The notes beneath the pieces were generated by a model, which saw only the letters and a program-made list of their open reading frames with translations, did no database searches and was not told the origin of the DNA. This document shows, piece by piece, positions 1 through 49,357 of a DNA stretch of 49,357 nt. The DNA lies in the NCBI RefSeq assembly GCF_026798195.1, contig NZ_JAPQEZ010000006.1, forward strand, positions 28,361 through 77,717. The letters are read 5' to 3'. The stretch is from Lentilactobacillus senioris. Its GTDB lineage: Bacteria > Bacillota > Bacilli > Lactobacillales > Lactobacillaceae. The position numbers and the translations under genes were made by a program. The first letter of the stretch is position 1; each line of letters starts with the position of its first letter.

Positions 1-41
1 ATAAAACTTTAAAACAGGTATTAAATAACACGTTTTTGACA

Positions 42-536
42 CTATTTGGACAAATCATTAAAAGAATCAATCCCAAAAATCATTATCGATAAATCTTCAA
101 CGGCTCTTCGTTCATCTCTATAGATAGTTTTTTCGTCAACGTTAAACTTCTCAGCTAATTTTGTTCGTGTCAATAATTGGTCATTAATGTACAGATTACT
201 GATTACATCATACCTTCTTTGTTGCTCGTAAGTCCCCGACAAACAAACTCGCTTATACTCACTTAAAATCCTATTAATGAACTGAATCATTTCCTTAGAC
301 CTTGCTCGATACCCCAGCAGTGAATATAAAGACAGTTCATATTTTGATAAAGGCACATCGTCTTTTAACGTTGGAATTTCAACATTTGCATGATTTTCCA
401 ATAATCGGTAATTCTTCAAAAGTTGCTTAGTGTTCCGAAGCTCTTTTTCTGATTCACTTTTACTAAAATCATGACCTTTAGTAATCAACCCATCAACAAT
501 TTTATCAATCGTTTCGTCACTTAATTCTAATGCCAA
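42..536 (-). CDS. ArpU/RinA-type phage late transcription regulator
   Basis: 164 aa. A charged N-terminal half (K-rich, NTKQLLKNYRLLENH) is followed by a C-terminal helix-turn-helix resembling sigma region 4 at about residues 105-155 (RYDVISNLYIN, TRTKLAEKFNVDEKTIYRDERRAVEDLSIMIFGI). This layout is known from ArpU/RinA-like proteins that switch on packaging and lysis genes in Gram-positive phages. It is the last gene of the early operon, immediately upstream of where terminase and structural genes normally start, which fits that role. Start ATG; it follows the kinase gene with a gap of 2 nt. The family call rests on the HTH pattern and position, not on a search. Confidence 0.75.
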   Translation of the reverse strand: MALELSDETIDKIVDGLITKGHDFSKSESEKELRNTKQLLKNYRLLENHANVEIPTLKDDVPLSKYELSLYSLLGYRARSKEMIQFINRILSEYKRVCLSGTYEQQRRYDVISNLYINDQLLTRTKLAEKFNVDEKTIYRDERRAVEDLSIMIFGIDSFNDLSK

Positions 537-538
537 AC

Positions 539-1228
539 TTACACCTCCAGAATTTGATCTAACGGTTTACCCTCAAAGTCTTCCGGAAGATTACCCATTA
601 ATATTAAAGCATCATCAATCATTTGCACTACTCGGTAAGCATCTTCACGGCTGTTCATGAAGTCAAATATATCACCATCGATGATCATCTTAGGACTGGC
701 ATTATAGTCTTCATACCATTTTTCATACTTATCATGTAGCAACTTATAGTAATCTAGTAGAGAATCGTCATTTTCAATCTGTTCATAATCACGGCCCCGT
801 TGGCGAATTCTTTTAAGTTGAGTATCTAATGATACGCTGATATGCACCAGCAAGTCAGGCCGTTTCTTTTTCGCTGCAAAGGGCAACTCTTCCATCATGT
901 TATCTAAAATGTGGTGGTACACGTCGGTTTCTTCGTCCGTGATTCTACCTAATTCATGGTTCAAGTCAGTAAAAAGCGCGTCTTCATAGATCGAGCGATC
1001 CAAAATATTATTATCATCTGATTGGGCTTGCTTCATAGACTTGAAACGCTTATCTAAGAAATACATTTGAAGTAAAAATCCATATTGCTGGGGATTGCTG
1101 TAAAACAACGGCAATACGGGATTATCTCCAACGGGTTCATAAAATGCTTTAGTTCCTAGATGTTCCGATAAAATACTCGTTAAGCTAGTTTTTCCTGCTC
1201 CAATAGTTCCACTTAGTACAATCAACAT
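539..1228 (-). CDS. Deoxynucleoside kinase (dAK/dGK-like), phage-encoded
   Basis: 229 aa from ATG at 1228. A GTG 12 nt further upstream is in frame, but the SD GAAGG lies 5 nt before the ATG. The P-loop GTIGAGKTS is at residues 7-15, the DRS motif (LDRSIYED) at about 77 and an arginine-rich lid (RIRQRGRDYE) at about 140. These are hallmarks of the deoxyadenosine/deoxyguanosine kinase family, which phosphorylates salvaged deoxynucleosides to dNMPs using a nucleoside triphosphate. In the prophage it would feed the dNTP pool during replication. Substrate preference cannot be read from sequence. It lies between the damaged small ORF and the late regulator. Confidence 0.88.
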   Translation of the reverse strand: MLIVLSGTIGAGKTSLTSILSEHLGTKAFYEPVGDNPVLPLFYSNPQQYGFLLQMYFLDKRFKSMKQAQSDDNNILDRSIYEDALFTDLNHELGRITDEETDVYHHILDNMMEELPFAAKKKRPDLLVHISVSLDTQLKRIRQRGRDYEQIENDDSLLDYYKLLHDKYEKWYEDYNASPKMIIDGDIFDFMNSREDAYRVVQMIDDALILMGNLPEDFEGKPLDQILEV

Positions 1229-1264
1229 AATTACCTTCACTTTCTAAAACTTATTTTTTAGTTA

Positions 1265-1462
1265 TTAGATTCCGTACTTGTCCAGAATCTCGTTCCATTC
1301 ATATCGAACATGATTGATAACTTCGCTACTTTTAACTGTTCGATACTTTTCCTCACCACTTGGAAGATAAACAGCCATACCTGCATATTGTCCGAATGTA
1401 GGGATGCGGTCAATTCTTAGCCAACAATCTTCTTCGGTGTCAGATTTAATTTAAATATACAT
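1265..1462 (-). pseudogene. Small phage gene with an in-frame TAA at codon 4
   Basis: SD GAAGG is followed 7 nt later by ATG TAT ATT TAA (1462-1451), after which the same frame stays open for 61 codons and ends with TAA at 1265. The readable part (KSDTEEDCWLRIDRIPTF..., later GMAVYLPSGEEKYRTVKSSEV and ending WNEILDKYGI) looks like a genuine compact phage protein, and the gene fits neatly between its neighbours, with 2 nt between the upstream stop and this ATG. I do not recognise the family. No alternative ATG, GTG or TTG start is seen before the internal Met. A one-base change at codon 4 (for example CAA, AAA or GAA to TAA) or a sequencing error would explain it. Confidence 0.7.
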
Positions 1463-1464
1463 AC

Positions 1465-1929
1465 TTACACCTTCATTAAATAAAAACTTTTGGTTTGCTT
1501 AACCCGCTCGTTGTATCCGCCAGTATGCCCATATAAACGCGTTTTAGAAATACCAAATTTCGCTGATAACTGAGCAACGGTCCCGCGACCCATTTTTTTA
1601 CCATTTGCATCATACATGTCATATTTTTTCAGTTTTCGTTGTTCGTGTGACGTTAGTTTTGACCAACCGTACCGATGAATCATATCCCGTATCGAACTAA
1701 TCGGAATGTCTAATTGACTGGCGATTTGTCGCACCGTTTTACCCGCTTTAATTAATGAGTATATTTCACGCTTGCGTGGATTTTCGTCCACACAAGTTTC
1801 ACCCCTTAATTGTGCGATCAATTCCCATTCGGGAGCGTCATCGGGGATGTACAAGGCGCTGGGTTTCTCGCCAACCGGTGTGTACTTGTCTTCGGCTTTA
1901 TGCAATACCGCTACTAACATGCTAGTCAT
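1465..1929 (-). CDS. Phage helix-turn-helix protein
   Basis: 154 aa. A helix-turn-helix at about residues 58-92 (SLIKAGKTVRQIASQLDIP, SIRDMIHRYGW) resembles resolvase/homeodomain-like HTHs; a second HTH-like stretch lies at about 118-135 (TVAQLSAKFGISKTRLYGH). The gene starts with ATG behind AGGTGG (spacing 5) and overlaps the stop of the upstream DUF3310 gene. Small double-HTH proteins of this kind are common in early operons of lactobacillus phages, probably DNA-binding, with no known function. No nuclease or recombinase catalytic residues are visible. Confidence 0.8.
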   Translation of the reverse strand: MTSMLVAVLHKAEDKYTPVGEKPSALYIPDDAPEWELIAQLRGETCVDENPRKREIYSLIKAGKTVRQIASQLDIPISSIRDMIHRYGWSKLTSHEQRKLKKYDMYDANGKKMGRGTVAQLSAKFGISKTRLYGHTGGYNERVKQTKSFYLMKV

Positions 1930-2188
1930 TTAAACCACCTACTTCATATGTTGCCACGTCCACTGGATAAGCAGCAGGAGAAGCTTGTAGTTCATGGTCA
2001 ATCCACTTTTGAATATAAGTTTGCGCCTTTTTTAGATCTTCAATGCCCACATTTTTACTAGGAAAACGCGCAGTGTACTTCCAAACGTTGCCTTCCATAA
2101 AGCCACGTGAGCGTTCTACACTGTGCGTATTCCAGTAGGCGTCAATAATATCTTCGGTGCCTTCGTTGTAGTAATCCGGTTCAATCAT
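1922..2188 (-). CDS. DUF3310 phage protein
   Basis: 88 aa. The stretch GNVWKYTARFPSKNVGIEDLKKAQTYIQKWI spans residues 33-64 and matches the DUF3310 pattern (GN-x-x-KY followed by EDL-K-KA-x-x-Y-I/L). The family is widespread in phages and annotated as a nucleotide-kinase-like or SaV-like protein of unknown function. The start overlaps the end of the preceding gene (ATGA-type coupling), so it is co-translated in the early operon. Confidence 0.85.
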   Translation of the reverse strand: MIEPDYYNEGTEDIIDAYWNTHSVERSRGFMEGNVWKYTARFPSKNVGIEDLKKAQTYIQKWIDHELQASPAAYPVDVATYEVGGLND

Positions 2189-2424
2189 TGTAATTCCTCC
2201 ACAATCTCCTCATGATTCTTCAAAAATACATCTCGATCGACAAACTTATAAGCTTTACCAAAAACATGCACGATATAATCGCCCGGTTTAATCCAATCTG
2301 GCCCCGTGCTTTGCGGTCTAAAAAATCGTCCGTTATGTTGTAAAATCTCTACCGGATAGCGATTCATTTGACTGGGTTCAAACTCATAAGCTTCAATAAT
2401 TTTCGTACTAACAAATTTAGCCAT
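2185..2424 (-). CDS. Hypothetical phage protein
   Basis: 79 aa from ATG at 2424. A GTG at 2433 is in frame but lies inside the SD (AAAGGTGAG, 6 nt before the ATG). The protein is mostly beta-like with a short lysine/glutamate tail: KFVSTKIIEAYEFEPSQMN, then GDYIVHVFGKAYKFVDRDVF. I recognise no domain; similar small proteins occur beside DUF3310 in lactobacillus phages. It overlaps both neighbours (8 nt upstream, 4 nt downstream), so it is clearly part of the early operon. Confidence 0.75.
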   Translation of the reverse strand: MAKFVSTKIIEAYEFEPSQMNRYPVEILQHNGRFFRPQSTGPDWIKPGDYIVHVFGKAYKFVDRDVFLKNHEEIVEELQ

Positions 2425-2824
2425 TAAACTCACCTTTCATCTCAATCGCTCGTTTAGAAACCACTATCCGCCTGCATAATCTGTACATAATTTCATCAAG
2501 AATATTTTCAGCTTCTGAAATATCTAAACAAACACTGTTTTCATAAATTTTTGTTATTTGAGCAGTAAAATCTGTATAAATAATTCGATCGTATTTGAAT
2601 TCATCGACCACCACTTTATCGCCAACGCTAAATTTATTTTTAGGAATAATTTTTTCACTCTGACGAGAGAAAAAACATTCTCTCTTTACCAAATAGTGAG
2701 TGGTTGAATTAATCGCTCTAGAAATTTCCTCACGATCAAATCCAGTCGCTTCAGCCGCTTGCCAAACTGTCGGAAACTTTGCAATGATTTGTTTTTCTTG
2801 GTCGTACTGTAAAACTTGGTCCAT
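2417..2824 (-). CDS. NUMOD1-like N-terminal domain phage protein
   Basis: 135 aa using ATG 2824, which has AGGTGG 6 nt upstream; the ATG at 2830 abuts the SD. Residues about 5-50 (VLQYDQEKQIIAKFPTVWQA, then AAEATGFDREEISRAIN) fit the NUMOD1/IENR DNA-binding module usually attached to homing endonucleases. The C-terminal half has a GDKVVVDEFKYDRI segment like a small beta-barrel and no visible HNH or GIY-YIG nuclease motif. A homing-endonuclease DNA-binding domain recruited for another phage function is possible; the role is unknown. Confidence 0.7.
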   Translation of the reverse strand: MDQVLQYDQEKQIIAKFPTVWQAAEATGFDREEISRAINSTTHYLVKRECFFSRQSEKIIPKNKFSVGDKVVVDEFKYDRIIYTDFTAQITKIYENSVCLDISEAENILDEIMYRLCRRIVVSKRAIEMKGEFNG

Positions 2825-2826
2825 AG

Positions 2827-3144
2827 TCATCCACCTACAATCTTTAAGGCATCGTCCACTGACCTAGCCACCCCGTACAAAACATTGGGATATTTTTTAA
2901 GCATGGCAGCAAACCTTTTCTGATCATCTCTCAACTTTCCGGTTTCATTTTTACACTCAATAAAGAAAAATCTTCCGTCTGAATTTCTGAAACCAAACAA
3001 ATCGGGATACCCTTTGGGCAATCCAGTATCAAACCAACGGCCATTTTCCATTAGCACTTTTCCCACGTTAGCCCGGAAAATTGTACAGCCAGCTTGCGAC
3101 ACTGCCACCCGAATATCATTTTGTATTTTTTGTTCTCGTGTCAC
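2827..3144 (-). CDS. VRR-NUC domain nuclease (phage Holliday-junction/replication nuclease)
   Basis: 105 aa from a GTG at 3144: GGAGGG lies 7 nt upstream, while a longer in-frame GTG (3159) lies before this SD. The VRR-NUC core is clear: GLPKGYPDLFGF (metal-binding Asp), GRFFFIECKNETGKL (E-x-K) and DDQKRFAAML. The fold belongs to the PD-(D/E)XK superfamily. Phage single-domain members are thought to resolve branched DNA during replication or recombination. It is the first gene after the origin-like repeats, which end only 18 nt before its start, so the repeats may also affect its transcription. Confidence 0.9.
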   Translation of the reverse strand: MTREQKIQNDIRVAVSQAGCTIFRANVGKVLMENGRWFDTGLPKGYPDLFGFRNSDGRFFFIECKNETGKLRDDQKRFAAMLKKYPNVLYGVARSVDDALKIVGG

Positions 3145-3161
3145 AGTTAATCCCTCCACAC

Positions 3162-3413
3162 GGTAGTCGCTTGGTAATCACTTAGTAGTCACTTGGTAGT
3201 CACTGCTTTCCCTTACTCTCCCAATAGATACAGCACATTTATACTAAAAATAGCTTCTCAAAACTTTTCTATACCCTATATACCCCTTATATATATAAAT
3301 ATTATTATTATTAAAATATATAGTATTAGTAACTACTCTGTTCTTTATCCCGCTTGTAGCAAGGGCTTAGGGGTAGTCACTTAAGTGACTACCCAGTGGC
3401 TCTAGTGACTACT
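3162..3413. repeat. Iteron-flanked AT-rich segment; candidate prophage replication origin
   Basis: Four tandem 11-bp units (GGTAGTCACTT consensus) fill 3162-3205. A further unit at 3371-3382 begins a perfect 24-bp palindrome (3371-3394), and inverted units follow at 3383-3393, about 3395 and 3404-3413, with one more degenerate inverted unit at 3328-3337. Between the two arrays is an AT-rich stretch (about 3240-3330: alternating TATATA and ATTATTATT runs) of the kind that melts at origins. It lies between the VapE helicase (its stop codon is inside the last unit) and the VRR-NUC nuclease, beside a primase-polymerase. The arrangement matches iteron-type origins; the initiator is not identified. 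Apart from these repeats the 264-nt gap holds no gene. Confidence 0.6.
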
Positions 3414-4659
3414 TTTTTCTAAAATATCCTCTTTTAGGAGAACCTTCTATTTTCCTTTGCCCTGCTTTCCAATCATTATGATTGTCCATTACATACTTAA
3501 TCTTCTTTGCCATTTTTCTATTTTTAACTAAATTATCTTCACCTAAGTGAAGGGCAATATCTGAACTGGTAATAAAATCTCCAACCCATTCAGCTAAAAT
3601 CTCTTCAATAGCCTCTTCTTCTGCATCAATGTACATAAATGATTTTCGATGTTCTTCTAGTAACGATTCCTCATCTTCATCAAGTAAGAATTTAAATCCC
3701 TCGCGATACATAGCGGTAAATTCGCCCCACAGTTGAGAAACTATTTCGGGAGTTAATTCTGTTAATGGTGACTTCGTTTGCAGTTGTTTGTTAACTAAGT
3801 TGGGCATAAACCGACGCTCACCAGTTTTATCTTTTAGGTAAGTTAGTTCGTTAGTAGTACGAGCCATAACAAAACTTTTAGCTCGTCTAACAGTCATATG
3901 ACCGTATGGTTTGCGGTACTCCAACGTTTCAGAACTGATAAACTTCTTTAGAATTTCAAAGCTAGAGTGGTTGGTAGCTGTCATTTCATCATCATTGATA
4001 ATTAAAGCTCGCAACATATTGGCGTAATTATCTTTGTTCTCAAAGTCAGTAAATTGATCGGTGTACCAGCCGTTAGCCATTTTCTTTAAAAAAGTTGTTT
4101 TACCGGCCCCTTGCCCACCAATCAAATCCAGTACATAATCGAATTTCATTTCAGGGTGGTAAGCCTTAGCTACTGCTCCTACAAAAAATATTCTGGTCTG
4201 TAAACTGGTAACGGCTGAACGTTCCACTCCTAAAAACGTTGGTAGTAAGTCGTCACTTCTGATTTCTCCATCCCAGTTTTTTTCGCATTCTTCAAAGTAA
4301 TCAAGAACGGGATTAAAAACATTTCTGCGAGCTACATTAGTCATTGCTGAACGTAATAAATTATCTTTAAAAAGTACCTTATAGGTTTTTTCGATATATC
4401 CTAAAATCGCTGGCGGATAATCATCGTCAATCGTGCCTTTCTCTAAAAATAATTGTGGAATATCGCTTAACAATTCAATTTCATAAGTGAATTCATTAAA
4501 AGCAATCTTTCCGTGTAAGAGTGGATCACGATCTAAAATTAATTCAACATTGGTTAAGCTGTTAGCGACGATGTTGCCTTTGTCGTTTCGCCTAAAATCA
4601 TCGATCGGCATATTGGTCACTTTACTGTCGTATTCCTCAATGGCATCTTCAACACTCAA
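3409..4659 (-). CDS. VapE/VirE-family phage helicase (replicative ATPase)
   Basis: 416 aa, start TTG with GGGAGG 7 nt upstream and a 4-nt overlap with the primase-polymerase gene. Walker A GGQGAGKTT is at about residues 181-189 and Walker B-like ALIINDDEM at about 218-226; RRAKSFVMARTTNE and TGERRFMP are typical of the virulence-associated E family (Pfam VirE). Despite the name, these are phage and satellite superfamily-3-like helicases acting with a primase at the origin. The partner primase-polymerase is directly upstream and the iteron array directly downstream. Confidence 0.9.
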   Translation of the reverse strand: MSVEDAIEEYDSKVTNMPIDDFRRNDKGNIVANSLTNVELILDRDPLLHGKIAFNEFTYEIELLSDIPQLFLEKGTIDDDYPPAILGYIEKTYKVLFKDNLLRSAMTNVARRNVFNPVLDYFEECEKNWDGEIRSDDLLPTFLGVERSAVTSLQTRIFFVGAVAKAYHPEMKFDYVLDLIGGQGAGKTTFLKKMANGWYTDQFTDFENKDNYANMLRALIINDDEMTATNHSSFEILKKFISSETLEYRKPYGHMTVRRAKSFVMARTTNELTYLKDKTGERRFMPNLVNKQLQTKSPLTELTPEIVSQLWGEFTAMYREGFKFLLDEDEESLLEEHRKSFMYIDAEEEAIEEILAEWVGDFITSSDIALHLGEDNLVKNRKMAKKIKYVMDNHNDWKAGQRKIEGSPKRGYFRKK

Positions 4660-5444
4660 TTTTTAACCTCCCTTCTACGTAATTCTTTTTTTAACATTGA
4701 TTCAAATGTACGGTTAACTTCGTTATCAGAGAGCGGGTTATTCGTGTTCTGGTTAGCCACTAAAGCTAGTTGATATGCTTCCTTGGCATTTACTCCCCGG
4801 AATAACAAACCGCCTATAAACGACGCTAAAGCATTATTTCGGCCACCCGTTTCTCCCAATCCATTAACAATTTTTTCGAACAATTCGCTAGTTGCTGAAC
4901 GTTCTCCGCTTGCCTTAAATTCCGTTGGAGAATAATTATTAGGCGCTTGTTTGTTAATCGCACGAATTAACTCTGGAGTAGCTTTAACAATTGGTTCATG
5001 GTTTAACCACTCATACCGCTTTTCGTGATTAATACTGGGAGCAACCACCACATAATTATTAATATGAGCTTTGATATCCACTCCTGGAAGCCAACCAATG
5101 TTTTGCTGAACTGATAAATCATCCCGTTTCATGTAAAACAGTTGCTGGCCTCCGCCTGCAGTCGTTTGTGCTAGAGTTTTCCGGAAAAAATCCGGGTGGT
5201 TTAATTCTCGAATAGATTTAAATCCATCAGCCCCATTTTCGTGACGATCAATATCAACAACGAAAAAATTAGTCGTTCTCAAAGCAATATTGGCATATGG
5301 ATGTTCCTGCCAAATTTTAGTAATTTCATCAATAGTTAATGGCGGTTGGTCAGCAAATTTAACCAGTGGCTTCTTGCCAATCATTGGCAGAACACTAAAC
5401 CCATGCTTAGCGTAATCAACCGCAAAATTAACTAGGTTTTTCAT
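4656..5444 (-). CDS. Primase-polymerase (prim-pol, AEP family)
   Basis: 262 aa. The N-terminal bifunctional DNA primase/polymerase domain spans about residues 8-170: GFSVLPMIGKKPLVKF, the metal-binding VVDIDRHENG, TAGGGQQLFY, and GVDIKAHINNYVVVAPS. The C-terminal part (170-262) resembles a primase C-terminal helical region (GGRNNALASFIGGLLFRG). It should synthesise primers for phage replication together with VapE, whose gene overlaps its stop. SD GAGG about 10 nt before ATG. The 73 nt between this gene and the DUF669 gene hold only a short hairpin. Confidence 0.92.
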   Translation of the reverse strand: MKNLVNFAVDYAKHGFSVLPMIGKKPLVKFADQPPLTIDEITKIWQEHPYANIALRTTNFFVVDIDRHENGADGFKSIRELNHPDFFRKTLAQTTAGGGQQLFYMKRDDLSVQQNIGWLPGVDIKAHINNYVVVAPSINHEKRYEWLNHEPIVKATPELIRAINKQAPNNYSPTEFKASGERSATSELFEKIVNGLGETGGRNNALASFIGGLLFRGVNAKEAYQLALVANQNTNNPLSDNEVNRTFESMLKKELRRREVKN

Positions 5445-5517
5445 AATTCATAAACCTCACTTTTAATGGGCTTTTCACCCATTCGGTGGTTATAGTTACG
5501 GCACTGCGTTTTAATTG

Positions 5518-6108
5518 TTAATCGAATGGTAATTCTGGTTGTTCAGCTGGAGCTTCTTCTTCCTGTGGTGTTGGAGCGTCAGACCACGGAAGATCATTTT
5601 CAGTTACATCGATAATTTCTGGTTGTTCCGCTTCTTCCAAATCATAACTGCGGAATGGACTAGAAGGATCTTTCTTGTTTGGCCGTTCAACAATTTCTAA
5701 GTTCACAAATTTACCTGTTTGACCATGTAATTTTTGTGATAAATGGTCATGAATGTCGGTTTCGTTGTCATACCCAAAATCGTCGCCCGTAATATCTACG
5801 CCTAATAAAGCTCCTAGTTTGGCAACAAATTTAATGTTTCGATCTAAAACAAAATCAGGAATTGGTTTGCCACTCTTACTGGTTTCAGCGAATGAAATAT
5901 TAACGTTTTCTTTGCGTCCGGTATGTTCGCCTTCTGCTACTTCAAAGGTCACTCCGAAGGCATCCCAACCAGAATCAAATACACGATGACCAATCTTTTC
6001 AACGGCAACTAAGTACTTTCCGGCTGGAAGTCCTTGTGGTGTACTGATAGCGTCGTTTTTAGCGTCAAATCCTTCTAAACCTTTGTTTGCGAAATCTCTT
6101 AAACTCAT
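5518..6108 (-). CDS. DUF669 single-stranded-DNA-binding-type phage protein
   Basis: 196 aa. LPAGKYLVAVEKIGHRVFDS, WDAFGVTFEVAEGEHTGRKE and the following beta-rich core match DUF669, phage proteins with an OB-like core thought to bind ssDNA. The C-terminal 40 residues are very acidic and end PELPFD, closely resembling the acidic tip of bacterial SSB (ends in DIPF) that recruits partner proteins. The gene sits between a Sak4-like ATPase and the primase-polymerase, where phage SSBs are usually found. The SSB role is inference; the family assignment is solid. Confidence 0.85.
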   Translation of the reverse strand: MSLRDFANKGLEGFDAKNDAISTPQGLPAGKYLVAVEKIGHRVFDSGWDAFGVTFEVAEGEHTGRKENVNISFAETSKSGKPIPDFVLDRNIKFVAKLGALLGVDITGDDFGYDNETDIHDHLSQKLHGQTGKFVNLEIVERPNKKDPSSPFRSYDLEEAEQPEIIDVTENDLPWSDAPTPQEEEAPAEQPELPFD

Positions 6109-6110
6109 AT

Positions 6111-6851
6111 TTATTTACCTACCTTGTTTTCTGTATTTTGTGTTTGTGGTTCCGGTTGAATAGCCCCCGGAATGGCTTTTAAAATGTTCAAAATTTTAGG
6201 ATCATTAATCCGACTGGCAAAATAATCTTTACGTTTATCAGTAATACTTCTTACATATCGTGTACCAATTTTTTTAGTGTGAATTACTAAATCACAGTTA
6301 CCATTGACGACGTTGTAGTACTTAACTTTCAAAGATGGCACTTCAATGGTTTCACCACTATCGTTTTGCCGTTCATCAATTCGCGAAATATAAATCACGT
6401 TCATTGGCAAAGCTTTGAGTTCCATGACTAGCCCTTGCAATACCGAGTTAAAAGCTGCAAAACCTTTACCATATGGAACATCAGCTAACGTTTTAACGTT
6501 ATTTTCCAATGCCACAGCCTGCTCAATCATAGTGGCCACGTCATCAATAACGTCCACAACTACTGTTTCAAACCCATAGCCGGGCTTTTTGTTCATCGTT
6601 TGTAGTTCCAACATAATTTCATCTAACTGGTCAATAATGCTGGTCTTTAAAGTTCCGTTTTCGTTTCGTTCATTTTTTAGCTGAATACTGGGAGCCTTAT
6701 TGGCTAATGAGTTCCCATCAGTATTTAGAAAAACGGGATTGGGAAATCGTTCAGCCAGATAACTTTTACCGCTCATAGTTTTTCCATAAATGAAGAAGTT
6801 ACGTGGTGTATCAATAGTTTTGTGTGGTTCATTTTTCGGAAGTAGTGTCAT
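6111..6851 (-). CDS. Sak4-like RecA-type ATPase (phage recombinase)
   Basis: 246 aa. Walker A YGKTMSGKSYLAE is at about residues 22-34 and Walker B FETVVVDVIDDV at about 95-105, with the compact RecA-like core expected of the AAA_24/Sak4 group. Sak4 proteins promote single-strand annealing or strand exchange and usually pair with a DUF669 or SSB gene, as here (2 nt apart). Overlap of 4 nt with the upstream helicase gene suggests coupled translation. Confidence 0.87.
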   Translation of the reverse strand: MTLLPKNEPHKTIDTPRNFFIYGKTMSGKSYLAERFPNPVFLNTDGNSLANKAPSIQLKNERNENGTLKTSIIDQLDEIMLELQTMNKKPGYGFETVVVDVIDDVATMIEQAVALENNVKTLADVPYGKGFAAFNSVLQGLVMELKALPMNVIYISRIDERQNDSGETIEVPSLKVKYYNVVNGNCDLVIHTKKIGTRYVRSITDKRKDYFASRINDPKILNILKAIPGAIQPEPQTQNTENKVGK

Positions 6852-8224
6852 GCGTGTATCAATCCTTTCGCTTTAGCTTGGTAATAAACCCATCCATGTT
6901 TGAAATTATGCAATTTTGCATAGGCCTGAAGCTGTGCCATACTGGTTAATTCCTTAGGAGTTTTATCAGCTACCGCCATCAAGGCATTATCTTCAAGTAA
7001 CTGTTTGGCTCGATTTTTTCGTTGTTCAACTTTTTGAAGTTCGGCTTCTTCTACTACTTCAATTTCTTTATCAGTAATTAATTTGGCACCACAGAATGGG
7101 CAAATATCATTGATTCGGTAGAAAGTTGCAAAACATTCGGCACACACAGTTACCGACTTAATAGTTTCAACAGACTCGCTGGTCCGTATGGATTTCTCTG
7201 AACCTTTTAACGTCCATTGCCTATCATCAGTAGGCAATCCGAACCGTTCAACATTCCCAACATGGTCAATAATTACTGCCGTTTTTCCTTCACGTGGATT
7301 CATGGCCCGCATCCCAAACTGTAAAAACAGTGATAAAGATTGAGTTGGTCGAAGCATGATTACACAGTCAACATTCGGTAAATCTAAACCTTCGGTAAAT
7401 AGTTCGGCATTGGTAACAACCATTATTTTGCCGTCACGATAATCACGAATGATTTGATCCCGTTCATCTTTGGGTGTTTTGCCTGAAACGGCCTTAGCAG
7501 AAATACCAGCTTGGCTAAAAGCGTTAGCCAGATGTTCAGCGCTAGCAACGTTATAGGCGTAAGCGATAGCTTGTTTCCCACTGGCTAACTGCTGATAGTG
7601 TTTAACGGCATTGCCATAAATTTTAGGTTTGACCGCTTTAGCAATACTTTCTTCAGTAAATTCACCAGTTCGCTTTGTTTTAAGTTGTTCAGTATCAATT
7701 TGCTTTGGTGCGTAGTAATCAATTGGCGCTAAATTACCATGATCAATTAACCATTGAACTGATTTACCAACAATTAAGTCGTCAGCTACTTCTTCAAATC
7801 CTTCACCACTCATTCGAATTGGCGTAGCGGTGAAGAGCAATTTAATTGCGTCTGGAAAAGCGTCTAAAATGCGACGATATGACTTAGCTAAAACGTGATG
7901 AGCCTCGTCAACAAAGAGAACGGCTGGTTCGGAAAGCGTCTGAATGCGTCTGGTTAACGTCTGGACCATGCCAATAGTAGCTAGGCTCATATCAACGCCT
8001 TGTTTTTCAAACGTCGCTTTCACTTGGTCAACAATTTCTTTGCGATGAACAATAAACATAATTCGTTTACCATTGTCAGTTGTCCGCTTAGCGATATCCG
8101 CCATAATTACCGTTTTTCCTGTTCTTGGAGGCTGCTGAACCATAATTGAGCGGTTGCCATGCTTCATTGAAGTAACGATATTGTTGATAGTTTCTAGCTG
8201 GTAAGCTCGGAGTTGAAAACTCAT
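6848..8224 (-). CDS. Superfamily 2 DEAD/DEAH-box phage helicase
   Basis: 458 aa. The motifs are seen in order: Q/I region LRAYQLETI and PPRTGKTVI (Walker A, about 32-40), FIVHRKE (Ia), VLFVDEAHH (II, DEAH), LLFTATP (III), AIAYAYNVASAEHLA (IV), VTNAELFTEGLDLPNVDCVI (V) and QFGMRAMNPR (VI). A zinc-ribbon-like insert CAEC...CPFC lies at about 375-395. This is the Res/RecG-like SF2 helicase common in phage replication blocks, presumably remodelling forks or recombination intermediates. ATGA overlaps at both ends show tight coupling with Gp157 and Sak4. Confidence 0.92.
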   Translation of the reverse strand: MSFQLRAYQLETINNIVTSMKHGNRSIMVQQPPRTGKTVIMADIAKRTTDNGKRIMFIVHRKEIVDQVKATFEKQGVDMSLATIGMVQTLTRRIQTLSEPAVLFVDEAHHVLAKSYRRILDAFPDAIKLLFTATPIRMSGEGFEEVADDLIVGKSVQWLIDHGNLAPIDYYAPKQIDTEQLKTKRTGEFTEESIAKAVKPKIYGNAVKHYQQLASGKQAIAYAYNVASAEHLANAFSQAGISAKAVSGKTPKDERDQIIRDYRDGKIMVVTNAELFTEGLDLPNVDCVIMLRPTQSLSLFLQFGMRAMNPREGKTAVIIDHVGNVERFGLPTDDRQWTLKGSEKSIRTSESVETIKSVTVCAECFATFYRINDICPFCGAKLITDKEIEVVEEAELQKVEQRKNRAKQLLEDNALMAVADKTPKELTSMAQLQAYAKLHNFKHGWVYYQAKAKGLIHA

Positions 8225-8712
8225 CGCACCGTCAGGCTTTCATTAAATCCAATCGTGGCACCCGGAACTTTTTCGCCAGATTCAATCGCTGCTTTAATAG
8301 CTTTTTTATCCGGTTTAACTGGCTGCTTAATTGTGTACTGTTCTGGTAAGGCGTCGGTATTACTTACATCAACAACGCGAGTATTCCTAATAGAAAAGCT
8401 AAATAATGGAGTTTTGACTTTAGTAGTATTAGTGGCAGCCATTGAATTAAGTAACGCCACTTTAAGTCTTTGGGTATTATTTTTATAAGCCCGTTTCTTT
8501 TCAGTCAGGCGCTTAATTTCAGCGTCCACTCCCTCTGTATCGGCTTTAAGTTGACTAATAATCTTGCCATAACCATCAAACTTTGATTCGAGTTGGTCAT
8601 TAATACCAGTAGAAGCAATAGTGTCCTCAATAACTTGTGGATCTTCACTAGTGTTTTCTAAAGCTTCTAACAATTCTTGGTACTCATTAGTTAAATCGTA
8701 TAAAGTTGCCAT
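8221..8712 (-). CDS. Siphovirus Gp157 family protein
   Basis: 163 aa. The N-terminal half is a coiled coil rich in Glu/Lys (LYDLTNEYQELLEALENTSEDP, then a run to about residue 85). The C-terminal half has FSFSIRNTRVVDVSNTDALP and PVKPDKKAIKAAIESGEKVPGA, the signature of the Gp157 family (Pfam Sipho_Gp157). The family was linked to phage resistance in Streptococcus thermophilus phage Sfi11; its mechanism is unclear. First large gene of the replication block; starts at the stop of the upstream 43-aa ORF (TAATG). Confidence 0.92.
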   Translation of the reverse strand: MATLYDLTNEYQELLEALENTSEDPQVIEDTIASTGINDQLESKFDGYGKIISQLKADTEGVDAEIKRLTEKKRAYKNNTQRLKVALLNSMAATNTTKVKTPLFSFSIRNTRVVDVSNTDALPEQYTIKQPVKPDKKAIKAAIESGEKVPGATIGFNESLTVR

Positions 8713-8843
8713 TATTTTTCCTCCAAATATTTTTCTTTTTGATTGTCCAAGATGGTAAACAAGAGCATCAGCGTACGTTGGTCTCCAACTGGGGTACCAT
8801 TAATTAATTCTTGTGTACGGTTAATTTGTGATTGTGTAACCAT
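8712..8843 (-). CDS. Small phage ORF, 43 aa
   Basis: ATG at 8843, stop TAA overlapping the Gp157 ATG by one base (TAATG). The product is hydrophilic at the N-terminus (MVTQSQINRTQELINGTPVG) with a central LMLLFTIL and charged end KEKYLEEK. The stop/start coupling to Gp157 and the AGGG 8 nt upstream support translation. I do not recognise the family. The first 40 nt overlap the end of the ORF at 8804-8956 in another frame. Confidence 0.6.
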   Translation of the reverse strand: MVTQSQINRTQELINGTPVGDQRTLMLLFTILDNQKEKYLEEK

Positions 8844-8956
8844 TGCTTTACCCTACTTTCTGGCTTATCATAGCCATATACATTACTTAAATATGAGTTT
8901 GTTACTACGCCTATCGGTTGCACCCGGTGGGCGTTTTTATTGTGGAAAAATTTGAT
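8804..8956 (-). pseudogene. 50-codon phage ORF with ATC where the start codon should be
   Basis: A very strong SD (AAAGGAGGT, 8964-8972 on the minus strand) is followed 7-8 nt later by ATC, not ATG. The frame from there is open to TAA at 8804 and reads KFFHNKNAHRVQPIGVVTNS, later NVYGYDKPESRVKQWLHNH. The gene would be the first of the leftward block behind the inserted Abi-alpha gene. Either the start was lost by a single G-to-C change, or the gene uses a rare ATC start at low efficiency. No function is recognised. Confidence 0.45.
8907..8939 (+). terminator. Terminator-like hairpin, plus strand, inside the 8804-8956 ORF
   Basis: Eleven paired positions (ACGCCTATCGG with CCGGTGGGCGT, three of them G-U pairs) close a 6-nt loop and are followed by TTTTTATT. 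Read on the minus strand, two of the G-U pairs become C-A mismatches and there is no U-run, so the structure belongs to plus-strand RNA. No plus-strand gene lies upstream, so what it terminates is unclear; it would insulate the Abi-alpha gene from upstream rightward transcription. Confidence 0.45.
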
Positions 8957-8986
8957 TGTTATTACCTCCTTTGTAATGGATAATAG
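8957..8986 (+). promoter_or_regulatory. Possible promoter of the Abi-alpha gene
   Basis: TTGTTA (8957-8962), 16 nt, GATAAT (8979-8984) precedes the Abi-alpha ORF by about 28 nt. It is the only reasonable sigma-A-like pair in the 55-bp divergent gap. Moderate match only. Confidence 0.35.
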
Positions 8987-9011
8987 ATGGTTGGAAAGGT
9001 GGTTGATAATA

Positions 9012-9791
9012 ATGGATCCTAATTTAATACAAGCCGGATTAGACAGTTTACCCGAAAGTACAGTCGAAAAAATCCTTAATCCAACAGCTGAAGTTCTTGG
9101 GGATAGTGCGGGAGGACTAGTAAGAACTATTTTTTATCCTTTACTGCACTTAAATATTTTTACAAAGAAAAAATTGGAAGATTATGAGCAAAAAATCGCT
9201 AATAATGTTAAAGACATTCCAGAAAAATACAGAGACCCATCTATGCTTCCCATTTTTTTGGAAACATTGGAAAAATCAAAATACAAAGTTGGAGATGATG
9301 AAATCAGAAGTATGTTTGAAAACATTCTTACAAAATCTCTAGATTCCAGATATAATTCTTCAATTTCTCCCAGATATGCTAACGTAGTTTCACAACTTAG
9401 TCCTAAAGACGCCTCGTATCTACAATTAATGAACAAGGAGCGTACAACATTTAACACAATTCTCAACGCCAAACTGAGTAGCCTACCAGTAGCCAAACTA
9501 ATTGACTTAAATAACAATTCGTCAGATATGACAAAACCATTTTTGTTGGTATCTGACCATATTCCTAGAAATCTCTGGTTAACAATTGATAATTTGGAAG
9601 GATTAGGAATAGCCAAACTAGACTTTAATTCTTATTTACATTACAACCTTGCAACTGAACTTTATGAAGAATTCAAAGATTTTTCTGGTCATCCCGAATT
9701 CATATCGTCATCTGATTTAAAAATTGCAACGTTAAAAGGCGTTCTTAAATTTACTTCTTTCGGGCAAAACCTTTTGGATATTATTGAGTGA
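9012..9791 (+). CDS. Abi-alpha (DUF4393) family protein, candidate prophage defence gene
   Basis: 259 aa from ATG 9012, with AAAGGTGG 9 nt upstream; a longer frame to 8940 lacks an SD. The hallmark region of DUF4393 (Pfam Abi_alpha) is present at about residues 95-140: DDEIRSMFENILTKSLDSR, then SPRYANVVSQLSPKDA. The N-terminal part has a small glycine-rich hydrophobic segment (GDSAGGLVRTIFYPLLH) that may associate with the membrane. Members are associated with abortive infection. The gene is oriented against the early operon, has its own terminator and probably its own promoter: the layout of a moron expressed from the lysogen. Antiphage activity is inferred from family and context. Confidence 0.82.
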   Translation: MDPNLIQAGLDSLPESTVEKILNPTAEVLGDSAGGLVRTIFYPLLHLNIFTKKKLEDYEQKIANNVKDIPEKYRDPSMLPIFLETLEKSKYKVGDDEIRSMFENILTKSLDSRYNSSISPRYANVVSQLSPKDASYLQLMNKERTTFNTILNAKLSSLPVAKLIDLNNNSSDMTKPFLLVSDHIPRNLWLTIDNLEGLGIAKLDFNSYLHYNLATELYEEFKDFSGHPEFISSSDLKIATLKGVLKFTSFGQNLLDIIE

Positions 9792-9813
9792 CATCAAAAT
9801 GATTTATTTTTCC

Positions 9814-9850
9814 ATGCTCTTCACTGCCACAATAGTGTTGAGCATTTTTT
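9814..9850 (+). terminator. Terminator of the Abi-alpha gene
   Basis: ATGCTC and GAGCAT pair around an inner CACT/AGTG stem with a 2x2 internal loop, followed by TTTTTT on the plus strand, 23 nt after the stop codon. No U-run on the minus strand. Confidence 0.7.
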
Positions 9851-9856
9851 ATCGTC

Positions 9857-9991
9857 TTAGTCAAAAAAATCTTCCTTAAATTCCTCCCAACTGTTAAATT
9901 TACTTGAGTACCGACCTAGCAAAATACCAATCACTAACGGCGCACCTAACATAATTACTGCTGCAAATAATTTTCCTAAAATTTCGTACAT
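9857..9991 (-). CDS. Small single-span membrane protein, 44 aa
   Basis: ATG 9991 with AGGAG about 10 nt upstream; stop TAA at 9857. The product is one hydrophobic segment (KLFAAVIMLGAPLVIGILLG, residues 7-26) followed by a polar, acidic tail (WEEFKEDFFD). A Pro inside a short membrane span and a charged tail recall Fst/holin-like type I toxins, but the length and sequence do not clearly match, so this is only a possibility. The leader contains the repeat found again at 12311. It lies in the leftward early transcript between the HTH gene and the Abi-alpha terminator. Confidence 0.6.
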   Translation of the reverse strand: MYEILGKLFAAVIMLGAPLVIGILLGRYSSKFNSWEEFKEDFFD

Positions 9992-10000
9992 ATAAATCCA

Positions 10001-10021
10001 CTCCTATCCGCCCAGATAGTT
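10001..10021. repeat. Dispersed repeat, copy 1 (leader of the 44-aa gene)
   Basis: CTCCTATCCGCCCAGATAGTT, 20 of 21 bases identical to 12311-12331; with a 5-nt gap the similarity extends to ATCCA on the left. On the minus strand it forms CTATC/GATAG immediately before the SD of the 44-aa gene. Confidence 0.75.
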
Positions 10022-10024
10022 TTT

Positions 10025-10279
10025 TTATTTATATTCCGTATGGTCTTCAATCCATTGATTGACTGCCCAACGTGGATAGCACTTCATTGTTTTAGTTACC
10101 ATAAAATATGGAAATCCAGGTTGTGTTAAAACATTATCAATTGAATCCACACTTGGTCCTAACATATCTGCAACTTGTTGTCTGGTAAGCAAATTGTTAT
10201 CTTTCTCTGATTCTTTTAATTCAATCAAAGCTTGCTTAACAGTTTTAACTAAAAATTCCTTAACCGCCTGTTCAATCAA
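10025..10279 (-). CDS. Phage HTH protein (excisionase/DUF771-like)
   Basis: 84 aa. The start is TTG at 10279, with AAGGAGGG 8 nt upstream and no closer ATG. An alpha-helical N-terminus (EFLVKTVKQALIELKESEKD) precedes a winged-helix-like segment LLTRQQVADMLGPSVDSIDN and YPRWAVNQWIEDH, the pattern of AlpA/Xis/DUF771 small DNA-binding proteins. It is the second gene of the leftward early operon behind cro, where lactobacillus phages often carry an excisionase-like or antirepressor-like gene. Exact role unknown. Confidence 0.75.
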   Translation of the reverse strand: MIEQAVKEFLVKTVKQALIELKESEKDNNLLTRQQVADMLGPSVDSIDNVLTQPGFPYFMVTKTMKCYPRWAVNQWIEDHTEYK

Positions 10280-10293
10280 TTAAGTTCCCTCCT

Positions 10294-10482
10294 TTAAATT
10301 TTCAACGCGTCAATAATTTTCAAAATCAATTCGTTAGCACCTTTATTGATACGTTTACCGTTCAATACGTCTTCAAGATACTGACGAGAAACACCGAATG
10401 TTCTTGCTAAACTTCGTGTTGCGATTTTGTTGTCGTCCAGATACTTTAAAATCGCTTCACGTCCACTTGTTGTTTCTGGCAT
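10294..10482 (-). CDS. Cro-like repressor
   Basis: 62 aa consisting almost entirely of a lambda-repressor-type HTH (TRSLARTFGVSRQYLEDVLN at about residues 22-41, followed by GANELILKIIDAL). First gene of the leftward early operon and opposite the CI-type repressor, so Cro by position. SD GGAGGTGG 5 nt before ATG. Its long leader contains one copy of the TAGTTGC double repeat just upstream of the SD. Confidence 0.85.
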   Translation of the reverse strand: MPETTSGREAILKYLDDNKIATRSLARTFGVSRQYLEDVLNGKRINKGANELILKIIDALKI

Positions 10483-10500
10483 TTAACCACCTCCAATTCT

Positions 10501-10663
10501 GCAACTGAATCCGCAACTATTTTTTATCAAGTATCGTTGACTTTTTTTACTCAATAGAATAAAATGAGTCCATAACAAATAAGCAATATAAAAACCTACC
10601 ACTAACACTCACTCGCCAAAGTACTGTTAAATTAAGGTATTTTTTAGTTGCCTATTTAGTTGC
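10501..10663. repeat. Inverted pair of 19-bp TAGTTGC-N5-TAGTTGC elements
   Basis: 10645-10663 reads TAGTTGCCTATTTAGTTGC; the reverse complement of 10501-10519 is TAGTTGCGGATTCAGTTGC (16/19 identical). Each contains two AGTTGC half-sites 12 bp apart, one helical turn plus one base. They flank the region between the two switch promoters and are distinct from the ACTCRATAG family, suggesting sites for a second regulator (Cro or the HTH protein). Both copies lie in the leader of the leftward transcript, so an RNA hairpin is the alternative. Confidence 0.5.
10537..10565 (+). promoter_or_regulatory. Rightward lysogeny promoter (toward cI)
   Basis: TTGACT, 17 nt, TAAAAT: a near-consensus sigma-A promoter. 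It points right, with a predicted start near 10572, about 195 nt before the cI start codon. An operator-like element (10549-10569) overlaps spacer and -10. Confidence 0.72.
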
Positions 10664-10734
10664 TAATTACTTGATGAATTAATAATAATTCAATCGAATT
10701 AAATAGTCAACATATTTTTACTCGATAGGATTAA
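10549..10734. promoter_or_regulatory. Three repressor-operator-like elements
   Basis: ACTCAATAGAATAAA (10549-10563), ATTCAATCGAATTAA (10688-10702) and ACTCGATAGGATTAA (10720-10734) share the consensus AYTCRATMGRATWAA, with a partly palindromic TTC-N4-GAA core. The first lies on the rightward promoter, the second inside the leftward promoter spacer and the third just upstream of cI. Placement on both promoters fits CI binding; I infer but cannot prove the protein. Confidence 0.6.
10682..10710 (-). promoter_or_regulatory. Leftward early promoter (toward cro)
   Basis: On the minus strand TTGACT (10710-10705), 17 nt, TATTAT (10687-10682). Predicted start near 10675, about 190 nt before the cro ATG. 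It faces the rightward promoter, so the two leaders overlap for about 100 nt. Confidence 0.72.
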
Positions 10735-10767
10735 TATTTTTTCGTCATATTGAGAGGAAACACTGAT

Positions 10768-11085
10768 ATGACCATCTTTGAACGGACGAAAGAAATTGCA
10801 AAAAAGAAAGGGTTTAGTCTGCAAGAAACAGCAACTAAAGCAGGACTTGGACTTAATAGCATTTACGGTTGGAAGAAAAAAGATCCTAGTATTTCTAGAC
10901 TCGAAGCCGTGGCAAAGGTGTTAGATGTTTCCGTAGATGAGCTACTAGGTAAATCTACTGACCAAAATAATAAAAAGAATGTCGATCTATCGGAACCCAA
11001 TGCTAATGACTTCTTAAGTTTCGATGGACAACCTATCTCTGATGAAGATATGGAAATAATAAAACGAATCTTAAGAGGAAAATAG
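10768..11085 (+). CDS. CI/ImmR-type phage repressor, short form
   Basis: 105 aa from ATG 10768 (GAGAGG upstream). Residues 1-65 form an XRE-family HTH (SLQETATKAGLGLNSIYGWK, then SRLEAVAKVLDVSVDELLG). The rest is a short tail ending SDEDMEIIKRILRGK; there is no LexA-like S24 peptidase domain, so it cannot self-cleave. Such short repressors work with a neighbouring ImmA/IrrE metallopeptidase that inactivates them, as in ICEBs1 and many Gram-positive phages, and that gene follows after 1 nt. It should hold the early promoter off in the lysogen. Confidence 0.88.
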   Translation: MTIFERTKEIAKKKGFSLQETATKAGLGLNSIYGWKKKDPSISRLEAVAKVLDVSVDELLGKSTDQNNKKNVDLSEPNANDFLSFDGQPISDEDMEIIKRILRGK

Positions 11086-11086
11086 T

Positions 11087-11497
11087 ATGGGGGAAATAAT
11101 TGCTAATTTGATGAATTATGCAATGGATCATGGTATTTCTGTAAGAACTACTAATGAACTACCAGCAAGCACACCATCGCTTACTAACACTAGAGAACGT
11201 TACATAATGATAAATAATAATTGTGGCCAACAATTAGCACTGCAAATGGCTCATGAAATTGGTCACTTAATGTTGGGACACACTTCTATTCAACCATTGC
11301 CATTTACCACACTTACCAACTGGGGAGATGAATTAGAAGCTAATCAATGGGCAATAAAAAAACTCATCCCCTACTATGCTAATGGTAAAGAGGATGAGCA
11401 GTTAAATACTAAAGAGTTCATGGAATTATTTGTTATTCCTGGACACCTAGATAATATTGTCAGAACCGAAATGATTATGTATGTGATGAATAACTAG
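11087..11497 (+). CDS. ImmA/IrrE-family metallopeptidase (anti-repressor)
   Basis: 136 aa. The zinc motif HEIGH is at residues 56-60, with DELEANQWA at about 81-89 supplying the third ligand and a typical KKLIP sequence following. Family members such as ImmA of ICEBs1 cleave the cognate repressor when the host senses DNA damage or partner signals, launching excision and replication. The start codon lies 1 nt after the cI stop with its SD (GAGG) inside cI, so the two are translated as a pair. Specificity for this CI is inferred from linkage. Confidence 0.88.
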   Translation: MGEIIANLMNYAMDHGISVRTTNELPASTPSLTNTRERYIMINNNCGQQLALQMAHEIGHLMLGHTSIQPLPFTTLTNWGDELEANQWAIKKLIPYYANGKEDEQLNTKEFMELFVIPGHLDNIVRTEMIMYVMNN

Positions 11498-11555
11498 CCT
11501 TAAGACCAACAAATCTGATGTCGTTAAAAGCTGAATACATATTGGAGGAACAATA

Positions 11556-12158
11556 ATGAGAAAAACGGTTACAATTGCTGCAACTCTTTTGTCTATCTTG
11601 ACCCTCTCCGCTTGTGGAAACACATCATCAAAAAGTTCTAGTACAAGTTCCGATTCTGAAAAAACGGAACAAAAGAAAACTGAGAAAAATACTATTACTT
11701 TAACTAAGTACAATAAAATTAAAGTTGGAAATAGTTTAACTGGAGCCGGTGGGACCGATGAAAAAGTCGTTAAGTCTATGTATGGAAAACCAGAAAGCAA
11801 GAGTGAAACGGCAGTACCCGGAGCATCAAAAAAAGGAACTTCCTACTCCTGGTCTAATGTCGGAACCTCGTTAAAGGGAGCTGCTGTTACTACTGAATTC
11901 TTGGATGGCAAAACTGTAGCTAAAGGTTACACTAATTTTGAAAGCAGCCCAGAAGTTACAAATGCTAAGTATAAATCTATAAAGTTGGGGCAATCTTATA
12001 TTAGCGTTAAACATAAACTTGGTACCCCGATAACAGAATCCATTGCTGGAAGTGGCACAACTAGTGCCCAAACTTTGACATATTCAAATGGTACAAAAAG
12101 TATTGTACTAATATTTACGAATAACAAATTAAGTTCGAAAACATTCTCTGAACTATAA
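11556..12158 (+). CDS. Prophage lipoprotein with two SmpA/DUF3862-like repeats; superinfection-exclusion candidate
   Basis: 200 aa. A lipoprotein signal peptide ends at lipobox LSAC (Cys20), followed by a Ser/Lys/Glu-rich linker to about 47. Two related modules follow: YNKIKVGNSL...SMYGKPESKSE (about 52-85) and YKSIKLGQSY...KHKLGTPITES (about 140-170), the pattern of BLIP-like/SmpA (DUF3862) domains. SD GGAGG before ATG. The place between repressor genes and integrase is where temperate phages of lactic acid bacteria carry surface proteins such as Ltp of TP-J34 or Sie proteins that block DNA injection by related phages. No sequence identity to those is claimed; the function is inference. Confidence 0.8.
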   Translation: MRKTVTIAATLLSILTLSACGNTSSKSSSTSSDSEKTEQKKTEKNTITLTKYNKIKVGNSLTGAGGTDEKVVKSMYGKPESKSETAVPGASKKGTSYSWSNVGTSLKGAAVTTEFLDGKTVAKGYTNFESSPEVTNAKYKSIKLGQSYISVKHKLGTPITESIAGSGTTSAQTLTYSNGTKSIVLIFTNNKLSSKTFSEL

Positions 12159-12188
12159 GCAGAATCATTCTAGCTGCTTCAATGTTAA

Positions 12189-12264
12189 CAAAAAGCACAT
12201 CCCCTCCCGCCAAGAAGTAAGATGTGCTTAACCACAAGAACCGTTTATTAACGGACTTTTTGTA
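12189..12264 (-). ncRNA. Small antisense RNA candidate, about 76 nt
   Basis: A minus-strand promoter (12271-12300) would start RNA near 12264. The RNA carries CCGTT/AACGG (12241-12254), then a hairpin whose 8-bp arms AAGCACAT/ATGTGCTT (12193-12229) are followed by a run of U on the minus strand, a good terminator. The plus strand has its own terminator at 12241-12261, so this RNA and the lipoprotein mRNA overlap by about 70 nt at their 3' ends. The layout is that of antitoxin RNAs in type I systems (txpA/ratA, fst/lpt), but I see no clear toxin ORF. No open frame of note lies in the RNA itself. Confidence 0.6.
12241..12261 (+). terminator. Rightward terminator after the lipoprotein gene
   Basis: CCGTT-TATT-AACGG followed by ACTTTTT on the plus strand, about 80 nt after the lipoprotein stop. 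It ends inside the antisense RNA region. Confidence 0.7.
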
Positions 12265-12270
12265 TACCCA

Positions 12271-12300
12271 ATTTTATCACATGAAAGTAGGTGATGCCAA
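12271..12300 (-). promoter_or_regulatory. Promoter of the antisense RNA
   Basis: On the minus strand TTGGCA (12300-12295), 18 nt, TAAAAT (12276-12271). Confidence 0.6.
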
Positions 12301-12310
12301 ATCCATTCAG

Positions 12311-12331
12311 CTCTTATCCGCCCAGATAGTT
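12311..12331. repeat. Dispersed repeat, copy 2 (upstream of integrase)
   Basis: CTCTTATCCGCCCAGATAGTT, 20/21 identical to 10001-10021. It ends 21 nt before the integrase ATG, just behind the antisense-RNA promoter. Confidence 0.75.
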
Positions 12332-12351
12332 AACTGAAAGGAAATAATAAA

Positions 12352-13524
12352 ATGGCAAATATTAAAAAAACATCAACTGGTTATAAAGCAAGAGTTTCTT
12401 ATGTTGATCCATCAGGTACAAGAAAAGAACGTTCTAAGTCTCGTTTCCGAACATTAAAGGAGGCTAAGGCTTGGACAAATGAATTAGAAAATAGCATCAA
12501 CAACGAAGTAAATATCGTCGATAATCGTCAAACACTTCCAGAATATTTTTTAAAATGGTTTGAAACTTTTAAAAAAGGCAAAGTAGCACTGATTACCGAA
12601 AAAGAGTATTTGTGGACGTATAAGGTGCTTTTAAATTACTTCCCAACAACTTCATTGGAAAATATGTCACGAGCTAAATTTCAGCGTTTTATTAACGATT
12701 TCGCCTATGGTACTAACGAACAGCGGGTTAGAAAAAATATTATCGATCCAAAGGAACAATACCATAGCAAAGCTTCCGTTGAAAAAATTTTTGTTCATAC
12801 GCATTCAGCTATTTCAGATGCTGTGATAGACGGACTCATTCCGCGTGACTTCACTTCTAGAATTGAATTAACCGGTCATGCTCCTAAAAGCTCTGAATTA
12901 AAATATTTAGACGCTGACGATATGTTTAAGCTTTCAGCAGAGATGGAACGAAATATTTCTTTATCTTCCACCGGTAAAACTATGATCTATACTGCCCTAC
13001 TAACCGGAGCAAGATATTCAGAGATTGCTGCTTTAACTTGGCAAGACGTTGATTGGGATAATAAAACTATCGAAATTAATAAATCATGGGATTATGTTTT
13101 TGGGGGTGGCTTCAAAGCTCCTAAAACTAAATCATCTTATAGAACTATTTTAGTAGACGATAGTTTACTTAGAGTTTTTAAGATACTTCGATCTTTACAA
13201 ATGGCTCAAACCAAATTTAATAACCCTAATCACTTAATTTTTTTGAATGATATTGGCACTATCCCTTCTTCTTCAGCGGTAAACAAATTACTGCGTAAAT
13301 CTCATGATAATTTAGGGATAAAGGAAATAACTTTTCATGGGTTACGACATACTCACGCTAGCTATTTACTTTACCAAGGTGTAAAGATGGAATATATTTC
13401 AAAAAGATTAGGTCATCGAAATTCTAATGTTACTAGAAAAATTTATGCTCACCTAATTAAAGAAGATGAAGATGCCGAATCAGAAAAAGCAATTAGTGTG
13501 TTAAGGAAATTAAGTAGTATGTAA
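12352..13524 (+). CDS. int: Tyrosine recombinase, phage integrase
   Basis: 390 aa. The N-terminal arm-binding domain (residues 1-48, KTSTGYKARVSYVDPSGTRK) is AP2-like; the SAM-like core-binding domain covers about 58-165. The catalytic domain has R221 (TGARYSEIAAL), a Lys near 260, H329-x-x-R332 (HGLRHTHASYLL), H355 (LGHRNSNVT) and the nucleophile Y365 (KIYAHL): a complete active site. It would recombine attP with the 3' end of the tRNA-Ser gene, which lies 154 nt downstream. SD GAAAGGA before ATG. Confidence 0.95.
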   Translation: MANIKKTSTGYKARVSYVDPSGTRKERSKSRFRTLKEAKAWTNELENSINNEVNIVDNRQTLPEYFLKWFETFKKGKVALITEKEYLWTYKVLLNYFPTTSLENMSRAKFQRFINDFAYGTNEQRVRKNIIDPKEQYHSKASVEKIFVHTHSAISDAVIDGLIPRDFTSRIELTGHAPKSSELKYLDADDMFKLSAEMERNISLSSTGKTMIYTALLTGARYSEIAALTWQDVDWDNKTIEINKSWDYVFGGGFKAPKTKSSYRTILVDDSLLRVFKILRSLQMAQTKFNNPNHLIFLNDIGTIPSSSAVNKLLRKSHDNLGIKEITFHGLRHTHASYLLYQGVKMEYISKRLGHRNSNVTRKIYAHLIKEDEDAESEKAISVLRKLSSM

Positions 13525-13559
13525 AACTTATGGGGACGATAATGACATTTTTTAAGTAA

Positions 13560-13628
13560 AATCCCCCTACAATCCCCCTAATTATCTTTCTGAATCGTTT
13601 TATATCGTTTTGTAAAAAAAAATCGTTG
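13560..13628. repeat. Short direct repeats between int and tRNA (possible integrase arm sites)
   Basis: AATCCCCCTA occurs twice, 11 bp apart (13560-13569, 13571-13580). ATCGTTTT occurs at 13594-13601 and 13604-13611, with a related ATCGTTG at 13622-13628. Short repeats beside an attachment site are typical integrase arm-type sites; which of these is used cannot be told. Confidence 0.4.
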
Positions 13629-13643
13629 CTATATCAACGATTT
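13612..13643 (-). terminator. Terminator downstream of tRNA-Ser
   Basis: AAATCGTTG and CAACGATTT pair across a 6-nt loop (13620-13643); on the minus strand a run of T follows. It is probably now phage DNA, supplying transcription termination for the tRNA after integration. Confidence 0.7.
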
Positions 13644-13677
13644 AAAGGGATGGAGAAATATACAAGATAAAAGTTTA

Positions 13678-13765
13678 AGGAGAGTACAGGAATTGAACCT
13701 GCGCGCCGGTATTAGCCGGTTCGCCGGATTTCGAGTCCGGTGCATTACCACTCTGCCAACTCTCC
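13678..13765 (-). tRNA. tRNA-Ser (anticodon CGA)
   Basis: The minus strand folds as a class II tRNA: acceptor GGAGAGT/ACTCTCC, D arm with GGTAAT, anticodon stem CCGGA/TCCGG around CTCGAAA (anticodon CGA, reading UCG), a long variable arm with CCGG/CCGG, and T arm GCAGG-TTCAATT-CCTGT. CCA is not encoded. The base at the discriminator position is T (13678), whereas bacterial tRNA-Ser usually has G73; this position is at the phage junction. The 3' end faces the integrase, so this is the attachment gene. Confidence 0.95.
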
Positions 13766-13781
13766 AATTAATACCTTTACT

Positions 13782-13809
13782 ATTATAGCAATAAATTAGT
13801 AAATGTAAA
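13782..13809 (-). promoter_or_regulatory. tRNA-Ser promoter
   Basis: On the minus strand TTTACA (13809-13804), 16 nt, TATAAT (13787-13782), about 17 nt before the tRNA 5' end. Confidence 0.7.
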
Positions 13810-13846
13810 ACAAAAGTTGATCTCAATGCTTAACAAACCTAAAAAT

Positions 13847-13897
13847 AATAACCACCGTATTGTTTAGCCAGAAGCTAAATTAACACGGTGGTTATTT
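13847..13897. terminator. Long terminator after apt
   Basis: AATAACCACCGT (13847-13858) pairs with ACGGTGGTTATT (13885-13896), with an inner TTTAGC/GCTAAA stem. U-runs occur on both strands. It separates apt from the tRNA and prophage. Confidence 0.85.
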
Positions 13898-13898
13898 T

Positions 13899-14417
13899 TT
13901 AATATTTTAATAGACTTAAAACGTCATAGTTTTTCAGTTTATCACGGCCGTTAAGTTCATTCAGTTCAATAATAAAGGCACAACCAGCAACTACGCCCCC
14001 TAATTTTTCAACTAGTTCGATAGTCGCTTCAATGGTCCCACCAGTAGCCAAAAGGTCATCAGTAACTAAGACCCGTTGTCCTGGTTGAACCGCATTTTTG
14101 CGTAAACTCAATGAAGAAGTCCCATATTCTAAATCATAAGTGACAGTTTGAGTTTCGCCTGGCAATTTACCTTCTTTTCTAGCTGGTGAAAAACCAGTTC
14201 CCAATTTATAAGCCACCGGGCAACCAACGATAAAGCCACGAGCTTCAGGCCCCACCACCATATCTACGTTGCGTTCACGAGCAAAGGCAGCAATTTCGTC
14301 AGTAGCTTGTGCATATGCAGCACCATCTTCTAGTAATGGTGAAATATCCCGGAATAATACGCCAGGTTCTGGATAGTCAGGATAAGATGCAATATATTGA
14401 GATAAATCTAAAGACAT
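13899..14417 (-). CDS. apt: Adenine phosphoribosyltransferase
   Basis: 172 aa from ATG 14417 (AAAGGA 9 nt upstream); the frame extends to 14435, but 172 aa is the usual Apt length. The PRPP-binding loop [16 protein letters not shown] is at about residues 118-133, and [14 protein letters not shown] (about 57-70) is typical of Apt. It converts adenine and PRPP to AMP in purine salvage. It follows recJ closely, the apt-recJ pairing seen in many lactobacilli, and ends at a strong terminator. Confidence 0.97.
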
Positions 14418-14434
14418 AATTTTTCTTCCTTTCA

Positions 14435-16747
14435 CTAGCCAGCTAGATTTTGCTTAACAAAGTCTACCAATCCAATCGTATCTGGATCTAACAACTCGTG
14501 TTCAGTTTGAATTTGTTGAAGTCTTAGCTGGTAACTCGGGGCTGTCTCCAACCTCTGAGCAGAATAATTGGGATTAACGTTGACCACTTTGTCGTTAATG
14601 GTAATAAAACCCAATTCCCAAAATACTTGAATCATAAAAATTAAAGTAGTTACGGGTAAGTTTAAGTACCGTGCCAATTGCTCACTTTGGGTATTCAATT
14701 GGATATCGGAATGGGTTTTAACGAACTTAAATAGTTTAGCATACTGTTGTCGATCTGGCATCCCTAAATTTGAAACTAAGTTCTTTTTGTACAAATAAAA
14801 GGTAGTTTGCTGCGGTTTGCTATGCTGTAGAACTTCCAGCAAGTCATTAGTAGTATCCGGACAATCCACCAAATAATAGTTAGAATCATCCGTAATTTGA
14901 TCGATTTGGTCAAACATTACCCCTACTGATTCTGGATTTAAATGCCCTTGTAATTGGTTCAAGAGATGTTGGTGGAAAAAGACATAAACTCCACTTTGTT
15001 GAAACATCGATTCATGTAATTGACTGGTTCTAAGATCCACAAATGGTAAGCGTTCTTGTTGAAGATCAGAGATCATAAACTGTAAATTAGTTTTACCTCG
15101 CCAAGTATTGGTAGAAATTTGACCCACAATTCTAGTTTTAACGTCTTTATTAGCTAGTTGAGCACTAATATCACCGGTGCCAAAGTCCAATGCTGATATT
15201 TGTCGGTTACTACCAGCAATACTGCATTTTAAGTGATCTTTATCTTTACCAATTAGCTGAATAGACTGCAAATTACGGTATTCCAATTCAAAAACCGGCT
15301 TGGGATTATCTTCTCCAAAGGGAGCCAAGATTTGCAAACTTTGGTAAAAATCAGGGGTTAATTTATCTACACTTATTTTAGTAGCAACGACTAATTCCGG
15401 TTTAGCATCCAAATCCACGTGTTGCTCTTTTATGGCTAACTGCAGTTGTTTTTCTAACATTTCAATTTGATCAGTAGCCACGGTCAAGCCGACAGCAGAA
15501 TGGTGCCCCCCAAATGCAACCAGTCTTTCCCTAATCGGATCAATACCTTTAAATAAATCAAATTGTTCAATACTTCGCCCAGATCCTTTAGCAAGACCAG
15601 TGTCGGCATCAATGCTCAATACCACTGCTGGCCGTTGATACCGATCTACTAATCTACTAGCAGCGATTCCCAACACTCCTTGATGCCAACCGTTACCAGC
15701 TACCACTAAAACCGCAGGTAGCGGCTCAGCTCGTTGATCAACTTGTTCCACAGCGGCCTTCGTTACTTTATCCACCAAAGATTTTCTGTCAGTATTAGCC
15801 GACTCGGTTTTCTTAGCTAATTCCTTAGCCACATCTTCATCCATCGTGGTTAATAAATTAACGCCTGGATTAGCATCCCCCATTCTGCCTAATGAATTCA
15901 AACGAGGAGCTAAAGCAAAGCCAATATCTTCTTCGTTAATTTTTTCTATGTCTACTCCGGCTCTTTTAGCTAAAGCAATAATTCCTGGTCTAGGAGTCTG
16001 TTGTAATGCCTGTAGTCCACCGCTTACGATTGCTCTATTTTCATCGGTCAGTGATACTACGTCAGCCACCGTTCCAATTGCTGCTAATTCAATCATATCC
16101 GCCGGAAATTCTTCCGTCAAAGCCCAGACTAGCTTAAACGCTACCCCAGCACCAGACAATTGACCAAACGGATAATCATTGCCTAACCGGGGATGGACTA
16201 ATGCATAGGCATTCGGAACTACTTCCGGAATTTCGTGGTGATCCGTTACCACTACATCTACGCCCTGATTTTGAGCCAATTGAATTGCTTGATTACCTGC
16301 AATTCCGTTGTCCACGGTGATAAATAATTGAGTGCCCGCATTGATTAGCTTTTGGAAGGCCTCCTCGTTAGGCCCGTAACCTTCTTCAAATCGATTAGGA
16401 ATGTAGTAGTTTACATTTGCCCCAATTGAAGCCAAAGTTTCATAAACAATACTAGTACTGGTGATTCCATCAGCGTCGTAATCACCATAAACCGTAATGA
16501 CTTGATCATCCATAATAGCGGTTTGAATTCTTTCCACCGCTTTAGCCATATCATTAATCAACATGGGATCATAAAACGAAGTAGTATCTGGATTTAAAAA
16601 GCGTTGAATTTTTGCTTCATCATCATATCCATTCCGAATTAAAATTTCAGCTACTAACTCACTAATATTAAATTGTTTAGCTAACTGCTGTGCTTTAGTC
16701 GAGATAGTTTTAATAGCAGTTTGCCAGTTATAATTTGCTTCTAGCAT
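14435..16747 (-). CDS. recJ: Single-stranded-DNA-specific exonuclease RecJ
   Basis: 770 aa. The DHH phosphoesterase motifs are present: [13 protein letters not shown] at about 88-100, VTDHHEIPE near 165 and a DHHA1 region with [11 protein letters not shown]. An OB-like domain and a C-terminal extension typical of Bacillota RecJ follow. It degrades ssDNA 5' to 3' in recombination and mismatch repair. SD GAGG before ATG; apt starts 18 nt downstream of its stop. The 91 nt upstream hold a TATAAT box without a good -35. Confidence 0.97.
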
Positions 16748-16838
16748 TCATTAACCTCTTTAATTCTATGGTCAAAGCAATCGTAATTTTAACTATCTAT
16801 TGCTAATCTTTAATAATTATAATAGTGCTAAAATAATA

Positions 16839-17777
16839 TTATTCTTTTTTAAACGGAATATCGATTACCTCTAAATCCTTGACCACGTGTGTGTTAGGGA
16901 AAATTTCTTGAGCTTGTTTTTCTAACTCTCGAGCCAAATAACCATTGTAGCGAGCTGAGATATGGTTTAATAACAAACGGCTAGCATGAGCTTTTTTAGC
17001 CATTTGGGCTGCCTGGATATTAGTACTATGATAGTAATTGCGGGCTAATTTATTTTCCCCCTTTGCAAAAGTACTTTCGTGAACTACGGCATCAGCATTT
17101 TGAGCTAACGCAATTGCATTATCGGTTTGTCTAGTATCACCTAAAATAGCTACGGTTCTCCCCTTTTGAGCTGGACCAATGAATTCAGCTCCGTTAATTA
17201 CCCGGCCATCAGCTAAGGTCACTGTTTTACCAGCTTTAATTTGGCCATATACCGGACCTGATGGAATTTGCAGTTCTTTTAATTTGTCTACTTGCAATTC
17301 TCCGGGATGATCATGTTCAATCACTCGGTAACCAAAGCTCGCAATCCGGTGGTCTAATGGTTTAACGTAAACGCTGAAAGTTTTATCTTCAAAAATTAAG
17401 CCGTCTTCATCAGTGCCAAATTCATGGAAACGAATTTTATATGCTAGTCTAGTTTCGCTTACCCGCATACTAACGGACACGAAATCCTTAATTCCTTTAG
17501 GACCATAGATATCAAGGGGTTCATTTCCCCCTTGAAAAGAACGACTACTTAATAGCCCTGGTAATCCATAAATATGGTCTCCATGTAAATGAGTAATAAA
17601 AATTTTTTCAATTTTTCGAGGGCGAATAGTTGATCTTAAAATTTGGTGTTGCGTACCCTCTCCAACATCAAACAACCAAACTGAATTTCGTTCATCAAGT
17701 AGTCTCAAAGCTAGGCTTGATACATTGCGAAATTTACCGGGTGAGCCGGCTCCAGTACCTAAAAATTCAATCTGCAT
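16839..17777 (-). CDS. rnz: Ribonuclease Z
   Basis: 312 aa. Metallo-beta-lactamase fold with HLHGDH at about residues 63-68 (in [16 protein letters not shown]), GDTRQTDNA and NHISARY. Length and motifs fit the short-form RNase Z/ElaC, which cleaves tRNA precursors 3' of the discriminator. This matters for tRNAs without encoded CCA, such as the tRNA-Ser in this window. Divergent from the small gene at 17872. Confidence 0.97.
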
Positions 17778-17871
17778 TTTAATTAGTTCCTAACTATTTT
17801 TAAATTTCGTAAACCCAAAAGTTACTTATCAATTGTAGCATAGTTTAGTTCAAATAAGCAGGAGGCGTTTT

Positions 17872-18159
17872 ATGACAATTGACGAATTTCAAAGAGCCAT
17901 GGCGGATGTAGCTGGTTCTACTTTATTTTTACTCCCTAACGGTTACCATTACATTCCCCTAACTGCCATCACCACTAATAATAACCAAATTATCCTCTCT
18001 CAGTCACCAAATCAACACTCTGCTGTTACTTTGCAGGAGTTTCTAACGGCGTGCAAATTGTTACCAGCAACCACTAAAATCTATTTCCAAAGGGGCAACC
18101 AAAAACCACAATTAATGTATGGATTCAAAAGAATTCCTAACTCTATTATTCCTAATTAA
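17872..18159 (+). CDS. Small conserved-looking protein of unknown function, 95 aa
   Basis: ATG behind CAGGAGG (8 nt). The sequence MTIDEFQRAMADVAGSTLFL, then YHYIPLTAITTNNNQIIL and KIYFQRGNQKPQLMYGFKRI suggests a small alpha/beta fold. No signal peptide, membrane span or metal motif. Divergently transcribed from rnz and closed by its own terminator. I do not recognise a family; the good SD and terminator argue for a real gene. Confidence 0.75.
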   Translation: MTIDEFQRAMADVAGSTLFLLPNGYHYIPLTAITTNNNQIILSQSPNQHSAVTLQEFLTACKLLPATTKIYFQRGNQKPQLMYGFKRIPNSIIPN

Positions 18160-18202
18160 AAAAACGCGTCTAAAGTCATTAACGACTTCTGACACGTTTT
18201 TT
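18159..18202. terminator. Bidirectional terminator
   Basis: AAAAAACGCGTC pairs with GACACGTTTTTT (one mismatch) around an inner AAGTC/GACTT stem. It lies between two convergent genes and serves both. Confidence 0.85.
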
Positions 18203-18204
18203 AA

Positions 18205-20136
18205 TTACCGATGTTTATATAAAGTATTTGCCACTACCTTAACGAATTTTTTATTTCCAGTTGGGTTAGGATGAACGTCGTCTTCCCAGAACCAACTAGA
18301 CTTGTTCAAACTGGCTTTATGCCAATTTACTAAATGCAAGTTGGAATACTTATGACTAGCTGCCACCAAGGTTTGGTTAACTTGTCCTTCCCAAGAACGG
18401 GTTGGTACATGGGCAGTTATCCAAAAGACCTGTCGATTTTTGCCAACTAATTTCATATAACGTTGAACCTGATCAGTAGTAATCGGTCCATTAGTTCCAA
18501 TATTAATTAATACGGTTGGTGCTAATTGATCTCTAGCCTTTAATGTCGCCAAAATATCGTAGGCCGCTTCTGGTTGCATCCCCACTTCAGCAGAAACATA
18601 GGTCTGCTGGAATACAGTCTGTAAGTCTTTACTACTATCCGCTAAAACCGAATCCCCCACTGCCGTCATCTTAATGTTTTGTACCGTCATTAAGACTTTT
18701 TTCGTTAAATGATACTCTTTAGCTATTCTAAGATTTTTTTTATTCCACTTAACTGGACCACTCACCACATAACTATTGTTATGCTTCAATTTTTTACCGG
18801 TAGCTGCCTGATTTTTGGCTAGTTTCTTATTTTTAGCTTCAGTAGCAGCTTCATTGTTTTTAATATTTTGCTGTAAATGATTAGGCTTAGCCTGATCGGC
18901 CTTAGGGGCAATAATCATCCCATACGAACAAATCAGGGTAAAGATTGCTGCGGCACCAGCCAATCCCAAGTGTAGTTGCCTTTTAGCATCATTAGGATTA
19001 AACCAACCGGTAAATTGCCGCCAAGTGATTTTTCTAAATGGTTGTTCAATGAACCGGTATGACAACTCACTAAGTAACAAAATTAGTGCGATTTCAATAA
19101 ACATATTCATTAACGGATGAGCCGCAATTTGTTTAACCGCAGCTTCATAAAAAATCATTACCGGAAATTGATACAGGTAAATCCCATAGCTACGTTGCCC
19201 CACCCAACTAAAAACGGGGTTGGTCAACCACCGGTTAACATGACTGCCGGGATGCACACATACAGCCAATAAAAGAGCTGAGGCCAATGAAACGATTAAC
19301 AGTCCTCCTCGATACGCAAACGCTTTTTGCCCATTTAAGACGAAAAACGAACCTATCAAGATGAGAAAAGAAATAATTCCCGTCACATCTAAAATCGTAC
19401 GGTCATAATTAGAAATATTTTCCGCCAACTTAGTTTGAGGCCAGTAAAATGCCAGCCAAGCTCCAATAGTAATAGAGAAGGCCCGCGTATCGGTCCCATA
19501 GTATGCGCGGTTAATATTAGCGGGATTATAAAGAAAGGCCATTAATAAAACCGAAATAATTGTAAGTCCCGTTAACAACCAACCAAAATGTTTGCTCTTA
19601 GCGCCCAAAGCTAGCATTGCAATTAATATCAACGGCCAAATAATATAAAATTGACCTTCAATTGACAATGACCAGAGGTGAGTAAATGGCGATTCGCCAT
19701 TAAACCGGTCAAAGTAGTTTTGACCATGGCTAATTTCCCACCAATTATACAGATACACCAAGTTACTACCAATTGTTACCCGTAAATTCATCAAAAATTG
19801 ATGGGCGAAGATTGTTATGTAGGCCCCAGTGGCAATTAGCATTGCCACGAGCGTCGGATACAATCGTTTAATTCGCCTTAAACTAAATTGGCCAAAATTA
19901 ATTTTACCATTTCGCTGATTTTCATTTAACAAGGATGCGGTGATTAGATACCCAGAAATAACAAAGAAAATTGATACCCCAGCAAAACCACCTGGAATGG
20001 AAAACGGTAATAAATGATAGAAAATGACCCCCAAAACTGCCAAAGTTCTAATACCATCAATTCCAGTAATATACCTTGCTTTTTTACTCTTCATGGCATT
20101 GGCGTGCAGATCAACACGCGAATTTTCATTTCCCAT
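18205..20136 (-). CDS. OatA-like cell-wall O-acetyltransferase
   Basis: 643 aa. Acyltransferase-3 domain at about 20-380 with some ten membrane spans and the conserved start GIDGIRTLAVLGVIFYHLLP. A C-terminal extracytoplasmic SGNH esterase domain follows a Lys/Asn/Ala-rich linker: AVGDSVLADS (about 490, catalytic Ser), NIGTNG (Asn block), and DDVHPNPTG (Asp/His). This two-domain layout moves acetyl groups across the membrane onto peptidoglycan, as in OatA, giving lysozyme resistance; OatB or a polysaccharide acetylase remains possible. 18 nt downstream of obgE, SD AAGGGG. Confidence 0.88.
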   Translation of the reverse strand: MGNENSRVDLHANAMKSKKARYITGIDGIRTLAVLGVIFYHLLPFSIPGGFAGVSIFFVISGYLITASLLNENQRNGKINFGQFSLRRIKRLYPTLVAMLIATGAYITIFAHQFLMNLRVTIGSNLVYLYNWWEISHGQNYFDRFNGESPFTHLWSLSIEGQFYIIWPLILIAMLALGAKSKHFGWLLTGLTIISVLLMAFLYNPANINRAYYGTDTRAFSITIGAWLAFYWPQTKLAENISNYDRTILDVTGIISFLILIGSFFVLNGQKAFAYRGGLLIVSLASALLLAVCVHPGSHVNRWLTNPVFSWVGQRSYGIYLYQFPVMIFYEAAVKQIAAHPLMNMFIEIALILLLSELSYRFIEQPFRKITWRQFTGWFNPNDAKRQLHLGLAGAAAIFTLICSYGMIIAPKADQAKPNHLQQNIKNNEAATEAKNKKLAKNQAATGKKLKHNNSYVVSGPVKWNKKNLRIAKEYHLTKKVLMTVQNIKMTAVGDSVLADSSKDLQTVFQQTYVSAEVGMQPEAAYDILATLKARDQLAPTVLINIGTNGPITTDQVQRYMKLVGKNRQVFWITAHVPTRSWEGQVNQTLVAASHKYSNLHLVNWHKASLNKSSWFWEDDVHPNPTGNKKFVKVVANTLYKHR

Positions 20137-20154
20137 GATAATTCCCCTTATTCG

Positions 20155-21459
20155 TTATTCCACGTAACTAAAAGTAAAGTCTAAAATAGTTACGGTATCC
20201 CCGTCTTTGGCTCCTGCATCACGTAATGCCTGATCAACTCCCATGCCCTTCAATTGACGAGCAAATCTGAGCATACTTTGATCATGAGTTGTGTCTGTCA
20301 TCTTAAACAGTTTTTCGATCTGGTTACCGGACAAGACCCAAGTTTCGTATTCATCATCATAAGAAATGGTGAATGGTTCTTCAGCAGTTTCTGTAAATTC
20401 ATAATCTTTGTGCGTATCTGGTTCATCAGCTACTTCTAGTGCTTGTTGTTTAGCGGTAGCTAACATATCAGCCGTCTTATTAACCAATTCGTCTAGCCCA
20501 GTGTGAGTAATTGCTGAAATAGGTACAACTACTGGTTGCGCATCCCCTAATTCTTTTGCAAGATCTAATTTAAATTGTTCCAAATTAGCTGCAGAATCGG
20601 GCATGTCCATCTTAGATGCCACCACAATTTGGGGACGGTCTAATAAGCTAGGATCGTACTTTCTTAGTTCTTCATTAATCGTTACGTAGTCTTCATAAGG
20701 GTTTCGACCTTCTTCTCCAGAAACATCTACGACGTGCAAGATAACCCGGGTACGTTCAACGTGACGTAGGAATTGAATTCCCAAACCAACACCCTCAGAA
20801 GCCCCTTCAATCAAACCAGGTAAATCGGCCATTACAAAGTCTCGACCATCATCTAATCTAACCATCCCTAAATTAGGAACCAAGGTAGTAAAATGATACC
20901 CCGCCACCTTAGGCTTAGCACTAGTTATAGTGGCCAACAGCGTGGATTTACCAGCGGATGGAAAACCAACTAACCCTACGTCAGCCAATACCTTTAATTC
21001 TAGTTGTAAGGCCCGTTCTTCACCAGGTTCACCATTTTCAGCAATTTCTGGAGCTGGATTATTAGGACTAGCGAAGTGGATGTTACCACGACCGCCCCGC
21101 CCACCATGAGCAATGACTACTTCTTGGTCAATATCAACTAAGTCAGCTAACAAAACTCCAGTTTCTTGATCGTAAATACTAGTTCCTTCTGGGACTGGGA
21201 TAATGGTATCCTCAGCTCCTCGACCAGTCATTTGTTTGTTACCACCGTTACCACCATTGTCGGCTTTAAACTTGCGATGGTAACGAAAGTCCATTAACGT
21301 ACTCATTCCTGAGTCCACTTTAAAAATGATGTTGCCCCCACGGCCACCATCACCACCAGCTGGACCACCATTAGGAACATACTTTTCACGACGAAAAGCT
21401 ACCATACCATTTCCACCGGTTCCGGCTTTTACTTGAATTTTTACTTGATCTACAAACAT
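20155..21459 (-). CDS. obgE: GTPase ObgE/CgtA
   Basis: 434 aa. Glycine-rich Obg domain at 1-158 ([16 protein letters not shown] and neighbours), then the G domain: G1 [12 protein letters not shown]3 [10 protein letters not shown]4 SKMD. The C-terminal OCT domain ([20 protein letters not shown]) is the form found in Bacillota. Involved in 50S ribosome assembly and stringent response. Leads the short operon with the acyltransferase. Confidence 0.98.
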
Positions 21460-21547
21460 GCTTTATCACCATTTGCTTTCATAATTTGTACTTACGTGCT
21501 TCGTATTTGAGTATACCGATGAAATTCTGATCGGTCAAAGAGATATC

Positions 21548-23347
21548 CTATTTTGTTTCAGAATCAACCTTACTTAAAGAAAGCTTAATAGTTTGGGCTA
21601 CCGTTTCTGAAATCCCCAGCTTCTTTAGGTCCGAAATAGTGGCTTGCGAAATCTTTTTCACAGAACCAAATTGTCGTAATAGTTTATTCCGGGTTTTAGG
21701 ACCCACGCCCTTAATATTATCCAGTCTAGAACCTAAAGAGTTCTTGGAATGAACTTTCCGGTGAAAACTAATTGCAAACCGATGCACTTCATCTTGAATT
21801 CGTTGGAGTAAATAAAAGCCCTGACTCTTAGGATCCAAGTATAAATGTTCGTCACCGTTGCCAAATAGTAAATCCGCAGTTTGGTGATGATCATTTTTGA
21901 CCATCCCTCCCACTGGAATGTGAAGCCCTAATTCGTTTTCCAACACGTCTTTAGCGGCATTCATCTGGATTTCGCCACCATCCATTAAGATTAGATCTGG
22001 CATTTCAGCGTGTTCCTTTAATAGTCGTGTATATCTGCGGCGAATTACTTCTTTAGTACTAGCCGCTTCATCTGCATGGTCTACCGTCTTAAGCTTATAT
22101 TTTCTGTACAAGCTTTTGTTAGGTTGACCATCTACAAAAACCACCATGGCTGAAACTAAATCAGCTCCCTGAATATGGGAATGATCAAACGCTTCAATTT
22201 TACTTCCCGGAGCAATGCCCATCGCATCGGTTAATTCTTTCATGGCCCCAGTCGTTTTTCGCTCGTCTAATTCTAGTAATCTGAACTTTTCTTCTAACAC
22301 TAACTGTGCATTTTTTTGAGCCATTTCCAGTAAATCGCGTTTTTCGCCCCTTACCGGTGTTCGAACCGGAGTATTTTCTACCAACTGACTAACTAAATCC
22401 GTAGGTAACGTTTTCGGTACCAAAATTTCTTTGGGTAGAATTTGATTCTTTTGTTGATAAAATTGCGTAATAAAGCTCACCATTTCTTCTTCAGGATCAT
22501 TGATTATAGGAAATAATCTTTTTTCCCGTTTAATTAGCCTAGCCTGCCGAATGAAGAAAATCTGAATCGACAGCCACCCCTTGTCGACATAGTAATTAAA
22601 AATGTCACGGGGAGTATTATCAGTAGAAATAATTTTTTGCTTTTCCACCGTCATTTCAATGTATTTAATTTGGTCCCTAATTTCAGCAGCTCGTTCATAT
22701 TCCATTTGTTGAGCGGCTTCTTGCATACGATTAGTGAGCATTTTTTTAGCACGCCCCACATTGCCATTTAGAAATGATTTAATGTGTTGAATTTGTTTAG
22801 CATACTCTTCTTCCGGTACTTCTTTAAAGCAAGCTCCCAAACATTGCCCCATGTGGTAATACAGACAAGGCCGGCCTTGATAGCCATTACAACGCCGGAG
22901 TGGATAAACTTTTTGTAAAAAGTTGACCGTTTCATCAGCCGCATAAACATTGGGGTAAGGACCGAAATAGTACGCCCCATCTTTATTAATCGTGTTAACA
23001 ATTTTAATTTGAGGATCTCGTTCATTAGTAATTTTAATATAGGGATAGCCCCCGTTTCCTTGTTTCAAGCGGATATTGAAATAAGGTCGGTGCTTTTGAA
23101 TCATTGTGATTTCTAATAAGAACGCTTCCTTATCAGTAGATGTAATAATGGTTTCAAAGTCAGCAATCGTAGATACTAGTTTTGCCGTTTTACCTTCGTG
23201 GCTACTCTTAAAATAAGATCGCACTCGATTTTTTAGGTTTTTGGCTTTGCCAACGTAAATAATTTGCCCATTGATATCTTTCATCAGATAAATACCGGGC
23301 AAATCAGGCAATAAACTTAACTTATGCTCTAAATATTCAGATGCCAA
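21548..23347 (-). CDS. uvrC: Excinuclease ABC subunit C
   Basis: 599 aa. Starts at TTG 23347 with GGGAGGAC about 6 nt upstream. GIY-YIG nuclease at 10-95 (PGIYLMKDINGQIIYVGKAK), a Cys-rich motif, UvrB-interacting UVR motif near 205, RNase H-like C-terminal nuclease (EAFDHSHIQG, ILMDGGEIQM) and a terminal helix-hairpin-helix pair (IKGVGPKTRNKLLRQFG). Makes both incisions in nucleotide excision repair. It has its own promoter. Confidence 0.98.
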   Translation of the reverse strand: MASEYLEHKLSLLPDLPGIYLMKDINGQIIYVGKAKNLKNRVRSYFKSSHEGKTAKLVSTIADFETIITSTDKEAFLLEITMIQKHRPYFNIRLKQGNGGYPYIKITNERDPQIKIVNTINKDGAYYFGPYPNVYAADETVNFLQKVYPLRRCNGYQGRPCLYYHMGQCLGACFKEVPEEEYAKQIQHIKSFLNGNVGRAKKMLTNRMQEAAQQMEYERAAEIRDQIKYIEMTVEKQKIISTDNTPRDIFNYYVDKGWLSIQIFFIRQARLIKREKRLFPIINDPEEEMVSFITQFYQQKNQILPKEILVPKTLPTDLVSQLVENTPVRTPVRGEKRDLLEMAQKNAQLVLEEKFRLLELDERKTTGAMKELTDAMGIAPGSKIEAFDHSHIQGADLVSAMVVFVDGQPNKSLYRKYKLKTVDHADEAASTKEVIRRRYTRLLKEHAEMPDLILMDGGEIQMNAAKDVLENELGLHIPVGGMVKNDHHQTADLLFGNGDEHLYLDPKSQGFYLLQRIQDEVHRFAISFHRKVHSKNSLGSRLDNIKGVGPKTRNKLLRQFGSVKKISQATISDLKKLGISETVAQTIKLSLSKVDSETK

Positions 23348-23378
23348 TAAATAGTCCTCCCTACAAAACGCTTGCTAA

Positions 23379-23407
23379 ATTATACTCTGAATAATATCTG
23401 GTTTCAA
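23379..23407 (-). promoter_or_regulatory. uvrC promoter
   Basis: On the minus strand TTGAAA (23407-23402), 17 nt, TATAAT (23384-23379), about 30 nt before the TTG start. It is close to the TGTCA repeats upstream; no LexA/DinR box was recognised. Confidence 0.75.
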
Positions 23408-23409
23408 AC

Positions 23410-23475
23410 ATTGTCATTTATTAATTAGATGTGACAATATTTTAATTTAATGTCATTGATCCTCAAGAGATGACA
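23410..23475. promoter_or_regulatory. Two TGTCA-type inverted repeats in the uvrC/23525 divergent region
   Basis: ATTGTCA (23410) with TGACAAT (ending 23438), and TGTCAT (23451-23456) with ATGACA (23470-23475). The second right arm is also the -35 box of the rightward promoter. The four half-sites look like an operator pair; the regulator is unknown. Confidence 0.5.
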
Positions 23476-23498
23476 AGTATTTTTTTTTTAGCTAGAAT
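23470..23498 (+). promoter_or_regulatory. Promoter of the 56-aa gene
   Basis: ATGACA, 17 nt including a long T-run, TAGAAT. The start would fall near 23505, giving a leader of only about 20 nt. Confidence 0.65.
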
Positions 23499-23524
23499 GA
23501 GTTAAAAGTAAGGAGATGGCAGAA

Positions 23525-23695
23525 TTGGGATTAACCGTAAAACGAAAAGATGACCTCAGTGCTTCCTTTGGCAAATTTGCTGAAATGGAAACCGAAGATA
23601 ATCAACGAGATCGTTTCTTAAAACGAGATGAAGATAAAAAAGCTCCTAAAAAAGATAAAGCCAAAAAACATTCTCTTTTTGGTCGTAAGAAATAA
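23525..23695 (+). CDS. Small, strongly charged protein, 56 aa
   Basis: Start taken as TTG 23525, 9 nt after AAGGAG; an in-frame ATG at 23516 abuts the SD and is unlikely. The product begins GLTVKRKDDLSASFGKFAEM, continues with ETEDNQRDRFLKRDEDKK and ends in a Lys-rich tail HSLFGRKK. No membrane span or known motif; probably disordered or RNA/DNA-associated. Own promoter with operator-like repeats and a strong terminator. I do not recognise the family. Confidence 0.75.
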   Translation: MGLTVKRKDDLSASFGKFAEMETEDNQRDRFLKRDEDKKAPKKDKAKKHSLFGRKK

Positions 23696-23708
23696 CTTCA
23701 GATAAGTT

Positions 23709-23740
23709 AAGCCCTCTAGTAATTTACTAGGGGGCTTTTT
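23709..23740 (+). terminator. Terminator of the 56-aa gene
   Basis: AAGCCCTCTAG-TAATTTA-CTAGGGGGCTT (11 pairs, one G-U) followed by TTTTT. Plus-strand only. Confidence 0.85.
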
Positions 23741-23746
23741 AGCAAC

Positions 23747-24031
23747 TTATTTAGTTGGATAACGAGCCGTTAACCGGTCAATATTATCCTGAGCTACATC
23801 ATCTAGAGGAATATCAGCCCATTGAGCAACTTGAGACAAATACCATAAAACGTCACCGAGCTCTTTAACTAATTGATCTTTATTTAAATCAGATCCTTGA
23901 AAAGTGTATTTTCTAACTAGATCAGCAACTTCACCCGCTTCGCCACTTAACCCTAAAGCACAGTTAGTTAATACCTGTTCTTTTCCTAACAGGGTTCGGT
24001 TAGCTGCTTTTTGATATTCATTTAAATCCAA
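23747..24031 (-). CDS. MazG-like nucleotide pyrophosphohydrolase
   Basis: 94 aa from TTG 24031, with AAAGGA 9 nt upstream; the start follows the ysxC stop after 1 nt. GLSGEAGEVADLVRK and KELGDVLWYLSQVA carry the EExxE-type and ExxD metal-binding pattern of all-alpha NTP pyrophosphatases. Likely a house-cleaning enzyme hydrolysing non-canonical NTPs; the true substrate is unknown. Co-transcribed with ysxC. Confidence 0.85.
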   Translation of the reverse strand: MDLNEYQKAANRTLLGKEQVLTNCALGLSGEAGEVADLVRKYTFQGSDLNKDQLVKELGDVLWYLSQVAQWADIPLDDVAQDNIDRLTARYPTK

Positions 24032-24032
24032 A

Positions 24033-24617
24033 TTACTTCGTCCTTTCCTCAATCCAATCCCATACGGCATCTTTTCCGGTTTTAGAAACAGCAGAAAAGA
24101 GAACTAATGGTTCAGCGCCACTCATGTCTAAAGATTGTCGAATAATTTTTTCCTGCTTATTCCATTTACCTTTAGCGATTTTATCCATTTTGGTTGCTAC
24201 CACTAATGTGTCAATGTTGTAGTAGTTTAACCACTCGTGCATGGCAATATCGTCTTCCGTAGGAGCATGTCTACCATCCACTAGGGTAATAACTCCTTTT
24301 AATTGATCCCTACTAGTTAGGTAGGTTTCAATCATTTGCCCCCACTTCTCCCGTTCCACTTTAGATACTTTAGCATACCCATATCCTGGAACATCAACGA
24401 AGTACAATTGCTGTTCAATTTGATAAAAATTCAACGTTTGAGTTTTTCCAGGTTGACTGGACGTTCTAGCAAAACTACGTCGATTGATTAAAGTATTGGT
24501 CAATGATGATTTTCCAACATTGGAACGACCAACCAAGGCAATTTCTGGTAAGTTTCCACTAGGATATTGTTTCGGTGCTACCGCACTAATTGTTAATTCG
24601 ACATTATGGACGTCCAT
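24033..24617 (-). CDS. ysxC: Ribosome biogenesis GTPase YsxC/EngB
   Basis: 194 aa from ATG 24617 (AAGGG 8 nt upstream; a GTG 9 nt earlier is in frame). G1 [10 protein letters not shown] at about 31-40, G2 region with [14 protein letters not shown]3 DVPGYGYA, G4 TKMDK, G5 FSAVSKTGK. Needed for late 50S assembly. Follows clpX, from which it is separated by a terminator, the usual lactobacillar order. Confidence 0.97.
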
Positions 24618-24675
24618 TACTGCCACCCTTTCTGATTTAAAGATCCTAAGACACTATAACACACTGTTCCATAAA

Positions 24676-24718
24676 AAAAGAAGAGGTCTGGATAACATAT
24701 CCGCCTTCTTCTCTTCTT
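24676..24718 (-). terminator. Terminator of clpX
   Basis: On the minus strand AGAAGAAGG/CC-TCTTCT with inner GGATA/TATCC, followed by a T-run. Confidence 0.75.
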
Positions 24719-24727
24719 ATGATTGGG

Positions 24728-25984
24728 TTATGACGCTTTTAAAATTAATTTTGGTTCAATTTGTTCAGTAACCGTAGCTCCATTAATAATTACCTTTTCA
24801 ACGTCATCACGACTAGGTAAATCAAACATAATATCACGCATTACGTCTTCAATGATTGAACGTAGGCCACGAGCTCCAGTTTTTCTAGAAATTGCTAACT
24901 GAGCCATTTCTTCTAGCGCATCGTCAGTAAATTCTAGTTTTACTCCATCTAGCTCTAATAACTTAGTATATTGTTTTACCAAAGCATTCTTAGGTTGTGT
25001 AAGAATCCGAACTAAATCAGCTTGAGTTAACTTGTTTAGCGCAGTTAAAATTGGCAAACGACCAATAAATTCTGGAATTAATCCAAATTTCAAAAGGTCT
25101 TCCGGTACTACTGCTTGCATGATACGATCATCATCTAAATCAGGAGCAGCATCAGAATTAGTTCCAAAACCAATTGTTTTATCACCTAAACGTCCCTTAA
25201 CAATACTTTCAATTCCATCAAACGCGCCACCAACGATAAACAAAATATTGGTAGTGTCAATTTGAATTAGCTCTTGTTGTGGGTGCTTTCGGCCACCCTG
25301 AGGTGGAACACTGGCAATAGTACCTTCTAAAATTTTAAGCAAGGCTTGTTGAACCCCTTCACCAGAAACATCTCGAGTAATCGACACGTTTTCTGCTTTT
25401 TTGGCAATTTTATCGATTTCATCGATATAAACAATTCCCTTTTGAGCCCGTTCAACATCATAATCAGCACTTTGTAAAAGCTTGAGCAGAATGTTTTCAA
25501 CGTCTTCCCCTACGTAACCAGCTTCTGTTAAAGTGGTTGCATCTGCAATCGCAAACGGAACATTCAAAATCTTAGCCAAAGTTTGAGCTAAATAGGTTTT
25601 CCCTGATCCGGTTGGGCCGATTAAAGCGATATTACTCTTTTGCAATTCTAGTTCGTCATCATCTTCACCATGCTTAGCTAACTCATTAACTCGTTTGTAG
25701 TGATTATAAACGGCAACTGACAAAGTTCGCTTAGCATCGTTTTGTCCAATTACAAATTGATCTAGTTCTTGTAAAATTTCTGCAGGCGTAGGAACACTCA
25801 AAGGGGCATCATTAGTATTTTTGCTTTCAGCCACTAACTCTTCGTCAATGATTTCCTTGCAAAGATCAATACATTCGTTACAAATGTAAACTCCAGGACC
25901 TGCTACAATTTTTTGAACTTGGTCTTGGGTTTTACCACAAAAGGAGCAAGTGATCGTTCCACTTGATTCATTATCTTCAAACAA
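24728..25984 (-). CDS. clpX: ATP-dependent Clp protease ATP-binding subunit ClpX
   Basis: 418 aa from TTG 25984, 7 nt after AAAGGAGG; the open frame to 26026 covers the SD itself. N-terminal C4 zinc finger (CSFCGK...CNECIDLC), AAA+ core with [15 protein letters not shown] (Walker A) and [11 protein letters not shown] (Walker B), pore loop GYVGEDV and ClpP-binding IGRLP-type region. Unfolds substrates for ClpP. Confidence 0.98.
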
Positions 25985-26090
25985 TTGTTTTCCTCCTTTA
26001 ATCAATTCAAATTCAATAAATTTCAATCCTCAACTAGGAGGTACTTTACCACGTTTACTCTAAAAAGCAACTATTAGCTCTTATCGAAAA

Positions 26091-26116
26091 AAGATCCGTT
26101 ATAAAAACGGATCTTC
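26091..26116 (-). terminator. Terminator of tig
   Basis: AAGATCCGTT (26091-26100) pairs with AACGGATCTT (26106-26115); T-run on the minus strand. Confidence 0.85.
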
Positions 26117-26124
26117 GAGGTTAA

Positions 26125-27438
26125 TTACTTGTCTTCTGAATCGTCTTTAGCTTTACTATCTTGTTTAGCAGAGTCAACAACCATGTCAACAGCCTTCTTA
26201 ATAGCAATATCATGCTTCAACATATCATCAGTTAAGGCATTCCGAACCGCAGTTTCTTCCATGCCGTATTGTTGAGCAAGATCTTTAACTTCAGCAGCAA
26301 CATCTTCTTCTGAAGGTTCAATCTTTTCAGCAGCAACGATAGCTTCTAAAACAAGGTTAGTCTTAACACGGTTTTCAGCACCATCAGCAAATTGCTTCTT
26401 AAGGTCGTCTTCAGTAGTTCCAGTCAATTGGAAGTACATTTGAGCATTGATACCTTGTTGTTGCATACCAGCTAAGTATTGATCCATTTGACGTTGGATA
26501 TCTTCATCCATCATAGCTTGTGGAATTTCCTTAACTTCAGCATTGTCAACGGCTTCTGAAAGAGCGGCATCTTCGATAGCATCGTGAGCAGCAGCTTTCT
26601 TATCTTCCTTAAGTTGTTCTTTAATCTTGTCTTTTAATTCGTCAAGGGTATCTACGTCTTCATCAACGTCCTTAGCAAATTCGTCGTCAAGTTCTGGAAG
26701 TTCCTTAGCTTTAACTTCGTGAATCTTAACTTTAAAGATAGCATCTTTACCAGCTAATTCTTCAGCTTGATAATTTTCTGGGAAGGTAACTTTAACGTCA
26801 ACATCTTCACCGGCTTTATGACCAACTAATTGATCTTCAAAACCAGGAATAAATGAGCCAGAACCTAATTCAAGTGAATAGTTTTCAGCTTTACCACCGT
26901 CAAATTGCTTGTCATCAACGTAACCATCAAAGTCAATAACAACAGTGTCACCATTTTCAGCAGCCTTATCTTCTTTAAGAACTAATTCTGCTTGTTGTTC
27001 ACGACGTTTTTCAAGTTCAGCATCGATGTCCTTTTGGTAAACGCGAGTGTTTTGTTTTGGAACACTTAAGCCTTTGTATTCACCAAGCTTAACTTCTGGT
27101 TTAACAGAAACAACAGCCTTGATAACCCAGTCTTTACCCTTTTCCATTGATTCAACGTTAATTTGTGGTTGATCAACTGGTTCGATAGCAGCTTCTGTTA
27201 CGGCAGCAGAGTAAGCCTCTGGAAGCAAGATGTTAAGTGCATCTTCGTACAATGATTCTTCACCATACATTTTATTAAATACTTGGCGTGAAACCTTTCC
27301 TTTTCGGAAACCAGGTACACTAATATTTTTTTTGTTACGGTTGAAGGCTTTATCTAAACCTTCACTGATCTTGTCGGCACTAATTTCGAAAGTTAATTCT
27401 CCATCATTAGTACCTTTCTTTTCCCATTTTGCAGACAT
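26125..27438 (-). CDS. tig: Trigger factor
   Basis: 437 aa. Ribosome-binding N-terminus with the signature region [15 protein letters not shown]-type PPIase domain at about 160-245 ([37 protein letters not shown]), and a long C-terminal helical chaperone domain with an acidic tail. Folds nascent chains at the ribosome exit. Strongly biased codon use, as for tuf and pdh genes, indicates high expression. SD GGAGGGA before ATG. Confidence 0.98.
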
Positions 27439-27547
27439 TTTGTTCCCTCCGAGACGAAAAGATTATTTTTTACAATTCTTGATTGCATAACAGTATTAGT
27501 TTAACGTATCAACAGCTAAAAGTAAAATATTTATCGTATTTTCATAT

Positions 27548-27582
27548 AAAAAAAGAGCTACGGCATAGCCGTAACTCTTTTT
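27548..27582. terminator. Terminator of tuf
   Basis: AAAAAGAG with CTCTTTTT and inner ACGGC/GCCGT; runs on both strands. Confidence 0.85.
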
Positions 27583-27595
27583 GTGTGTTGAGAAA

Positions 27596-28783
<1,188 letters not shown>

Positions 28784-28845
28784 TAATGAAACCTCCTGTG
28801 TTTTCAAGAATTACACCAAATTTATTCGATGCATTTCTATTAAGA

Positions 28846-28874
28846 ATTATACTACATCTTCTCCAAAAGACCAA
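28846..28874 (-). promoter_or_regulatory. tuf promoter, proximal
   Basis: Minus strand TTGGTC, 17 nt, TATAAT. Confidence 0.7.
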
Positions 28875-28908
28875 ATAAATTAAGCCTGATATTGAAGAAC
28901 TCCTAAAC

Positions 28909-28937
28909 ATTATATTCAAAGTAAAATCGTTTGTAAA
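28909..28937 (-). promoter_or_regulatory. tuf promoter, distal
   Basis: Minus strand TTTACA, 17 nt, TATAAT, 63 bp upstream of the proximal promoter with the same spacing. Confidence 0.7.
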
Positions 28938-28968
28938 CAGATTATTTAATTTTTACCAATAATATTTA

Positions 28969-29886
28969 TTAAAATCCCAGATCTTCATGAATTTTTTGGT
29001 CAAGTTGCCTTTGAATTTCTAAAAGTTGTTGAGCAACTTCATCATTAACTATTGGTGACTCCCCTTTTAACTTTTGAATCAACAAATCAGCCCAAATATC
29101 TGGATTTTGAATGATTTGATCAGCATTAGGATACAAATACGCACTTTGTAAAAACAATTCTTTTTCAGCTATTTGCCACTGGACAGGATCAATAGCCCCT
29201 ATTTGTTTCCACACAATTTCTTTAATTTGCTGAAATTTAGATCCCTGAATTTCATTATCAATCGTAGCTAAATTAACTGGTAATTTGGCTTGAAATGTCC
29301 CAGTAACTACGATTTTATCCGTTACCCCAGCTAATTTAAGAGTCTGCAAAATATCACTTTTAACTGGTTGCCAAACATCTGGATCCTGTAACACTAATTG
29401 GACTGCAATTCGATAACTACTAAGGGGTAAATACTTGGCTTGCTTTAAGATCACAGACTGTTCCTCTAGCGCTAACGTTCCCACTGAACTCACCTGTCTA
29501 GTTAGTTCAGCAATTTTTTTAGCATTGTTTAATTGATAATTTTGCTCTGCTGATTCAATAAAATTATTTTTTTCTAAGTTTAATCTATGGTTTAATTGCC
29601 ATGCTAAGACAAACGCGTGGTGTGTTAATAATGTATTTAAAACATCATCAATCAACTCAATCTTATTTCGATATTGCTGATCAAAATCCGTTAAATAACT
29701 TAGCGCTAAATCATCTTCATCACTTAGCAACAATGCGTGTACTAGCAATTTATTAGCATCAAAGGTTGGGTACTCTTCGTATAAATTTAAAGCTCGTGGA
29801 ATTGCTAGTTCAATTTGTTGCTCACTAATATTGGCTTGAATTTGTTCTAATTCTTGAAAATACCGTTCTGGTAATTTACCCGTCAT
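28969..29886 (-). CDS. TPR-like helical-repeat protein
   Basis: 305 aa, almost wholly alpha-helical with TPR-like pairs: QQIELAIPRALNLYEEYPTF, ANKLLVHALLLSDEDDLALSY. The C-terminal third (about 195-305) forms a second helical block (VWKQIGAIDPVQWQIAEKEL). No signal or membrane segment, so cytoplasmic. Similar TPR proteins accompany rnjB and tuf in lactobacilli; probably a scaffold. The function is not known. Confidence 0.75.
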   Translation of the reverse strand: MTGKLPERYFQELEQIQANISEQQIELAIPRALNLYEEYPTFDANKLLVHALLLSDEDDLALSYLTDFDQQYRNKIELIDDVLNTLLTHHAFVLAWQLNHRLNLEKNNFIESAEQNYQLNNAKKIAELTRQVSSVGTLALEEQSVILKQAKYLPLSSYRIAVQLVLQDPDVWQPVKSDILQTLKLAGVTDKIVVTGTFQAKLPVNLATIDNEIQGSKFQQIKEIVWKQIGAIDPVQWQIAEKELFLQSAYLYPNADQIIQNPDIWADLLIQKLKGESPIVNDEVAQQLLEIQRQLDQKIHEDLGF

Positions 29887-29906
29887 TAATTTATCCTCAC
29901 AGTTAT

Positions 29907-29935
29907 AAAACGACCCTTCAACTATCGAAGGGTCG
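29907..29935 (-). terminator. Terminator of rnjB
   Basis: CGACCCTTC and GAAGGGTCG pair across a 7-nt loop (29911-29935), followed on the minus strand by TTTTAT. Confidence 0.85.
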
Positions 29936-29941
29936 CCTTAA

Positions 29942-31687
29942 TTATTTTTCTTGTTTTTTAGTATTTTCTGGTTTATCAGTAGTTTTTTTAGTTTTTTTCT
30001 TGTTAGTGCGTTTATGGTGTTGGTTAACTTCCATAATCACTGGCAAGATAACTGGTCGCCGCTTAGTTTGTTCATATAAATAGTCACTAAGGCTTTCTCG
30101 CACATCCTGTTTCAAGTTGCTCCAGTCAAATTCCTTGTTAGTTAAATTATCAGCAACCGTTTTTTCAATAATATCAGAAGCTTCCCGCATCAAGTCTTTA
30201 TTAGCCTTAACGTAAACAAAACCTCTAGAAGTTAATTTAGGTTTAGCAATAATTTTCTTTTTCTTTCGATCAATTGTTACCACGGCTACAAAGATTCCGT
30301 CTTCTGATAACACTTTTCGATCTCGCAAGACAATATTGCCGATATCTCCTACTCCAATACCATCAATCATGGTATCAGAAGCAGAAACACTATCTGAAAT
30401 GTTCATATCGTCTTGATTAATGGCAATTACATCCCCCTTAGCGGGCAAGTAAATTTGATCAGCCGTCATTCCTACTTGGCGAGCTAATGCACAGTGGGCA
30501 TCCAATAAGCGGTATTCACCTTGAACTGGAATCAAGAACTTAGGTTTTAATAAATTCATCAATAATTGCAAGTCATTTTGACTAGCATCTCCAGAAGAAT
30601 TCATTTCATCAGCAATCATCCGGACTTCTGCCCCTGCTCTGTAAACCATATCACGAGTTTTGGCAACGGTGGTTTCCATTGCAGTAGATGGAGTAGTTGT
30701 AATGAACACTAAATCGTTAGGTTCAATATTAATATCACTTTGTTCTTTGTTGGCCATTCGTTGGATTGCCTTGATTGGTTCACCCATTTTACCAGTTTGA
30801 ATGATAACTACTTTATCAGGATCCATGTCCTTTAATTCTTTTTTAGATTCAATTAACAGATCTTCAGTAGGCAATACCAAATCGTTTAGTCGGATTGACG
30901 TTCTTACTATCCGTTCTAAATCGTGACCTGCTAGATAAACTCTACGATTAGTTCTGGCAGCTGCATCAAAGACTTGTTGCATTCTAATAATATTAGAAGC
31001 TACACTGGCAACAATGATTCTGCTGTGATGATAATTAAATGTATCGTAAATATATTCACCAATAGTTTGTTCAGTTACGCTAGGTGCTGGGTTTTCAGCA
31101 TTACTAGAATCACTTAATAAGACCAAAACTCCTTCACTACCCAGTTTAGTCAAAGCTGAATAATCAGTTTGGTAAGTAGGTAGTGCCGTTTGATCAAACT
31201 TGAAGTCCCCAGTATAAACAACTGCTCCGTCAGTAGTGTGCAAAGCAATTCCCATGGAGCCAGGAATTAAATGCGTAGTCTTAAAGAAAGTAACGTTTAC
31301 ATCTTCAAATTCAATTTCACTTTGATCACTAATGACGTGAAAATCATCGAATCCAGCTGATTCGGGGTTATCTTCAACGTTTAGTTTAGCCAATTCAATC
31401 GTCATTTCAGAACCAAATACTGGCACGTTAAATTCGGATAGGAAATAAGGCAATGCCCCAATCGCATCAGCATGTCCATGGGTTAAAAAGACCCCTACAA
31501 TTTGGTCTTCATGTTCTTTTAAGTAAGTAAAGTCCGGAATAACTACGTCAATTCCTAGTAATTCGTTTTCTGGGTATTTTAACCCACAATCTAAAATATA
31601 AAGATTACCATTAATCCCGGCAACGTACATATTCATGCCGTTTTCACGAACCCCGCCAAGAGTAATTAGTTTAATATCGTTTTTCAT
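29942..31687 (-). CDS. rnjB: Ribonuclease J (J2-like)
   Basis: 581 aa from ATG 31687 (GAGGTGG 4 nt upstream; the frame runs on to 31750 without SD). Metallo-beta-lactamase plus beta-CASP core: LGGVRENGMNMYVA, LTHGHADAIGALPYF, GDFKFDQT, DSSNAENPAPSVTE, and a C-terminal RNase J domain. The key motif reads HGHADA, lacking the last His of the canonical HxHxDH, which points to RNase J2, the weak or non-catalytic partner of J1. Lys-rich C-terminal tail (KKTKKTTDK). Acts in mRNA decay. rnjA versus rnjB is judged from this motif and the link to rpsO. Confidence 0.85.
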   Translation of the reverse strand: MKNDIKLITLGGVRENGMNMYVAGINGNLYILDCGLKYPENELLGIDVVIPDFTYLKEHEDQIVGVFLTHGHADAIGALPYFLSEFNVPVFGSEMTIELAKLNVEDNPESAGFDDFHVISDQSEIEFEDVNVTFFKTTHLIPGSMGIALHTTDGAVVYTGDFKFDQTALPTYQTDYSALTKLGSEGVLVLLSDSSNAENPAPSVTEQTIGEYIYDTFNYHHSRIIVASVASNIIRMQQVFDAAARTNRRVYLAGHDLERIVRTSIRLNDLVLPTEDLLIESKKELKDMDPDKVVIIQTGKMGEPIKAIQRMANKEQSDINIEPNDLVFITTTPSTAMETTVAKTRDMVYRAGAEVRMIADEMNSSGDASQNDLQLLMNLLKPKFLIPVQGEYRLLDAHCALARQVGMTADQIYLPAKGDVIAINQDDMNISDSVSASDTMIDGIGVGDIGNIVLRDRKVLSEDGIFVAVVTIDRKKKKIIAKPKLTSRGFVYVKANKDLMREASDIIEKTVADNLTNKEFDWSNLKQDVRESLSDYLYEQTKRRPVILPVIMEVNQHHKRTNKKKTKKTTDKPENTKKQEK

Positions 31688-31794
31688 GTTCCACCTCAAA
31701 AATTTGGTTTTTATTTTTTCCGTTCGTTTCAGCTTCTTACAGTGTACCATAATTTAATTCCGGTTCGAAATATTTCCATCATTTTTTGGCAAAA

Positions 31795-31821
31795 GAAAAA
31801 GGACTGACAATGTCAGTCCTT
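31795..31821 (-). terminator. Terminator of rpsO
   Basis: AAGGACTGACA and TGTCAGTCCTT pair nearly end to end (31799-31821), with a T-run on the minus strand. Confidence 0.85.
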
Positions 31822-31833
31822 AAAAAATTAATA

Positions 31834-32103
31834 TTAACGACGAAGACCTAAACTTCTGATAAGTTCACGGTAACGTTGTACATCTTCCTTACGAAGGTAT
31901 GCCAACAAATTACGACGGTGACCAATCTTCTTCATCAATCCACGTTGTGAGTGGAAATCTTTTTTATGGTTACGCATGTGTTCGTTGATTTCGTTAATAT
32001 CAGCAGTTAAAATTGCGATTTGAACTTCAGCAGAACCAGTGTCACCTTCGTGACGAGCGTATTGCTTGATAATTTCGTTTTTCTTTGCTTGTGTAAGAGC
32101 CAT
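31834..32103 (-). CDS. rpsO: 30S ribosomal protein S15
   Basis: 89 aa, the usual length. [20 protein letters not shown] and [20 protein letters not shown] are characteristic S15 stretches contacting 16S rRNA helices 20-22. Monocistronic with its own promoter and terminator; divergent from rpsT. Confidence 0.99.
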
Positions 32104-32200
32104 GATAGTACCACCTTATTTATTATTTCCAGTCACTGAGTAAGCGGCAACGGTGATCCCGACAAACTAAGTGATGGTCTGTGCTAGAAGCACAAAACTC

Positions 32201-32229
32201 AGTATAGCCGAAAAATTATCAAAAGACAA
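32201..32229 (-). promoter_or_regulatory. rpsO promoter
   Basis: Minus strand TTGTCT, 17 nt, TATACT. The transcript would have a leader of about 90 nt with a GTGCT/AGCAC hairpin near its 5' end. Confidence 0.65.
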
Positions 32230-32258
32230 GAACTAATCAGCTAGATTCCCGTTTTTTC

Positions 32259-32287
32259 TTGCATTGAATCTCTAGGTTCTGTATAAT
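32259..32287 (+). promoter_or_regulatory. rpsT promoter
   Basis: TTGCAT, 17 nt, TATAAT, about 57 nt before the rpsT start. Confidence 0.8.
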
Positions 32288-32343
32288 AATCTTTGTTGAA
32301 TTTCAATTTGTATTTAGATACATAAGTATCGGAGGTGAAATAT

Positions 32344-32595
32344 ATGCCAATCATTAAATCAGCGATCGAACGTGTTAAAACCAACGAAAAGGCTAACCGT
32401 CGTAATGCAGCTCAACTAAGCACTATGCGTACTGCTGTTAAGAAGTTTGAAAAAGCTCAAGCAGCCGGTGCCAGTGATGCTAGTGAACTTTACACTAAAG
32501 CAATCAGTGCCGTTGATCACGCTAAATCAAAAGGATTAATCAAAGCTAACAAAGCAGCTCGTGACAAGTCACGTTTAACTAAGTTAGCTAAATAA
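32344..32595 (+). CDS. rpsT: 30S ribosomal protein S20
   Basis: 83 aa from ATG 32344 (GGAGGTG 6 nt upstream; the GTG at 32335 is part of the SD). [20 protein letters not shown] and the Ala/Lys-rich helix that follows are typical S20. The two 30S genes rpsO and rpsT are transcribed apart from a shared 240-nt gap. Confidence 0.99.
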
Positions 32596-32602
32596 TTAAA
32601 CC

Positions 32603-32637
32603 AACAGTTGTTAGCTGCCCTAACGACTGTTTTTTTA
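32603..32637 (+). terminator. Terminator of rpsT
   Basis: AACAGTTGTTA and TAACGACTGTT pair across a 7-nt loop (two G-U), followed by TTTTTT. Confidence 0.85.
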
Positions 32638-32644
32638 TTTTCTC

Positions 32645-32682
32645 AAAAAGCCTGCTTTGAAATTTTTTCAAAGTAGGCTCTT
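32645..32682 (-). terminator. Terminator of holA
   Basis: AGCCTGCTTTGAAA and TTTCAAAGTAGGCT, T-runs on both strands; it starts 3 nt from the holA stop. Confidence 0.85.
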
Positions 32683-32684
32683 TT

Positions 32685-33716
32685 TTATGCGTTAGTTTTA
32701 ACATCAGCAAATTTAAGTAAAAATAATTCAAATAAAAATTCTGGATCTTGAGCAGTTGATTTTAAGGCAGTTTCTAGGTCAATTAGCCCTAAATACCCCC
32801 GCCTTAAATCTGGATAGCTAAATTTATTTCCTACTTGCAAGGCTAATTTAATTCGGTAAGGATGTACTTTTAAGCTAGTAGCCAGACTCCCTTGAGAATA
32901 ACCATGTTTTTTCAAAATCATCACTTGCAATAACAACCTAAACTGCTGCACCAATACCGCATTAATTCTTAACGGCTCTTCTCCTTCAACCACTAAGGAG
33001 TGATATAGCTCAATAGCCTTAGTAGTTTTTTTAGTCAGAACTAATTGGACTAAGTCAAATACGTTTTGTTCCATAGATTGCCCTACCAAATCAGCAACTA
33101 CATCCGCTTCTATCACTTTGGTGTCTTGATAGTATAAAAATAGTTTTTCCAGACCATTCATAATCAAAGTTAGATTTGCACTGGTTCGCTGGACAATAGC
33201 CTCTACCACCGATGAAGAAATTTGATAGCCATTTTCAGTTACAATTTCGGTTACTAACCGCTTTACCTGTTGTTCTGAACTTTGATTAATTTCTATTACT
33301 TCAGCCGCCGTTTTAATAGCCTTAGTAACTTTTTTTCTAGAATCTAATTTTTCATAAGGGGCAAAAATTACCAAAATGGTACTGGGTTCAGGGTGCTTTA
33401 AATATTCGATTAAATCGTCTAAATTGTGATCTACTTTGGACTTTGTTTTAGCTCCCGTTAAAAAAAAGGGACGTTTAATAATTACTAACCGTCGTTCGCC
33501 AAAAAACGGAATAGATTTAGCATCACCAATGGCATTACCAACTGGTTCTTCTTCCATATCATAAATTCCAACATTCATTTCTTGTTCTTCTTCCGGTATC
33601 AATTGAATGAACTGTTGTTTGATTTGATCCGTTAAATAGTCCTGGTCTCCTTGAATCAGGTAAACTCCGGCTGGTTCACTCGGATTAAATTGTTTTTTAA
33701 AAGTTAAGTAGTCCAT
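32685..33716 (-). CDS. holA: DNA polymerase III subunit delta
   Basis: 343 aa from ATG 33716, with AGAAGGG 9 nt upstream. YLIQGDQDYLTDQIKQQFIQ at the N-terminus, the AAA+-like fold without a functional P-loop, and SMEQNVFDLVQLV in the middle are HolA hallmarks. Part of the clamp loader. Overlaps the end of comEC by 20 nt; comEA-comEC-holA is the usual Bacillota order. Confidence 0.95.
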   Translation of the reverse strand: MDYLTFKKQFNPSEPAGVYLIQGDQDYLTDQIKQQFIQLIPEEEQEMNVGIYDMEEEPVGNAIGDAKSIPFFGERRLVIIKRPFFLTGAKTKSKVDHNLDDLIEYLKHPEPSTILVIFAPYEKLDSRKKVTKAIKTAAEVIEINQSSEQQVKRLVTEIVTENGYQISSSVVEAIVQRTSANLTLIMNGLEKLFLYYQDTKVIEADVVADLVGQSMEQNVFDLVQLVLTKKTTKAIELYHSLVVEGEEPLRINAVLVQQFRLLLQVMILKKHGYSQGSLATSLKVHPYRIKLALQVGNKFSYPDLRRGYLGLIDLETALKSTAQDPEFLFELFLLKFADVKTNA

Positions 33717-36012
33717 GTGTGACATCCCTTCTTTGCTTAACATCCCGCTTAATAGTGCCAACTTGATTAGGCTTATAACTGTATTGGATCATTCCATTTT
33801 GTTGAGTATTCATAACTTCAACATTGTTTTTAGCTAAAGTAGTCAAAGTTTCTCGATTAGGGTGATTATACCGGTTACGTTTACCAGCTGAAATCCAGGC
33901 AACTTTAGGATTTAATTGTTTAATAAACTGCGGGTCACTGGCTGTTTTACTACCGTGATGTCCCACTTTTAAAATATCAACCTTCAGTTGCGGGTACCTG
34001 TTTAACAACTGTAATTCATTTGAACGATCTAAATCGCCAGTAAATAGCCACTTTTGCCGTCCGAATGTTCCCCCTAAAACTAGTGAATCTTCATTTTTAC
34101 CTTCACCCGCAGTAAAGGGATGAAAACATTCAAAAGGTCCCGGATAATTAGTCATTTGATTAGTTATGGGAATTAAGTGAGTAAATTGACCTGCCTTTAA
34201 GCGCCGCAGAAATTTTGGATTAGCTTCCATTCCTGCTGGTACCATAAGGTTATTCACGTGTAATTTTTGCAGATAAGCTGGTAAATCTCCACAGTGATCT
34301 GCATCTTGATGACTAATCCAAACATTATCAATCGTTTGAATACCAATACTTTTTAAATAGTTAATAGCTGTCCGTTCCGCCTGATAACTTGGCGTTCGTT
34401 GTTGCCATTTTTGAGTCTCAAAGGTTAATTTGCCACCCGTGTCTATAATATTAACTGATTTGTTTCGTGGGGTTCTCACCAAAAAACTATCTCCTTGGCC
34501 CACGTCAAACATCGTTACCTCTCCAGTAATGGGATAATGGATGCGGATAAAACAAACCCCATAAAAGAAAATCAGCAGTATCGTTCCAAATTTAGCTCGT
34601 TTCTTAATGATAAGCGCAACCGTTAAAGAAAACAATATCAAAGAATTAATTAAGCCTGGTTTACCAAACGTTATCATCCCTGGTAATTGACTAATAAAAT
34701 TCAAACTATTATTAAATTCACCAATCACAAAATTAATCGTCACTAAGCCAGGTAGCCGAAGAAAGCTAAGTCCTACTCCTAACAAGACTAATGGCATGAT
34801 GAACATACTAAAAATGGGAAGAATCAAAATATTAACTAATAATGATAAAACATGCCATTCAAAAATATTTTCCAAAATAATTGGTAAACTCAATAAATTC
34901 AACCATACAGTTTTGGCAATTGTCCCCTTATCTCGTAATAAAATAAGTCCAAAAGATAACGCATAGCTAAATTGGCAAGCTAATAAAAAGAATGCCGCCG
35001 GGAACAAAATCAAATTAATCATTAAAGTAATACTCCAAATATCTAACGGACTAATCTGATAGTTAAATAAACGACATCCCGTCTTAATTTCAGCACTTAA
35101 AACTGCTCTTAATAAGCCAACCGCTGCCCCAGCAAAGACAAAATAAATAATCAAAATAATGACTTCTAACATTAATTTTAATTTATCTGGTAACCATTTT
35201 AAGCTGTAGTCTAATAACGTTAATAAATAAGCTACGTGCATCCCAGAAATACTAAATATGTGTAATAATCCTAACTGACTTACCCCCGGAGTTAATTCAT
35301 AAAAATCAGCTTCTCGATAGCCGCTAATTAATCCCAACGCATAAATTTTTAGATACGTGGGTAATTGTTGGCAGTAATGATTAAATCGAGATCTAAGGAC
35401 ATGAATTTTAGCACTCCAACTTAGCCGATTAATATTTTTAAATTTAATTATTCGGCCCACCATTAATTGATTAGAAATATTTTGAACTTTATAAAATAAC
35501 TGAGGATTAAATTGATTAAAATTAGTTGGTTTTTTAATCGGTTCAATAACTCCCGCAACTTTTAACTGTACTGGTTTAGTTTGAGCGAGCAACCATTGTT
35601 GTTCCTCAGGTTTAGCGATAGTAGCCAACATAGTTACAGTTTGTTGTTTAATTCCCTTGCCAACCTGTGCTTTACCCGTCAATAAATTTCCCTTAACCTG
35701 GTATGCATCAGGATAAATGGTTAGGTTTCCCTCATAATTACCTATTATTTGTTTTTGAACTTCCAATTGTTGATTATTATTCCTCACCGCCAATAAGTAA
35801 CCCATTAATACCAGTAAGATAACAATCCAGACCCAATTAGTTTTTAACCTGAAAGTTCTAATAAGGATTACCGAAATTAATACGGTTCCTAATTTCCAGT
35901 TGCCATACAATAATACGCTAGTAGCAAGTAAAAATAATGCCGGAAAAAACATAATATTAGAAACATAGATCCAATCACCAGAAGGTGCATATTTGCTTAA
36001 CTTATCAGACAC
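33697..36012 (-). CDS. comEC: ComEC/Rec2 DNA-uptake channel
   Basis: 771 aa. GTG start with GAAGGA 8 nt upstream, overlapping comEA by 8 nt. N-terminal membrane spans, a soluble OB-like region, the Competence domain (GLISGYREADFYELTPG, FSISGMHVAYLL) with more spans, then a C-terminal metallo-beta-lactamase domain (DVGQGDSFLVRTP, SHQDADHCGDLPAY, VGHHGSKTA). Transports single-stranded DNA into the cytoplasm; the hydrolase domain is proposed to degrade the other strand. Intact, so competence genes are not broken here. Confidence 0.96.
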   Translation of the reverse strand: MSDKLSKYAPSGDWIYVSNIMFFPALFLLATSVLLYGNWKLGTVLISVILIRTFRLKTNWVWIVILLVLMGYLLAVRNNNQQLEVQKQIIGNYEGNLTIYPDAYQVKGNLLTGKAQVGKGIKQQTVTMLATIAKPEEQQWLLAQTKPVQLKVAGVIEPIKKPTNFNQFNPQLFYKVQNISNQLMVGRIIKFKNINRLSWSAKIHVLRSRFNHYCQQLPTYLKIYALGLISGYREADFYELTPGVSQLGLLHIFSISGMHVAYLLTLLDYSLKWLPDKLKLMLEVIILIIYFVFAGAAVGLLRAVLSAEIKTGCRLFNYQISPLDIWSITLMINLILFPAAFFLLACQFSYALSFGLILLRDKGTIAKTVWLNLLSLPIILENIFEWHVLSLLVNILILPIFSMFIMPLVLLGVGLSFLRLPGLVTINFVIGEFNNSLNFISQLPGMITFGKPGLINSLILFSLTVALIIKKRAKFGTILLIFFYGVCFIRIHYPITGEVTMFDVGQGDSFLVRTPRNKSVNIIDTGGKLTFETQKWQQRTPSYQAERTAINYLKSIGIQTIDNVWISHQDADHCGDLPAYLQKLHVNNLMVPAGMEANPKFLRRLKAGQFTHLIPITNQMTNYPGPFECFHPFTAGEGKNEDSLVLGGTFGRQKWLFTGDLDRSNELQLLNRYPQLKVDILKVGHHGSKTASDPQFIKQLNPKVAWISAGKRNRYNHPNRETLTTLAKNNVEVMNTQQNGMIQYSYKPNQVGTIKRDVKQRRDVTHGLLNF

Positions 36013-36733
36013 AGATATAATCCTTCAGATTTTCAAACGTTTTATCACCAAATCCAGATACATTTTTTAAATCTTCAATTTGTTTAAATTGACCGGTAGA
36101 TTCTCGATAAGCAATAATTTGTTCTGCCTTCTTTTCTCCAATACCCGTTAATTCTTGTAATTTAGTTTTGTCTGCCGTATTAAGGTTAATTTGCTCACTA
36201 TTGGAATCAGCATTTATAGAGCTAGCTGAACTACTTGTAGACTCATTACTACCATTAGCGCTTTTGCCAGTAACTTGCGGTGTTTGAGGGGTAATCCCCT
36301 GCTCTAAAGAATTACCTTTAATTTCACCACGTAACGGTACGTAAACTACCTGTTGGTCTGCCAATTTACCCGCTAAATTAATTTGTTTTTTATCGGCCGA
36401 TTTGGTAAATCCTCCGGCTAAATTAATCGCTTCTTGAGTCCGCATCTCCTGAGTTACCTGATAAACACCTGGTCTTTTTACCGCTCCTTTAATATCTACA
36501 TATAATTGCTCGGATTCTTTAGTTTCGGGCCTGTTTACATTGTTACTTTTAGCAGAGTAACTCGCTTTTTCCGAGCTTATCTTAGCAGCGGTTGGTCGGG
36601 ACACTGTTTCTCTAATATCATGTGGTTGATTATTAGTAACTGCCAACCCACCAATTAATAATCCAATTATTCCTAACATAGTAAGTAAAATATGATATAA
36701 ATGTTCATCAATAAAGTCTTTGATTCGTTCCAC
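36005..36733 (-). CDS. comEA: ComEA, DNA-binding competence protein
   Basis: 242 aa. One N-terminal membrane anchor (ILLTMLGIIGLLIGGLAV), a linker, an SLBB-type domain (LYVDIKGAVKRPGVYQV...QEAINLAGG) and a C-terminal helix-hairpin-helix pair (LNTADKTKLQELTGIGEKKA, then DLKNVSGFGDKTFENL). Binds incoming dsDNA at the cell surface and hands it to ComEC. A Ser/Asn-rich stretch separates the two domains. Confidence 0.96.
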   Translation of the reverse strand: MERIKDFIDEHLYHILLTMLGIIGLLIGGLAVTNNQPHDIRETVSRPTAAKISSEKASYSAKSNNVNRPETKESEQLYVDIKGAVKRPGVYQVTQEMRTQEAINLAGGFTKSADKKQINLAGKLADQQVVYVPLRGEIKGNSLEQGITPQTPQVTGKSANGSNESTSSSASSINADSNSEQINLNTADKTKLQELTGIGEKKAEQIIAYRESTGQFKQIEDLKNVSGFGDKTFENLKDYICV

Positions 36734-36768
36734 CTTACTCAGCTCCTTTCTTAAATTTAAGTACGAAA

Positions 36769-36795
36769 AAAAGGATTAATTAAATTAATCCTTTT
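36769..36795 (-). terminator. Terminator overlapping the end of ylbL
   Basis: AAAAGGATTAATT and AATTAATCCTTTT form a perfect stem; the T-run lies on the minus strand. The stem includes the ylbL stop codon, closing the ftsW-ylbG-rsmD-coaD-ylbL run. Confidence 0.8.
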
Positions 36796-37828
36796 GGTTT
36801 TTTAGATATGAAATTGCCTGTTCGAAAGTGCTAATGGGAACTACTTTCATATTAGGAGCATATTTTTTAGCTGTTTTTTTAGCAAGCTGATAATTAGTTA
36901 AATGATCAGGTTCAGCTTTCAAAACCGCCTTAGTGGGTTTAATGTAAGGCGCTAAGAAGACTTTAGCCCTACTACGTTTAGCCGCAATAATTTTTTTATC
37001 AATGCCACCAATTTCACCAACATTTTCTTCAGCATCGATAGTCCCTGTGCCGGCAATTTTTTGGCCGTGACGCAGATCTTGATTAGTCAGTTGGCCATAA
37101 ATTTGCAATGCAAACATAGTTCCACCAGATGGACCACCCACATCTCCCGGATTAACTTTAACAGGGATGTCAGTGTGGATTGTCATATTGTCCGTTAAAA
37201 TAATACCAATACCAGCTCTCTGTTTGTTAATTTTGATCAAGGGTTCACTAGCTGTTTTGTGAACTCCATTTCGTTCGTAAGAAATTGTAACCTTGTTTCC
37301 TGCTTTTTTGCCTTTAATGTAATTTACAAAACCGTTAGAATTCTTAAAGTGATGACCATCAATAGCGGTAACTACATCACCGACGGCCAATTCATTTTTA
37401 AACTTAGAATTTTTTTGAACGTCTAATACATAAATACCATTATACTTTCGCTCGACGTTTTGATGAGCAGCCTTATAAGCAGTAAAGATAGCCTCATTAA
37501 TTGAACTTTGCATATAGAATTTTTGCACTTGTTCGTATTGCACCATATTTTGGCCGCTAGTAACGTCATTAGCATCTTCGATAGTATAATACGGCACTAT
37601 TTTAGCCCACAAATAGGTTAACGGTCGTGCCTGAGCAATTCCAACAGATGTCAGCATAAAGGAACCCTTTTGTTTATCGGGATGATCCTTGATGCGGACA
37701 AAGCTATTAATTGCAGAAGCCTCTCCCGGCCCTTCAATATATTTAGGAAGCGGCCAAAACAAAAATACCGTTAATAACACAACACCAATTAGCCACCAAA
37801 AAACGGGTTTAGGCCATTTACGTTTCAT
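36785..37828 (-). CDS. ylbL: SepM/YlbL-family PDZ-Lon membrane protease
   Basis: 347 aa. Single N-terminal membrane span (FWWLIGVVLLTVFLFWPLP), a PDZ domain at about 130-205 (GIYVLDVQKNSKF, GDVVTAIDGHHF) and a Lon-type Ser-Lys protease domain: GDVGGPSGGTMFAL (Ser) and GGIDKKIIAAKR (Lys). SepM in streptococci trims a competence pheromone; YlbL in Bacillus acts in cell-cycle checkpoint recovery. Substrate here unknown. Starts one base from the coaD stop. Confidence 0.93.
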   Translation of the reverse strand: MKRKWPKPVFWWLIGVVLLTVFLFWPLPKYIEGPGEASAINSFVRIKDHPDKQKGSFMLTSVGIAQARPLTYLWAKIVPYYTIEDANDVTSGQNMVQYEQVQKFYMQSSINEAIFTAYKAAHQNVERKYNGIYVLDVQKNSKFKNELAVGDVVTAIDGHHFKNSNGFVNYIKGKKAGNKVTISYERNGVHKTASEPLIKINKQRAGIGIILTDNMTIHTDIPVKVNPGDVGGPSGGTMFALQIYGQLTNQDLRHGQKIAGTGTIDAEENVGEIGGIDKKIIAAKRSRAKVFLAPYIKPTKAVLKAEPDHLTNYQLAKKTAKKYAPNMKVVPISTFEQAISYLKNQKD

Positions 37829-38314
37829 TTATTTCTGCTCCTCAAATTTTCGTTTAAAATCATCAGCCACATTTTGAGGAACAAAATTAGTTACGTCACC
37901 ACCAAAACTTGCAATTTCTTTAATCATACTAGAAGAAACTGCTCTAGTTTTAGCACTAGCTGGAATAAAAATAGTTTGAATGTCACTATCTAGATTGCTA
38001 TTTAATTCAGCAATGGCCATTTCACTCTCCAAATCAATAGTTCCTCGAACTCCTCGTACCAAATACTGAGCTTGCAATTCCTGAGCAGTTTGCACAGTTA
38101 AATGATCAGAGACTACTACCGAAACATTCTCAAACTGATTCACTGCAGTAGCAATTTGCTGTTGACGTTCAGTAACTGTAAATAAGCCTTTTTTTTGAGT
38201 GTTTTGAGCAATAACTACATATAAATGATCAAATAAATTATGAGTTTTTTCTATAACTTCTATGTGCCCCAAAGTTATGGGATCAAAGCTACCTGCATAA
38301 ACTGCATTTTTCAT
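37829..38314 (-). CDS. coaD: Phosphopantetheine adenylyltransferase
   Basis: 161 aa. YAGSFDPITLGHIEVI (nucleotidyltransferase HxGH motif) near the N-terminus and SSSMIKEIASFGGDV near the end. Converts 4'-phosphopantetheine and ATP to dephospho-CoA. Overlaps rsmD by one base. Confidence 0.97.
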   Translation of the reverse strand: MKNAVYAGSFDPITLGHIEVIEKTHNLFDHLYVVIAQNTQKKGLFTVTERQQQIATAVNQFENVSVVVSDHLTVQTAQELQAQYLVRGVRGTIDLESEMAIAELNSNLDSDIQTIFIPASAKTRAVSSSMIKEIASFGGDVTNFVPQNVADDFKRKFEEQK

Positions 38315-38871
38315 TATTCCACCTCAAATCGATAAAAATTCAATCGAGTTAATCCATATTCTTTTTGCTTAGTTTTCGTAAAACTAGCAAATTGATCAGG
38401 TAATTCAGTTTCATTGTCGGTTTCACAAATCACAATGGCTCCCTCTGCTAATAAATTTAACCGCTGCATCTGTTCCATTACCGTCACCATTTTTTGTAAC
38501 TTATATGGCGGATCTAAAAATACCATGTCAAACCGTTGCCCTTCTGATGATAAGTCAATCAAAACTTTTTCAGCAGTCCCCTTAATCACTCGAACCTGCT
38601 CTTCTGCATGCAACTTAGTTACATTATCTTTGATTGTCTTGATAGCCTGATACTGACGATCAACTAGGACAGCAGTATCCATCCCTCGTGAGATAGCTTC
38701 CAAGCCAACTGCCCCAGAGCCAGCATAAAGGTCTAAAAAGTTACCACCATCGAAATAAGCTCCTAGCATACTAAACAGTGATTCTTTAACTTTATCGGTG
38801 GTAGGTCGGGTTTTATCCCCCTTCACTCCTTCTAAGCGAATGCCACCAAATTTTCCGGATACAATTCTCAT
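38314..38871 (-). CDS. rsmD: 16S rRNA (guanine966-N2)-methyltransferase RsmD
   Basis: 185 aa. SAM-binding LDLYAGSGAVGLEAISRG, catalytic DPPY (FLDPPYKLQ), N-terminal RIVSGKFGG and TRPTTDKVKESLF. Standard neighbour of coaD. Overlaps ylbG by 4 nt. Confidence 0.96.
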   Translation of the reverse strand: MRIVSGKFGGIRLEGVKGDKTRPTTDKVKESLFSMLGAYFDGGNFLDLYAGSGAVGLEAISRGMDTAVLVDRQYQAIKTIKDNVTKLHAEEQVRVIKGTAEKVLIDLSSEGQRFDMVFLDPPYKLQKMVTVMEQMQRLNLLAEGAIVICETDNETELPDQFASFTKTKQKEYGLTRLNFYRFEVE

Positions 38872-39155
38872 GGTTCTTCCTCATCATCTCGTTTATCAAA
38901 TTCAATCGAATTAGTGGTGGATCGTGAGATTAATTGTTCTCTCAATTCAGACATATGAGAATCAATTACCTGTTTAACAAATCCCAACTCACCAATTTCT
39001 TCAGCAATCTGTGCTTTATTTTCTTTATCAACGTACATCACCACATACCGCATCTTGCGAGAAAAATAATAAATGGTGCCATACTTCCGTAATTCCTTTA
39101 AATGCCTAGGTGTATGGACATACACTACTAACCCACATCTTTTTGTATTATCCAT
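38868..39155 (-). CDS. ylbG: YlbG/DUF2129 family protein
   Basis: 95 aa. LVVYVHTPRHLKELRKYGTI and YFSRKMRYVVMYVDKE match DUF2129/UPF0298, a small conserved cytoplasmic protein of unknown function always found before rsmD in Bacillota. Confidence 0.92.
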   Translation of the reverse strand: MDNTKRCGLVVYVHTPRHLKELRKYGTIYYFSRKMRYVVMYVDKENKAQIAEEIGELGFVKQVIDSHMSELREQLISRSTTNSIEFDKRDDEEEP

Positions 39156-39161
39156 TATTAG

Positions 39162-40331
39162 TTACTCCTTAATTACTCGTTGGCGTTCTTGACGTTGTTT
39201 ATCACTTATATTTAAAATAACTCCAATACACAATGATAAGGTTAAGATACTAGATCCTCCATAACTGATGAACGGGAAAGTAACCCCAGTAATCGGAAGT
39301 GCTCCAATCACCCCACCAATATTAAAAAGTGATTGAACTGTTAAATAGGTAGCTACTCCGTAACATACCAAACTTTGGAAAGTATCATTACTGCGAATTC
39401 CCAACAACACACATCGACAAACAATTACCATTAGTAAAAACAAAATCATAATAACCGTTAATACCCCTAATTCTTCACTCAAAATAGCCATGATAAAGTC
39501 AGTATTAGGTTCGGGTAAGTAGCCAGTTTTTTGGATACTATTGCCCAGTCCTACACCAAACAAGCCCCCATTACTAATCGCGTAGTAAGAATTAACCAAT
39601 TGCTGACCCGTCCCAGTTGCATGGCCAAATGGATCTAAGAAGGCAACAAATCGTTGAATCCTGTAAGAAGATTTAGCAAAATCCATTTTTGAAAGAGGTT
39701 CGATTACAAACATTAATGATAAAATGATTGCTAAAATAAAGCCTCCCAAAATAGTAACGGAACGACGCCAGGGAATACCACTGGCCAATAACATAATGGC
39801 TACAATCATGAAATTAATAGCAAAACCACCAGAATCCGGTTGAACTAAAACTAAGAGTAACAAGAGTCCGGTTCGAATCAATGTGGGACGCATGGTTAAC
39901 CACCATGAATCGTTTGGATTCATCAATTCATCTTTTTTAAGATCAACAAAGTTGGCTATTCGAATAATCAAAAAGAATTTTAAAAATTCAGCAGGTTGTA
40001 AATTAACAGGTCCTAAATTAATCCAGCCAGAGGCTCCATTAATCGACTGCCCAAACATCAATAAGTAGATTAATCCTATGTAAAAAGCGATCTCAATCCA
40101 CTGTAAAAGCTTTTGATTTCTTAACTTATTTAGGTTAAAAAACATCATAAAGCTAACGATGATTAAGCTTAAACCCACAAAAATTGACTGTTTAATCAAA
40201 TAACTTGTAGGGCTACCACCATTTTGAGTTCCGATATTAGCACTTGCCGAATAAACCATAATGATTCCAATAATCGACATAATTAAATATGGAATTACGA
40301 TAAAATAGTCCAATTTCTTTAAACGTTTCAT
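39162..40331 (-). CDS. ftsW: FtsW/RodA-type SEDS peptidoglycan polymerase
   Basis: 389 aa from ATG 40331 (GGAG about 9 nt upstream; an in-frame TTG lies earlier). About ten membrane spans, with NLGPVNLQPAEFLKFF, QPDSGG, NSYYAISNGGLFGVGLGNS, YLPEPNTDFIMAILSEE and FPFISYGGSS, the SEDS signature set. The position beside ylbG-rsmD-coaD fits FtsW rather than RodA. Polymerises septal glycan strands with a class B PBP. Confidence 0.94.
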   Translation of the reverse strand: MKRLKKLDYFIVIPYLIMSIIGIIMVYSASANIGTQNGGSPTSYLIKQSIFVGLSLIIVSFMMFFNLNKLRNQKLLQWIEIAFYIGLIYLLMFGQSINGASGWINLGPVNLQPAEFLKFFLIIRIANFVDLKKDELMNPNDSWWLTMRPTLIRTGLLLLLVLVQPDSGGFAINFMIVAIMLLASGIPWRRSVTILGGFILAIILSLMFVIEPLSKMDFAKSSYRIQRFVAFLDPFGHATGTGQQLVNSYYAISNGGLFGVGLGNSIQKTGYLPEPNTDFIMAILSEELGVLTVIMILFLLMVIVCRCVLLGIRSNDTFQSLVCYGVATYLTVQSLFNIGGVIGALPITGVTFPFISYGGSSILTLSLCIGVILNISDKQRQERQRVIKE

Positions 40332-40407
40332 TTTCTTACTCTCCAAGTTAAGACTTCAAACAAAAACACCTCTATTATATCATAGCAATTTCGCATTTTT
40401 TGCCAAT

Positions 40408-40442
40408 AAAAAAGCGAAGAACTTATACAGTTCTTCGCTTTT
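40408..40442. terminator. Terminator of typA
   Basis: AAAAGCGAAGAACT and AGTTCTTCGCTTTT pair with T-runs on both strands. Confidence 0.88.
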
Positions 40443-40452
40443 CAACGTTTAA

Positions 40453-42288
40453 TTAGTTACGCTTACGTTTCTTAGCTTCTTTTTCACGAGCGCTAGTATT
40501 TAATGTTTTCTTACGAAGACGCACAAAGTGAGGAGTAACTTCACACAATTCATCTTCATTAAGGAATTCAAGTGATTCTTCCAGAGTTAAGTGATCTGGA
40601 GTTTTGATCTTAGCCATATCATCTGAACCAGCAGCCCGGACGTTGGTCAAGTTCTTACCTTTAGTGATGTTAACAGTAATATCATTTTCACGACTGTTTT
40701 CACCAACGATCATTCCTTCATACACTTCTGTACCTGGATCGATCATCAAAGTACCACGACTTTCAATACCCATCATTGCGTAAGTAGTAGCCTTACCAGC
40801 ATTCATAGATACTAATGTACCCTTTTGACGACCAGGGTTCCAGTTTTTAATAACTGGCATGTATTTTTCAAAGGTATGGTTCATAATACCATAACCACGA
40901 GTAATTGAAAGGAATTCAGTAGAATAACCAATCAAACCACGAGAAGGTGCCAAGAAGGTCAAACGAGTTTGGCCGTTACCAACACTTTCCATGTTTTGCA
41001 TTTCTGCTTTACGTTGTGACAAGGTATCAATAATTGAACCAGTATATTCATCTGGAGTATCGATTTGAACTGATTCAAATGGTTCGCTGTTAACTCCATC
41101 AACATCACGATAGATAACTTCTGGACGAGAAGCTTGTAATTCAAAGCCTTCACGACGTAAAGTTTCAATCAAAATTGATAAATGAAGTTCCCCACGTCCT
41201 GAAACAGTCCAGGCACCTGGATCATCAGTATCTTCAACCCGCAAAGAAACGTCGGTGTGCAATTCCCGCTTAAGACGATCTTCAAGTTGACGAGAAGTAA
41301 CAAACTTACCATCTTGACCTGCAAATGGTGAAGTGTTAGTTGCAAATGTCATTTGCAAAGTAGGTTCATCAATTCGAAGAACTGGAAGTGGTTCTGGATG
41401 TTGAGCATCAGTAACTGTTTCCCCAACACTGATTTCTTCCATCCCAGAAACAGCAATTAAGTCACCAGCTTTAGCTTCTTCAATATCTTCACGTTTAAGA
41501 CCGAAGAATCCCATTAATTTAGTAACTCGGAAGTTTTTCTTTGATCCATCCAATTTAAGAACAGAAACAGTATCCCCTACCTTGATAGTTCCACGGAATA
41601 CTCGACCAATACCAATTCGGCCAACGAAATCGTTGTAATCCAACAAAGCAACTTGGAATTGCAATGGTTCGTCAGAGTTATCAATTGGTGCTGGAATTGT
41701 TTTCACAATAGTATCAAAGATTGGCTTCATAGTATGTTCTTGAGTATCAAGTTCAGGATCATAACTTGAAGTTCCGTTCATAGCAGATGCATAGACAACT
41801 GGGAAGTCCAATTGACTTTCATCGGCACCTAATTCAATAAATAAATCAAGCACTTCATCAACTACTTCTGCAGGACGAGCACCTGGGCGGTCAACCTTAT
41901 TAATTACTACGATTGGAGTTAAATGTTGTTCTAAAGCTTTTTTAAGAACAAAACGAGTTTGTGGCATGGTACCTTCAAAGGCATCAACAACCAATAAAAC
42001 ACCATCAACCATTCGCATAATTCGTTCTACTTCACCACCGAAATCGGCATGCCCTGGGGTATCCAGGATATTGATTTGGCGATCACCGTAACGAACAGCA
42101 GTGTTCTTGGAAAGAATCGTGATCCCACGTTCCTTTTCAATGGCGTTAGTATCCATGGCACGATCTTCGATTTGAACGTGTTCATCTAAAGTATCTGATT
42201 GTTTTAATAATTCGTTAACTAATGTGGTCTTACCATGATCGACATGGGCAATAATGGCAATGTTACGAATGTCATCTCTAGTTTTCAA
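40453..42288 (-). CDS. typA: Ribosome-associated GTPase TypA/BipA
   Basis: 611 aa. TTG start behind AGGAGG (11 nt). G1 [12 protein letters not shown]2 ERGITI, G3 [12 protein letters not shown]4 NKVD, then EF-G-like domains and the TypA-specific C-terminus ending with a Lys/Arg-rich tail ([12 protein letters not shown]). Works in 50S assembly and cold or stress adaptation. Confidence 0.97.
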
Positions 42289-42336
42289 GTTACTTACTTC
42301 CTCCTAAATGGACTAATTTTAGATAGCTTAACCAAT

Positions 42337-42362
42337 AAAAAAACTGTGACAACCGTCACAGT
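42337..42362 (-). terminator. Terminator of the inositol-phosphatase-family gene
   Basis: ACTGTGAC-AACC-GTCACAGT is a perfect hairpin; T-run on the minus strand. Confidence 0.88.
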
Positions 42363-42366
42363 ATGA

Positions 42367-43149
42367 CTATTGACTTACTATTGTAAGAATGTCGCTATGC
42401 GCTCTTTTCGTTGCTATCAGCACTACGCCTGATGATAGCATATTTAACGGCTGGCCGTCAACCATTGTAAATGACAAACCACAGCATTCTGCTAAGATTT
42501 TTCCAGCGCCAAAATCCCAAGGACGCAAATAAGAAATATAACCGATTAATTCTCCTTTTATAACCGCCATAATTTCTAATCCGGCACTGCCATATATCCG
42601 CATTCCTAAAGCTCTATCACCAATTTCTTGCATATTATATTCATTATGAACTAATAAAGGTCCACTTAACCCAATTAATCCATCTGCCAAACCTTGATCT
42701 GCAATCTCTGTAATTTTAGTTTGATTTAAGTGAATTCCGGTTAATGGTCCTCCATGTAATAATTCTCCAGTAACTACGTTTAAGATATATCCTAAAATCG
42801 GTTTTTGATCTTTATAAACTCCAATCATAATGGCAAAATTGTTCCGCTGTTTAACAAAATTCATAGTGCCATCAATTGGATCCACTATCCAAATAATGCC
42901 CTTAGTCGTTTCATCTACCTTATCGCCGAAGCCTTCTTCTCCCAAAATGTGGCTTTCTGGATACTGAGTTTTAATTTTATTCGTTAAAAATTGTTCCACT
43001 TGTTTATCTACATTAGTTACTAAATCTTTACGACCACTTTTGGTTTCGACCGTTAATTGAGAATTAAGTTCATTAAGAACAATTTCTCTGGCCTCTTGTA
43101 ACCACTGACAAACCTGATTATCTATTTGCACGTACTTAAAATCTTGCAT
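42367..43149 (-). CDS. Inositol monophosphatase family protein (SuhB-like)
   Basis: 260 aa from ATG 43149 (GAGG 6 nt upstream; a GTG at 43161 overlaps the previous stop). Metal-binding GEEGFGD, DPIDGTMNF and WDFGAG motifs are intact at about 70, 90 and 205. Mg-dependent phosphatase; the substrate may be inositol phosphate, NADP-type or another sugar phosphate. Follows the UPF0223 gene in one operon. Confidence 0.92.
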   Translation of the reverse strand: MQDFKYVQIDNQVCQWLQEAREIVLNELNSQLTVETKSGRKDLVTNVDKQVEQFLTNKIKTQYPESHILGEEGFGDKVDETTKGIIWIVDPIDGTMNFVKQRNNFAIMIGVYKDQKPILGYILNVVTGELLHGGPLTGIHLNQTKITEIADQGLADGLIGLSGPLLVHNEYNMQEIGDRALGMRIYGSAGLEIMAVIKGELIGYISYLRPWDFGAGKILAECCGLSFTMVDGQPLNMLSSGVVLIATKRAHSDILTIVSQ

Positions 43150-43157
43150 ATAGGGCC

Positions 43158-43436
43158 TCACATTTTAATATACTTAGCTGCAGAATTTTTAGCCATCTTA
43201 AACACTTGGTAAATATCATAAGTTGAAACAGTTTTAAATTCTTTCTCCAATTGTTTTTGTTCCATTTTACTAGGAACAATATTAGTGAAATTTCGATAAG
43301 CATTTAAAAATTCATTTCGTGCCACTCCTTGATTATTTTCATAAGCCTGTTCCACTAATTGGTAAAAATTAATTACTGTTATCAATTCAGATTGATTCCA
43401 GTCTTCCATTAAAGGATAAGAATAATTATTTTGCAT
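43158..43436 (-). CDS. UPF0223 family protein
   Basis: 92 aa. YSYPLMEDWNQSELITVINF and VPSKMEQKQLEKEF match UPF0223 (YktA), a small conserved Bacillota protein of unknown function. It lies directly before the inositol-phosphatase gene, the usual pairing. Confidence 0.88.
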   Translation of the reverse strand: MQNNYSYPLMEDWNQSELITVINFYQLVEQAYENNQGVARNEFLNAYRNFTNIVPSKMEQKQLEKEFKTVSTYDIYQVFKMAKNSAAKYIKM

Positions 43437-43500
43437 TATAAACTTCCATTCATTTTATTTCTCTACCTTATTAAGTATAACTAATTTTATTCTAACAAAC

Positions 43501-43526
43501 AAAAAAAGGCGAATAATCGCCTTTTT
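43501..43526. terminator. Terminator of the pdh operon
   Basis: AAAAAAAGGCGA-ATAA-TCGCCTTTTTT, T-runs on both strands, just after pdhD. Confidence 0.9.
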
Positions 43527-43532
43527 TATTTA

Positions 43533-44957
43533 TTAAATATGAGTTGGGAATCCTAAAGCAATATCAGCTGCTTCTTGAATTGGTTCACTCAATGTTGGAT
43601 GTGGATGAATAGTTAAAGCAATATCTTCAACATTCATGCGACCATTAACTGCTAAACTCAATTCAGCAATTAAATCACTAGCGCCAGGTCCAGCAACTTC
43701 TCCACCAAGAATCGTCTTGTCATCTTTAGTATAAATTAAACGAACAAATCCTTCGGCTTCGTCCAAAGAAACGGCCCGTGCATTCCCAGCAAATGGGAAC
43801 TTAGCAGTAGCTACTTCTAAACCTTGTTCTTTGGCTTGTGATTCTGTTAGACCAACTGAAGCTAATTCAGGGTCTGAGAAACAAACTGCTGGTACACCAA
43901 TATAATCGTTAGCTGTCTTTTCACCGGAGATAGCACCAGCGGCTACTTTACCTTGGAAGAACGCTTTATGAGCAAGAGCAGGGCCAGAAGCGATATCACC
44001 AATTGCAAAGATATGTTCAGAAGCAGTCCGACCTTGTTCGTCAGTCTTAACCAACCCACGATCAGTTAATTCTACTTTTGTATATTCTAAGCCTAAATCG
44101 TCAGTATTTGGCTTCCGACCAACAGTTACCATGCAGTAATCTGCTTTAACATTTTCTTCCTTACCATCAACTTCATAAGTAACGGTAACACTGTTAGCAT
44201 CTTGTGATGAAGTTTTAGCTTTGGCAGAGGTAATTACAGTTACCCCTTTCTTCTTCAATTGTTTAAGAACAACTGCAACCATATCCTTGTCGAATCCGGC
44301 TAGGATAGAATCTGTACCTTCAATAATAGTTACGTGAGAACCTAAGTTAGCATATGCTCCCGCTAATTCAGTCCCAATATAACCGCCACCGATAACAACA
44401 AATTCTTTTGGAATTTCAGGAAGATTTAACCCACCGGTTGAATCAACAACGCGGTCTTTAAAACTAAATCCAGGAATTTCAATTGGCCGTGAGCCGCTAG
44501 CTATGATTAGATTATCGAATTCGATAACTTGACCATTATTGGCGGTCATAAATTGTTGTGGTCCTGTAGGCATAACTCGAAGTTGAGTATCACTATCTAA
44601 GACAGCTTCACCGTTAATGACTTCAACATTGTGCTTCTTGAGCAACATGTTGACACCATTAGTCATTCGGTCAACAACTTTATGTTGCTTCCAATCTTGA
44701 GTTTTAGCAAAGTCAATAGTTGCAGGTTGAGTAGCAATACCCCAAGTAGAACCATCGTTGGCTTCTTGAAGACGATGTCCAGCAGCAATTAAAGCTTTTG
44801 AAGGCACACAGCCAACATTCAAACATACGCCACCAACTGTATCTGACTTTTCAATAACCGTTACTTTTTGTCCCAGTTCTGAAGCTCTGATGGCAGCAAC
44901 GTACCCACCAGGACCTGCTCCGATAATCACTGTTTCTTTTTTTTCAGCTTCAGCCAT
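43533..44957 (-). CDS. pdhD: Dihydrolipoyl dehydrogenase, PDH E3
   Basis: 474 aa. FAD-binding GAGPGGYVAAIRA, redox disulfide GGVCLNVGCVPSKAL, NAD-binding GGGYIGTELAG and C-terminal active-site HPHPTLSE (His-Glu dyad). Reoxidises dihydrolipoamide on E2 and reduces NAD+. Last gene of the pdhABCD operon. Confidence 0.98.
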   Translation of the reverse strand: MAEAEKKETVIIGAGPGGYVAAIRASELGQKVTVIEKSDTVGGVCLNVGCVPSKALIAAGHRLQEANDGSTWGIATQPATIDFAKTQDWKQHKVVDRMTNGVNMLLKKHNVEVINGEAVLDSDTQLRVMPTGPQQFMTANNGQVIEFDNLIIASGSRPIEIPGFSFKDRVVDSTGGLNLPEIPKEFVVIGGGYIGTELAGAYANLGSHVTIIEGTDSILAGFDKDMVAVVLKQLKKKGVTVITSAKAKTSSQDANSVTVTYEVDGKEENVKADYCMVTVGRKPNTDDLGLEYTKVELTDRGLVKTDEQGRTASEHIFAIGDIASGPALAHKAFFQGKVAAGAISGEKTANDYIGVPAVCFSDPELASVGLTESQAKEQGLEVATAKFPFAGNARAVSLDEAEGFVRLIYTKDDKTILGGEVAGPGASDLIAELSLAVNGRMNVEDIALTIHPHPTLSEPIQEAADIALGFPTHI

Positions 44958-44964
44958 TTGAAAA

Positions 44965-46269
44965 TCATCCTTCCATCATTAACATTTCTGGATCGTGAAG
45001 TAATTTGGTCATCAAGTTTAATGCACGTTGAGCCAAAGCTCCATCAATCAATCTGTGATCGTAACTAAGTGATAACTTAAGCATGTTACCCACTTTAATT
45101 TCACCATCTTCATCAACAAACGGTTCTTTTGCAATCTTACCAACACCTAAAATAGCAACTTCAGGTTGGTTAATAACTGGGGTAAACCAGCCACCACCAA
45201 TTGAGCCAACATTACTGATAGTAATTGAACCACCGCTCATTTGAGCTGCGCTTAGCTTGTTATCGTATGCTGCTTGACTATTTTCAGTGATTTCTTTAGC
45301 AATTTCAAACATACCTTTAGAATCTGCATTCTTAATGTTTGGAACGTAAAGACCATGATCAGTATCAGTTGCAATACCAATGTTGTAGTAGTGTTTGTAA
45401 ACAATTTCTTGAGTACTATCATCAATAGAAGCATTGAATTCTGGGTACTTTTTAAGAACTGCTACTAAAGCCTTAACAACATATGGTAAGAAAGTAAGAT
45501 GAATATCTTCTTCAGCAGCAACTGCTTTGTACTTCTTCCGGTTAGCCATTAATGCTGTAACTTCAACATCTTGGAATGAAGTAACGTGTGGAGAAACATC
45601 TTTAGATGTCCGCATTGCATTAGCAATAACTTTTCTAACTGGTGACATTGGTTCTCTAGTTTCCATGTCAGCTTGAGCAGATGTGTAAGGTTTAATTGCC
45701 TGTCCACTAGCTTTAGCAGCTGGAGTTGCAGCAGAAGCAGTTGCTGAATTAGCAGCTGGAGCTGGGGCTGCAGAACCATCAAAGTTATCAACATCGCTCT
45801 TAGTTACTTGACCATGATTACCAGTAGCTGGAACCACAGTGATATCAACACCTTTGTCACGAGCGTATTGGCGTACAGATGGCATTGCTAGAACTAATTT
45901 ATTAGGATCTGAAGCAGCTGGAATAGCACTGCTAGTTGCTGGAGCAGCTGTTTCTTCTTTAGGAGCTTCTGCTGGTGCAGCAGCTTCTTTTGATTCTGCA
46001 GGGGCTGCATCATCTTCAGGATTATCAGCTGATCCGTCATCAATTACAACTAAAACGTCACCAATTTCAGCAGTTTCCCCTTCTTGTTTTCTAATTTCTT
46101 TAATTGTACCGTCAACTGGTGAAGGTAATTCAGAAACTGATTTATCGTTTTGAATTTCAACCAAGATGTCGTCTTCTTTAACAGCATCTCCTGGCTTTAC
46201 TAGCCATGAAGCTACTTCACCTTCGGCCATTCCTTCCCCAAGTTCTGGGAGTTTAAAGTTAAAAGCCAT
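44965..46269 (-). CDS. pdhC: Dihydrolipoamide acetyltransferase, PDH E2
   Basis: 434 aa. A single lipoyl domain with [11 protein letters not shown] (lipoylated Lys at about 43), an Ala/Pro/Glu-rich linker (about 82-120), an E3/E1-binding domain ([20 protein letters not shown]), a second linker, and the catalytic domain with [10 protein letters not shown]. Forms the complex core. Ala/Pro linkers explain the spurious open frames on both strands here. Confidence 0.98.
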
Positions 46270-46307
46270 TACTTTTACTTCCTTTCCAAAGTTACTATTT
46301 ATTAAAC

Positions 46308-47285
46308 TTAATAATTTAAGATTTCACGTGCTTTTTCTTCGATATCGTTAGCATTTGGCAACCAGTCATTTTCAGCCATTGCAAATGGATAAACGCTATC
46401 TGGAGCAGCAACTCGACCAATTGGTGCATCTAATGACATAATCTTGTTTTCAGCAATTTCAGAAGCAACTACTGCACCCACACCTGCCATCTTTTGAGCT
46501 TCTTGAACAACAACCACTTTGTGGGTCTTTTCAATAGAAGCAAAAATTGTGTCAGTATCAATTGGTGAAAGTGAACGCAAATCAATAACTTCAGCAGAAA
46601 TATTGTCTTCAGCAAGTTTTTCAGCGGCTTTTAATGATTCGTTAACTTCAGCACTGTAAGCAACAAGTGTAATATCTGAACCTTCGCGAACTACCTTAGC
46701 TTTATCAAGCGGAACAGTGTAATGACCTTCTGGAATTTCATCCTTCATTGAACGATATAATTTCAAGTTTTCCATGAACATAACCGGATCATTATTTTCA
46801 ACAGCAGAAATAATTAATCCTTTAGCATCATATGGATTACTTGGAGTAACTACACGTAAACCTGGAATATCAGTGAAGAAACTTTCCAAAGAGTCAGAAT
46901 GCATTTCAGCAGTATGGGTACCACCACCAAATGGAGTCCGAATAGTAACAGGCATTGAAACAGTACCACCAAAGCGGAAACGGTTACGTGACATTTGTCC
47001 GGCAATTGAATCTACAGCTTCAAATGTGAATCCCATAAATTGAATTTCTGGAATTGGACGCCAACCGGTAAGAGCTAACCCGATTGACAAACCTAAAATA
47101 CCAGATTCAGCTAAAGGAGTATCAAATACTCGGTCTTCACCATATTTGTCCTGCAAACCTTCAGTTGTTCGGAAAACACCACCGTTTTTACCAACATCTT
47201 CACCAAAGATTAATGTCTTAGGATCATCTTGTAATACTTGGTCCAATCCATCAGTAATTGCTTTAATATAAGTCATCTTAGCCAT
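46308..47285 (-). CDS. pdhB: Pyruvate dehydrogenase E1 beta
   Basis: 325 aa. Transketolase-like pyrimidine-binding domain ([30 protein letters not shown]) and C-terminal domain with [19 protein letters not shown]. Forms the E1 heterotetramer with PdhA. Starts 2 nt after the pdhA stop. Confidence 0.98.
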
Positions 47286-47287
47286 GA

Positions 47288-48406
47288 TTACTTAGACTCC
47301 TTTGCTTCGAATTTTTTAATATCGCGAGCCACATTAGGGGTTGGTACTTCAAATGTGTCCTTCAAGAAATCAGAAACTTTTTGCTTAGGTGCAGCTTCGG
47401 CTTTCTTCATAGCTTCCTTGAATTCACTCTTGTATTGATCTACTAATTTATCTTCTTTTTCTTGTGACCAAAGACCCTTATCGCCTAAAATCTTTCTCAT
47501 TCGAATTAATGGGTCACGATCGAACCAAGGTTTTTCTTCTTCTTTTGTACGGTAACGACTAGGATCATCACCAGCTGAACTATGAGCACCAAAACGGTAA
47601 GTTAATGTTTCAATTAATGTTGGTCCGTTTCCATTTGCTGAATATTCACGAGCAGCCTTAGCAACTAAGTAAGTAGCTAAAATATCCATACCATCAACTT
47701 GGACGGAAGGAACACCCATGGCAACAGCTTTTTGTGCCAAAGTTTCAGCAGCAGTTTGCTTGTAGCGAGGAACAGAAATGGCAAAGCCATTGTTTTGAAC
47801 AAAGAATACGGCAGGTGCTTGGAAAGCACTAGCGAAGTTCACACCTTCATAGAAGTCACCCTGTGAAGTACCACCATCACCAGTAAATGAATATGCAACG
47901 GCATCTTTTTCACCGTTCTTCTTGATACCTAATGCAGCACCAGCGGCTTCTACATATTGGGCTCCAATGATGATTTGTGGGAACATTGCACGTACGCCTT
48001 CAGCATACATATTTCCATTGACATGACCTTTTGACCAAAGGAATCCTTGTTCTACAGTCATACCATGTTGAATAAGTTGAGGAAGATCACGATATGCAGG
48101 GAAAATGAAATCTTGTTTCTGCATTGCTGAAGCAATACCCATTTCACTTGCTTCTTCACCAAAGGTAGGAGCATAAAATCCGAGACGACCTTGACGAGAG
48201 AAACTCATTGTTTGTTCATGCAAGGTACGTTCCCAAACCATTTTTTCCATGAAATCAACTAATTGGTCATCGCTAAATTGATCAAACAACTCTTTGTTTA
48301 CAATTTCGCCCTTTTCGTTAACGATTTGAACAGGTTTGTTATATGGATCGCTCATTGTTGATTTAATTTTGTCGAAATCAACAATCTGCTTACTCTTTGC
48401 TGCCAT
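47288..48406 (-). CDS. pdhA: Pyruvate dehydrogenase E1 alpha
   Basis: 372 aa from ATG 48406; an in-frame GTG at 48415 lies in the leader. The TPP-binding motif [18 protein letters not shown] ... NNGFAIS is at about 185-220, and the phosphorylation-loop equivalent is [12 protein letters not shown]. First gene of pdhABCD, which makes acetyl-CoA, CO2 and NADH from pyruvate. Confidence 0.98.
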
Positions 48407-48476
48407 AAAAAACACTTTCCTTTCCTTTAAGCAAATTTAAGTAATGCTCTGTGCATCACTTCTTAACCACAACAAT

Positions 48477-48505
48477 AATTTAGCATCTTTTCAGAACGTT
48501 TGCAA
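48477..48505 (-). promoter_or_regulatory. pdh operon promoter with overlapping cre-like site
   Basis: Minus strand TTGCAA (48505-48500), 17 nt, TAAATT (48482-48477). TGCAAACGTTCTGA (48504-48491) matches 12 of 14 positions of the CcpA cre consensus TGWAANCGNTNWCA and covers the -35, so carbon repression is plausible. Confidence 0.6.
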
Positions 48506-48568
48506 GCCCTTTCATTATTGTGAAATGAACAATTTATTAAATATTCGGTAAACCCCTACCATAGCAAA

Positions 48569-48582
48569 TGTTTCCGCTTTCA
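48569..48582 (-). promoter_or_regulatory. Second cre-like site upstream of pdh
   Basis: TGAAAGCGGAAACA on the minus strand fits 13 of 14 cre consensus positions. It is about 65 bp upstream of the pdh -35, in the 303-nt pdhA-def gap, which otherwise holds only the two promoters. Confidence 0.55.
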
Positions 48583-48639
48583 TAAAATTAATATTGTGAA
48601 TTCATGAACTTCACTTTTCGCAAGAAAATTTACCATGGT

Positions 48640-48668
48640 TAGTCTTTTTTTTAAATATACTGTAGAAT
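48640..48668 (+). promoter_or_regulatory. Possible def promoter
   Basis: A TAGAAT box at 48663-48668 lies 40 nt before the start codon; the -35 (TAGTCT or TTAGTC) is weak. Confidence 0.4.
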
Positions 48669-48709
48669 AGAAGTAACTATACTAAATTAATTAATGGAGG
48701 AACCAAATC

Positions 48710-49270
48710 TTGTTTTTAATGAAAGATATTGTCCGAGACGGCGATCCAGTGCTACGCCAACAGGCTCAAAATGTATCGTTTCCTCTCTCGGAAGAAGATA
48801 AAAAATTAGCTGCTGATCTAATGGAATACTTAGAAGTTAGTCAAAACCCAGAACTATGCGAAAAGTACCAACTAAGAGCTGGCGTAGGATTAGCTGCTCC
48901 GCAAGTTGGAGTATCCAAAATGATGGCTTCAGTATTGGTCCCAGCAGAAGACGAAAACGAAAAACCAGTTTTCAAAGATGTAATCATCAATCCCGTAATT
49001 GTTTCTAATTCCGTACAACGTGGTGCATTAACCGAAGGTGAAGGTTGCTTATCAGTAGATAAAGAAATTCCAGGATATGTTCCTCGAGCAGCTAGAATCA
49101 CTTTGAAATATCAAGATGTTGATGGTGTCGAACAAAAAATTCGACTTAAAAATTATCCTGCTATCGTCTGCCAGCATGAGATCGATCACTTACATGGAAC
49201 TTTATTCTATGATCACATAAACAAAGATGATCCATTTCATAGAGAAGATGACGAAGTTTTTATCTACTAA
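48710..49270 (+). CDS. def: Peptide deformylase
   Basis: 186 aa. TTG start 9 nt after GGAGG; the ATG at 48719 is 18 nt from the SD. The three metal/active-site motifs are complete: [15 protein letters not shown] and HEIDHLHG. Length and the insertion between motifs 1 and 2 fit the type II enzyme of Gram-positive bacteria. Removes the formyl group from nascent proteins. Its terminator appears to be split by the IS end downstream. Confidence 0.98.
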
Positions 49271-49273
49271 AAT

Positions 49274-49286
49274 AAAAAGCACCGGG
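49274..49286 (+). terminator. Left arm of the def terminator, interrupted
   Basis: AAAAAGCACCGGG has the form of an intrinsic terminator left arm but its partner (CCCGGTGCTTTTT) is absent; the IS end starts 7 nt later. The partner arm would be expected beyond the IS. Confidence 0.4.
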
Positions 49287-49293
49287 TAAATAG

Positions 49294-49357
49294 TGTGCCA
49301 TACCCCTAAAGTTAAAGTAAAAATACTTTAACTTTAGGGGTATTTTTATGACTAAAA
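49294..49357 (+). mobile_element. Left end of an IS3-family (IS150-group) insertion sequence, truncated by the window
   Basis: The sequence begins TGTGCCATACCCCTAAAGTT. A perfect 20-bp inverted repeat (49300-49319 with 49324-49343, 4-nt loop) is followed by TTTT and ATG ACT AAA at 49348. IS150-group elements typically start with TG and a terminator-like hairpin over the terminal repeat that blocks incoming transcription, followed at once by orfA beginning MTK. The element continues past the window, so orfA, orfB and the right end cannot be checked. Confidence 0.55.

What the first reader, a model, noticed from the sequence alone, without database searches (positions are those of the whole stretch)
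3162..3413. Iteron-flanked, AT-rich origin between VapE helicase and VRR-NUC
Four tandem 11-mers on one side, a 24-bp perfect palindrome with inverted copies on the other, one degenerate copy inside, and an AT-rich core. About nine copies of one motif within 250 bp next to a primase-polymerase and helicase strongly suggest a theta-type phage origin. I know of no described initiator matching GGTAGTCACTT. The initiator could be VapE itself, the primase or one of the HTH proteins.
Basis: partly seen in the sequence, partly recalled or inferred. Interest (0 to 1): 0.7.

Follow-up and report, generated by a model that had tools for sequence, protein, structure and literature searches.

The report
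Phage replication origin with helicase-matched repeats
A prophage carries a probable start site for copying its DNA, built from repeats flanking an AT-rich stretch, and comparison with related phages suggests that the last few residues of the neighbouring helicase read those repeats and change when the repeats change.

Summary
The repeats are real: eight copies of GGTAGTCACT in about 250 bp, in two sets around a 79% AT core, directly 3' of vapE. Sfi21 and A2, whose records annotate an origin, have it at the same place, and PICI/SaPI origins share the layout, so this is very probably the phage origin. New here: in 87 window-type origins the repeat word varies (38 words), and it tracks the beta-hairpin wing (residues 394-416) of VapE's predicted C-terminal winged helix (partial Mantel z 6.2, 0 of 1000 permutations), not Prim-Pol. 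Residue 401 is the best of 479 columns for one repeat base. Hence VapE, a relative of PriRep1 (7PDS), is the likely initiator. Limits: no binding or replication was measured; VRR-NUC's first 35 residues also track the word (z 3.9), so linkage contributes; a held-out test of the residue-base rule gave 7 of 18. The origin is a new member of a known kind; the wing-repeat pairing is the interesting part.

The parts
3162..3205 (+). Right-hand iteron set: four tandem 11-bp copies (GGTAGTCGCTT GGTAATCACTT AGTAGTCACTT GGTAGTCACTG), beginning 3 bp from the VRR-NUC start codon
3212..3226 (-). Second conserved origin element, TATTGGGAGAGTAAG (family form CCTTGGGAGAGTAAG), not an iteron; function unknown
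   Evidence: 3 or fewer mismatches in 21 of 43 window-type units, 0 of 43 shuffled; phage A2 origin has it with 1 mismatch; only 4 of 63 Streptococcus-type origins have it
3232..3345 (.). AT-rich core (79% A+T), presumed unwinding region
   Evidence: function inferred
3328..3337 (-). Degenerate iteron (AGTAGTTACT) at the edge of the AT core
   Evidence: site 71 bases after the vapE stop
3371..3394 (.). 24-bp perfect palindrome: two iterons head to head (3372-3382 plus, 3383-3393 minus); no terminator-like site found there
3403..3413 (-). Left-most iteron, overlapping the vapE stop codon (reads AGTAGTCACTA on the minus strand)
3409..4659 (-). vapE: helicase with VapE-like domain (PF05272), proposed self-loading initiator; best fold match 7PDS PriRep1
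3412..3480 (-). Codons 394-416 of vapE: beta-hairpin wing of the predicted C-terminal winged helix, proposed iteron reader (residue 401 codon 3457-3459)
4656..5444 (-). Prim-Pol (PF09250 + PriCT_1), presumed primase at the origin
2827..3159 (-). VRR-NUC nuclease gene bounding the origin

Best explanation
3162-3413 is the replication origin of a temperate, tail-sheath-bearing prophage. VapE, encoded next to it, is the initiator: its C-terminal winged-helix domain binds the iteron sets on both sides, VapE rings assemble there, the AT core opens and VapE is loaded as the fork helicase, with Prim-Pol making primers. The iteron has a part common to most relatives (CACT) and a variable part of about six bases; the beta-hairpin wing of VapE (residues 394-416) reads the variable part, residue 401 reading the base three before CACT (A in the window, where residue 401 is Gln). 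Shown here: the repeats and their place, repeat sets at that place in relatives, the wing-word co-variation; predicted: the winged helix. Inferred: binding, ring assembly, melting, priming, origin activity.
For: Position: Sfi21 and A2 records annotate an origin at the 3' end of the helicase or primase gene. Repeat sets of one word (3-12 sites) lie 3' of vapE in all 87 window-type origins scored, with 38 words. Word distance tracks VapE 394-416 after removing body identity: partial r 0.29, z 6.2, 0 of 1000 permutations, 43 units; residues 394-405 alone give z 5.5, and no scored site begins more than 33 bases before the stop. Prim-Pol z -1.2 on 39 units. VapE pairs with at least 95% body identity: wing identity 0.98 for 152 same-word pairs, 0.73 for 41 different-word pairs by site sharing. 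Five clades of at least 90% body identity contain more than one word. Residue 401 ranks 1 of 479 columns for base -3, and 1 of 471 with one unit per clade; the rule Gln-A, Lys/Arg-G, other-T holds for 24 of 25 main-class units and 23 of 24 Streptococcus-type combinations, shuffles reaching at most 17 and 20. AF2 model: helices 346-357, 365-371, 381-392, strands 397-404 and 407-414. Best fold match 7PDS, PriRep1 with dsDNA. In SCCmec the isolated Cch2 C-terminal domain binds repeats 3' of its gene (PMC7581432 section 6).
Against: No binding or replication data. VRR-NUC first 35 residues also track the word (z 3.9, 39 units), so physical linkage explains part of the signal; whole VRR-NUC z 1.4. 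With one unit per clade the wing Mantel test is weak (25 units, z 1.9, p 0.027). With curated words the pair contrast shrinks (same word 265 pairs 0.81, different 42 pairs 0.73). Held-out rule test: 7 of 18 scorable by a mechanical register. In the 35 long-wing units Arg pairs with G in only 4 of 7 at base -3; the other three fit only if that clade is read one base later. The register of the Streptococcus-type words was set by me after seeing them. 26 of the 87 words were set by hand.
Confidence: 0.84

Rival explanations
1. The segment is the origin, but another protein (Prim-Pol, an HTH protein, host DnaA) is the sequence-specific initiator, and the VapE wing co-varies with the word only because it is physically linked and exchanged with the origin by recombination.
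For: VRR-NUC N-terminus also tracks the word (z 3.9). In natural pairs such as L038/L136 and L100/L104 the low-identity tract runs from the wing through the origin.
Against: Whole VRR-NUC z 1.4 and Prim-Pol z -1.2 against wing z 5.2-5.9 on the same units. Residue 401 is the top column of 479 over three proteins, also with one unit per clade. Gln-A and Arg/Lys-G pairings fit side-chain preferences known to me (recalled) and recur in distant clades. L115/L119 keep 92% identity in the bin 100-150 bases after the stop (AT core) while the iterons differ. HTH proteins and DnaA were not tested.
Confidence: 0.1
2. The repeats are operators for a transcription regulator (for example of VRR-NUC, whose start lies next to the tandem set) rather than an origin.
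For: Repeats abut the VRR-NUC start; four tandem plus inverted sites would suit cooperative binding.
Against: Two sets around an AT core and the position match annotated origins and PICI origins; only 1 promoter-like match in 3100-3500, shuffles give 1.4. A double role is not excluded.
Confidence: 0.04
3. The palindrome is an intrinsic terminator or RNA element and the rest is chance.
For: 24-bp perfect palindrome just after vapE.
Against: No terminator-like site found in 3100-3500; the copies are far above chance and repeat sets recur, with other words, in relatives.
Confidence: 0.01

Closest known systems
Streptococcus phage Sfi21 origin (NC_000872, misc_feature 'origin of replication, 302 bp non-coding region, phage inhibitory sequence')
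   Same: Prim-Pol, then a helicase-type gene, then an AT-rich non-coding origin with short repeats (sequence); blocks phages when in high copy number (PMC6356513, passages read)
   Different: The gene before it is Pox_D5/DUF5906, not VapE; by eye its repeat is of the form GTTACT/AGTAAC
Lactobacillus phage A2 rep_origin (NC_004112)
   Same: rep_origin annotated at the 3' end of the primase gene; shares the CCTTGNGAGAGTAAG element
   Different: By eye its repeat is of the form ACGGGAGGAT; the gene before it is one 770-residue primase, not separate Prim-Pol and VapE
SaPI/PICI Rep-ori replicons
   Same: Two iteron sets flanking an AT-rich region immediately 3' of rep (PMC6092414, passages); Rep C-terminal domain recognises the origin (PMC7581432, passages)
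   Different: Those are satellites; this is a prophage with terminase, portal, head, tail sheath and tail genes. [quoted passage not shown] here it is in phages
PriRep1 (PDB 7PDS, 'Similar to D. nodosus vapE')
   Same: Best fold match, TMq 0.78 for chain B; only convincing sequence relative in the PDB
   Different: 25-27% identity; the sequence alignment stops before the C-terminal domain. Its paper was not held
SCCmec Cch2 origin
   Same: Direct repeats with AAGTG iteron 3' of the helicase gene, bound by its C-terminal domain (PMC7581432, passages and section 6); AAGTG is the complement of the CACTT end of this iteron
   Different: Cch2 contains a Primase_Cterm/D5_N-type domain and its authors found three iterons
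PLE RepA/ori of Vibrio cholerae satellites
   Same: DNA-binding domain of RepA and the origin co-vary and seem to have been exchanged more than once (PMC8263062, passages)
   Different: RepA_N domain at the other end of a different initiator; no residue-level pairing in the passages I saw

Membership tests
PICI/SaPI-type Rep-ori (self-loading initiator helicase with origin 3' of its gene) | Origin immediately 3' of the initiator helicase gene | tested here: met
   The repeat set begins at the vapE stop; that it is an origin is inferred
PICI/SaPI-type Rep-ori (self-loading initiator helicase with origin 3' of its gene) | Two iteron sets flanking an AT-rich region | tested here: met
PICI/SaPI-type Rep-ori (self-loading initiator helicase with origin 3' of its gene) | Helicase with a C-terminal dsDNA-binding domain | tested here: inconclusive
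   VapE domain, predicted winged helix at 346-414, fold match to PriRep1; a prediction, binding not measured
PICI/SaPI-type Rep-ori (self-loading initiator helicase with origin 3' of its gene) | Initiator binds its iterons and drives autonomous replication | not testable with these tools
   Needs gel shift and plasmid assay; co-variation only
Phage-inducible chromosomal island (as an element) | Satellite that depends on a helper phage's virion genes | tested here: not met
   Own terminase, portal, major head, tail sheath and tape-measure genes on the adjoining 20 kb
Sfi21/A2-type phage origin | AT-rich region with short repeats at the 3' end of the replication helicase or primase gene | tested here: met
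Theta replication | Theta intermediates | not testable with these tools
   none

The most novel reading that the evidence does not exclude
Across VapE phages the last 20 or so residues of the helicase and the iterons form one interchangeable specificity unit: a beta-hairpin wing, with residue 401 setting one iteron base, changes together with all eight or so dispersed iterons while most of the helicase and the AT core stay the same. Phages would thereby switch between mutually blind origin types, perhaps to escape origin-based interference from co-resident prophages, satellites or multicopy origins.
Probability: 0.5. Interest if true: 0.72.

Novelty: new member of a known kind. Interest (0 to 1): 0.55.

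Why it matters
If right, it names the initiator for a large group of temperate phages of lactic acid bacteria and streptococci, shows that an origin layout described as special to PICIs occurs widely in phages, and offers natural pairs of near-identical helicases with different targets, so that how a self-loading helicase chooses its origin can be tested directly. It could also let origin compatibility groups of dairy phages be predicted from sequence, which bears on origin-based phage resistance.

Tried and rejected
Single-linkage word families merged distinct words into one family of 56; that test was discarded and replaced by curated 10-base words. In the curation 26 of 87 words were set by hand (14 of them one group, L036 and L072-type, whose degenerate sites I read as TGTAGTCACT); L250 and L037 were dropped for lack of a secure register, and L001 earlier because its vapE match is broken. 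Terminator and promoter readings: no support. Own-genome search for further close pairs of exact copies: none outside the segment. Incompatibility idea (two prophages in one isolate must differ in word): in the three isolates I compared, two have different words (G026: L011/L030; 2622736439: L125/L140) and one has the same word (2901969171: L100/L101), so no conclusion. Universal residue-base code: not supported by the held-out set (189 loci, 137 with a C-terminal domain already seen, 28 new ones, 18 scorable, 7 holding). Read by eye in the clade of L147, Arg pairs with G in L357, L361/L362, L365/L366 and L367, but Leu pairs with A (L355/L356), Met with A (L364), Tyr with C (L368); L354 and L359 (Arg, scored A) are ambiguous. 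L380, L405 and L406 (Arg, scored T) and L370 (Arg, A) failed too; they look like the L046 type, where the place of residue 401 is uncertain. Literature: searches found 0 papers; some searches gave listings, and none of the titles and abstract beginnings shown describes VapE with iterons in phages of lactic acid bacteria; the library holds open-licence papers only.

Full report
What is there. The segment 3162-3413 lies between VRR-NUC (2827-3159) and VapE (3409-4659), with Prim-Pol next (4656-5444), all on the minus strand. It holds four tandem 11-mers, an AT-rich core, a degenerate copy, a 24-bp palindrome made of two head-to-head copies and a further copy that overlaps the vapE stop. I count eight copies at 2 or fewer mismatches in 10. 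The core 3232-3345 is 79% A+T. A pattern of two close exact copies occurs in the genome only in this segment, twice. The window has an integrase gene and the adjoining 20 kb has terminase, portal, head, tail sheath and tape-measure genes, so the element is a prophage, by the sheath probably with a contractile tail, and not a satellite.

Is it an origin? The Sfi21 record marks its 302-bp origin at the end of the gene that follows Prim-Pol, and the A2 record marks rep_origin at the 3' end of its primase gene. [quoted passage not shown] All these fit the window. I put the origin reading itself above 0.9; replication of this phage was not measured.

Relatives. Of 257 loci then held, 255 had a vapE match and 254 were usable, giving 185 distinct origin regions (its printed table was cut). 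Of 90 distinct window-type origins (VapE match of at least 50% identity) 89 were taken (L001 left out) and 87 were given a 10-base word. They hold 38 words and 3-12 sites each, against 0.39 per shuffled origin. The usual form is a variable part followed by CACT: for example GGTAGT-CACT (window), GGTTTA-CACT, TGAATA-CACT, GGTGGT-CACT, ATTAGG-CACT. Site positions are similar from phage to phage. The window's word recurs in phages whose VapE is only about 62% identical (among loci L088-L102), while a VapE 80% identical has another word (L002). A group of metagenomic phage contigs (habitat not looked up) has the same word directly 3' of a 744-residue fusion protein with a VapE domain.

Who reads the word? 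Over 43 units (same word and at least 90% body identity merged), word distance correlates with the distance of VapE residues 394-416 after the identity of residues 1-355 is taken out: partial r 0.29, z 6.2, 0 of 1000 permutations. Windows 391-405 and 401-415 give z 5.2 and 5.4; windows inside 351-395 give 2.0-3.2; elsewhere none exceeds 2.4. Residues 394-405 give z 5.5, and 5.6 when the identity of 356-393 is the control; no scored iteron begins more than 33 bases before the vapE stop, so the same DNA does not encode both. Prim-Pol gives z -1.2 and whole VRR-NUC 1.4 on 39 units each. In pairs with at least 95% body identity, wing identity is 0.98 for 152 same-word and 0.73 for 41 different-word pairs by site sharing (ambiguous pairs set aside), or 0.81 for 265 and 0.73 for 42 by curated words. 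Five clades of at least 90% body identity contain more than one word. In nucleotide alignments of six pairs with different words, identity falls from 64-96% in the bin 100-51 bases before the vapE stop to 46-72% in the last 50; in L038/L136 milder divergence starts some 600 bases earlier, and L043/L125 and L042/L117 differ along much of vapE. In L115/L119 the AT core stays 92% identical while the repeats differ.

Structure. The AF2 model (41 sequences, mean pLDDT 88.6) ends in helices 346-357, 365-371, 381-392 and strands 397-404 and 407-414, that is a winged helix whose hairpin wing is the co-varying segment. The best fold match is 7PDS, PriRep1 with dsDNA, TMq 0.78, also the only convincing sequence relative in the PDB. 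A paper by Qiao et al. 2022 on staphylococcal self-loading helicases, seen as a reference, was not held; that 7PDS belongs to it is my recollection.

One residue and one base. In 35 long-wing units residue 401 pairs with base -3: Gln with A in 8 of 8; Phe, Tyr, Ser, Val, Ile, Thr with T in 12 of 12; Lys with G in 3 of 4; Arg with G in 4 of 7; His with T in 2 of 3; Asn with A in 1 of 1. Leaving out the 7 units of the L144/L147 clade, which I think read one base later, 28 main-class units remain; the rule Gln-A, Lys/Arg-G, other-T (His unassigned, 3 units) holds in 24 of 25, and among 24 Streptococcus-type combinations in 23. The latter come from 40 wing rows: I set the register after seeing the words, left out 10 rows as ambiguous (L045-L048, L066, L067, L191, L217, L220, L223) and merged 6 near-identical ones. 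Residue 401 ranks first of 479 columns of VapE, Prim-Pol and VRR-NUC over the 28 units, and first of 471 with one unit per clade (19 units, rule 16 of 17). Eight short-wing units, with five residues missing from the hairpin, agree less at bases -5 and -4 (0.59, 0.76 against 0.93, 0.97), as if a shorter hairpin read a shorter word.

Results against. VRR-NUC's first 35 residues track the word (z 3.9): linkage is part of the story. One unit per clade weakens the Mantel result (25 units, z 1.9, p 0.027). A held-out set of 28 new C-terminal domains gave 18 scorable, 7 holding, with a mechanical register. Read by eye, Arg-G held in four wing types of the clade of L147, but Leu-A, Met-A and Tyr-C appeared, so apolar-T is not general; the mechanical register misplaced at least one (L357), and other Arg cases (L354, L359, L370, L380, L405, L406) failed or are ambiguous. 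I therefore claim 401 as a likely determinant, not a universal code.

Second element. CCTTGGGAGAGTAAG is found in 21 of 43 units (0 shuffled), in 20 of them 173-214 bases after the vapE stop, that is on the VRR-NUC side of the AT core, and in A2 with one mismatch; in Streptococcus-type origins it is rare, 4 of 63. It occurs with many different words. A primase start or a host-factor site is a guess.

Why switch? In V. cholerae satellites the RepA DNA-binding domain and origin co-vary, and a phage nuclease that cuts the origin may have selected for change (PMC8263062, passages). In S. thermophilus the Sfi21 origin region blocks phages in a copy-number-dependent way (PMC6356513, passages). Either kind of pressure would favour phages whose origin a resident element cannot mimic. 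This is inference.

Verdict. The origin is a new member of a known kind; the wing-iteron pairing is the part worth an experiment.

Noticed in passing
window 3212-3226 (minus): A second conserved element, CCTTGGGAGAGTAAG in the family, found with many iteron words and shared with phage A2; function unknown.
   Followed up: partly
L297, L288, L263, L304, L316 (iteron clusters, e.g. L297 2973-3212): A group of metagenomic phage contigs has the same word GTAGTCACT 3' of a fusion protein; in L297 Pfam finds BT4734-like, PriCT_2 and VapE domains.
   Followed up: partly
L283 2428-2593: Sixteen AGTGACTAC-like copies in one orientation on a contig without a VapE match; a different kind of array.
   Followed up: no
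L001 5001-6244; genome G023 contig C9 (L014, L031): vapE is in several pieces or ends early in these loci, which share one origin region (one group of three) and may be one species; repeats are still present.
   Followed up: no
L100 and L101: Two prophages named from one IMG isolate carry the same iteron word, which an incompatibility rule would not predict.
   Followed up: no
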